A stretch of DNA of 32,925 nucleotides. It comes from Candidatus Amesbacteria bacterium RIFOXYB1_FULL_44_23. Lineage in GTDB: Bacteria > Patescibacteriota > Microgenomatia > CAZETR01 > Amesbacteraceae. A program made the translations under genes and the position numbers. Numbering within the stretch: position 1 is the stretch's first letter; the number at the start of each line of letters is the position of its first letter. The notes under the pieces are model-generated. The model was not told the origin of the DNA. It made no database searches and was given only the letters and a program-made list of their open reading frames with translations. Of the stretch, positions 1-32,925 are shown piece after piece. The stretch spans positions 1-32,925 of the forward strand of contig MEXR01000009.1 in the NCBI GenBank assembly GCA_001773775.1, written 5' to 3'.

Positions 1-2
1 TT

Positions 3-2045
3 TTTTCATTCGCGGGATTAATCTGGGTATCATTTATCCGTCAAGGGTTGCTTCTTACAAAATTAAACACTTTTCTATTAAGTCAACTTGGGTTAATTGC
101 CGCACTTTTTCTTCCTTTCCCTTTTTTAATTGGGGGGCTAATGGTTACCAAAATAAAATCATCATTGGGCCAGTCTCATGTATTCATCGGCAGCTTAATT
201 GTCATAACGGCGCTGACTGGAATATTTCACAACGGCGAGTTAGGAACAAAACTCTGGTTAAATTCTAGTGTCTTTTTGTCCGAGCCCGGATCAATGTTAT
301 TTCTTATCGCCGGCTTGGGTGTCGGTTTAGTCATAATGTTTAACATTCCATTCGAAGACATTCTTAATTTCTTCGTTAAAATTTCTCAAAAAATTCCAAC
401 TAAATCAGTACTTACTCATACAGAAAAAGTCTCTCCTGCTTTAAAAATTTCCGGCATTTCCCCAGATCAGCCGCGTCAGCTCGAGATAAAAAACACTGGG
501 TTGCTCAATAAACCGGTAAGTTCAAAACCTCCCGCTTCCGCAGAAACAAAAAACCCAGCTCAACTTCCTTTATCTCCCCCCCTTGCCGCCACTAACTCCC
601 CATGGCACTATCCGCCAGTCTCATTACTCTCAGACAATATTTCCGGCAAAGCAGATCGTGGAAATGTCAATCAAAACGCAGGAATTATTGAAAAAACCCT
701 TGATGCTTTTGGGATAACCGCCAAAGTAGTTGAAGTTAACGGCGGACCGGCTGTAACTCAATATGCGCTTGAAGTTGCCATTGGTACCAAGTTAAGCAAG
801 ATCAACGCCCTCTCAAACGATTTGGCTTTGGCGCTAGCTGCTCCCACGGGTCAAATTCGTATCGAGGCTCCAATTCCTGGCAGATCCTTAGTCGGAATTG
901 AACTGCCAAATAAAGCTCCGGAATTTGTTAGTTTAAGAAAAATCGTTGACGAAGATCGGCTCAAACACCACAAAAGCAAGTTGGCTGTAGCCCTAGGCCT
1001 AGATGTTTCAGGCCAACCAGTTGTGGCCGACATAGGCAAAATGCCCCACATTCTGATTGCTGGACAAACCGGCTCGGGTAAATCCGTATGCATTAATGCA
1101 TTTTTGGCATCGCTGCTATTCCGATGTAGTCCTCAGGAGCTGAACTTAATTATGGTTGACCCCAAACGCGTGGAACTTACTGGGTATAACGGCATACCAC
1201 ATTTGCTTTGTCCAGTGATTGTAGAACCGGAAAAGGTTCTATCTGCTCTTAAATGGTCCATGGCCGAAATGGATCGTCGTTACAAGCTTTTTGCAGAGGT
1301 AGGGGTAAGAAATTTAGAAGGCTACAACGAACTTTCTGGCTTTCAGGCAATGCCATACATTGTTCTTTTTATAGACGAGTTGGCCGATATCATGTTATTT
1401 GCTCCAGTAGAAGTCGAGGACGCAATCACTCGGATTGCCCAGATGGCCCGGGCTACTGGTATCCATTTAGTTATTGCCACCCAACGACCATCAGTTGACA
1501 TTATTACTGGCTTAATTAAAGCCAACATACCCACCCGTGTAGCTTTTGCTGTTTCATCAATGATTGATTCTCGCGTCATAATTGACCAGCCAGGTGCCGA
1601 AAAACTTCTTGGCCGAGGCGACATGTTATATGTCCCCCCCGAAGCCGCAAAACCAACTCGTATCCAGGGAGCATTTATTTCTGATAAGGAGATCAAACAA
1701 TTAATTGAATTTCTAAAAAAACAGGGTGTTGCACCACATTACACAGACGAGATTACCTCAATGCCAATCGGCAACGGCCGTCGTGGTACCAAAGGAGCCG
1801 CTTTTATTTCCCCCAGTGGAGAAGAGCGAGATAGTATGTTTGAAGACGCGTTGCGTTTAATTATTCAAAATGACAATGCTTCCGCCTCATTTCTTCAAAG
1901 AAAACTCAGCGTGGGTTATGCTAGGGCGGCCAGGATATTAGACGAACTTCAACAATCGGGTTTTATCGGACCGGCAGACGGAGCCAAACCCCGCGAGATC
2001 CTAATTCACGAATTACCGGAATCATCAACTAATCAGACTTCATGA
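3..2045 (+). CDS. ftsK: DNA translocase FtsK/SpoIIIE, 5' partial
   Basis: ATP-driven double-stranded DNA translocase that clears chromosome termini through the division septum. The frame is open to the left window edge, so the true start lies upstream; the TTG at 48 is only the first start-like codon visible. The visible N-terminal part has hydrophobic segments (about nt 66-155 and 285-345) that fit the end of the FtsK membrane domain, then a short Pro/Ser/Thr-rich linker. The motor follows: Walker A GQTGSGKS at nt 1062-1085, Walker B LFIDELAD at nt 1365-1388, and the conserved ATQRPSVD segment at about nt 1480-1500. The C-terminus has a winged-helix gamma-like domain (SFLQRKLSVGYARAARILDE) that in the family reads KOPS-type DNA. 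The stop overlaps the next start (ATGA). Family assignment is certain; only the missing N-terminus is open. Confidence 0.96.
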   Translation, partial: FSFAGLIWVSFIRQGLLLTKLNTFLLSQLGLIAALFLPFPFLIGGLMVTKIKSSLGQSHVFIGSLIVITALTGIFHNGELGTKLWLNSSVFLSEPGSMLFLIAGLGVGLVIMFNIPFEDILNFFVKISQKIPTKSVLTHTEKVSPALKISGISPDQPRQLEIKNTGLLNKPVSSKPPASAETKNPAQLPLSPPLAATNSPWHYPPVSLLSDNISGKADRGNVNQNAGIIEKTLDAFGITAKVVEVNGGPAVTQYALEVAIGTKLSKINALSNDLALALAAPTGQIRIEAPIPGRSLVGIELPNKAPEFVSLRKIVDEDRLKHHKSKLAVALGLDVSGQPVVADIGKMPHILIAGQTGSGKSVCINAFLASLLFRCSPQELNLIMVDPKRVELTGYNGIPHLLCPVIVEPEKVLSALKWSMAEMDRRYKLFAEVGVRNLEGYNELSGFQAMPYIVLFIDELADIMLFAPVEVEDAITRIAQMARATGIHLVIATQRPSVDIITGLIKANIPTRVAFAVSSMIDSRVIIDQPGAEKLLGRGDMLYVPPEAAKPTRIQGAFISDKEIKQLIEFLKKQGVAPHYTDEITSMPIGNGRRGTKGAAFISPSGEERDSMFEDALRLIIQNDNASASFLQRKLSVGYARAARILDELQQSGFIGPADGAKPREILIHELPESSTNQTS

Positions 2046-2683
2046 AAACTGTTGGCCAGGTTTTAAAAGAAGCCAGACTAACCCAAAAATTAGAGGTGGG
2101 AGAGATTGCCGCCGTTACAAAAATCAGGTCTCAGTTTATTGAATTCTTGGAGTCAGATAATTTTAGACAACTTCCAAATGCCACAGTGGCTCGCGGCTTC
2201 ATTGCTAATTATGGCCAAGTATTAGGCCTGCGCCCAAAACAACTTATGGCAATTTTTAGACGCGATTTTGCGGAAAATGATCAAGGGCAAATCGTTCCCC
2301 GAGGCATGGTTGATCCGGTTACCAAAGATAGTATTTGGACACCTAAAAGCACCATTATTGCCTTGGTAGTGGCCATAATTGTCGTTTTTGTAATGTATCT
2401 TTCATATCAGTATTGGTTGTTGCTTGGACCACCTTCGCTCACACTCTCTTATCCTAGTGAAAATATTACAACTTCCGAAGTTACGGTCGAAGTTGCAGGA
2501 AAAACAGATCCCGAAGCAACAATCTCAGTAAACGGTCAATTATTAGTGCTCGAAAAGGGTGGCCAATTTTATGTGAGGCTTCCTCTTAATCCAGGTCAAA
2601 ACATACTCACAGTCACCGCCAAAAACAAAACCGGCAAAACAACCACCATTAATCGAACCGTTTTCTTGACACCAGACAACTAA
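2042..2683 (+). CDS. RodZ-like helix-turn-helix membrane protein
   Basis: A 213-residue protein with a cytoplasmic HTH of the RodZ type (HTH_25) at residues about 5-75, including VGEIAAVTKIRSQFIEFLE and the VARGFIANYGQVLGL segment. One transmembrane helix lies at about 104-126, and an extracytoplasmic beta-rich domain at about 131-210 resembles Big/glucodextranase-like folds. RodZ links the MreB cytoskeleton to the elongation machinery; no mreB is visible here, so the cellular role is inferred from architecture alone. It starts with an ATG that overlaps the ftsK stop by 4 nt, suggesting translational coupling and a joint division/shape operon. No Shine-Dalgarno is visible. The C-terminal domain differs from that of E. 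coli RodZ, so an envelope-sensing HTH protein is an alternative. Confidence 0.8.
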   Translation: MKTVGQVLKEARLTQKLEVGEIAAVTKIRSQFIEFLESDNFRQLPNATVARGFIANYGQVLGLRPKQLMAIFRRDFAENDQGQIVPRGMVDPVTKDSIWTPKSTIIALVVAIIVVFVMYLSYQYWLLLGPPSLTLSYPSENITTSEVTVEVAGKTDPEATISVNGQLLVLEKGGQFYVRLPLNPGQNILTVTAKNKTGKTTTINRTVFLTPDN

Positions 2684-2694
2684 CACCGTAACCT
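2666..2694 (+). promoter_or_regulatory. Candidate leaderless promoter inside the end of the RodZ-like gene
   Basis: TTGACA at 2666-2671, a 17-bp spacer and a weak -10 TAACCT at 2689-2694. The -10 ends 6 nt before the ATG at 2701, so transcription would start at the A of the start codon. The -35 is perfect but lies in coding sequence and the -10 matches only at T, A and the final T, so it is tentative. Confidence 0.35.
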
Positions 2695-2700
2695 TATTCC

Positions 2701-3042
2701 ATGACTTTAGTCATTCAGCTACTTTTAGCAGTCGTCATTACTACACTCACCTTTTTAATCAGTATCGCGGCGATTCAGGTCTTTCACATTTTGCACGAGT
2801 TTCGCCTGACCCTAAGGAAGGTTAACCATATTCTTGATAATACTCAGACTCTTTCTGATTCTGTCACCCGGCCAGTCTCAGCCGTCAATAATTTCTTTTC
2901 TGAAGTAAAAACCTTAATTAACACTACCCAGGATGAAATTATCGATAGCACCTCAGACAAAGTCATTCAAACTCCCAAACTGAATGATAAATCACCCCAC
3001 CACTTTTTCCGTCGCTCTGGTTTACCCCTTCGCAGTTCCTAA
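2701..3042 (+). CDS. Small single-pass membrane protein, unknown function
   Basis: A 113-residue protein. Residues about 3-28 form one strong hydrophobic helix, followed by an amphipathic, probably helical, segment (VNHILDNTQTLSDSVTRPVS) and a polar, basic tail. This outline is like short DUF948-type membrane proteins, but no motif fixes a family and I do not assign a function. It lies 17 nt after the RodZ-like gene on the same strand and could be cotranscribed with it or use the promoter at 2666-2694. It ends 8 nt before the convergent stop of the minus-strand gene, and no clear terminator lies between them. Confidence 0.65.
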   Translation: MTLVIQLLLAVVITTLTFLISIAAIQVFHILHEFRLTLRKVNHILDNTQTLSDSVTRPVSAVNNFFSEVKTLINTTQDEIIDSTSDKVIQTPKLNDKSPHHFFRRSGLPLRSS

Positions 3043-3050
3043 GCTGACTA

Positions 3051-3443
3051 CTATTCCCATTTCACATCTTCCGCCTGATTATTGTTCAGCTCAGTTAACC
3101 CCATTTGCTCCCGGATAGCCCTCGAACCAGAAAACCAGTTAGGGCGTCTGTTGCAATGCGCTTTTGTTGTTTCATTTACCTTTTGACCCCAGGTGACACT
3201 TGAAGGAATTATTGTTAATAACCCAAACCTGCCCACAGACACAACCACCACTTCTCTACATGTGTGATTCAGTGGGCACTTTCCACTTTCTCCGTAAACA
3301 CACACTCCTATTGTCCCGACTGTAATTTTTCTATCAGTCGTTAAAGCACTAAATCTTGCCTCAATAGGCGACCAATTATTATGCTGATCCGTTAAATGTT
3401 GACAAGTTATCCCCCGAACAACTAATGGAGTCTCGGGTCGCAT
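3051..3443 (-). CDS. Hypothetical Cys-containing protein (130 aa)
   Basis: An open frame of 130 codons on the minus strand that fills what would otherwise be the only gap over 300 bases (3043-3495). I do not recognise it. It has scattered Cys/His residues, notably the segment CVYGESGKCPLNHTC, which could bind metal, a hydrophobic beta-like middle and a polar C-terminus rich in Asn, Glu and Lys. No signal peptide or membrane helix is evident. Evidence that it is real: its length, the lack of any competing frame, and a TATACT hexamer (+ strand 3451-3456) placed 7 nt before its ATG, the same arrangement seen at other starts in this window. It is divergent from alaS with only 52 nt between the start codons. 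Confidence 0.55.
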   Translation of the reverse strand: MRPETPLVVRGITCQHLTDQHNNWSPIEARFSALTTDRKITVGTIGVCVYGESGKCPLNHTCREVVVVSVGRFGLLTIIPSSVTWGQKVNETTKAHCNRRPNWFSGSRAIREQMGLTELNNNQAEDVKWE

Positions 3444-3450
3444 GTCATGA

Positions 3451-3456
3451 AGTATA
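3451..3456 (-). promoter_or_regulatory. Candidate -10 of the minus-strand hypothetical gene
   Basis: Reads TATACT on the minus strand and ends 7 nt before the ATG at 3443, predicting a leaderless or nearly leaderless mRNA. No good -35 is visible. Confidence 0.4.
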
Positions 3457-3482
3457 CACCTCTCTTATTGTGGCTGATCAGT

Positions 3483-3488
3483 TATAAT
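3483..3488 (+). promoter_or_regulatory. -10 element of alaS, leaderless position
   Basis: A perfect TATAAT that ends 7 nt before the alaS ATG, so transcription should begin at about 3495-3496. No convincing -35 is found 16-18 bp upstream. There is no room for a T-box or other leader regulator. Confidence 0.6.
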
Positions 3489-3495
3489 TACCAAT

Positions 3496-5256
3496 ATGAT
3501 TTCCGCTAACGATATTCGTCTCAAATATTTAAATTTTTATAAGGCTCGCAATCACGCCGTAATTCCCTCGGCTCCACTAGTTCCTGAAAATGACCCCACG
3601 GTTTTGTATACAACCGCCGGCATGCACCCATTAATTCCCTACCTACTAGGCCAGCCTCATCCCGCCGGTAATCGATTAGTAAATGTTCAAAAATGTGTCC
3701 GTACAAACGATATTGACGAAGTGGGCGACGCATTTCATCACACCTTTTTTGAAATGCTTGGCCACTGGTCGCTGGGCGACTATTACAAAAAGGAGGCTCT
3801 AGCTTTCACTTTCGAATTACTAACTCAGGTCTTTGAATTCGATCCCCAAAGCCTTTCCGTTACTTGCTTCGCTGGAGATTTGGATGCCCCCAAAGACGAA
3901 GAGTCCTCTTCAATCTGGCAATCCCTCGGGATCCCTAAAGACAGGATTTATTTTTTACCCAAAGAAGATAATTGGTGGGGTCCGGCAGGTGTCACTGGTC
4001 CCTGTGGACCCGACTCAGAAGTATTTGTGGATCTAACTAAAAAATCATGCGGACCCAATTGTCAGCCTGGTTGCTCTTGTGGACGTTTCTGTGAGGTCGG
4101 AAACGACGTTTTTATGCAATACAACAAAACTTCATCGGGAAAATATGAATTACTACCCAAACCTAATGTTGATAACGGTACCGGACTTGAGCGCAATCTG
4201 GCGTTAATTAATGGGTTTAATGACAATTATTTGACCGATTTATGGCAACCTGCAGTCAAATTACTTGAGAATATTACAAACAGAGAATACTCAGACAACA
4301 AAAGAGAGTTTCGCATCGTTGTTGACCACCTCAGGGCGGCCATTTTTATTATCGCTGATGGAGTCTTTCCTTCAAACAAAGAAAGAGGGTATATTTTACG
4401 TCGCCTTATTCGTCGAGCAGTTCTAAAACTTCATTTATTTGTACCAGATCCGCTTCTGCCCAGCCTAGAAGTTGCAAATGTTTTTATTGCTCAAATGTCT
4501 CCTGTTTATCCGGAGCTCAATTCCCAGAAAGACTTAATCAAAAAGACGCTCGCCGACGAAGTTGGTAAATTCTCAAAGACCTTAGATAGAGGTTTAAGGG
4601 AGTTCAATAAAATCAAAAAACTCGACGGTAAAGCGGCCTTTGATCTTTTTCAGACATTTGGTTTTCCTTGGGAGATAACCATTGAAATGGCAAAACAGAA
4701 TAAACAAACTCTCAATTATCAAGAATTCGAGACCGAATTTAAAAGACATCAGCAATTGTCACGCACTGCCTCGGTCGGCATGTTCAAGGGCGGATTGCAG
4801 GACCAATCAGAAATTACCACCAAATATCACACCGCCACCCACCTACTTCACAAAGCGCTGCGTATTGTCTTAGGTGACCATGTTCAACAAAAAGGCAGCA
4901 ACATAACTTCAGAAAGGTTACGTTTTGATTTTTCTCACTCAGATAAGCTAACTTCATTACAAACGCAAAAAGTCGAAGAAATTGTCAATCAAAAAATCAT
5001 TGACAACCTAACGGTCAGCAGAGCTGAGCAGTCAAAGTCCCAAGCCCTGTCCCAAGGCGCATTGGCCTTTTTTGTTGAAAAATATCCCGACCAGGTTTCC
5101 GTTTATACGATTGGACCAGAAGAAAACTGGTTTAGTAAAGAATTATGCGGAGGCCCCCATGTTAATTCGACAGGGGAGATTGGTGGGATTAAGATAATCA
5201 AAGAGGAGTCAGCTGGCGCCGGTATTCGTCGTATCTACGCGCAACTCACAAAATGA
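3496..5256 (+). CDS. alaS: Alanyl-tRNA synthetase, short form
   Basis: Charges tRNA-Ala with alanine. The class II catalytic core is clear at the N-terminus (NDPTVLYTTAGM, then HHTFFEMLGHWSLGDYYKKE). The editing domain is present: zinc-binding HTATH with His445 and His449, and CGGPH with Cys551 and His555. At 586 residues it is much shorter than the roughly 875 of E. coli AlaRS because the protein stops right after the editing domain; the C-Ala oligomerisation/tRNA-binding domain is missing. A Cys-rich insert (C185, C189, C193, C195, C199) follows the GPCGPDSEVF motif and looks like an extra metal site. The start is the ATG behind a perfect TATAAT. The stop overlaps the next gene's start (ATGA). 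Assignment is certain. Confidence 0.96.
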   Translation: MISANDIRLKYLNFYKARNHAVIPSAPLVPENDPTVLYTTAGMHPLIPYLLGQPHPAGNRLVNVQKCVRTNDIDEVGDAFHHTFFEMLGHWSLGDYYKKEALAFTFELLTQVFEFDPQSLSVTCFAGDLDAPKDEESSSIWQSLGIPKDRIYFLPKEDNWWGPAGVTGPCGPDSEVFVDLTKKSCGPNCQPGCSCGRFCEVGNDVFMQYNKTSSGKYELLPKPNVDNGTGLERNLALINGFNDNYLTDLWQPAVKLLENITNREYSDNKREFRIVVDHLRAAIFIIADGVFPSNKERGYILRRLIRRAVLKLHLFVPDPLLPSLEVANVFIAQMSPVYPELNSQKDLIKKTLADEVGKFSKTLDRGLREFNKIKKLDGKAAFDLFQTFGFPWEITIEMAKQNKQTLNYQEFETEFKRHQQLSRTASVGMFKGGLQDQSEITTKYHTATHLLHKALRIVLGDHVQQKGSNITSERLRFDFSHSDKLTSLQTQKVEEIVNQKIIDNLTVSRAEQSKSQALSQGALAFFVEKYPDQVSVYTIGPEENWFSKELCGGPHVNSTGEIGGIKIIKEESAGAGIRRIYAQLTK

Positions 5257-7385
5257 ACCTGCCATTTTTACAACGTCAACAATCGTCTCAAACACGACAA
5301 CGGGAATATTTATTCGCTCTGGATTTGGCATACGATCACGTTGCAAGTGCCATTTGGACTGTAGCCAACGGCAAAACCCAGGTGATTTCCTTGGGGAAAA
5401 TTGCCCTTTGGCAAGAATCAACAGCAGGAAGTTTATTAGAGGCATGTGATCAAACACTGTCAGATTCAACATTTCAAGTTGATCGAAGTGGTAGGGTCCA
5501 GCCCGACAAGATAATTCTCGGCTTACCAAATGATTGGATTGTGGACGAAAAAATAAATCCCGACAAATTGAAAATCCTAAAACAAGTAACCAAAGAATTA
5601 TCACTTACTGCGGTTGGATTTGTTGTAACTCCTCAGGCTATAGTCAGATATCTGTATCACACAGAGGGAGTTCCCCCAACAGCCATAATTGTTGGAATTA
5701 GTAAATCCCTTCTCGAAGTAACTCTTTCTCGTTTGGGTAAGATCCAGTCAACTCAGATTGTAAAGCGGAGTTCTAACTTAGTTTCTGATTTGACAGAGGG
5801 TGTTTCCCGTTTTTTACCACAGGACATGCTACCATCACGCATTCTACTTTATAACTCTGGAAGCTCGTTGGAGGAAACAAAACAGATTCTCTTGGGACAC
5901 CCATGGCAGGCTCCTCAAACCAAATTGCCTTTTTTGCACTTTCCAAAAATCGAAATTCTACCTCCCGATTTTCCCGTCAAAGCAATCAGTTTATCGGGGG
6001 GAAGCGAAGTGGCCCAAGCAATAGGTTTACTACCTGCACAGCCTACCACATCAAATCAAATCGAAGATGTAGACGACGACACCACCGATCTGGGTTTTTT
6101 TCGAAATATTGATATAGCCAAACAGGAACCTGTTCTGGTCGAAGAACCTATCGAAGAAAAATTAATTTCATCTCCAAAGTCTCATTTGCCGTCCTTCTCA
6201 AGGCTCAAATTTAACTTTCACCTACCCGCTTTCAAAATTCAACCCCCCAAGTTTATGGGTTTAATAGCATCAGTCATGGCCTTGGCATTGTGCGGAATTT
6301 ATTTTTACTGGTACTTTCCTACAGCAGAAATTCAAATTACACTTGCACCCAAGGAAATTAACACTCAGTTTGAGGCCGAAGCGGATGCTGGGGTTTCTAA
6401 ACTGGATTTAGATGCCAAAATTTTACCAGCAACTTATATCGAGACTGAAGCTTCTGGTCAAAAATCAAGGCCCTCTACTGGTAGCAAAATTATTGGCGAT
6501 AAAGCCACTGGGGAGGCTTTAATATTAAACGGAACCTCGTCCCCTCGAAGTTTTCCCGCAGGAACGGTCATTACCTCTCCATCAGGTCTAAAATTTGTAC
6601 TGGATGCATCCGTTGAAGTTGCTTCTGCTTCAGGTACTGCCGACCCTAATTCTTACCAACCTGGACGGTCTAAGGTGGGGATTACAGCTGCAGCTATTGG
6701 TAGCGAATACAATCTCTCAGCAGGGACACAGTTTCGAGTTGGTTCGTTTTCTTTTTTAGATTTTGTTGCCAAAAATGAGGCTGCTCTGTCTGGGGGCTCC
6801 AGTCGATTAGTACAAGTTGTATCAGATAAAGACATGTCCTTGTTAAAAGCCGAATTGACCAGCCTTGTAAAAGAAGAAGTTGTCACTAAGCTGAAAAACC
6901 AAGTTTCAGAAAATAAAAACATTATTGAGTCATCCATAAGTCTTTCAACTCTTTTGGAGAAATTTAGCCATGACCAAGGCGAAGTCGTTGATAGTATCTC
7001 TCTTGACCTGACACTCAAGGCGGCAGCGTTAAGTTTTTCAACGCAGGATATCGATCAACTTGTAACCCAGAGCTTGACTTCACTTATCCCGTCTGGTTTT
7101 CAACAAGACAAAGAAACCAATAGAGCTATTCAGGTAAAAAGTCTAAAAGGACAAAAAGCTCAAATTTCGGTCCAAGTCGCCTCACGACTCATTCCGATTT
7201 TAAATACAGACCAAATAAATACCGACATATCCGGTAAATCTCAATCATATGCAAAAGACTACATTGGCAAGTTGCCAAACGTCTCAGGTTCAAAGATCCA
7301 GATAAAATCCATTCTGCCGGAATCCTTGGTAGGCTTGCCACATATTTCTAAAAATATCACCATAACCACAAATGTTTCCGAATGA
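5253..7385 (+). CDS. PilM/FtsA-like actin fold fused by a membrane helix to a baseplate J-like domain
   Basis: A 710-residue protein with three parts. Residues about 15-260 look like an actin-fold domain of the PilM/FtsA type: a phosphate-1-like strand (EYLFALDLAYDHVASAIW), a phosphate-2-like strand (AIIVGISKSLLEV) and an adenosine-like motif (SLSGGSEVAQAIGL). The usual DxG glycines and aspartates are eroded, so nucleotide binding is doubtful. An acidic linker leads to one transmembrane helix at about 333-353. The outside part holds a baseplate J/gp47-like region at about 405-495 (GDKATGEALILNG, FPAGTVITSPSGLKF, YNLSAGTQFRVG), then a helical/beta tail. It overlaps alaS before it and the sortase after it by ATGA, implying coupled translation. 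In phage and contractile systems the J domain builds baseplates; here a membrane-anchored envelope scaffold is my inference. No tube, sheath or spike gene is present. Confidence 0.75.
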   Translation: MNLPFLQRQQSSQTRQREYLFALDLAYDHVASAIWTVANGKTQVISLGKIALWQESTAGSLLEACDQTLSDSTFQVDRSGRVQPDKIILGLPNDWIVDEKINPDKLKILKQVTKELSLTAVGFVVTPQAIVRYLYHTEGVPPTAIIVGISKSLLEVTLSRLGKIQSTQIVKRSSNLVSDLTEGVSRFLPQDMLPSRILLYNSGSSLEETKQILLGHPWQAPQTKLPFLHFPKIEILPPDFPVKAISLSGGSEVAQAIGLLPAQPTTSNQIEDVDDDTTDLGFFRNIDIAKQEPVLVEEPIEEKLISSPKSHLPSFSRLKFNFHLPAFKIQPPKFMGLIASVMALALCGIYFYWYFPTAEIQITLAPKEINTQFEAEADAGVSKLDLDAKILPATYIETEASGQKSRPSTGSKIIGDKATGEALILNGTSSPRSFPAGTVITSPSGLKFVLDASVEVASASGTADPNSYQPGRSKVGITAAAIGSEYNLSAGTQFRVGSFSFLDFVAKNEAALSGGSSRLVQVVSDKDMSLLKAELTSLVKEEVVTKLKNQVSENKNIIESSISLSTLLEKFSHDQGEVVDSISLDLTLKAAALSFSTQDIDQLVTQSLTSLIPSGFQQDKETNRAIQVKSLKGQKAQISVQVASRLIPILNTDQINTDISGKSQSYAKDYIGKLPNVSGSKIQIKSILPESLVGLPHISKNITITTNVSE

Positions 7386-8053
7386 AAATTAGCCCGCCTC
7401 TTTTAAAACGCTCCTCTTTGGCACTGATATTGACTGGTTTATCAATTATTCTCATAACATTAACTCCTATAATTATTTCAATTTCTAAAAATGCCTTAAA
7501 TCCACGTATCACAGATCCCACCACCATTTCACCTTTCTCTTCATCGGTTATGATTGTATCTTCGCAAAATTCAGACGATTTAACCCAAGCCTCTAATTGG
7601 TTTATCCCCTCAAATGACCTAACGTCCCCCGCAACAAACTCCGTTAAGTACTTCAATCTCTCTTTCCCCCGACTTAAATTGACTAACGTTACAGTTGAGA
7701 TTAATGGATCAGACCTGAAGAAAAACGCTATTCATTATCCCGGAACTGCGTTTCCGGGGGATTATGGCAATTCAGTAATATTTGGCCACTCTGCCTTACC
7801 TCAACTTTATAAACAAGGTAGTCCGTTAACCATCTTTAATCCCATAATTAAGGCCCAAATAGGAGATGTTATTCAGGTTAACTACGATGATCTAGAGTAT
7901 CGTTATCAGATAACAGGAATTACTGAAACTACACCAGCACAAATAGAGGTTTTGGCCCAAAATTACGATCGAAGACAAATGACACTTGTTACATGCACTC
8001 CCTTAGGCACCTACTGGAAACGATTTGTTATCCGTGCTGAAATCATCAATTAG
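7382..8053 (+). CDS. Sortase family transpeptidase
   Basis: A membrane-anchored cysteine transpeptidase that joins proteins to surface acceptors. It has an N-terminal signal anchor (residues about 12-33) and the sortase barrel with all catalytic residues: His136 in FGHSALP, Cys205 in LVTCTPLGT and an Arg shortly after (Arg214, less likely Arg218). The TLVTCTP-type motif is closer to class D/E-like sortases than to class A. Its start overlaps the end of the PilM-like/baseplate J-like gene (ATGA), so the two are likely made together and may work on the same surface structure. No LPXTG-like sorting signal is visible in this window, so the substrate is unknown. Length of 223 residues is normal. 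Confidence 0.9.
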   Translation: MKISPPLLKRSSLALILTGLSIILITLTPIIISISKNALNPRITDPTTISPFSSSVMIVSSQNSDDLTQASNWFIPSNDLTSPATNSVKYFNLSFPRLKLTNVTVEINGSDLKKNAIHYPGTAFPGDYGNSVIFGHSALPQLYKQGSPLTIFNPIIKAQIGDVIQVNYDDLEYRYQITGITETTPAQIEVLAQNYDRRQMTLVTCTPLGTYWKRFVIRAEIIN

Positions 8054-8137
8054 TTTATTATCTTTCACATAAAGACAAATTTATCCATGCAATTTAATTC
8101 TGGCCTTAAGGAGATATTGATTCCGTCTTCTGATTTT

Positions 8138-8164
8138 TTGAATAGACAGAGGACAAGCTATAAT
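8138..8164 (+). promoter_or_regulatory. Promoter of ruvX, leaderless position
   Basis: A perfect TATAAT at 8159-8164 ends 8 nt before the ruvX ATG at 8173. A weak -35 (TTGAAT at 8138-8143, spacer 15) is possible. It lies in the 119-nt gap after the sortase gene, which otherwise holds nothing convincing. Confidence 0.55.
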
Positions 8165-8172
8165 GCCAACGT

Positions 8173-8550
8173 ATGAATTACATTGGCATCGATTACGGCC
8201 TCAAATCAATCGGTTTATCTATCGCTACCGGGCCTCTTGCCGAACCACTTGCCACTATCTCCAAAGATCAAATCTTCAATATTCTGCCAACACTTTGTTC
8301 AACTCACAATGTCAAAGACTTAGTGATAGGTTTTCCAGATGGGAACATCCGCCCCCTTGTTGAGAAATTTTACCAACAATTAGAAGGACTTGGCTACATT
8401 TGTCATTTGGCCGATGAAACTCTATCTTCTCGTGACGCGCTGGCATCTTTGAGCCACAAAAAAGCCCGGAAACGCAAGATTTTAGAACACGCCGTTGCTG
8501 CCACCATTATTCTTCAAAATTGGCTTGACTCCCACTCCGGCACATTGTAA
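8173..8550 (+). CDS. ruvX: Putative pre-16S rRNA nuclease / Holliday junction resolvase, YqgF (RuvX) family
   Basis: RNase H-fold nuclease of the YqgF family, implicated in 16S rRNA 5'-end maturation. Signs: GIDYGLKSIGLSIA with the first catalytic Asp (Asp7), the strand DLVIGFPDG, the ADETLSSRDA motif and the final helix HAVAATIILQNWL. In most family members that helix begins with an Asp (D-x-x-A-A-x-x-I-L-Q); here the aligned residue is His106, preceded by Glu105. Thermus RuvC is recalled to use a His at a comparable metal site, so activity is not excluded. Length of 125 residues is slightly short. It follows a TATAAT 8 nt upstream and heads a ruvX, zinc ribbon and mltG run; the ruvX-mltG neighbourhood is common in bacteria. 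Confidence 0.88.
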   Translation: MNYIGIDYGLKSIGLSIATGPLAEPLATISKDQIFNILPTLCSTHNVKDLVIGFPDGNIRPLVEKFYQQLEGLGYICHLADETLSSRDALASLSHKKARKRKILEHAVAATIILQNWLDSHSGTL

Positions 8551-8553
8551 AGT
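8525..8553 (+). promoter_or_regulatory. Candidate leaderless promoter inside the 3' end of ruvX
   Basis: TTGACT at 8525-8530, a 17-bp spacer, TAAAGT at 8548-8553, then 6 nt to the ATG at 8560. Spacing is ideal and the layout matches other starts in the window, but both boxes overlap the ruvX 3' end and stop. Confidence 0.45.
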
Positions 8554-8559
8554 CAATCA

Positions 8560-8760
8560 ATGTTTAAAAACGTTATTGCTCCGGTTCAGGCATGGCTTCT
8601 ATCCCAAGGTCGCTGTGTTGGCTGTGGAACCGAACTGCCGTCAGGCCACGACAAAGCAGAATCAAAAGATCAAAAAATTGTTTGTGGCAAATGCGGCCGT
8701 ATTTTTATCAAGGAAACACTTACGGGGAAATATCGTCGAGCTTTGTTTGAAGAAGTTTAA
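8560..8760 (+). CDS. Small zinc-ribbon protein
   Basis: A 66-residue protein with two CxxC knuckles, C19-C22 (CVGC) and C42-C45 (CGKC), separated by a short polar hairpin: a typical rubredoxin-like zinc ribbon. It has no signal peptide or membrane helix, so it is cytoplasmic. The last 20 residues are basic and helical (IKETLTGKYRRALFEE). The function cannot be read from sequence; such ribbons bind nucleic acid or act as small adaptors. It lies 9 nt after ruvX and abuts mltG directly. Confidence 0.75.
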   Translation: MFKNVIAPVQAWLLSQGRCVGCGTELPSGHDKAESKDQKIVCGKCGRIFIKETLTGKYRRALFEEV

Positions 8761-9726
8761 TTGTTTGTGAAAATTCTACTCGCTATCGTATCCCTTTCTG
8801 TTTTTTTGGCTGCCGTTGTAGTTACTTTGTATTTTTTTGCCCTTACCCCTGCATCCATTTCTAGTAAAGCAAGTGTCAATTTTTTGATAAATCGCGGCGA
8901 GTCAGCAGCTTCAATACTTTCACGCCTTGAAAGCCAAAAGCTTATCCGCTCCTCAATAGTTACGAGGGTATATCTAAAAATTAACAATCTAGAAAAAAAA
9001 TTAGTTCCTGGAGAATTTTCATTATCCGGCAATAATTCAACACAGGAAATAATAAAAGGTCTAATGGTTGGCCCTAAAGACATATGGGTTACCTTTCCAG
9101 AAGGCTGGCGTCGTGAACAAATAGGCGCTCGACTTTTGGGGATAAATCCAAACTTTAATCTTGATAATTTTATTAAAGATACAGCCACTATTGAAGGTCA
9201 ACTCTTTCCTGATTCATACCTAGTCCCCAAAGACATAACCTCGGATCAGGCAATTCGAATGCTTACTATTAATTTTAGTAACAAAGCTAAACTAAATCCC
9301 CAAAATGCTCAAGATCGGAATTTACTAACGATTGCCTCGTTAATAGAGAGAGAAGGACAGAACACTCATGACAGGTCACTAATTTCTTCTGTTATCGAAA
9401 ACCGTCTCAATATTGGCATGGCATTACAAGTGGATGCCAGTGTTCAGTACGCCACTGATTCATATAATTGTCAAAAAAACATCGTGGGCTGCGAATGGTG
9501 GAAACCTGTGTTAGATACAAAATTCCCCTCTCTTTTTAATACCTATATTAATCCAGGGCTTCCTCCGCACCCGATCTGTAATCCCGGCTTGTCTTCCATC
9601 GAATCTGCAAAAAATCCCAACAAATCGGATTTTTTGTACTACATTACCGGAAATGATGGTGTTACCAGATTCGCCAAAAACCTGCAAGAGCACCAACTGA
9701 ATATTGACAAATATCTAAAGCCCTGA
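8761..9726 (+). CDS. mltG: Endolytic murein transglycosylase MltG (YceG-like)
   Basis: Cuts nascent peptidoglycan glycan strands at the outer face of the membrane. Residues about 5-25 are a signal anchor. A LysM-like/YceG N-terminal part follows, with the phrases VPGEFSLSG and WVTFPEGWRREQIG, and then the catalytic segment TIASLIEREG with the expected active-site Glu196. The later motif LQVDASVQYA and the NPGLPPHPICNPG segment are family hallmarks. Length of 321 is normal. The start is either TTG 8761 or, equally possible, GTG 8767 (a TTTAAT lies just before it); there is no ATG nearby. The 3' end carries the probable rpoB promoter. Confidence 0.94.
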   Translation: MFVKILLAIVSLSVFLAAVVVTLYFFALTPASISSKASVNFLINRGESAASILSRLESQKLIRSSIVTRVYLKINNLEKKLVPGEFSLSGNNSTQEIIKGLMVGPKDIWVTFPEGWRREQIGARLLGINPNFNLDNFIKDTATIEGQLFPDSYLVPKDITSDQAIRMLTINFSNKAKLNPQNAQDRNLLTIASLIEREGQNTHDRSLISSVIENRLNIGMALQVDASVQYATDSYNCQKNIVGCEWWKPVLDTKFPSLFNTYINPGLPPHPICNPGLSSIESAKNPNKSDFLYYITGNDGVTRFAKNLQEHQLNIDKYLKP

Positions 9727-9732
9727 TATAAA
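9704..9732 (+). promoter_or_regulatory. Probable rpoBC promoter in the 3' end of mltG
   Basis: A perfect TTGACA (9704-9709), an exact 17-bp spacer and TATAAA (9727-9732) preceded by TGa, an extended -10. It is the best consensus promoter in the window. Predicted start is near 9739, giving rpoB a leader of about 73 nt that contains both hairpins listed next. Confidence 0.65.
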
Positions 9733-9744
9733 TACCACAAATTG

Positions 9745-9772
9745 TCTAGGCTAAGACTAGCCGAGATTTTTT
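9745..9772 (+). terminator. Terminator-like hairpin 1 in the mltG-rpoB gap
   Basis: Arms TCTaGGCTA and TAGCCgAGA (eight pairs with one mismatch) around loop AGAC, followed at once by six T (9767-9772). It can end mltG transcripts, but it also lies inside the predicted rpoB leader. Confidence 0.55.
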
Positions 9773-9774
9773 GC

Positions 9775-9797
9775 GCCCTTCGGGCCTTTTTGTTTTT
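9775..9797 (+). terminator. Terminator-like hairpin 2 in the mltG-rpoB gap
   Basis: GCCC-TTC-GGGC hairpin (four G-C pairs, triloop) followed by C, five T, G and five T. The stem is short but the T tract is long. It is in tandem with hairpin 1 and 15 nt before rpoB. Confidence 0.5.
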
Positions 9798-9811
9798 CCG
9801 CGGCAACACCG

Positions 9812-12800
9812 ATGAATAAAAACAACAGAATCTATTGGGGAAAAGACTATCCGAGTTTTCCTATCTTAAACTTAAGTGAACATCAATCGCAGTCGTGGAA
9901 GTGGTTTTTGCAAACGGGGATTAGGGACAGCCTAAAAGAAATTGTTCCCATTGAGGATTTTACTGGCAAAAACTGGCTGCTCGAGTTAGGTGAACATGCC
10001 ATTGAAAAACCCACAATTACTCCTCAGCAAGCTTTGAAAAAAGGACTCACATACTCTTCAGCACTTCGTGTTCAGGCAAAGCTAACCAATCGTCAAACAA
10101 GCAAAACAACCCAAGGGGAAGTCTTTTTGGGGGACATACCGCAGATGACGGACAGAGCTACATTTATTATAAATGGCGTTGAGAGAGCAATAATCAATCA
10201 AGTTGTTCGCTCTCCAGGGGCTTATTTTGGCGCAGAACTGGACCCAGCCTCGGGGAGAATTCTCCACACCGCAGAACTACGTCCAATAAGAGGCACCTGG
10301 CTTGAATTCGAAGTATCTCGAAATGATGTCGTTTCTGTCCGTATCGATCGAAGACGAAAATTTGTTGCCAGTACCCTGCTTCGCGCAATGGGAATTTCTT
10401 CTGACGAACAGATTATTTCTTTATTCAAAGAAGTCGATCAGGATCAAAACCATAGTTATTTGACTGCTACGCTCGCAAAAGACAGCACTCATACTACAGA
10501 AGAAGCATTGATCGAAATATATAAAAAAATGCGTCCAGGTGAACCAATTGTTTTAGACAACGCCCAAAAACTTATTTTTGATTTATTCTTTAACTCTCGA
10601 CGTTACGACTTGGGCCAAGTAGGTAGATATAAACTAAACAAAAAATTTGGGCTGGATTCCGATCAGCAATTTCTAACCCGCGATGATTTGGTAATGACTG
10701 TAAAATACCTAATAAACTTGCAAAACGGAATTGGCAAGGTTGATGACATAGATCATTTAGCAAATCGTCGAGTAAGAATGGTGGGTGAATTGGTAAGCCA
10801 AACCGCGTTTAGAGACGGATTGCTACGATTAGAGAGGACAATTAAGGAAAAAATGAGTTTGGTATCAACTGAGGATTTAGTTACTCCAGCAATGTTGGTC
10901 AATGCCAGACCAGTTATCGCGTCAATCAACGAATTTTTTAGAAGTTCCCAACTTTCTCAAATACTCGAACAAACTAATCCTTTATCAGAAATTGACCACC
11001 TTAGACGCTTAACTGTTATGGGTAGGGGAGGAATTACGCGTGAGCGTGCGTCTTTTAGTATTCGTGATGTTAACAGCAGTCAGTATGGGCGCATCGATCC
11101 AGTAAGATCTCCTGAGGGAACAAATATCGGGCTTGTAACCTACCTGGCCCTATTTGCTCGTGTTAATGAGTTAGGCTTCCTTGAGTCTCCTTATCGCAAA
11201 TTGATTAAGGAAAAGAATGGGGATCAATTTAGATCCAAAATTACAGACGAGCTGATTTATTTAACAGCCGACGATGAGGAAGGTTATCATATTTCACATG
11301 CAGATATTCGCATCGATGAAAAGGGATTTATTCAAGAAGATTGGCTCCCCATCAGATATCAGGGTAATTTTTACGAAGGGCCAGTCGCCACGGTTGATTT
11401 AATCGACGCACTCCCAAGGCAAGTGGTTGGAGCTTCAGCGTCGCTTATTCCTTTTTTACAAAACGACGCCGCCAACAGGGCTCTTATGGGTTCAAATATG
11501 CAAACACAAGCAGTACCACTAGTTATGCCCAAAAGCCCAGTGGTCGGAACCGGAATGGAGAAAGACATCGCACAGGCCATGGGATGGTGCGTCTATGCAC
11601 GTCATTCTGGGATTGTCACATATGTGGACTCTAAGAAAATCATTGTCAAATTAGACAAAAAGCCAGAATTGGCGGAAAACAATGAAAACATAACCGTGAA
11701 AGGTGATGTGGAGACATACAATTTAATTAAATTCAAACGCACTTCCCAGAGTTCTTGTTTCGATCAGCATCCAGTTGTCTCACTTGGCCAGAAAATAACT
11801 AAAGGTCAACTATTAATTGACGGCCCTTCATCAGAAAACGGGGAAATTGCATTAGGTCAAAATTTAATTATTGCCTATGCCTCATTTGAAGGATTGGGAT
11901 TTGAAGACGCAATTGCAATTTCAGAACGTCTAGTTCGCGAAGATATTCTTACTTCAATCCACATAGAAGAACACGAAGCTGATGTTGTTGACACTAAACT
12001 TGGGCCTGAAGAGCTAACTCGAGACATTCCTAACGTAGGAGAAGGGTACTTGGCCAATTTGGATGTCGAAGGTATTGTGACTGTTGGTTCAGAAGTTGGG
12101 CCAAATGATATTTTGGTTGGCAAAATAGCTCCAAAAGGGGAAACTGAATTATCCCCGGAAGAAAGATTGTTACGTGCCATTTTTGGCGAAAAAGCTCGAG
12201 ATGTACGTGACACCTCTCTTCGTATGCCACATGGAGAGCGAGGCATCGTTGTTGATATCCATGTACTTGATCGAGACGCCGGAGATGAGCTTCCTCCTGG
12301 AGTCAACAAACGCGTAATTATTAAGGTTGCCCAGATAAGAAAAATTAGCGTTGGTGATAAGTTGGCCGGCAGGCATGGAAACAAGGGTGTAATTAGTCGT
12401 ATAGTCCCTACTGCAGACATGCCATATCTGTCGGACGGTACACCTGTCGACATACTTATTTCCCCTCTATCGGTTTTGGCCCGTATGAATTTAGGACAAC
12501 TGCTTGAGGCACGTTTAGGTTGGGCTATGGATAAGTTGAAAAAGAAAGTTGCTGTTCCGGTTTTTGAAAAAGTTTCAGAAGAGAGTATTGCAAGCGCCCT
12601 AGAAGAAGCCGGACTTCCTGTTTCCGGTAAGACCGTTCTTTATGATGGTCGTTCTGGCCAGGCCTTAGAACAACCATCGGTCGTGGGCATTGGTTACATT
12701 CTCAAGCTTCACCACATGGTTGAAGACAAGACCCACGCACGATCAACTGGACCATACTCCCTTGTTACTCAACAACCCCTTGGTGGTAAAGCACAAATGG

Positions 12801-13162
12801 GAGGTCAGCGGTTAGGAGAAATGGAGGTTTGGGCTTTGGAAGCACATAAAGCGGCCCACGCTCTTCAAGAAATGCTAACTATTAAATCGGATGATGTTAT
12901 AGGCAGAGCAAAGGCTTTCGAAGCGATTGTTAAGGGGACACAAATTCCCACAAGCTCAGTCCCGGAGTCATTCAATGTATTAGTTAAGGAACTCCAAAGC
13001 CTTGGGCTTCAAGTAATCCCACACGGAGTAAAAATAAAAACAGAAGAAACCACGACCACTTCAATTGATGACGCTTCGCTTTTATCCGACGATGCTGTAA
13101 AATCAGCCGTTCTTACCACAGTGGTAGAACCTGACCCCCTTTCAGTTACCGAATCGGAATAA
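9812..13162 (+). CDS. rpoB: RNA polymerase beta subunit
   Basis: Catalytic-core subunit of RNA polymerase, 1116 residues (compact, near the Firmicutes/actinobacterial length). Hallmarks include the rifamycin-pocket region (residues about 377-410, [19 protein letters not shown]), [30 protein letters not shown], the HGNKGVIS motif and the C-terminal switch region [21 protein letters not shown]. In the rifamycin pocket, E. coli F514, M515, D516, N518 and S531 are I, L, E, T and T here. The start ATG at 9812 has no Shine-Dalgarno. rpoC follows after 5 nt. Confidence 0.98.
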
Positions 13163-13167
13163 TTCTT

Positions 13168-16100
13168 ATGTCTCAACCTAAAACAACAACCTATCAAGAT
13201 TCATTTAAAAATATTTTAGACTTTACCAGCCTTCAGCTAAAATTGGCCTCACCTGAGACAATAAAAGCTTGGTCTCGGGGTGAGATTACCAAACCAGAAA
13301 CTATTAACTATCGCACTCTGCGTCCGGAAAAAGACGGGCTTTTTGATGAACGAATTTTCGGCCCTGTCAAAGATTGGGAATGTTACTGCGGTAAATACAA
13401 ACGGATTCGGTATAAGGGTATTGTTTGTGATAAATGTGGAGTAGAGGTCACCCACTCACGTGTTCGCCGCGAACGTATGGGACATATTACCTTAGCTTGC
13501 CCAGTATCACACGTTTGGTACTTTAAGGGTTCTCCGTCCCGACTATCTCTATTGTTGGATGTGGCTCCAAAATCCCTTGAATCAGTAATATATTTTGCAC
13601 AGTATATTGTAATTTCAGTAGATGAAAATATCAGACAAAAAACGATTGACAGGCTTCAAAAAGAGCTTTCACAAAAGAAAGAATCTCTTAGAGAAGATTT
13701 TTCTAAGAGAATTTCGGACATCGAAAAAACTTCAACTCACGAAGAGAAACAACTCAAATCCCAGGATTTGAATGAAGATTCATTTGCTTTGGCATTAGAT
13801 CAGCTAAATTTGAAACTTAAACAACAGGTCCAATCAATTAAAGATCAAGAAGCTGTAGAAACAGAAAAAATTGCCAGTCTTTATCAACGGTTATCCGATG
13901 TTGTTCACCAAATTAAGGTAACAAGTGTGGTAAGCGAAGACGAATATTTGAAATTGGTAGAATACGACGCAATCGATTTTGCAAATCTAGGTATGGGTGC
14001 AGAGGCAATTTTAGAAGTTGTAAAAACTTTGGACTTAGCTTCTTTGGCGAATCAACTACGTCAAGAAGTTGCAACCACCACTGGACAAAGACACATTAAG
14101 GCCACCAAGAGATTGCGGGTAGTTGATGGTTTAAGGCGCTCCAGCATAGATCCTTCATGGATGATTCTAAAAACACTTCCAGTTATTCCTCCGGACTTAA
14201 GACCGATGGTCCAGCTTTCAGGAGGTCGATTCGCTACATCTGATCTGAATGATCTTTATCGTCGAGTAATTAATAGAAATAATCGCTTAAAGCACCTAAT
14301 GGATCTCGGGGCTCCAGAAATCATTCTGAGAAATGAAAAACGCATGTTGCAAGAAGCCGTAGACGCTCTTATTGATTCTTCTCAAAGAACAGCAAGAACC
14401 TCGCGACTTCCAGCTCAAGCCAAATCTAAATCCCTCTCTGATATCCTTCGGGGTAAACAAGGCCGATTCAGACAAAACCTCTTGGGTAAACGCGTTGACT
14501 ATTCTGGTCGGTCTGTCATCGTTGTTGGTCCAGAACTAAAAATAAATCAATGTGGGCTTCCCAAGGAGATGGCTCTAGAAATGTTTAAGCCTTTTGTGCT
14601 ACGCCAAATGATAGTTCAGGGCTTGGCTCCAAATGTTAGGTCAGCAAAAAACTTATTAGAGACCAGACCCCCAGAAGTATTTGATATTTTGGAGAGCATT
14701 ACTAAAAATCACCCAATTCTGCTTAACAGAGCCCCCACCTTACACAAACTCTCAATCCAAGCGTTTTATCCCATCCTCATTGAAGGGTCTGCCATTAAGA
14801 TCCACCCTTGTATATGTGCGGGATTCAATGCAGATTTTGATGGGGACCAAATGGCAGTTCATGTTCCTTTAAGCAAAGAAGCCATCGAGGAAGTAGAGGA
14901 ATTAATGATGCCTGAAAAAAATCTTCGCAAGCCAGCAGACGGTACTCCTATTTCAGTGCCCTCAACTAAAGAAATGGCCTTGGGAAATTATTACTTAACC
15001 TCAATTGACCCCACAATTAATCCTCACTCTTCAATTTTTTCAAATCAAGAAGAGGCAATTTTAGCTCACCACATAGGAACAATTAAACTTCGGCAAAGAA
15101 TTAAAGTTTCTTTGGAGGGCCAAATAACCGACACCTCAGTAGGCCGACTTATATTTAATGAAGTTATTCCTCCTGCGCTAGGTTTCATCAATGAATCAGT
15201 TCGTCGCTCCACTATTGTTGGGCTATTTAATAAAGCATTCAAAATATTTGACACCTCGGTTATTGTCAAACTTATCGACGATATCAAAAACCTTGGTTTT
15301 TGGGCAGGTACTCTAGCTGGAATTTCAGTGAGTATTACCGATTGTATAATCTCTCCAGATAAAGACGCAATCATTAAATCAGCAAACGAAAAGGTTGCAG
15401 AAATTGAGAACAATTTTTCGTTGGGACTCATCACATTGGAGGAGAAAAAGCGATTAGCCCAAGAGGTGTGGCTAGAGACGACAGAAACACTAGCTGATGT
15501 AACATGGAATCTCTTTGACCAAACGAACCCAATTAGACTTATTGTAGACGCCCAAGTCGGTAAAGCATCTCGTGAACAGGTCCGTCAGCTTTCTGCCATG
15601 AGAGGACTGGTCGTTGATCCCTTGGGAAGAATTGTTGATTTGCCATTAAAGAGCAATTATCGTCAAGGGTTTTCCTCTTTTGAATATGTCTCAGCAGCCA
15701 GAGGAGAGCGTAAGGGTCTATCCGACACAGCCGTTAGAACCGCCGACGCAGGTTACCTTACTCGCCGATTGGTTGACGTTGCTCATGATGCCATTATTCG
15801 GATCGATGATTGTCAAACCAAAAATGGTATCACTATTTCTAAAAACGAAAGACGTAGTAAAGTTTTCGCCTCCAGAATTTTTGGAAGGATTGTAGCAGCT
15901 GATGTGATTTCTCCAAAGTCCAAAAAGGTCCTCATTTCGCAGGGTACGCTTCTGGATGATCAAGGGGTTGATCTAGTTGTCAGCGAGGGGGTAGAACAAA
16001 TTGTGGTTCGCTCTCCCTTAACTTGTGAATCCAGATACGGAGTCTGTGCCAACTGTTATGGATGGAGTCTCGCAAGCATGGCAATGGTAACAGTAGGAGA

Positions 16101-16905
16101 CCCGGTGGGTGTCATTGCTGCTCAAAGTATTGGTGAACCTGGAACTCAGATGACCCTTCATGGTAAAAGGGGTGGACTTTCTGTAGGAAGCATTGACGTT
16201 ACTCAGGGGCTGCCACGAGTTGAGGAGCTGTTTGAAGCCAGAACTCCCAAATTGGTTTCACCACTAGCCGAGATATCTGGAAAAATTGAAGTGGTAGAAA
16301 CTGACGAAGGTTACAAAGTTCGTATCAGAAATACCACCGTCAAACCAATCGAGGAACGAGAATATATTATTCCTTTAGCTGCAGAGCTGAAGGTTTCAGA
16401 TGGAGAACTGGTGGCCACTGGTCAGCAATTGGCTTCCGGATCTTTGGATATCAAAGAAGTACTGGAGGTCAGAGGTCTTCGGGGAGCACAAGAATATTTG
16501 ATTGAGGAAATTCAAGCGGTATACGAATCTCAAGGAGTTCCAATCCATGATAAGCACTTTGAAGTTATAGTCAGAAAAATGAGCGACAGAGTCCGCATCC
16601 TCTCCCAGGGAGATGCCGTTCTCTTGCCGGGAGATATTATCGATAGAGCATTATTTGAAAATGAGAATGCTAAAGTATTAGCCGCAGGCGGTGAACCAGC
16701 GACCGCCCAGGTGGTGGTCTTGGGTATTACTCGAGCCGCTCTGAAGACAGGCTCTTGGCTTTCAGCCGCATCCTTTATCGAAACCACTTCTCAGTTGGCT
16801 GAGGCTGCAGTAGAAGGTAAAGTCGACCCCCTGCTTGGACTCAAAGAAAACGTTATTATTGGGCGTTTGATTCCGACCAGCCCTGAAAGAGCAACAATAT
16901 CCTAG
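13168..16905 (+). CDS. rpoC: RNA polymerase beta-prime subunit
   Basis: Catalytic beta-prime subunit, 1245 residues. The N-terminal zinc site is intact (C72, C74, C87, C90), the active-site loop [12 protein letters not shown] sits at about 551-562, and the second zinc cluster includes C953, C960 and C963. A coiled-coil insert of roughly 90-100 residues (about 150-250, charged: [20 protein letters not shown]) separates the clamp strand [12 protein letters not shown] from the segment [13 protein letters not shown]. coli and B. subtilis have only a short loop there, while Actinobacteria carry a similar helical insert. The trigger-loop region ([22 protein letters not shown]) is conserved. It is cotranscribed with rpoB (5-nt gap). 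Confidence 0.98.
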
Positions 16906-16911
16906 TTTTTG

Positions 16912-16917
16912 TATAAT
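16912..16917 (+). promoter_or_regulatory. -10 element of rpsL, leaderless position
   Basis: A perfect TATAAT preceded by TG, 7 nt after the rpoC stop and 8 nt before the rpsL ATG. It suggests that the ribosomal-protein run has its own leaderless promoter in addition to read-through from rpoBC. No clear -35 is found. Confidence 0.55.
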
Positions 16918-16925
16918 TAAGCGTT

Positions 16926-17360
16926 ATGCCAACTATTAATCAACTCATTCGAAAGCCTCGCCATCCTAAAATAAAAAAGGTTAAAGCTACCGCCCTTCGT
17001 CGTTCCTTTAACGCTAAGGATAGAGAGTTTGTTTTCACCACCAACCCGTTTAAAAGAGGGGTGGTTACACTGGTTAAAACCATGACTCCCAGAAAACCAA
17101 ACTCGGCCCTTCGAAAAGTTGCCCGCGTTCGCTTATCCAACAAAACCGAAGTCACCGCGTACATTCCCGGAATTGGTCATAATATTGCAGAGCATGGAAT
17201 TGTATTAGTCAGGGCTGGCGCGGTAAAAGATCTACCTGGAGTTAAATACCACATTGTCAGGGGAAAATTTGACGCCGGAGGAGTTGAAGGCCGACGTCAG
17301 GGTAGATCCAGATACGGCACCAAATCCACCCAAGGTCCCCAGGCAGCCGCCGCTAGTTAA
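16926..17360 (+). CDS. rpsL: 30S ribosomal protein S12 (uS12)
   Basis: Decoding-centre protein of the small subunit, 144 residues. The N-terminus [12 protein letters not shown] and the loops [18 protein letters not shown] and [14 protein letters not shown] are diagnostic. It carries the insertion of about 13 residues after position 28 that Firmicutes S12 also has. The residue aligned with Lys43 of M. tuberculosis (Lys56 of B. subtilis) is Arg56 here, the same change that gives streptomycin resistance in model bacteria. The second classic site (Lys in VKDLPG) is unchanged. The start is fixed by the universal N-terminus. Confidence 0.98.
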
Positions 17361-17365
17361 TATTT

Positions 17366-17842
17366 ATGCGATCTAAAGCTTCACCAATCAGAAATATACT
17401 ACCAGATCCGGTTTTTAATTCCGTGATCGTGTCCCATTTAATCAATAGGGTAATGTTAAGCGGTAAAAAATCCGCCGCCCAAAAGCAGGTTTACAAAGCA
17501 TTTGACATTTTAAAAGAAAAAACTGGTCAAGAGCCTCTAACTTTTTTTATTAACTCGCTCGAAGCCATAAAGCCGCAAATGGAAGTTAGAGCCCGAAGAA
17601 TTGGCGGAGCTGCATATCAGGTTCCAGTTCCGGTCAGAAATGTTCGCAAAGACTCTCTCGCCATTAGATGGTTGATTACTGCAGCTCAGAGCAGGCCCAG
17701 TACCGAATATCACACTTTCGCTGAGAAATTAGCTGCCGAACTAATTGACGCTTCCAATAACAACGGAGCTGCAATTAAGAAAAAGTTAGATACCCATCGC
17801 ATGGCCGAAGCCAACAAAGCCTTCGCCCATTTTAGGTGGTAA
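17366..17842 (+). CDS. rpsG: 30S ribosomal protein S7 (uS7)
   Basis: Primary assembly protein of the 30S head, binding the 3' major domain of 16S rRNA; 158 residues, normal length. Hallmarks: the basic N-terminus, VSHLINRVMLSGKKSAAQK, the RRIGGAAYQVPVPVR hairpin, LAIRWLITAA and the C-terminal HRMAEANKAFAHFRW. It follows rpsL by 5 nt. In most bacteria fusA and tuf come next; here rpsD follows after 14 nt. No Shine-Dalgarno is visible before the ATG. Confidence 0.98.
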   Translation: MRSKASPIRNILPDPVFNSVIVSHLINRVMLSGKKSAAQKQVYKAFDILKEKTGQEPLTFFINSLEAIKPQMEVRARRIGGAAYQVPVPVRNVRKDSLAIRWLITAAQSRPSTEYHTFAEKLAAELIDASNNNGAAIKKKLDTHRMAEANKAFAHFRW

Positions 17843-17856
17843 TTTAAACGTAATTT

Positions 17857-18453
17857 ATGTCTCACTACACAGGACCAAAAAATCGCCTATCCCGAAGGGA
17901 AAACTTTGACCTTTTCGGTAAAGGTAATAAATTGCGTCGGGCCCAAAATCCCCCAGGTCAGCACGGTCCCAAGGGATCTCGTCGTCCGTCTGACTTTGGG
18001 GCCCAACTTCGGGAAAAGCAGAAAACTAAAAGAATCTATGGTATAATTGAGAGACAGTTTCGGGGGTACTTTGAAAAGGCAAAGAAAGTTCGTGGTAAGA
18101 CCGGAGAATACCTTCTCCGCTTGCTGGAGACCCGTCTGGATAATGTGGTGTATCGTTTAGGTTTTGTGCCTACTCGAGCCATGGCCAGACAATTGGTTTC
18201 TCACGGCCACGTTCTTATCAATGACGGGGTAGTCAGCATTCCCTCCTACCAAATAGGTATCGGGGAAACCGTAGCGCTTGACGCTACAGCTGCCAATATC
18301 CCTCAAGTCAAAGCTTGCCTAGAAAATCCCAAACTACTTCCTGCCTGGCTGCAAAAGACTGGCTCTAAAGGGAAAATCATTAGTTTTCCCCTAAGAGAAC
18401 ATGTTGACAGTCCTATTAATGAGCAACTTATCGTGGAGTTTTACTCCCGCTAA
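17857..18453 (+). CDS. rpsD: 30S ribosomal protein S4 (uS4)
   Basis: Assembly initiator of the 30S body, 198 residues. The N-terminal part (YTGPKNRLSRRENFDLF, NPPGQHGPKG) lacks the zinc-binding cysteines of some S4 proteins, so it is the Cys-free type. The S4 RNA-binding domain is at about residues 88-150 (LETRLDNVVYRLGF, ARQLVSHGHVLIND). It is the first gene of the alpha-operon-like part, with rpoA 10 nt downstream. A classical S4-binding leader as in E. coli has no room in the 14-nt gap before it. Confidence 0.98.
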   Translation: MSHYTGPKNRLSRRENFDLFGKGNKLRRAQNPPGQHGPKGSRRPSDFGAQLREKQKTKRIYGIIERQFRGYFEKAKKVRGKTGEYLLRLLETRLDNVVYRLGFVPTRAMARQLVSHGHVLINDGVVSIPSYQIGIGETVALDATAANIPQVKACLENPKLLPAWLQKTGSKGKIISFPLREHVDSPINEQLIVEFYSR

Positions 18454-18463
18454 TAAATAAAAC

Positions 18464-19384
18464 ATGCACAATCCGCAATTCACAGTCAAAACCGAGTCGT
18501 CTAAGGACAATTTTTCCAGATTTGTCATCGAACCATTACCTCAAGGTTTTGGTGATACTTTGGGAAATTCACTCAGACGAGTTTTATACACCACCATTCA
18601 GGGCGCTGCCATAACAGCCGTCAAGATCGAAGGTGTTAATCATCAATTTACCACTCTTGAGGGAATGCGCGAAGACATTGTCCAGCTGATTTTAGCCTTA
18701 AAACAAGTCAAAGTAGCTTATCAGGGAGACAAACCTGTAAAAATTACCCTTGAAGCCTCTGGTCCCGCCGAAGTTAAAGCGGAAAGTTTTCAAACCCCTC
18801 CAGAAGTCACCATTATTAATTCTGATTTGGTAATTGCTACCTTAGCCGATAAGAACGCCAAACTCGAACTGGAAGCTACCGTTGAATCTGGATTTGGTTA
18901 TTCACCAGCTGAAGATCGAAAAAGTACCACTCTGGGATTAATCCCTGTTGATGCTACATTTACTCCTATTGTCAGGGTAAATTACAAAGTAGAAGCCACC
19001 CGCGTGGGTCGAGTAACCGATTTTGACAAATTAATCCTTGAAGTACTTACTGACGGCAGTGTTGCTCCTCTTCCGGCTCTGACTTCAGCTGCACAGACTC
19101 TAGTTAACTATTTTAATGGCATTGTTAATCCTCAAACAAACGAAGACCCCAAAGGATCATCGGCCTTTCAGTCACGGCCAACCGCTGGATCAAACATTTC
19201 CGTAGAAGAGTTAGATCTTCCCACTCGTATCGCCAACGCATTACAAAAGGCCGGATTTCAAACCCTGGCTGACGTCTTGGCTGTTCCCAGAACCCAGCTT
19301 TCAAAAGTGAAAAACCTGGGCGGAAAGTCAGTTGATATTATTGTTGATGCGCTAAAGGTGCGCGGTTTTGAACTTGCCCAATGA
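18464..19384 (+). CDS. rpoA: RNA polymerase alpha subunit
   Basis: Assembles RNA polymerase and contacts activators and UP elements, 306 residues. The N-terminal dimerisation domain (about 1-225) shows FVIEPLPQGFGDTLGNSLRR and LKQVKVAYQG. A variable linker (about 225-245) leads to the C-terminal domain (about 246-306) with the helix-hairpin-helix-like stretch LADVLAVPRTQLSKVKNLGG. The alpha-CTD is complete, so UP-element contact is possible. It sits in the conserved order rpsD-rpoA-rplQ. Confidence 0.98.
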   Translation: MHNPQFTVKTESSKDNFSRFVIEPLPQGFGDTLGNSLRRVLYTTIQGAAITAVKIEGVNHQFTTLEGMREDIVQLILALKQVKVAYQGDKPVKITLEASGPAEVKAESFQTPPEVTIINSDLVIATLADKNAKLELEATVESGFGYSPAEDRKSTTLGLIPVDATFTPIVRVNYKVEATRVGRVTDFDKLILEVLTDGSVAPLPALTSAAQTLVNYFNGIVNPQTNEDPKGSSAFQSRPTAGSNISVEELDLPTRIANALQKAGFQTLADVLAVPRTQLSKVKNLGGKSVDIIVDALKVRGFELAQ

Positions 19385-19387
19385 GAC

Positions 19388-19834
19388 ATGCGTCACAATG
19401 TTTTCGGAAAACAGCTTTCTCGTGATACCGGACAACGTCAGGCTCTTTTGAAGGGCCTAGCCGGTGCACTGATTCGGTCAGAAGCCATTGAAACTACAGA
19501 AGCCAAAGCCAAAGCTTCGGCGGCTTTAATTGAGAAACTAATTACCAAGGCTAAAAAGGCGGGTTTAGTTAACATTCGTCAAATAGAAGAAGTTATCGTC
19601 GACAAATCCTTAGTCCATAAGCTCGTTCACGAAATTGCTCCCCGCTTCAAATCCCGAACTGGAGGTTATTTGAAATTAATCAAACTCGGTACTCGTACCG
19701 GTGACAATGCCCCCATGGTAAGAATGGAATTATCAGCAGGGGAAGTGGTAGCAGTTTCCTCCCCCGAACCGGTAAAAGAAACGACCAAAGCCTCGCCCAA
19801 AAAAGTTGTTAAGCAAAAAAAGTCGAACAAGTAA
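19388..19834 (+). CDS. rplQ: 50S ribosomal protein L17 (bL17)
   Basis: Large-subunit protein near the exit tunnel, 148 residues. The core (residues 1-118) has QLSRDTGQRQALLKGLAGAL, IETTEAKAKA and GYLKLIKLGTRTGDNAPM. A C-terminal extension of about 30 residues rich in Lys, Pro and Ser (ending KKVVKQKKSNK) goes beyond the E. coli protein. It begins 3 nt after the rpoA stop. An ATG overlapping that stop exists at 19381 but is in the wrong frame. Confidence 0.97.
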   Translation: MRHNVFGKQLSRDTGQRQALLKGLAGALIRSEAIETTEAKAKASAALIEKLITKAKKAGLVNIRQIEEVIVDKSLVHKLVHEIAPRFKSRTGGYLKLIKLGTRTGDNAPMVRMELSAGEVVAVSSPEPVKETTKASPKKVVKQKKSNK

Positions 19835-19847
19835 TTAAATTCCTGCC

Positions 19848-20267
19848 ATGAATACCCTTTCTCCCTCAGTTAACGAAATTTCCCGAAAATGGCACTTTTT
19901 TGATGCCAAAGATCAGATTCTTGGTCGTCTATCAACCCAGATTGCCAAAATTCTTATGGGAAAACACAAAACCGACTTTGTTCGGTATTTTGATATCGCC
20001 GATCACGTAGTAGTTACAAACGCAGCCAAAGTAGCTGTCACCGGTAATAAATCAGACCAAAAAGTCTATCGCCACCACTCTGGTTACCCGGGGGGAATGA
20101 AAGTCACTTCCTATGTAAACATGCTTGAGGCTCATCCCGAAAGAATTATTACCAAAGCGGTTTCTGGAATGTTGCCCGATAACAAACTCAAATCAAAACT
20201 TCTTCGTCACCTTCATGTTTATCCTGGTTCTGACCACCCGTTTACTAAGCAGTTTAAACAAGATTAA
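19848..20267 (+). CDS. rplM: 50S ribosomal protein L13 (uL13)
   Basis: Early-assembling large-subunit protein, 139 residues, normal length. Hallmarks: KWHFFDAKDQILGRLSTQIA, LMGKHKTDFVRYFDIADHVV, the VYRHHSGYPGGMK segment and the C-terminal HVYPGSDHPF. It forms the usual rplM-rpsI pair, with 1 nt between its stop and the rpsI ATG. L13 represses this pair in E. coli; no leader structure is apparent here in the 13-nt gap after rplQ. Confidence 0.98.
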   Translation: MNTLSPSVNEISRKWHFFDAKDQILGRLSTQIAKILMGKHKTDFVRYFDIADHVVVTNAAKVAVTGNKSDQKVYRHHSGYPGGMKVTSYVNMLEAHPERIITKAVSGMLPDNKLKSKLLRHLHVYPGSDHPFTKQFKQD

Positions 20268-20268
20268 T

Positions 20269-20679
20269 ATGTCTAAAACTGAAACAAAAACTAAAATAAT
20301 CGCTAGCGCCATTGGTCGTAGGAAGCGGGCCGTAGCCTCAGTCAGACTTATTGCTGGAAACGGCGAAATTGAAATTAACGGGATACAATCCGGCCAATAT
20401 TTTCCTGGAGAACAAAGCCGAATTAAATTACAAAGACCATTTGCTGTTACAGGCATGGACAAGTATGCCGTTACGGCCAAAGCCATGGGAGGTGGACTGG
20501 GCGGCCAACTAGACGCTGTGGTCTTGGGCATAGCCAGAAGCCTGTCACAAATCAAACAGGAATTTAAAACTGCACTTCGCGGGGCCGGACTTCTTACCCG
20601 TGACGCCAGAAAACGTCAACGCCGTATGGTGGGGACTGGCGGCAAAGCCAGGAGACAAAAACAATCTCCAAAACGATAA
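20269..20679 (+). CDS. rpsI: 30S ribosomal protein S9 (uS9)
   Basis: Small-subunit head protein whose C-terminal tail reaches the P-site tRNA; 136 residues. Hallmarks: ASAIGRRKRAVASVRL, the GGGLGGQLDAVVLGIARSL helix, LLTRDARKRQRRMVG and the basic tail ending SPKR. The frame extends upstream into rplM, but the family N-terminus and the ATG directly after the rplM stop fix the start at 20269. The final Lys-Arg matches the P-site-contacting tail of other S9 proteins. Confidence 0.97.
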   Translation: MSKTETKTKIIASAIGRRKRAVASVRLIAGNGEIEINGIQSGQYFPGEQSRIKLQRPFAVTGMDKYAVTAKAMGGGLGGQLDAVVLGIARSLSQIKQEFKTALRGAGLLTRDARKRQRRMVGTGGKARRQKQSPKR

Positions 20680-20680
20680 C

Positions 20681-21058
20681 ATGAGAGAAATTTCCAGTGA
20701 TCAGATTTTCGATTCTTCGGACCAAATTTGGAGTCGATTGAGACCATGTAAGGCTATTTATCCGAAAAAACCAAATGTATCTGGCGGAGGTGGTTATTCG
20801 CGGGAAAGCCCAAGACTTGTGAAGTCAGAATTCAAAGTTCCCTCAAACTGGGCAGTGCTCAAAACATTATCAGATGGGCAACCGATTTTGGACGAGAAGG
20901 GCCGGGAAATTACTCAAGTAACAGCAGGTGTTAGGCAGGTTCTGGTTCATGTATGCCAAAAACCATACAACGGCCTTTCCGATCGAGCTGGAGGTTTTTA
21001 TGCCCAATGGTCACCAACCACCCGAGAGATTAAAAATCGCCTCTACGATCCCCAGTGA
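20681..21058 (+). CDS. Hypothetical protein at the tail of the ribosomal operon (125 aa)
   Basis: A 125-residue soluble protein I do not recognise. It has no signal peptide or membrane helix. A Gly-rich turn (VSGGGGYSRESPR) near residue 35-45 precedes a compact part with GQPILDEKGREITQVTAGVR and GGFYAQWSPTTREIKN. The ATG at 20681 lies 1 nt after the rpsI stop, so it is probably cotranscribed; an in-frame start at 20600 inside rpsI is less likely. Its last 48 nt overlap the end of the convergent membrane-protein gene. It may be a lineage-specific gene. Confidence 0.6.
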   Translation: MREISSDQIFDSSDQIWSRLRPCKAIYPKKPNVSGGGGYSRESPRLVKSEFKVPSNWAVLKTLSDGQPILDEKGREITQVTAGVRQVLVHVCQKPYNGLSDRAGGFYAQWSPTTREIKNRLYDPQ

Positions 21059-21361
21059 AACCAGCACCACCTCAATGGCAACAACCTCACCAAAGCCATG
21101 AATTTTACTCTTTTTAAACCACTTCAGATTTAGAAGCAAACAAAGTGCCGGAAGACCGATATTCACTGAATTTATCAGTGCCTGACCAATTTTTAAGTTC
21201 TTAATTCCCGCCACAACCACATCGATTACATAATCTGTTCCCAGCGCCCAGGCCATACAGGCAGACAGCCAGTATACAATTGGTATTATTACAAACCCTA
21301 CATTAATTGCAGCAAACCTCACCACCTGACCATCTGCACTTACACCGCTCGCCTTTTTCAT
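21011..21361 (-). CDS. Small multi-pass membrane protein, unknown function
   Basis: A 116-residue protein with about three transmembrane helices (near residues 16-40, 60-80 and 91-112) joined by short basic loops (LKWFKKSKIHGFG). No family is recognised. It comes last in the minus-strand island, 29 nt after the Cache-HAMP receptor, and has its own TAAAAT 7 nt before its ATG, so it may be expressed separately. Its 3' end overlaps the convergent hypothetical gene by 48 nt. Confidence 0.6.
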   Translation of the reverse strand: MKKASGVSADGQVVRFAAINVGFVIIPIVYWLSACMAWALGTDYVIDVVVAGIKNLKIGQALINSVNIGLPALCLLLNLKWFKKSKIHGFGEVVAIEVVLVSLGIVEAIFNLSGGW

Positions 21362-21368
21362 CTACTTA

Positions 21369-21374
21369 ATTTTA
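21369..21374 (-). promoter_or_regulatory. Candidate -10 of the small membrane-protein gene
   Basis: TAAAAT on the minus strand, ending 7 nt before the ATG at 21361, in the gap after the receptor gene. The position matches the leaderless pattern; no good -35 is seen. Confidence 0.35.
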
Positions 21375-21390
21375 CCAAGTTTTTTCATCT

Positions 21391-22659
21391 TTATACCCCA
21401 GCTTTTAATTCCTTTAGTTCTTTCTTTAACTCCGTCATTACCAGCTCCCTCCCGACCATAAGTTTATTCATTCTTTCTAGCTCCATTAATTTCTCCTCCA
21501 AATCTTTTTTGGCTTGTTCCAGCTCTACCGTTCTTTCTTCAACTTTTTTTTCTAATTCTACGTAGTATCCCGATAGTTTTGTCGCCATGTCGTTAAACGT
21601 CTTAGCCAAATCTCCGATTTCGTCATGAGTCAGAATATCAATTTTAGTATCCCAATGGCCTTTACTGATGGCCACTGACGCATCCCTTAATTTAATTAGG
21701 GGATTAGTGATTCGTTTTGACAAATAAACACTTGCAATTGTAACCACCCCTAAACTTGCAATCGCAATCACTACAGAAGCTTTTATTATATCTTTTAGAG
21801 GTTCATACGCTTCGTGTATTGGTAACTCCACTACTACTGCCCAATCGGGGATTTCCAGCGCCACATGGCTGGTCACTACTTTTAAATTTCCAATCCCATT
21901 AGAAGTCACACTCCCTTCAGTAGTATGTTCTCCATTCACAAACCTTGCTACTTCATGCAAATTGCTCAAGTTTTCTCCGGCCAAAACTCGGCTAATGTCG
22001 CCATACGCTAGTAAATTTCCTTTTTTATCCACTACATAAGCCAGTCCATTTTTTCCAATTTTTATATTCCCCACCAAATCCCACATGAATTTCAAATTTA
22101 CCTCAGCTGCCAGTGAACCCAGGCTTTCACCAAAAGTATTTTGTATCGGAACTAAAATTGCCACCAGCGGTTCGCTGGTATTATTATCAATATAAACCGG
22201 ACTGATATATATGTTCCCTTTTTGGACATAGGGTAAAAAATCGTAATTAATCGCCTTTTCCAATTGACTTGGTTCAAAACTAGACAGCCTAGAAGTCTTC
22301 ATTTGCACCCCACCTACCATGTCAAAAATTAACAATTGTCGAAAAGAAATTTCTTTTCCCAGTAGTTTTTCCAAGTTCAATTTTAGTTGTTCAGAAGTGG
22401 CCGAAGATAAATTACTAAATTTTGAACTTGTTTCCAAAATTACTATTTTGTTTTGAACAAAATTCTTTACCACATTGGCTGCATCTTGAGCTACAATTTG
22501 TTGTTGAGAAGATATAAAATTTTGCTGCATCCGGTATTGGAAATATATTTCGAAGCTGATAATAGTCAACAAAATGCCTGTACATAAAATTAAAAACGTT
22601 GCAGCTAACGTAAACACCAAGCTACTGCTAGTTTTTTTATACCTGTCGGCAGACATCAT
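21391..22659 (-). CDS. Cache-HAMP membrane receptor without an output domain
   Basis: A 422-residue receptor. Transmembrane helix 1 is at about 13-38 and an extracytoplasmic double-Cache-like sensor at about 40-285 (NGLAYVVDKKGNLLAYGD and DWAVVVELPIHEAYEPL are typical). Helix 2 is at about 291-313 and a HAMP domain at about 314-365 (SKRITNPLIKLRDASVAISK, HDEIGDLAKTFNDMATKL). A coiled coil then runs to the end (KVEERTVELEQAKKDLEEK, then MNKLMVGRELVMTELKKELK). The protein stops where a histidine kinase, GGDEF or chemotaxis domain would normally begin. The NKLMVGREL-type coiled coil often precedes kinase domains in other bacteria. It lies 23 nt after two substrate-binding-protein genes, so these are its likely partners. 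The ATG is preceded by a weak GAAGGA. Confidence 0.85.
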   Translation of the reverse strand: MMSADRYKKTSSSLVFTLAATFLILCTGILLTIISFEIYFQYRMQQNFISSQQQIVAQDAANVVKNFVQNKIVILETSSKFSNLSSATSEQLKLNLEKLLGKEISFRQLLIFDMVGGVQMKTSRLSSFEPSQLEKAINYDFLPYVQKGNIYISPVYIDNNTSEPLVAILVPIQNTFGESLGSLAAEVNLKFMWDLVGNIKIGKNGLAYVVDKKGNLLAYGDISRVLAGENLSNLHEVARFVNGEHTTEGSVTSNGIGNLKVVTSHVALEIPDWAVVVELPIHEAYEPLKDIIKASVVIAIASLGVVTIASVYLSKRITNPLIKLRDASVAISKGHWDTKIDILTHDEIGDLAKTFNDMATKLSGYYVELEKKVEERTVELEQAKKDLEEKLMELERMNKLMVGRELVMTELKKELKELKAGV

Positions 22660-22682
22660 CTCTACGTGTCCTTCTAAACCTG

Positions 22683-23702
22683 TTAGCGAATAACTTTATT
22701 TGCCTTATTCAGCAAGCTTTCAGAGAGATTTATCCCCAATTCTGAAGCCATTTTGGCATTAAGAATCAGATACGTTTCTGGAGAAACCACCGGAATAATT
22801 CCGGCTGACGTCCCTTGTAAAATTTTGTTCGCCAATCGCGCCGCTAGTACTCCAATCTCTGAGGTGTCCACAGTTACTGCAAAAACTGTTCCATAATCAT
22901 CTAAAGTTACAGACGAACCACCTACTGGAATTTTTTTCACCCGGGTGTATTTTGCTATCGCGGCAAAGGCTTCCTTGGTAGTAGAAAGAGATTCAGGGAT
23001 AAACAAAACTGCTCCAAAGCCCAAATCCTTGTTTTTTGCCCGATTTGCTAATTCCGCCTGCAAAGCGACTAAATTTTCAGAAGGAAACTCAATCAAAGTC
23101 AGACCCAAGGACTTAGCTGCTGGACGTACCACATCCAGTTCTGCTGGCACCGATGGATAACCTTTTTGGTAAGGCAACCAGATCTGTTTTACCTGAGGCA
23201 CAACTTCGTGTAATACCTCCAGCCGCCTTATCGCAACGTCAGTATTCGGATACCGAACTCCCGTGATATTTCCCCCTGGAGCTCGTATGCTGTTAACCAG
23301 ATTATTTCCTTCGGTAAAGGCATTTGCAAAAACCACCGGTATGTCAGTTCCCTTTGTGGCCTCTTTTGCTTCCAAAGCTGCCTCAGTGTTATACGCCAAA
23401 ATTAAATCCACTTTTTCATCAACGAACTTCTTGAGTATTAGCTTTTCCTTATCCGGCTCAAAGTTGGTCTTTTGTAAATCATAAGTTATGTTTTTTCCAT
23501 CTACGTATCCCAAACCAGTCATCTCCTGTATAAAACTGTCGGCAATGCCGGAAAACAGATTCAGCCCTGACAAAATCCCTACTCGGTACGCCCCTTTTTT
23601 GTAATTTGATCTTTTTTCTCCTTTTGTCAAAATATACCCTACTCCTATCACTATTCCCAAAATCACAATTAATAAAATAACGGCCTTCTTGTTCATAATC
23701 AC
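22683..23702 (-). CDS. ABC-type substrate-binding protein, PF04392 type, copy 2
   Basis: A 339-residue periplasmic-binding-protein fold of the ABC_sub_bind (TrpX/DUF534-like) family. An N-terminal hydrophobic anchor (residues about 7-25) has no lipobox Cys, so the protein is probably membrane-tethered and not a lipoprotein. Two lobes follow; conserved phrases are YRVGILSGLNLFSG, GYVDGKNITYDLQ, IPVVFANAF, NITGVRYPNTD and the C-terminal INLSESLL. It is a close paralogue of the gene just upstream. The start is GTG 23702, overlapping the previous stop (GTGA), or ATG 23696. No permease or ATPase of an uptake system is nearby, which points to ligand sensing with the receptor downstream. Confidence 0.85.
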   Translation of the reverse strand: MIMNKKAVILLIVILGIVIGVGYILTKGEKRSNYKKGAYRVGILSGLNLFSGIADSFIQEMTGLGYVDGKNITYDLQKTNFEPDKEKLILKKFVDEKVDLILAYNTEAALEAKEATKGTDIPVVFANAFTEGNNLVNSIRAPGGNITGVRYPNTDVAIRRLEVLHEVVPQVKQIWLPYQKGYPSVPAELDVVRPAAKSLGLTLIEFPSENLVALQAELANRAKNKDLGFGAVLFIPESLSTTKEAFAAIAKYTRVKKIPVGGSSVTLDDYGTVFAVTVDTSEIGVLAARLANKILQGTSAGIIPVVSPETYLILNAKMASELGINLSESLLNKANKVIR

Positions 23703-24717
23703 TTTACTATTTCAATTGATCTACTTAACAACCCCTCGCCCACAGTCAACCCCAACTTCTTTGTCAGTTTATAATTTATCCGCAAGTCATTATCTGCCGT
23801 TACTACCGGAATAGTACCAGCCGAGATCCCCTTTAGCACCTTATTAGCAATTGGCGCCGCCAGTTTTCCGAACTTCAAATTATCCGGATGAAAACCCACA
23901 ATCGGTCCACTAGCCTCTTTCAAAATCAAAGCGCTGCTTATAGGCAGCCTGTATTTGTCGGCAAACTTGTATATTACCTCGTTCACTTCCGGAGTGACCG
24001 AAAACGGCTCTACTAATTCCAATATCGCATCTATCCCCGGATCTTTTGCAGCCATCCTCCCATCCAAATACTCTTTCACTTCGGCCGCATTTTCAAACGG
24101 CATTATTGTTAAAGTGATACCCATTTTTCTTGCTGCTAAATTCAACTCCGCAATTTGCGATGGAACAGTCGGGTAATTTTTTAAATAGGTAGCCCACACT
24201 CTCTTCACTTTTGGCGCAATCTCATGCAAAAGCTCCAATCGACCCACCGCACTTTCCGTAGTTGGGTACCGGACTCCAGTAATGTTATTACCTGGAGTCC
24301 TGACATTCTGTACCAAGCCAGTCCCCTCGATAAACGCTAGTCCAAAAACTACCGGCACACCAGAACCTTCAGCCACCTTTTTAGTTTCTATGGAGATTTC
24401 AGTACCAATCGGGAACAACAAATCCACTTTCTCTTCAATCATCTTTTGTACCGCTTTTTCATTCCCGATTGGTTGAGATGCCGAAAACACATCGTATGTC
24501 ACGTTCCTACCTTCTACATAGCCCAACTCTCTCATTGCCTCTTTAAAAGAATCCTGTACGTTTGAAAAAAAGGGATCGAAATCAAAACACCAATTTTGTA
24601 AGTTTTTTTGGATTGTGCTTCTTGTTTTTCTTTTGCCAACCAAACCCATCCTCCAACTACCACGGCCAACACTACCACCAAAACAACCACCACAGCTCGA
24701 AATTTTTTATTAATCAC
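23699..24717 (-). CDS. ABC-type substrate-binding protein, PF04392 type, copy 1, with apparent -1 frameshift
   Basis: Same family and layout as copy 2, but the reading frame is split. From GTG 24717 the first frame gives the anchor and first strand (INKKFRAVVVVLVVV, then YKIGVLISIPFF) and would stop at 24532. The rest of the protein (NVQDSFKEAMRELGYVEG to the end) is in the -1 frame. The change falls at a run of seven T on the minus strand (+ 24565-24571). Joining the frames there gives a protein of 339 residues, exactly the length of copy 2. Explanations: an assembly or sequencing indel, a true inactivating deletion, or slippage at the run. It lies about 70 nt after tRNA-Pro. Confidence 0.75.
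24565..24571 (-). other. Slippery-type T7 run at the frame change
   Basis: In the upstream frame the run reads as T-TTT-TTT, the X-XXY-YYZ arrangement of a -1 slip site, followed by CAA in frame 0 or TCA after slipping. No strong downstream stem or pseudoknot is obvious by eye. It marks the frame change and does not prove programmed shifting. Confidence 0.4.
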
Positions 24718-24790
24718 AAACCCTCATATTTATTAGAACACGTCCCCAAACGAAAGTCCAGCCAACCTGAGGCGGCTGACTCTCTCTGTG

Positions 24791-24861
24791 TCGGGGAAGG
24801 CAGAATTGAACTGCCGCCAGACGCACCCCATGCGCCTATTCTACCGTTAAACTATTCCCCG
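24791..24861 (-). tRNA. tRNA-Pro (GGG)
   Basis: A 71-nt cloverleaf on the minus strand. Acceptor CGGGGAA pairs with TTCCCCG and the discriminator is A. The D arm has the GG of the D loop; the anticodon stem GGCGC/GCGTC encloses loop ATGGGGT (anticodon GGG, U33 and G37 present); the variable loop has 4 nt; the T arm is GGCAG/CTGCC with loop TTCAATT. C1-G72 fits a bacterial tRNA-Pro. The 3' CCA is not encoded (CAC follows), so CCA must be added by an enzyme. The 73-nt gap to the next minus-strand gene holds only a short imperfect inverted repeat. Confidence 0.93.
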
Positions 24862-24865
24862 ATAT

Positions 24866-24894
24866 TTGTATTTTACCTTATATAAAGCTAATAT
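24866..24894 (+). promoter_or_regulatory. Candidate leaderless promoter of the DUF1189-like gene
   Basis: TTGTAT (24866-24871), 17-bp spacer, TAATAT (24889-24894), 6 nt to the ATG at 24901. It lies between the divergent tRNA-Pro and this gene. Confidence 0.45.
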
Positions 24895-24900
24895 TTAACC

Positions 24901-25737
24901 ATGATTTCAACTTTTAAAGAGACTATAGCTAGCATCCGTGATAAAAATTACGCCAAGCTGATAATTGCCAAATCACCTAAGCAGGTGGTCTGGTACTGGT
25001 CGAAATATCTTATTCTGGTATCGGTAATATTTTTAGTTATTTCTGTTTTTTCCCTAACGCATTATTTGCCTCAACTGCCTAAGTTTATAAATGATTATTT
25101 TCCGGACGGAGTTTTAAGTTCCCGGGACAACTTGCTCTCAACTACCATCAACCAGCCGTATAAAAAGGGCGATACCGAATTTGTTTTCATTATGAATCTG
25201 GAAGGCTCTGCCTCCGATCTGGACGCATATGCGGCCGGAGTTCTGGTTTTAAAGGATCAATTAGTTTTTAAAACCAATCCAGATCAAATCCAGACCCAAA
25301 AATTCGATAAAGTTCCGAACTTTAGCATCAGTAAAAATGATCTATCGTCATATGTAAGCAAAAATAATCTCAAACTTTGGCTTATTGGCTGTGGCATATT
25401 AGTCGCACTGTCCTTAGTTGGGGCTTTAGTTAATTGGACTTTTCGTCTGGTAGTTAACGCATCAGCCGCTTTGCTTTTTTGGATTTCAGCCAAGTACCTT
25501 ATGAAGAAACAAATCAATTTTATCGATACCTTTAAAATTATTTTGTATGCCAACGTTTTGCCTTTGTTACTTTCATTCTTCCTCTCTTCTCCTCCAAATC
25601 CGATTTTTGATTTCTTAAACCTGGGTTTATTTATTTTTCTCAGCTTGAGATGGATTCGCAACTTACCAGATACAGTTGTTGCTGTTCCGGTCCAGACAGA
25701 GGTTTCTCACCCTAAACGAAAATCAGTCAAACATTGA
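24901..25737 (+). CDS. DUF1189-like membrane protein
   Basis: A 278-residue integral membrane protein. One helix at about 34-55 is followed by an extracytoplasmic domain (about 60-155, with LNLEGSASDLDAY-like and LKDQLVFKTNPDQIQTQKF stretches), then about four helices between 158 and 255 and a basic cytoplasmic tail. This layout and the start SFKETIASIRDKNYAKLI-like N-terminus fit DUF1189, a family of unknown function found in Firmicutes and other bacteria. It is a single gene between the tRNA and recA, with its own probable promoter. It may mark the right border of the accessory island. Confidence 0.75.
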   Translation: MISTFKETIASIRDKNYAKLIIAKSPKQVVWYWSKYLILVSVIFLVISVFSLTHYLPQLPKFINDYFPDGVLSSRDNLLSTTINQPYKKGDTEFVFIMNLEGSASDLDAYAAGVLVLKDQLVFKTNPDQIQTQKFDKVPNFSISKNDLSSYVSKNNLKLWLIGCGILVALSLVGALVNWTFRLVVNASAALLFWISAKYLMKKQINFIDTFKIILYANVLPLLLSFFLSSPPNPIFDFLNLGLFIFLSLRWIRNLPDTVVAVPVQTEVSHPKRKSVKH

Positions 25738-25745
25738 TTTTTCAC

Positions 25746-25773
25746 TTGCATTTTATTCTGTAACAGGTATATT
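25746..25773 (+). promoter_or_regulatory. recA promoter
   Basis: TTGCAT (25746-25751), 16-bp spacer, TATATT (25768-25773), then 9 nt (TGGGGAGAT) to the ATG at 25783. No LexA-type operator is recognisable around it. Confidence 0.55.
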
Positions 25774-25782
25774 TGGGGAGAT

Positions 25783-26823
25783 ATGAGTAACGACCAAAGA
25801 CTTCAGGCAATCAAAGTGGCCATGGAGCAAATTGAAAAACAATTTGGCAAAGGGGCAATCATGAAGATGGGAGAAAAATCTGAAAAGTTTGCCATCGATG
25901 TTATTTCCACCGGATCAATCGCTTTAGATTTGGCCCTTGGAGTAGGTGGGCTTCCCAGAAGCCGTGTTACTGAAATTTACGGTCCAGAAGCTTCTGGTAA
26001 AACTACCCTGGCCCTGCACTGTATCGCTGAGGCCCAAAAAAACGGAGGCACTGCCGCTTTTATTGATGCAGAACACGCGTTAGATCCCGTTCGGGCTGAG
26101 GCCATAGGCGTCGATTTGGACAATCTATATATCTCCCAACCGGATACCGGAGAACAGGCCCTGGAAATTGTCGAAACCCTTATCCGCTCCGGTGCCATAG
26201 ACGTTGTCGTAATCGATTCCGTTGCCGCTCTGGTACCTCGGGCCGAGATCGAAGGAGAAATGGGTGATAGTGTGATGGGGGTTCAGGCCCGGCTTATGTC
26301 TCAAGCCTTAAGAAAAATTACCGGCGCCATAGCCAAAAGCCGGACCGTAGTGATCTTTACCAATCAACTCAGGATGAAAATTGGCGTCATGTTTGGTAAT
26401 CCTGAAACGACCCCTGGCGGAATGGCACTTAAATTTTATTCATCGGTTCGCATTGACACCAGAAAAATTGAAAGCATCAAAGACGGCGATGTGGTAATAG
26501 GGTCAAGACACCGAGCCAGAATTGTTAAAAACAAAATTGCCCCTCCATTCAGAGTCGCTGAATTTGATATTTTAAACGATGGTGGAATCAGTAAATATGG
26601 AGGCCTGATTGATGTCGGACTCGAACTCGGCGTACTGCACAAAAAAGGTTCATTTGTTTATTTTGCCGAAACCATAATTGGGCAAGGTCGAATTGCTGCT
26701 GTAGAATACCTTAAAGAAAACGCAAAAGTTGCCAAACAAATTGAAGAATCAATATGGAAAATAGCCAAAGACATCAAAAAGCCTCTTCCCAAGCAGGTGG
26801 GCGAGTCGGAAATAGAAGAGTAG
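25783..26823 (+). CDS. recA: Recombinase RecA
   Basis: DNA strand-exchange ATPase, 346 residues, normal length. Walker A GPEASGKT at 67-74, Walker [11 protein letters not shown] at 141-150, MAW-like N-terminal helix, and the DNA-binding L2 region ([20 protein letters not shown], about 194-213). A short acidic C-terminus (GESEIEE) is present. The initiation region has GGGGAG close to the ATG, but the promoter position suggests an almost leaderless mRNA. recX overlaps its 3' end by 70 nt. Confidence 0.98.
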
Positions 26824-27272
26824 ATCTGCTCAACTCCTGCTTTCGTATTTTAAGCCTTCGTCCTCGAAGTGAATCTGAAGTCGTCTCGTTTCTCAAAAAA
26901 AAGACCACCGATGCGGATTTGATATCAGAAATTATTACTCAATTAAAACAGCTCAAATATATCGACGATGCCAAGTTCTCTTCCTGGCTTGTTGAGTCCC
27001 GTTCTCGCTCCCGGCCCAGAGGCAAAAGACTACTGGTTCGGGAAATGAAAGCCAAGGGCATATCTGCAGATGATATTAAAGTAGAAATAGACGAAACTTC
27101 TCTTGCTGGCAAAGCTTTAGAAAAGAAACTTCATGTTTGGAAAAGCCTCCCGTACAAAGAGTTCAAGACCAAATCCTATCGTTTTTTGGCTGCCCGGGGC
27201 TTTCCATGGGAGGTCATTGAGAGGGTTACCCGGAAGCTGTATAATGGGCAGGATGTTACTGACGAAGATTAA
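26754..27272 (+). CDS. recX: RecA regulator RecX
   Basis: Modulator of RecA filaments, 172 residues. Helical repeats typical of RecX are seen: [56 protein letters not shown] and the last repeat [20 protein letters not shown]. The only ATG that includes all repeats is at 26754, which gives an unusually long 70-nt overlap with recA; the first 23 residues or so are polar and not family-like, so a non-standard start near 26826 (CTG) is possible. rny follows after 11 nt, indicating a recA-recX-rny operon. Confidence 0.9.
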
Positions 27273-27283
27273 CCAACAAACAT

Positions 27284-28582
27284 ATGGGTTTCTATTCTCC
27301 TCCGGCAAAAACGACCGGGTCATCTCCTGATCAATCAGCTCAGGCTGAAAACTTGCTTTCTGAAATTGACGCCAGGCTGGATCAGCTTGAGCAACAAAAA
27401 GTCGGTTTAAAAAAATTAAACGACGAATACCTGACAAAGTTAGAAAAAGTCAGTGGTTTGGCCCGAGAAGATGCCAAAAAGACCTTACTGGAAGAAGCCC
27501 AGAAATTTTATTCTGACGATTTGGCCAAAGTCATTGAGCAAACCCGTCAGGATTTACAGGCCAGATCTGACGAGCTGGCTCAGGAACTGATTGTCTCCGC
27601 CATGCTGCACGGCGCCACCGACTATACGGCTGAATATACCGTTTCCACCATTACCTTGTCGGACGAAAACATTAAAGGCAGCATTATTGGCCAAAGCGGT
27701 AGAAATATTGCCGCATTTGAAAAAGCCACTGGAGTCGAAATTGAAATTGAAGAAGGAAATACCATTAAACTGTCCTCATTTGATTCTCTGCGCCGGGAAA
27801 TTGCCAGGAGAAGTTTGGAATTCTTAATCAAAGACGGACGAATTCAGCCGTCCCGGATTGAAGAAGTGGTAGCGCAAACCAAAAAGCACATGGATACGGT
27901 TTTAATGGATGAGGGTCGCAAAATTTGTAGTTCCTGCGGAGTTTATAACCTTCACCCGGAATTGATTGCTCTGATTGGCAGATATCGTTTCCGTTTTTCA
28001 TATGGGCAAAACCTGGGCATTCACACCATTGAAGAAACAAAAATCGGAGTTCAATTGGCTCATGAATTGAATCTCTCGGCCAACAATCTTGAGCTGATTC
28101 GCTTAGGTTGTTTGCTGCACGACATAGGAAAGGTGGTAACTGATGAAGAGGGAACCCACGTTCAACTTGGAGTCCAGGTTCTGAAAAAGTACGACATGCC
28201 GGAAGCTGTAGTTAACGCCGTAGCTGAACATCACGAAGACAAGCCGTTTTCTTCCATAGTTTCCCGGATTGTTTGGGTAGCTGATGCAATTTCCGGATCA
28301 CGTCCTGGGGCTCGCTATGAGCCGCACGATGCTTATGTTAAAAGACTGCAGCAGATTGAAGACATCGGGAAATCTTTCCCTCAGGTCCAGGAAGTTTATG
28401 CTTTTCAAGCCGGCCGGGATGTTAGGGTTATCGTCAAACCTGAATTGGTTTCTGATTCCGAACTTACTATTTTAGTCGCAAAAATTAAACAGGGACTGGA
28501 AAAAAATGCCCAATATGTTGGTCAGATAAAGATCACCGCCGTACGTGAAGTGCGGGCAACTGATATCACGAAAGCAAAATAA
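27284..28582 (+). CDS. rny: Ribonuclease Y without membrane anchor
   Basis: Endoribonuclease that starts mRNA decay. Residues about 18-105 are coiled coil, a KH domain with GSIIGQSGRN is at about 131-165, and the HD nuclease domain is at about 240-340 with His247, His279-Asp280, His292 and the His316-His317 pair. It has 432 residues against about 520 in B. subtilis: the N-terminal transmembrane helix and part of the coiled coil are absent. An in-frame TGA at 27260-27262 closes the frame upstream and ATG 27284 is the first start, so the short form is genuine in this sequence and should be cytosolic. A CSSC motif occurs at about 215-218. Confidence 0.95.
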   Translation: MGFYSPPAKTTGSSPDQSAQAENLLSEIDARLDQLEQQKVGLKKLNDEYLTKLEKVSGLAREDAKKTLLEEAQKFYSDDLAKVIEQTRQDLQARSDELAQELIVSAMLHGATDYTAEYTVSTITLSDENIKGSIIGQSGRNIAAFEKATGVEIEIEEGNTIKLSSFDSLRREIARRSLEFLIKDGRIQPSRIEEVVAQTKKHMDTVLMDEGRKICSSCGVYNLHPELIALIGRYRFRFSYGQNLGIHTIEETKIGVQLAHELNLSANNLELIRLGCLLHDIGKVVTDEEGTHVQLGVQVLKKYDMPEAVVNAVAEHHEDKPFSSIVSRIVWVADAISGSRPGARYEPHDAYVKRLQQIEDIGKSFPQVQEVYAFQAGRDVRVIVKPELVSDSELTILVAKIKQGLEKNAQYVGQIKITAVREVRATDITKAK

Positions 28583-28594
28583 TCACCGTACTTC

Positions 28595-28623
28595 TTGACA
28601 TTTACTCCCCGGTATAATATTTT
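28595..28623 (+). promoter_or_regulatory. HU promoter region
   Basis: A perfect TTGACA (28595-28600) and a perfect TATAAT (28613-28618), but only 12 bp apart, too close for one promoter. TATTTT at 28618-28623 gives a 17-bp spacer with the -35. Which -10 is used cannot be told by eye; either gives a leader of about 35-45 nt, unlike other genes here. Confidence 0.45.
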
Positions 28624-28633
28624 TGGCTTACAC

Positions 28634-28675
28634 ATGAAGTTTTTTGGAGAGGAGGTGAAGATAATAAATGACTAA
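28634..28675 (+). CDS. Possible 13-codon upstream ORF overlapping the HU start
   Basis: ATG at 28634 opens a 13-residue frame (MKFFGEEVKIIND) whose stop lies 8 nt inside the HU gene and which contains the HU Shine-Dalgarno. It could couple or tune HU translation. It may be chance; no product evidence is available. Confidence 0.25.
   Translation: MKFFGEEVKIIND
28650..28657 (+). promoter_or_regulatory. Strong Shine-Dalgarno of HU
   Basis: AGGAGGTG, ending 10 nt before the ATG at 28668. It is the only near-perfect anti-SD complement seen before a gene in this window. Confidence 0.7.
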
Positions 28676-28940
28676 ACAACAAATGTTTGAAGTAGTTGCC
28701 AAAAAAGCTCACTTGACCAAAAAAGCCGCTCGCGAGTCTGTAGAAACTTTGCTCGAGGAGGTCCGTAAATCATTGGCCAAAGGAGAAAAAGTCGTTCTAT
28801 CTGGATTTGGAACTTTCAAAGTTACTCGGGTAAAAGATAAGCCGGTTATCGTACCCCGAACCAAAGAAAGAAAGATCGTCAAAGGTCACAGAGTCGCCAG
28901 GTTCACTCCCGGTAAAACTCTGAAAAAAGCAGTTAAATAG
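28668..28940 (+). CDS. hup: DNA-binding protein HU
   Basis: Histone-like, DNA-bending nucleoid protein, 90 residues, the standard length. Signs: the N-terminal helices (TKQQMFEVVAKKAHLTKKAA), the core GEKVVLSGFGTFKV and the DNA-clasping arm ending in HRVARFTPGKTLKKAVK. The arm has the usual Pro (PVIVPRTKERK) that wedges into DNA. It stands alone with its own promoter, a strong Shine-Dalgarno and a terminator, as expected for an abundant protein. IHF cannot be wholly excluded, but single HU is the simplest reading. Confidence 0.96.
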   Translation: MTKQQMFEVVAKKAHLTKKAARESVETLLEEVRKSLAKGEKVVLSGFGTFKVTRVKDKPVIVPRTKERKIVKGHRVARFTPGKTLKKAVK

Positions 28941-28972
28941 TTTTTAATTATTTAATTGGCACATCGTTTGGA

Positions 28973-29002
28973 AAAAAACGAGGCACTTTCGCCTCGTTTT
29001 TT
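28973..29002 (+). terminator. Rho-independent terminator after HU
   Basis: Arms AACGAGGC and GCCTCGTT, extended by flanking A and T runs, with loop ACTTTC and at least six T after the stem. It is the clearest terminator in the window, 33 nt after the HU stop. Confidence 0.92.
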
Positions 29003-29018
29003 GGGCTTAAAAAAGAGG

Positions 29019-29024
29019 TAAAAT
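29019..29024 (+). promoter_or_regulatory. -10 of the ABC-2 permease operon, leaderless position
   Basis: TAAAAT ending 6 nt before the ATG at 29031, directly after the HU terminator, so the start site would fall on the start codon. No convincing -35; the place where it should be lies in the terminator T tract. Confidence 0.4.
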
Positions 29025-29030
29025 ACAAAA

Positions 29031-29822
29031 ATGCGCAAATACATAGCTTTTGCTAAGGCAACCTGGCAACTGACCCTCGCCTATCGGGGGGAGAGTTTTA
29101 TATGGTTAATCCTGGAAATCATACCCATGCTGATTTTCATCAGTTTTTGGAATAGTTTGTTGGAAACTCAACGTATCACCCACGCCCAATTTTCTCATCT
29201 GGTGTTGTACTATCTGCTCACATTAATAGTTTCACGGCTCACCGCTATTCATTTTGAAGACTGGATAATCGAGGAAATCAAAGACGGAAAAATCAGCCGT
29301 TACTTATTAAAACCGTTTTCTTACAAGTTGTATTTACTCTCCAGCGAAATTACCTGGCGGGTTTCCGGGTTAATATATTTACTCCCCGCGCTTCTTCTGT
29401 TTGTACCGATTCTGAGTAATATCGAAATATCTGCTCCGGGATTACCACAAATCTCAGGCAGCCTTCTTATCTTATTTCTGGCCTTTCTTCAGCGTTATTT
29501 CTTGGGGTTTTTAATCGGTATTGCCGCTTTTTGGTTTGAACAGTCAAAATCATTAATTCACCTCAAGTGGATGTGTGAGGGAATATTTGGCGGCGCTTGG
29601 CTGCCTTTATATTTTTTCCCTGACTGGTTACAAAAACTGGCCCGGCTCACCCCTTTTTATTCCTGGTTCTTTTATCCTTTGGAAATGCTTCTGAAACCTC
29701 TCAATGCTTCTGCCTTTGTTATCAATTTAGCTCTGGCCGTGTTTTGGACTCTAAGTTTGTGGCAATTATCAAAATTACTCTGGAAGAAAGCCATCGTTAA
29801 ATATTCAGCCGTTGGCAATTAA
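29031..29822 (+). CDS. ABC-2 family permease, pair 1, first subunit (DUF990/COG4587-like)
   Basis: A 263-residue membrane protein with about six helices. An amphipathic N-terminus (RKYIAFAKATWQLTLAYRGE) leads into helix 1. The cytoplasmic segment FEDWIIEEIKDGKISRYLLKPFSYKLYLL is typical of the ABC-2/DUF990 permeases that work with COG4586-type ATPases; the substrate is unknown. It resembles the third permease gene at the same places (LLKPFS and the C-terminal KKAIVKYS). The second permease starts 1 nt after its stop. Confidence 0.85.
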   Translation: MRKYIAFAKATWQLTLAYRGESFIWLILEIIPMLIFISFWNSLLETQRITHAQFSHLVLYYLLTLIVSRLTAIHFEDWIIEEIKDGKISRYLLKPFSYKLYLLSSEITWRVSGLIYLLPALLLFVPILSNIEISAPGLPQISGSLLILFLAFLQRYFLGFLIGIAAFWFEQSKSLIHLKWMCEGIFGGAWLPLYFFPDWLQKLARLTPFYSWFFYPLEMLLKPLNASAFVINLALAVFWTLSLWQLSKLLWKKAIVKYSAVGN

Positions 29823-29823
29823 T

Positions 29824-30612
29824 ATGCGTCGCTACATTAAACTGATCTTTCATATGATTTCCATCTCCTGGATGCAGGCCATGGAATATCGCAGCGATTT
29901 TATCAGCTGGATGCTTGTAGATACTGGCTGGTCGATCATGGATTTAGCCTTTTTTACTTCGCTCATTAACTTTACTCAGGTGATCGGCGACTGGAACAAA
30001 GGTCAGTCGCTGGTCGTTTTGGGTGTGTTTAGGCTTTTGGTTATTCCGGTCTGGGGTTGGATGTTTAATAGTTTCCATCTGCTACCTCGCTTAGTCTCCG
30101 AAGGTCGTTTGGATATGATTATTACCAAACCAGCCGATAGTCAGTTCTTGGTTTCCACCAGAAACTTCAGTTTTTCCATTTTACCCTCACTTGTCACCGG
30201 CTCGGCTTTCATCTGGATGGGCTTTAATTTACTGGGTTTTGTTCCCAACGTATATCAGATATTGCTTTTTCTTTGGCTGACTTTAGTATCAATTACGCTT
30301 ATGTACGCCTTGTATTTTCTTACTATGACCGCCGTTCTGTTTACCGATCGCTTGGATAATCTCTATCACATATTTACGGCATTTTATGACTCTTCCAAAT
30401 ACCCGGCCCAAATCTATCCGGTTTTCTGGCAACATCTCTTAACCACAATTTTTCCGCTGGCCTTGATGATTGTTGTTCCGGCTGAATCACTCTTTTTACC
30501 CGTAAACATCGTTAGACTGGTTCAGTTTCACCTGTTAACCGTTGTGTTTCTTTTCGTAGGTCGCCGGGTTTGGTTTGCCGGTCTTCGTCGCTATTCGTCC
30601 GCCAGTTCCTAG
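29824..30612 (+). CDS. ABC-2 family permease, pair 1, second subunit (COG3694-like)
   Basis: A 262-residue permease with about six helices. Diagnostic segments: the N-terminal SWMQAMEYRSDFISWML, EGRLDMIITKPADSQFLVS and SSKYPAQIYPVFWQ, and the C-terminal RRYSSASS. The last two recur in the fourth permease (KYPSQIY, HHYSSASS), marking both as the same subunit type. I chose the ATG at 29824; the frame also allows a TTG at 29812 overlapping the previous gene. It should pair with the first permease as a heterodimeric channel. Confidence 0.85.
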   Translation: MRRYIKLIFHMISISWMQAMEYRSDFISWMLVDTGWSIMDLAFFTSLINFTQVIGDWNKGQSLVVLGVFRLLVIPVWGWMFNSFHLLPRLVSEGRLDMIITKPADSQFLVSTRNFSFSILPSLVTGSAFIWMGFNLLGFVPNVYQILLFLWLTLVSITLMYALYFLTMTAVLFTDRLDNLYHIFTAFYDSSKYPAQIYPVFWQHLLTTIFPLALMIVVPAESLFLPVNIVRLVQFHLLTVVFLFVGRRVWFAGLRRYSSASS

Positions 30613-30615
30613 GAG

Positions 30616-30621
30616 TACAAT
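30616..30621 (+). promoter_or_regulatory. Candidate -10 / AGGAG upstream of the third permease
   Basis: TACAAT ends 6 nt before the ATG at 30628. An AGGAG (30611-30615) lies 12 nt before the same ATG, rather far for a Shine-Dalgarno. Either may start expression. Confidence 0.3.
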
Positions 30622-30627
30622 CAACCG

Positions 30628-31380
30628 ATGAAGCGGTATTGGTTGGTATTCACGCAAAATATTTCTCAGGTTTCCACCTATCGGTTTCATATTTTATTAT
30701 CTTTATTTCAAAACTTAGTTCAGCCCGCAATTCTTTTAGTAGTTCTATTTTTAATTAAACCTTCAGGAGAAATTACTTTTGCCCAACTCCTGCCTTACTA
30801 TCTGCTGGTTGCCTTAATTTCCCCGCTGACTATCAGTAATATCGACGAAGAATTGGATGAACTGACTGCTAGTGGTGATATCAATAACTTTTTAATTAAG
30901 CCGTTTTCCTTAACCAAGTGGCTCTACGCCAAAGCCTTAAGCGAAAAGCTGACCATGCTTTTACTGCTTTGCCTTCCTCTGGGTCTGGCCTTTGTTTATA
31001 ACCATTTAAACCTTTTTCAAATTGCTTTGGTTATGCTGATTATTGTTTTATCGTTTTCGCTATCTTTCTTTCTGAGTTTTTTTATCGGAATCAGCTGCTT
31101 CTGGATTGAAGATTTTTGGGCCATTCACAACGTTAAATACGTTGTTATTTCTTTCCTGGGTGGGCTGATCCTGCCTTACCCGTTCTTTTCTCAGGTTTGG
31201 CAGGATATCCTGAAATTCACCCCTTTTCCGTATTTAGTTAATTTTCCCATCAAATATATTCAGGGTCAGGTTTCACCCGAGTCGATTGTCATTACTTTAA
31301 TTTGGTTGGTGGTTTTGATTATTTGGTCGGAGCTTTTTTTAAGAAAAGCCATCTCGAAATATTCATATGTTGCCGCTTAA
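30628..31380 (+). CDS. ABC-2 family permease, pair 2, first subunit (DUF990/COG4587-like)
   Basis: A 250-residue membrane protein with about six helices, of the same type as the first permease: N-terminal RYWLVFTQNISQVSTYRFH, the cytoplasmic stretch DEELDELTASGDINNFLIKPFSL and the end LRKAISKYSYVAA. The sequences have diverged well beyond a recent copy. Its end overlaps the start of the fourth permease by 14 nt, suggesting coupled translation within this pair. Confidence 0.85.
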   Translation: MKRYWLVFTQNISQVSTYRFHILLSLFQNLVQPAILLVVLFLIKPSGEITFAQLLPYYLLVALISPLTISNIDEELDELTASGDINNFLIKPFSLTKWLYAKALSEKLTMLLLLCLPLGLAFVYNHLNLFQIALVMLIIVLSFSLSFFLSFFIGISCFWIEDFWAIHNVKYVVISFLGGLILPYPFFSQVWQDILKFTPFPYLVNFPIKYIQGQVSPESIVITLIWLVVLIIWSELFLRKAISKYSYVAA

Positions 31381-32155
31381 GATTTTTAAAACCATTTATT
31401 CTGCCCGGCTGGGTAAGGATTTTAGTTTGCCGCTTTGGTCTCAGATTTTTTCTCACGTCGGCTCGTTGTGTTTCTTTTTCTTTCACCTTTTATCTTTTCA
31501 GCTGTTTATAAATAAATTTTCCTTCCCGGGTTGGCCCGCGGTGGATTTATGGGTTTTATTATTTACTTTTGAAATTTTTACTTATTTGGCTTTCTTTTTA
31601 TTTTGGAAGGGTTTTAATCACACCATTCGGGACGTTAACACCGGAGGATTTGACCTGATTATTACCAAACCTGTCTCAACTATTCTGATAACAATTTTTC
31701 GCGGCGGTGGGTTGCACAACCTAACCTGCGCTTTCCTGGGTATTTTATTTTTATTCATCCATGTCGTGACCAATAATCTATCTGTTTCACCACTATCCGT
31801 AATTGGTTTTTTGTTTAGCCTTGGGTTTAGCCTTTTTACATTTCTTAATTTGTCGCTTTGTTTTATCGCCCTGACTTTTCATTTCGGCAAAGTGACCGGT
31901 CTGGCATATGCCAGCTTTCAGGTCCAGGAAGTATACAAATACCCTTCCCAAATATATCAAAACTCTAACTTGCTCTTTGCCGTTGCTTTTATTTTTCTGT
32001 CACTTTTTACTACATTTCCGGCCAGTATCCTGTTAGGAAAGTATATCTCTCTTTTGAATGCCGGCATTTATATCGGTTTTTCAATTGCTATTTATTTACT
32101 ATCTAGAATCATCTGGTCTTGGAGTCTTCATCACTACTCTTCCGCCAGCTCTTAG
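31367..32155 (+). CDS. ABC-2 family permease, pair 2, second subunit (COG3694-like)
   Basis: A 262-residue membrane protein with about six helices and the marks of the second-subunit type: GGFDLIITKPVSTILIT, VYKYPSQIYQNS, FTTFPASILLG and the final HHYSSASS. The N-terminus is basic (LPLKIFKTIYSARLGKDFS). It overlaps the previous gene and is followed after 14 nt by the ATPase, so pair 2 is the one most tightly linked to the ATPase. Confidence 0.85.
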   Translation: MLPLKIFKTIYSARLGKDFSLPLWSQIFSHVGSLCFFFFHLLSFQLFINKFSFPGWPAVDLWVLLFTFEIFTYLAFFLFWKGFNHTIRDVNTGGFDLIITKPVSTILITIFRGGGLHNLTCAFLGILFLFIHVVTNNLSVSPLSVIGFLFSLGFSLFTFLNLSLCFIALTFHFGKVTGLAYASFQVQEVYKYPSQIYQNSNLLFAVAFIFLSLFTTFPASILLGKYISLLNAGIYIGFSIAIYLLSRIIWSWSLHHYSSASS

Positions 32156-32157
32156 AG

Positions 32158-32163
32158 TAAAAT
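32158..32163 (+). promoter_or_regulatory. Candidate -10 before the ABC ATPase
   Basis: TAAAAT ending 6 nt before the ATG at 32170. It may add a leaderless promoter inside the operon; no good -35. Confidence 0.3.
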
Positions 32164-32169
32164 TACCGC

Positions 32170-32925
32170 ATGTCTCAGATTTCGGTTTCCGGTCTTAAAA
32201 AATACTATAAAGTTCATCAAAAAGAACCGGGACTTTCCGGATCAATAAAATCGCTGTTTAATCGTAAATATTATGACGTCAAAGCCGTAGACGACGTTTC
32301 ATTTGAAATAGCCGAAGGCGAATTGGTCGGTTTTATAGGTCCCAACGGGGCCGGAAAAACTACCACCTTGAAAGTTCTGTCAGGTCTTTTATACCCCACC
32401 TCTGGGCTAGTTAGTGTATTAGGCTACACCCCCTGGGATAGAAAACCGGCCTTTCAAAAGCAGTTCTCCTTGGTTATGGGTCAAAAAAATCAGCTCTGGT
32501 GGGACTTGCCGGCTATTGAATCTTTTATTCTGAATAAGGAAATCTATGAAGTTCCCGACGATAAGTACAAAAAGACCCTTGATGAGTTGGTTGAATTATT
32601 GGAAGTTGGGGAGTTTCTGAAAGTTCAGGTCAGAAAACTGTCTTTGGGCCAGAGAATGAAAATGGAATTAATTGCCGCCCTGATTCATTCGCCCAAAATT
32701 CTTTTTCTGGATGAGCCGACGATTGGGTTAGACGTAGTCATGCAAAAAAAGATGCGCGACTTTATCAAACAATACAATCGGAAATATCAATCCACCATCA
32801 TTCTCACTTCTCATTACATGGACGACGTTAAAGAACTGTGCGAGCGGGTGGTAATTATCGATCACGGTAAATTAATTTTTGACGGCAAATTAAACGACAT
32901 CATCAAAAAATATGCCGACCACAAG
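32170..32925 (+). CDS. ABC transporter ATPase (COG4586-like), 3' partial
   Basis: Nucleotide-binding subunit for the adjacent ABC-2 permeases. 252 codons are visible and the frame is open at the window end. Motifs in order: Walker A GPNGAGKTTT, Q-loop (VMGQKNQLWWDLP), signature LSLGQRMKMEL (LSLGQ in place of LSGGQ, common in this subfamily), Walker B ILFLDEPTIGLD and the H-loop LTSHYMDDV. The N-terminal extension between the first strand and Walker A (HQKEPGLSGSIKSLFNRKYY) is typical of the COG4586 group that accompanies DUF990 permeases. The substrate is unknown. The ATG lies 14 nt after the fourth permease. Confidence 0.95.
   Translation, partial: MSQISVSGLKKYYKVHQKEPGLSGSIKSLFNRKYYDVKAVDDVSFEIAEGELVGFIGPNGAGKTTTLKVLSGLLYPTSGLVSVLGYTPWDRKPAFQKQFSLVMGQKNQLWWDLPAIESFILNKEIYEVPDDKYKKTLDELVELLEVGEFLKVQVRKLSLGQRMKMELIAALIHSPKILFLDEPTIGLDVVMQKKMRDFIKQYNRKYQSTIILTSHYMDDVKELCERVVIIDHGKLIFDGKLNDIIKKYADHK

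Follow-up and report, generated by a model that had tools for sequence, protein, structure and literature searches.

A fused pseudo-actin, transmembrane and baseplate J-like envelope protein linked to a sortase in CPR bacteria

What does a bacterial cell do with a protein that carries an actin-like fold inside, a single membrane helix and a phage baseplate-like domain outside, and what ties its gene to that of a sortase? This question is raised by one locus in a 32,925-nucleotide stretch of DNA (hereafter, the window). We call the fused protein of the window X, and we use XN for the separate actin-like protein and XC for the membrane-plus-J partner that correspond to its two halves in other lineages. 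No description of X was found in the open-licence PubMed Central literature, and the main text of a Cell 2023 Tn-seq paper (PMC10633639) does not name it. The domains, topology, fusion, erosion, conservation, gene linkage and sortase clade presented below were established by computation. X is a fusion descended from a two-protein system found across CPR and Chloroflexota. The reading that we favour, with a probability of about 0.5, is that this system is a unit in the style of FtsA-FtsN or PilM-PilN, and that its fused descendant is a fixed scaffold that positions the sortase in the window's class.

All the genes of the locus lie on the forward (+) strand. X (5253..7385; 710 aa) is preceded by alaS (3496..5256) and followed by the sortase gene (7382..8053; 223 aa), by ruvX (8173..8550) and by mltG (8761..9726), which codes for an endolytic transglycosylase; the last two were assigned with Pfam. 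The open reading frame of X overlaps that of alaS by an ATGA at 5253-5256 and that of the sortase by another ATGA at 7382-7385, the latter confirming the preliminary description of the locus. Elsewhere in the window (21391-24649, - strand), two tandem genes for ABC substrate-binding-like proteins are followed by one for a Cache-HAMP sensor-like membrane protein devoid of a kinase domain, as judged by eye. The window's genome also encodes a second MltG besides that of the window (G000:C43:350-1198, L312; 4.8e-69).

The inside half of X starts with an actin-fold domain (residues 1-265; 5253..6047, +), as indicated by its AlphaFold2 model (pLDDT 89.6, pTM 0.84), by Foldseek and by alignment with intact separate homologues. 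Its best matches in the PDB are PilM (1.8e-9, TM 0.50), FtsA and PPX/GppA. The alignment revealed that the ATP-site residues and the subdomains 1C and 2B are missing from fused X, with the median length of the 1C region falling from 106 residues in separate XN to 21, and that of the 2B region from 70 to 23. In contrast, the 1C and 2B lobes and the three motifs of the ATP site are mostly retained in the separate XN proteins. The actin half of the fusion is a pseudo-ATPase that derives from a distinct actin-like family, and the missing motifs suggest that ATP binding was lost. The PilM/FtsA-like fold and its erosion are as initially proposed, but X itself is neither a PilM nor an FtsA protein. 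It has no NCBIfam match and is devoid of the ATP-site motifs and 1C subdomain that separate XN largely keeps, and the PilM family PF11104 of Pfam gives no match in it. X as a replacement for the FtsA or the PilM of its class was ruled out, as both are encoded elsewhere in the genomes: canonical FtsA in 28 of the 28 genomes examined and canonical PilM in nearly all, including the window's own genome (G000:C46).

The actin fold is followed, still in the cytoplasm, by the conserved linker motif (D)LGFxxxxDI (residues 279-290; 6087..6122, +), in which G281 and F282 are nearly invariant among fused X proteins. An unfused XC (L076) carries a similar motif, LGFVEGQDV. The linker motif might be a docking site for a partner.

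X has only one hydrophobic segment (residues 332-355; 6246..6317, +), which is helical in the AlphaFold2 model. Positive charge is higher before than after this helix in 46 of 54 homologues, which places the N terminus and the actin domain inside the cell, as previously supposed. On the outside, a Baseplate_J/GlxA-type beta barrel (residues 417-516; 6501..6800, +) precedes a C-terminal alpha/beta ectodomain (residues 525-710; 6825..7382, +) that is apparent in the AlphaFold2 model (pLDDT 95.1 for the outside half), conserved phylum-wide and assigned to no known family. X taken alone gives weak matches to the GlxA barrel in Pfam (0.0015) and to a baseplate wedge family in PHROGs (4.4e-4). The signal becomes firm with the 54 homologues, of which Pfam Baseplate_J matches 48 (best 2.3e-8), the PHROG baseplate wedge 34 (best 6.9e-12) and the GlxA barrel family PF21110 nine. 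The outer-half profile also detects CD1371, a baseplate protein of diffocin, at 3e-5. Foldseek returned the GlxA barrel as the top match, together with gp47/J baseplate proteins; GspL and PilN are absent from the 50 matches listed for the outer half. The J-like stretch is limited to some 100 residues (417-516), with a whole-domain TM of ~0.2. The predicted structures of the two halves thus match the PilM/FtsA and gp47/J folds initially put forward, the outer resemblance amounting to one barrel.

A J-type barrel recognised by both profile and fold could indicate that X is a domesticated part of a phage or contractile-injection baseplate that still works in such a machine. This idea is largely refuted by gene context, and we consider it extremely improbable. 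Genes for a sheath, tube, gp25 or spike were not seen in the vicinity, and tail sheath, tube and baseplate genes were found neither among the ORFs of the window, inspected by eye, where the preliminary description had also seen no other phage-tail gene, nor in the neighbourhoods mapped by homology. X is membrane-anchored, encoded in single copy and often found in an alaS-ruvX-mltG neighbourhood in both CPR and Chloroflexota, and its best fold match, the GlxA barrel, is not a phage protein. X as a phage remnant was ruled out as well, by context, conservation and age. The proposal of a cellular envelope protein is borne out for X, which is membrane-anchored and found in 56 of the 59 relatives from its class, with one locus per genome.

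This conservation is far beyond chance, and it extends to gene order. The order ftsK-rodZ-orf-alaS-X-sortase-ruvX-mltG-rpoB recurs across the loci of the class, and ftsK and rodZ are found in the window too. According to profile matches and simple ORF calls, on which all these adjacency counts rest, the sortase gene is directly downstream of X in 47 of 55 class loci, alaS is upstream in 46, and mltG and ruvX are downstream in 45 and 38, respectively. Among the 49 pairs measured on one strand, 45 have the sortase gene starting at most 100 nt from X, and the gap is often -4 or -1. Across CPR, the linkage between the outer half and a sortase holds in the window's class, but in other CPR classes the outer half occurs without a linked sortase.

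Are X and the sortase then mere neighbours in a conserved housekeeping cluster, the sortase acting in anchoring generally and being functionally independent of X? Many unrelated genes keep a conserved order as well, and these genomes code for several other sortases. However, three loci (L063, L068 and L085) keep the X-sortase pair while alaS, ruvX and mltG were not found nearby, the two genes overlap or abut in most families, and the X-linked sortases form a distinct clade from which the sampled sortases of three genomes with no detected X (G014, G017 and G038) are excluded. We therefore regard mere proximity as unlikely; the coupling to the sortase, already noted in the preliminary description, is both conserved and clade-specific.

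The sortase of the window belongs to the Pfam Sortase family (5.8e-22, above the PF04203 cut-off) and scores above none of the class C, D, E or F cut-offs. Its catalytic residues are His136 (7787..7789, +) and Arg214 (8021..8023, +), both kept in 51 of 51 linked sortases, and Cys205 (7994..7996, +), kept in 50 of 51, with the remaining row gapped. Sortases were detected in 58 of the 59 genomes of the class; the exception, G051, has a fused X and a completeness of 87%. With the phylum being Patescibacteria (CPR), this frequency makes Microgenomatia, where sortases are near-ubiquitous (PMC6744442), the probable class. In a tree that took in two of the four sortases of genome G030, a single clade (98/87) holds every one of the 51 linked sortases and one further sequence. 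The latter comes from a genome (G039) whose sortase is not beside X, and the sampled sortases of G014, G017 and G038 fall outside. The preliminary description had further proposed that the sortase processes the outer part of X or its partners. Processing of X itself is unsupported, as its C-terminal 60 residues contain no LPxT[GAN] motif, and a motif scan of ~8 kb around X in the 55 class loci yielded no candidate substrate.

Outside the window's class, the protein takes another form. In the phylum as a whole, a profile of the membrane helix plus J-like region finds a match in 279 of 287 genomes, or in 255 of 259 when the better ones are counted, but beyond the class the frames are mostly shorter (~480-700 aa). 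The actin-like half is there encoded by a separate gene (product of ~375-425 aa), located directly upstream on the same strand. This XN-XC arrangement was found in 16 of 20 loci and in 66 of 80 further genomes. In 12 of these 80, XC occurs without a strong XN, and hence XN is not always needed. XC in these lineages has its own small cytoplasmic domain of ~85 residues, for which no PDB relative was found with an E value better than 0.3. Its ectodomain is conserved throughout the phylum and mostly single-copy. The XC proteins of L307 and L308 (family f41) are very divergent (5e-24 and 1.5e-15) and are easily scored as absent. Two genomes of the window's own class, G030 and G050, have a separate, partly eroded XN next to XC, with eroded ATP motifs, without 2B but with 1C, and no sortase beside X. 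These intermediates suggest that erosion came first, followed by fusion with loss of 1C and recruitment of the sortase.

By profile, XN is nearest to FtsA, with matches to TIGR01174 (ftsA) of 1e-25 to 1e-34 and 89-120 bits, yet these remain below the family cut-off of 175.85. In a tree of actin homologues, in which the PilM sequence of G015 was disregarded as a wrongly picked frame with an end branch >5, XN forms a clade of its own (98/93), apart from FtsA (100/99), PilM and MreB, three families that CPR genomes encode as well. We tentatively propose that XN may be a further bacterial actin family beside these three, devoted to a single bitopic partner with a phage-baseplate-like ectodomain and probably predating the split between Chloroflexota and CPR. 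Within a single class of CPR, decay would have turned it into a pseudo-actin, fused to its partner and holding a sortase in place on a wall scaffold.

The Chloroflexota genomes, 42 in number, were reached via the sequence of a published 16S probe, and the XC profile matches 32 of them. At two loci (L293 and L295) the gene order is alaS-XC-ruvX-mltG, and in several Ktedonobacteria XN is directly upstream of XC. Ktedonobacteria, including G345 (L181) and G348 (L186), also have multiplied XC-type J proteins, with 7-16 matches per genome. Vertical inheritance of XC from a common ancestor would be the simplest reading.

This distribution bears on the earlier proposal that X and the sortase form a class-specific host-attachment apparatus. 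X has the topology of a surface protein and is near-universal in the class, and sortases are near-ubiquitous in Microgenomates (PMC6744442). However, other CPR classes have the outer half just as universally but with no sortase linked to it, and it is also present in Chloroflexota not known to live as epibionts. In addition, a conserved, mostly single-copy ectodomain is unlike a fast-evolving adhesin. The unit is much older and more widespread than an attachment device of CPR would be, and we consider the proposal improbable. The near-universality of the outer half in the phylum and its presence in most of the Chloroflexota sampled argue for a general envelope role.

Another explanation links X to type IV pili, which are widespread in CPR. 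X has the GspL-like architecture of an actin fold, one transmembrane helix and an extracytoplasmic domain in one chain, and its best fold match is PilM. It could thus be an accessory of the pilus platform, similar to GspL or to a fused PilM-PilN. The J-like part would then replace PilQ, which is missing from CPR (PMC6744442), as a collar where the pilus crosses the wall. Nevertheless, the sampled genomes encode canonical PilM proteins at other loci, the tree keeps XN and PilM apart, and no pilus genes were recognised near X in the classes examined. Furthermore, of the nine genomes without detected X, eight keep a PilC-family gene of the type IV pilus. We therefore consider a pilus function of X to be rather improbable.

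In six of the same nine genomes (G014, G017, G038, G068, G211 and G295, some complete or nearly so) mltG was not detected, while it is present in five of five X-bearing control genomes. This co-loss is confounded by the linkage between X and mltG, the incompleteness of some genomes, possible divergence of X and the small number of controls. At L122 and L123, genes that we read as mreB-mreC-mreD-PBP2 adjoin the unit, the last three being named from size and order. A wall role is favoured by these neighbours, by ftsK-rodZ in the window and by the presence of mltG next to the unit in both CPR and Chloroflexota; the alaS and ruvX neighbours give no functional hint. We infer that the unit may have a role related to peptidoglycan or the division site.

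How might such a unit work? The bitopic proteins FtsN and PilN use their cytoplasmic tails to bind FtsA and PilM, respectively, at the IA-IC cleft (PMC7613929). XN and XC have the same make-up as the FtsA-FtsN and PilM-PilN pairs, and hence we propose that they form an actin-homologue-coupled wall scaffold. XN would be the FtsA/PilM-like actin homologue in the cytoplasm, docking on the cytoplasmic side of bitopic XC, and this docking would link the state of the cytoplasm to a scaffold on the wall side that is probably oligomeric. The XN and XC genes were fused in the window's class. With partner and actin in one chain, the cleft-forming 1C lobe should become dispensable, and it is indeed gone in X. 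Devoid of ATP binding and of the 1C and 2B lobes, the actin domain would be left as a fixed cytoplasmic anchor, and the dedicated sortase, recruited beside X, would presumably attach surface proteins where the scaffold sits.

Few of the genomes sampled from the very large CPR radiation lack a member of the X family, which looks like a core part of the envelope. How these cells divide is poorly understood, as is the biology of their surface. Should XN be an actin family in its own right, the short list of cytoskeletal proteins of bacteria would become longer, and CPR cells would offer a link from cytoplasm to wall that can be tested. The fusion devoid of ATP motifs represents a natural experiment on the purpose of the actin part.

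X and its partners can be compared with several known systems. The CPR sortase family fam000526 is likewise near-ubiquitous in Microgenomates; a link to a J-like protein is not mentioned in that study as searched here (Meheust et al. 2019, PMC6744442), whereas our analysis ties one sortase clade to X. With the Baseplate J/gp47/gp6 proteins of phage tails and contractile injection systems, X shares one beta barrel of ~100 residues, but it is anchored in the membrane, extracellular in its J-like part and endowed with other flanking domains, and there are no contractile-machine genes nearby. GlxA, the galactose-oxidase homologue of Streptomyces lividans, has the same barrel; in contrast, X is membrane-anchored and has no oxidase domain. 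The PilM-PilN and GspL systems of type IV pili and type II secretion resemble X in combining an actin fold, either docked or, as in GspL, part of one chain, with a bitopic membrane protein. X differs from them by its J-type barrel outside, its location away from pilus genes and the canonical PilM encoded elsewhere. Finally, the FtsA-FtsN pair of the divisome also couples a cytoplasmic protein with a 1C-bearing actin fold to a bitopic membrane protein, as XN-XC appears to do. XN nevertheless falls short of the FtsA family cut-off, has a clade of its own and occurs alongside canonical FtsA, and the ectodomain of XC is J-like; in the window, the two parts are fused and the actin part has no ATP motifs.

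Follow-up and report, generated by a model that had tools for sequence, protein, structure and literature searches.

The minus-strand island described here probably serves as one input module of a signalling hub in which many sensors act on one kinase, in a manner resembling the chemoreceptor/CheA system but based on a kinase of the ordinary type. The island contains two genes for PF04392 binding proteins and a gene for a 422-amino acid receptor. It lies in a window of 32,925 nucleotides, this term being used for the whole stretch of DNA that was analysed, which is contig 9 of the 1.1-Mb genome of Candidatus Amesbacteria bacterium RIFOXYB1_FULL_44_23 (62 contigs, about 92% complete). Most of the named relatives of this genome, judged by sequence, are Patescibacteria. 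It is also quite possible, although we would stop short of calling it probable, that this hub is one example of a coupling module, consisting of a C-terminal plug on diverse kinase-less sensors and a matching coil on one kinase per genome, operating without MCPs or CheA, with a CheY-like output and possibly type IV pili as its target. No description of such a tail-kinase module was found in the literature searched, of which coverage was partial, and the motif was not printed there. The features of the island are listed in Table 1.

Table 1. Positions of the island features and of the bordering tRNA gene in the window
Feature	Position	Strand	Basis or remark
First PF04392 binding protein, N-terminal membrane anchor, no lipobox, frameshifted	23699..24717	-	Pfam and reading
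T7 run marking the change of frame in the first binding protein	24565-24571	-	Direct reading
Second PF04392 binding protein, N-terminal membrane anchor, no lipobox, intact	22683..23702	-	PF04392, 7e-42
Kinase-less receptor: TM, dCache, TM, HAMP, coiled-coil tail	21391..22659	-	Pfam, AlphaFold, structure matches
dCache_1 domain, receptor residues 49-278	21826..22515	-	Pfam, 9e-16
HAMP domain, receptor residues 313-363	21571..21723	-	Pfam, 2e-13
C-terminal coiled-coil output tail, receptor residues 379-422, MNKLMVGRELVMTELKKELKEL	21394..21525	-	Common to five other proteins of the genome
tRNA-Pro (ggg)	24790..24861	-	Borders the inserted cassette; landmark only

The island and its genomic setting

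The original prediction, which was made from the sequence alone, described two tandem PF04392-type proteins with an N-terminal helix and no lipobox, and Pfam bears out the family (7e-42 and 3e-30). A hydrophobic helix opens each protein, direct reading found no lipobox cysteine in either, the two are 39% identical to each other, and the second has relatives in the PDB (3lft, 3lkv). That prediction had missed, however, that the first gene is split by a frameshift at the T7 run: a separate frame of 61 codons (24717-24532) encodes the start and the membrane anchor, and the body, which gives the PF04392 match (23699-24649, minus strand), lies in a different one. As all of the remaining body beyond the T7 junction is an open frame, the change of frame may reflect a sequencing or assembly error, slippage, or a real and fresh frameshift mutation. 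The run also matches the U UUU UUU slippery heptamer for -1 slippage.

The receptor is, as predicted, a Cache-HAMP protein ending in a coiled coil: Pfam identifies dCache_1 and HAMP, followed by no recognisable domain, and its reading frame is intact. The AlphaFold model shows a single unbroken helix from residue 347 to residue 421 of 422, and the best structural matches are chemoreceptor models and the dCache domains of chemoreceptors. HisKA and HATPase_c are absent from the receptor in the Pfam scan, as is the MCPsignal domain (PF00015), the scan yielding dCache_1, HAMP and a sub-threshold coil. The Pfam match of this coil to the HIP1 clathrin-binding family fell below the cut-off and was set aside as coiled-coil cross-talk. 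An ERT motif, KKVEERTVEL, directly precedes the tail on direct reading, and no clear RxWY-type motif of the amino-acid-sensing dCache domains was seen in the receptor by eye.

A gene for a 116-amino acid membrane protein (21011-21361) adjoins the receptor gene. Small membrane genes similar to it adjoin rpsI in two relatives (L219 and L222; by eye), so this gene is probably a resident lying outside the cassette. The proposed site between a tRNA gene and a ribosomal gene was confirmed by comparison within the family, rpsI and tRNA-Pro flanking the island. Family relatives have rpsI, tRNA-Pro and the gene preceding recA as near neighbours, with none of the island genes among them, most clearly at loci L222, L227 and L229, and the tail protein was absent from all 13 family relatives examined. 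This spacing and this absence suggest that a three-gene cassette was probably gained between the 116-amino acid membrane gene and tRNA-Pro, or else lost from every relative sampled. The island was also correctly said to contain no transporter or kinase gene.

A conserved C-terminal tail

The tail of the receptor has the consensus ELExxNKxMVGRELKMxELKKEI and recurs on other sensors. A profile of the last 50 residues, made from two sequences, detected six tails in the genome of the window, each on a different sensor: the dCache-HAMP receptor of the window; a helical-HAMP protein on contig 19, the gene of which is flanked by those of a PF04392-like protein and a receiver; a HAMP protein on contig 59, adjoining an SBP_bac_1 protein; a PAS protein, also on contig 59; a CHASE4-PAS protein on contig 1; and a small membrane protein on contig 16. 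All six stop within a few residues of the motif, and of 88 tail proteins encoded at the loci retrieved, 84 end no more than 30 residues past it. The tail is thus a conserved terminal module and not a stump. The Pfam content of the 88 proteins is of the input type (PAS, HAMP, dCache, CHASE4 and GAF); kinase and receiver queries matched none of them, HisKA and HATPase_c are not in their listed Pfam families, and MCPsignal (PF00015) is not among their 25 commonest ones.

Conservation peaks in the tail and not in HAMP. Arg404 of the receptor, in the RELxM motif of its C-terminal tail, is invariant over all 88 tails, and Glu405, Met408 and Lys412 are nearly so. The tail profile matches the receptor, a training member, with an E-value of about 6e-18, and proteins outside the training set with E-values of 1e-20 to 1e-17; the best of 5,293 reversed open reading frames reached E = 0.07, a control ruling out a low-complexity artefact. 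In surveys restricted to genomes of Patescibacteria, a tail was found in 44 of the 380 genomes of a phylum sample. A search of plasmids with the consensus tail, a short and therefore weak query, gave no match at E 0.1, and none of the solved structures matched the tail. A Myxococcales locus (L067), retrieved among five loci with a single-tail query, was discarded as a relative, because its match is apparently just an ERT-type coil inside a kinase. VGREL-type C-terminal coils similar to this tail may occur in PAS proteins of other phyla, which would lower its novelty. One protein (L066, 5371-6321) ends in two tandem tail motifs immediately upstream of a kinase of the type described below, and two others (L090, 9705-10883; L112, 9561-10271) have in common an extra helical stretch of about 65 residues C-terminal to the tail.

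A candidate partner kinase

Tail genes are frequently followed by a histidine kinase gene, which is directly downstream (+1) in 32 of the 88 cases and within +3 in 46, as against one case within -3 upstream and a background frequency of 6 in 608 genes. The order across loci is tail gene, histidine kinase, and then a single-domain CheY-like receiver. The tail-adjacent kinases have a common coiled-coil element, KAxLNxLED (‘NILED’), between the sensor part and PAS-HisKA. The genome of the window encodes a single NILED kinase, a protein of 796 amino acids (contig 19:2237-4627) with the architecture dCache-HAMP-NILED-PAS-HisKA-HATPase, the gene of which is directly followed by one for a CheY-like receiver; there are, thus, six tail sensors for one NILED kinase. 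No CheA was found in this genome (about 92% complete), the HATPase matches being five sensor kinases and GyrB. The suggestion that the island is a ligand-sensing module signalling through its coiled coil to a partner encoded elsewhere gains support from this conserved terminal tail together with a candidate kinase on another contig (19, the receptor being on 9). Two points speak against the hub: the kinase and the receptor are on these different contigs, and the kinase is equipped with a dCache-HAMP sensor itself and thus has no evident need of further ones.

NILED kinases occur in 37 of the 380 genomes of the phylum sample, and tails accompany them in 35 of the 37. Since most of the kinases behind the NILED profile were tail-linked themselves, two controls were needed. 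Tails were present in 10 of the 12 NILED genomes outside the training set of the profile, and a class sample of 374 genomes, largely separate from the phylum sample with few genomes in common, contained 22 genomes with NILED, 22 with tails and 19 with both (Fisher p about 1e-23, two training genomes being left out and the kinship of the genomes being uncorrected). The matches are distributed over many families. A single NILED kinase is encoded by 48 of the 53 genomes with both elements, and 32 of the 53 carry more than one tail, the maximum being six. Eleven of 64 tail genomes had no NILED match at E 0.001, and some of these have a kinase adjoining a tail gene, with only a divergent NILED element. 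Co-inheritance as a gene cassette could also mimic an interaction. The anatomy and terminal position of the tail, the gene order, the co-occurrence, the fusions considered below and the copy numbers are computed results.

It seems unlikely, although this reading deserves consideration, that the tail and the NILED kinase belong to one pathway without docking on each other, the tail instead stabilising the receptor dimer or binding the receiver or a pilus protein, and mixed dimers forming via HAMP or the ERT-type coil. In its favour, a stretch of 142 residues around the second membrane helix, HAMP and the ERT-type coil shows 31% identity between the receptor and the hub kinase, and the tail receptor gene of contig 19 is followed by a receiver and no kinase; but it is the tail rather than HAMP that is most conserved, many tail proteins lack HAMP (there is a match in 26 of the 88), and the fusions place the tail immediately before NILED. 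Two genomes encode such a fusion, a single protein with the tail, a short break, NILED, PAS, HisKA and HATPase. The AlphaFold model of a fusion assigns the tail and NILED to different helices, divided by a low-confidence break at 143-148. A receptor running on into a kinase, envisaged at the outset as a sign that the copy in the window is simply truncated, is therefore partly borne out, as the tail does so in these two genomes; they are exceptions, and are read as fusions of two partners.

Docking of the tail on NILED is also preferred to decay. The other suggestion made at the outset, that the island is a decayed two-component system with a disappearing receptor from which truncation has removed the kinase half, would fit the tail inside a full kinase in these two relatives and the frameshift in the neighbouring binding protein gene, but it is highly improbable: the same C-terminus recurs in 84 of 88 proteins and in six sensors of a single genome, which already contradicts it; moreover, the tail is the best conserved part of a receptor with an intact frame.

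Inputs to the proposed hub

Binding proteins repeatedly adjoin tail receptors, and belong to several families (PF04392, SBP_bac_1/8, SBP_bac_5, Bmp and Peripla_BP_4); there are two more such pairs in the genome of the window. PF04392 proteins usually serve ABC transporters, and TrpX is the best NCBIfam match, albeit below threshold, but it is scarcely credible that they are part of an uptake system encoded elsewhere, next to an unrelated receptor, given this range of families beside tail receptors, those further pairs, and the absence of any PF02653 permease match from the genome (about 92% complete, the search having covered PF02653). The check for a consistently linked permease and ATPase, as expected of a PF04392 ABC transporter, found neither in the island and no permease linked. 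The stimulation of receptors by binding proteins is well known (PMC9602780, PMC10384115). At one locus from Patescibacteria UBA3531 (L065), a tail protein, a PF04392 protein, a tail receptor, a NILED kinase and receivers are encoded in one row. Inside this row is a 614-amino acid protein (1565-3406) in which a PorA-like N-terminal part precedes a fused PF04392 binding domain. Tail genes also have FIST and hemerythrin proteins as neighbours (three of each), which are possible further soluble sensors of the hub.

Proposed mechanism

In the proposed mechanism, a ligand would be caught outside the cell by the membrane-anchored binding proteins, which would not feed any transporter, and the loaded binding protein would contact the dCache domain of the receptor. 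The resulting change would be relayed across the membrane and via HAMP to the C-terminal coiled-coil tail, which would engage the separate NILED kinase (here, the 796-amino acid protein of contig 19) and set its activity. The kinase would then phosphorylate the neighbouring single-domain CheY-like receiver. The five other tail sensors would act on the same kinase, a single enzyme thereby integrating several inputs, as CheA does for chemoreceptors, and the output would be control at the protein level, with the type IV pilus genes close to the kinase as a possible target. We infer the docking of the tail on NILED, the flow of the signal, the ligand and the pilus output with support falling in that order.

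Comparison with known systems

Among the closest parallels to the proposed hub is the MCP/CheA/CheY system, in which many kinase-less receptors likewise act, via a cytoplasmic coiled coil, on one shared kinase and a single-domain receiver; MCPs, like the receptor described here, often have a Cache-HAMP architecture and are sometimes fed by binding proteins. By contrast, the receptor of the window has no MCPsignal domain, its genome has no CheA, and the kinase is an ordinary PAS-HisKA-HATPase protein. LuxP-LuxQ is of the three-component type, with a binding protein, a receptor that is itself the kinase, and a regulator. The RetS/LadS-GacS multikinase network likewise brings several sensors to bear on one kinase through protein contact; RetS and LadS have kinase-type domains, whereas the tail sensors have none. 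CuaDSR, another three-component system, resembles the island in having an extracellular binding protein that is encoded beside the receptor and proposed to present the ligand to it, but that receptor is the kinase itself, whereas the one in the window has no kinase domain (PMC10384115). The S-helix is a conserved parallel coiled coil with an ERT motif such as that of the receptor, but it is almost always found between two domains, whereas the tail ends the protein (in 84 of 88) and has a motif of its own (PMC1592074). The CheA3/CheA4 split kinases similarly distribute signalling functions over separate chains that must meet, although it is the catalytic steps that are split there, and the sensor from a complete kinase here (PMC3591291).

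If the proposed scheme is true, a shared plug would explain how small genomes with few kinases integrate many cues, and would provide a role for orphan binding proteins and kinase-less receptors, which are usually dismissed as remnants. Patescibacteria account for a very large share of bacterial diversity, and those that have been cultivated live attached to other microbes.

Probable output and a possible link to pili

The receivers encoded downstream of NILED kinases are nearly all single-domain proteins, of 120-154 amino acids, so the output of the hub is probably exerted by protein contact. A T2SSE/PilB-type ATPase is encoded within 10 kb of the NILED kinase in 20 of the 53 genomes, the expected number being at most 5.2, and in the genome of the window the NILED kinase and a pilus cluster are both on contig 19. 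This proximity of genes suggests that the hub perhaps controls type IV pili, which is the least certain part of the scheme. The regulation of pilus extension and retraction in Patescibacteria was listed among the open questions in a 2025 study (PMC12206443), and the hub, if true, would be a testable candidate for this control. Contig 19 also carries five tandem, nearly identical pilin-like genes encoding proteins of alternately 171 and 173 amino acids (L004, 5706-8323), which adjoin the pilus assembly genes and the NILED kinase and may constitute a pilin variation array.
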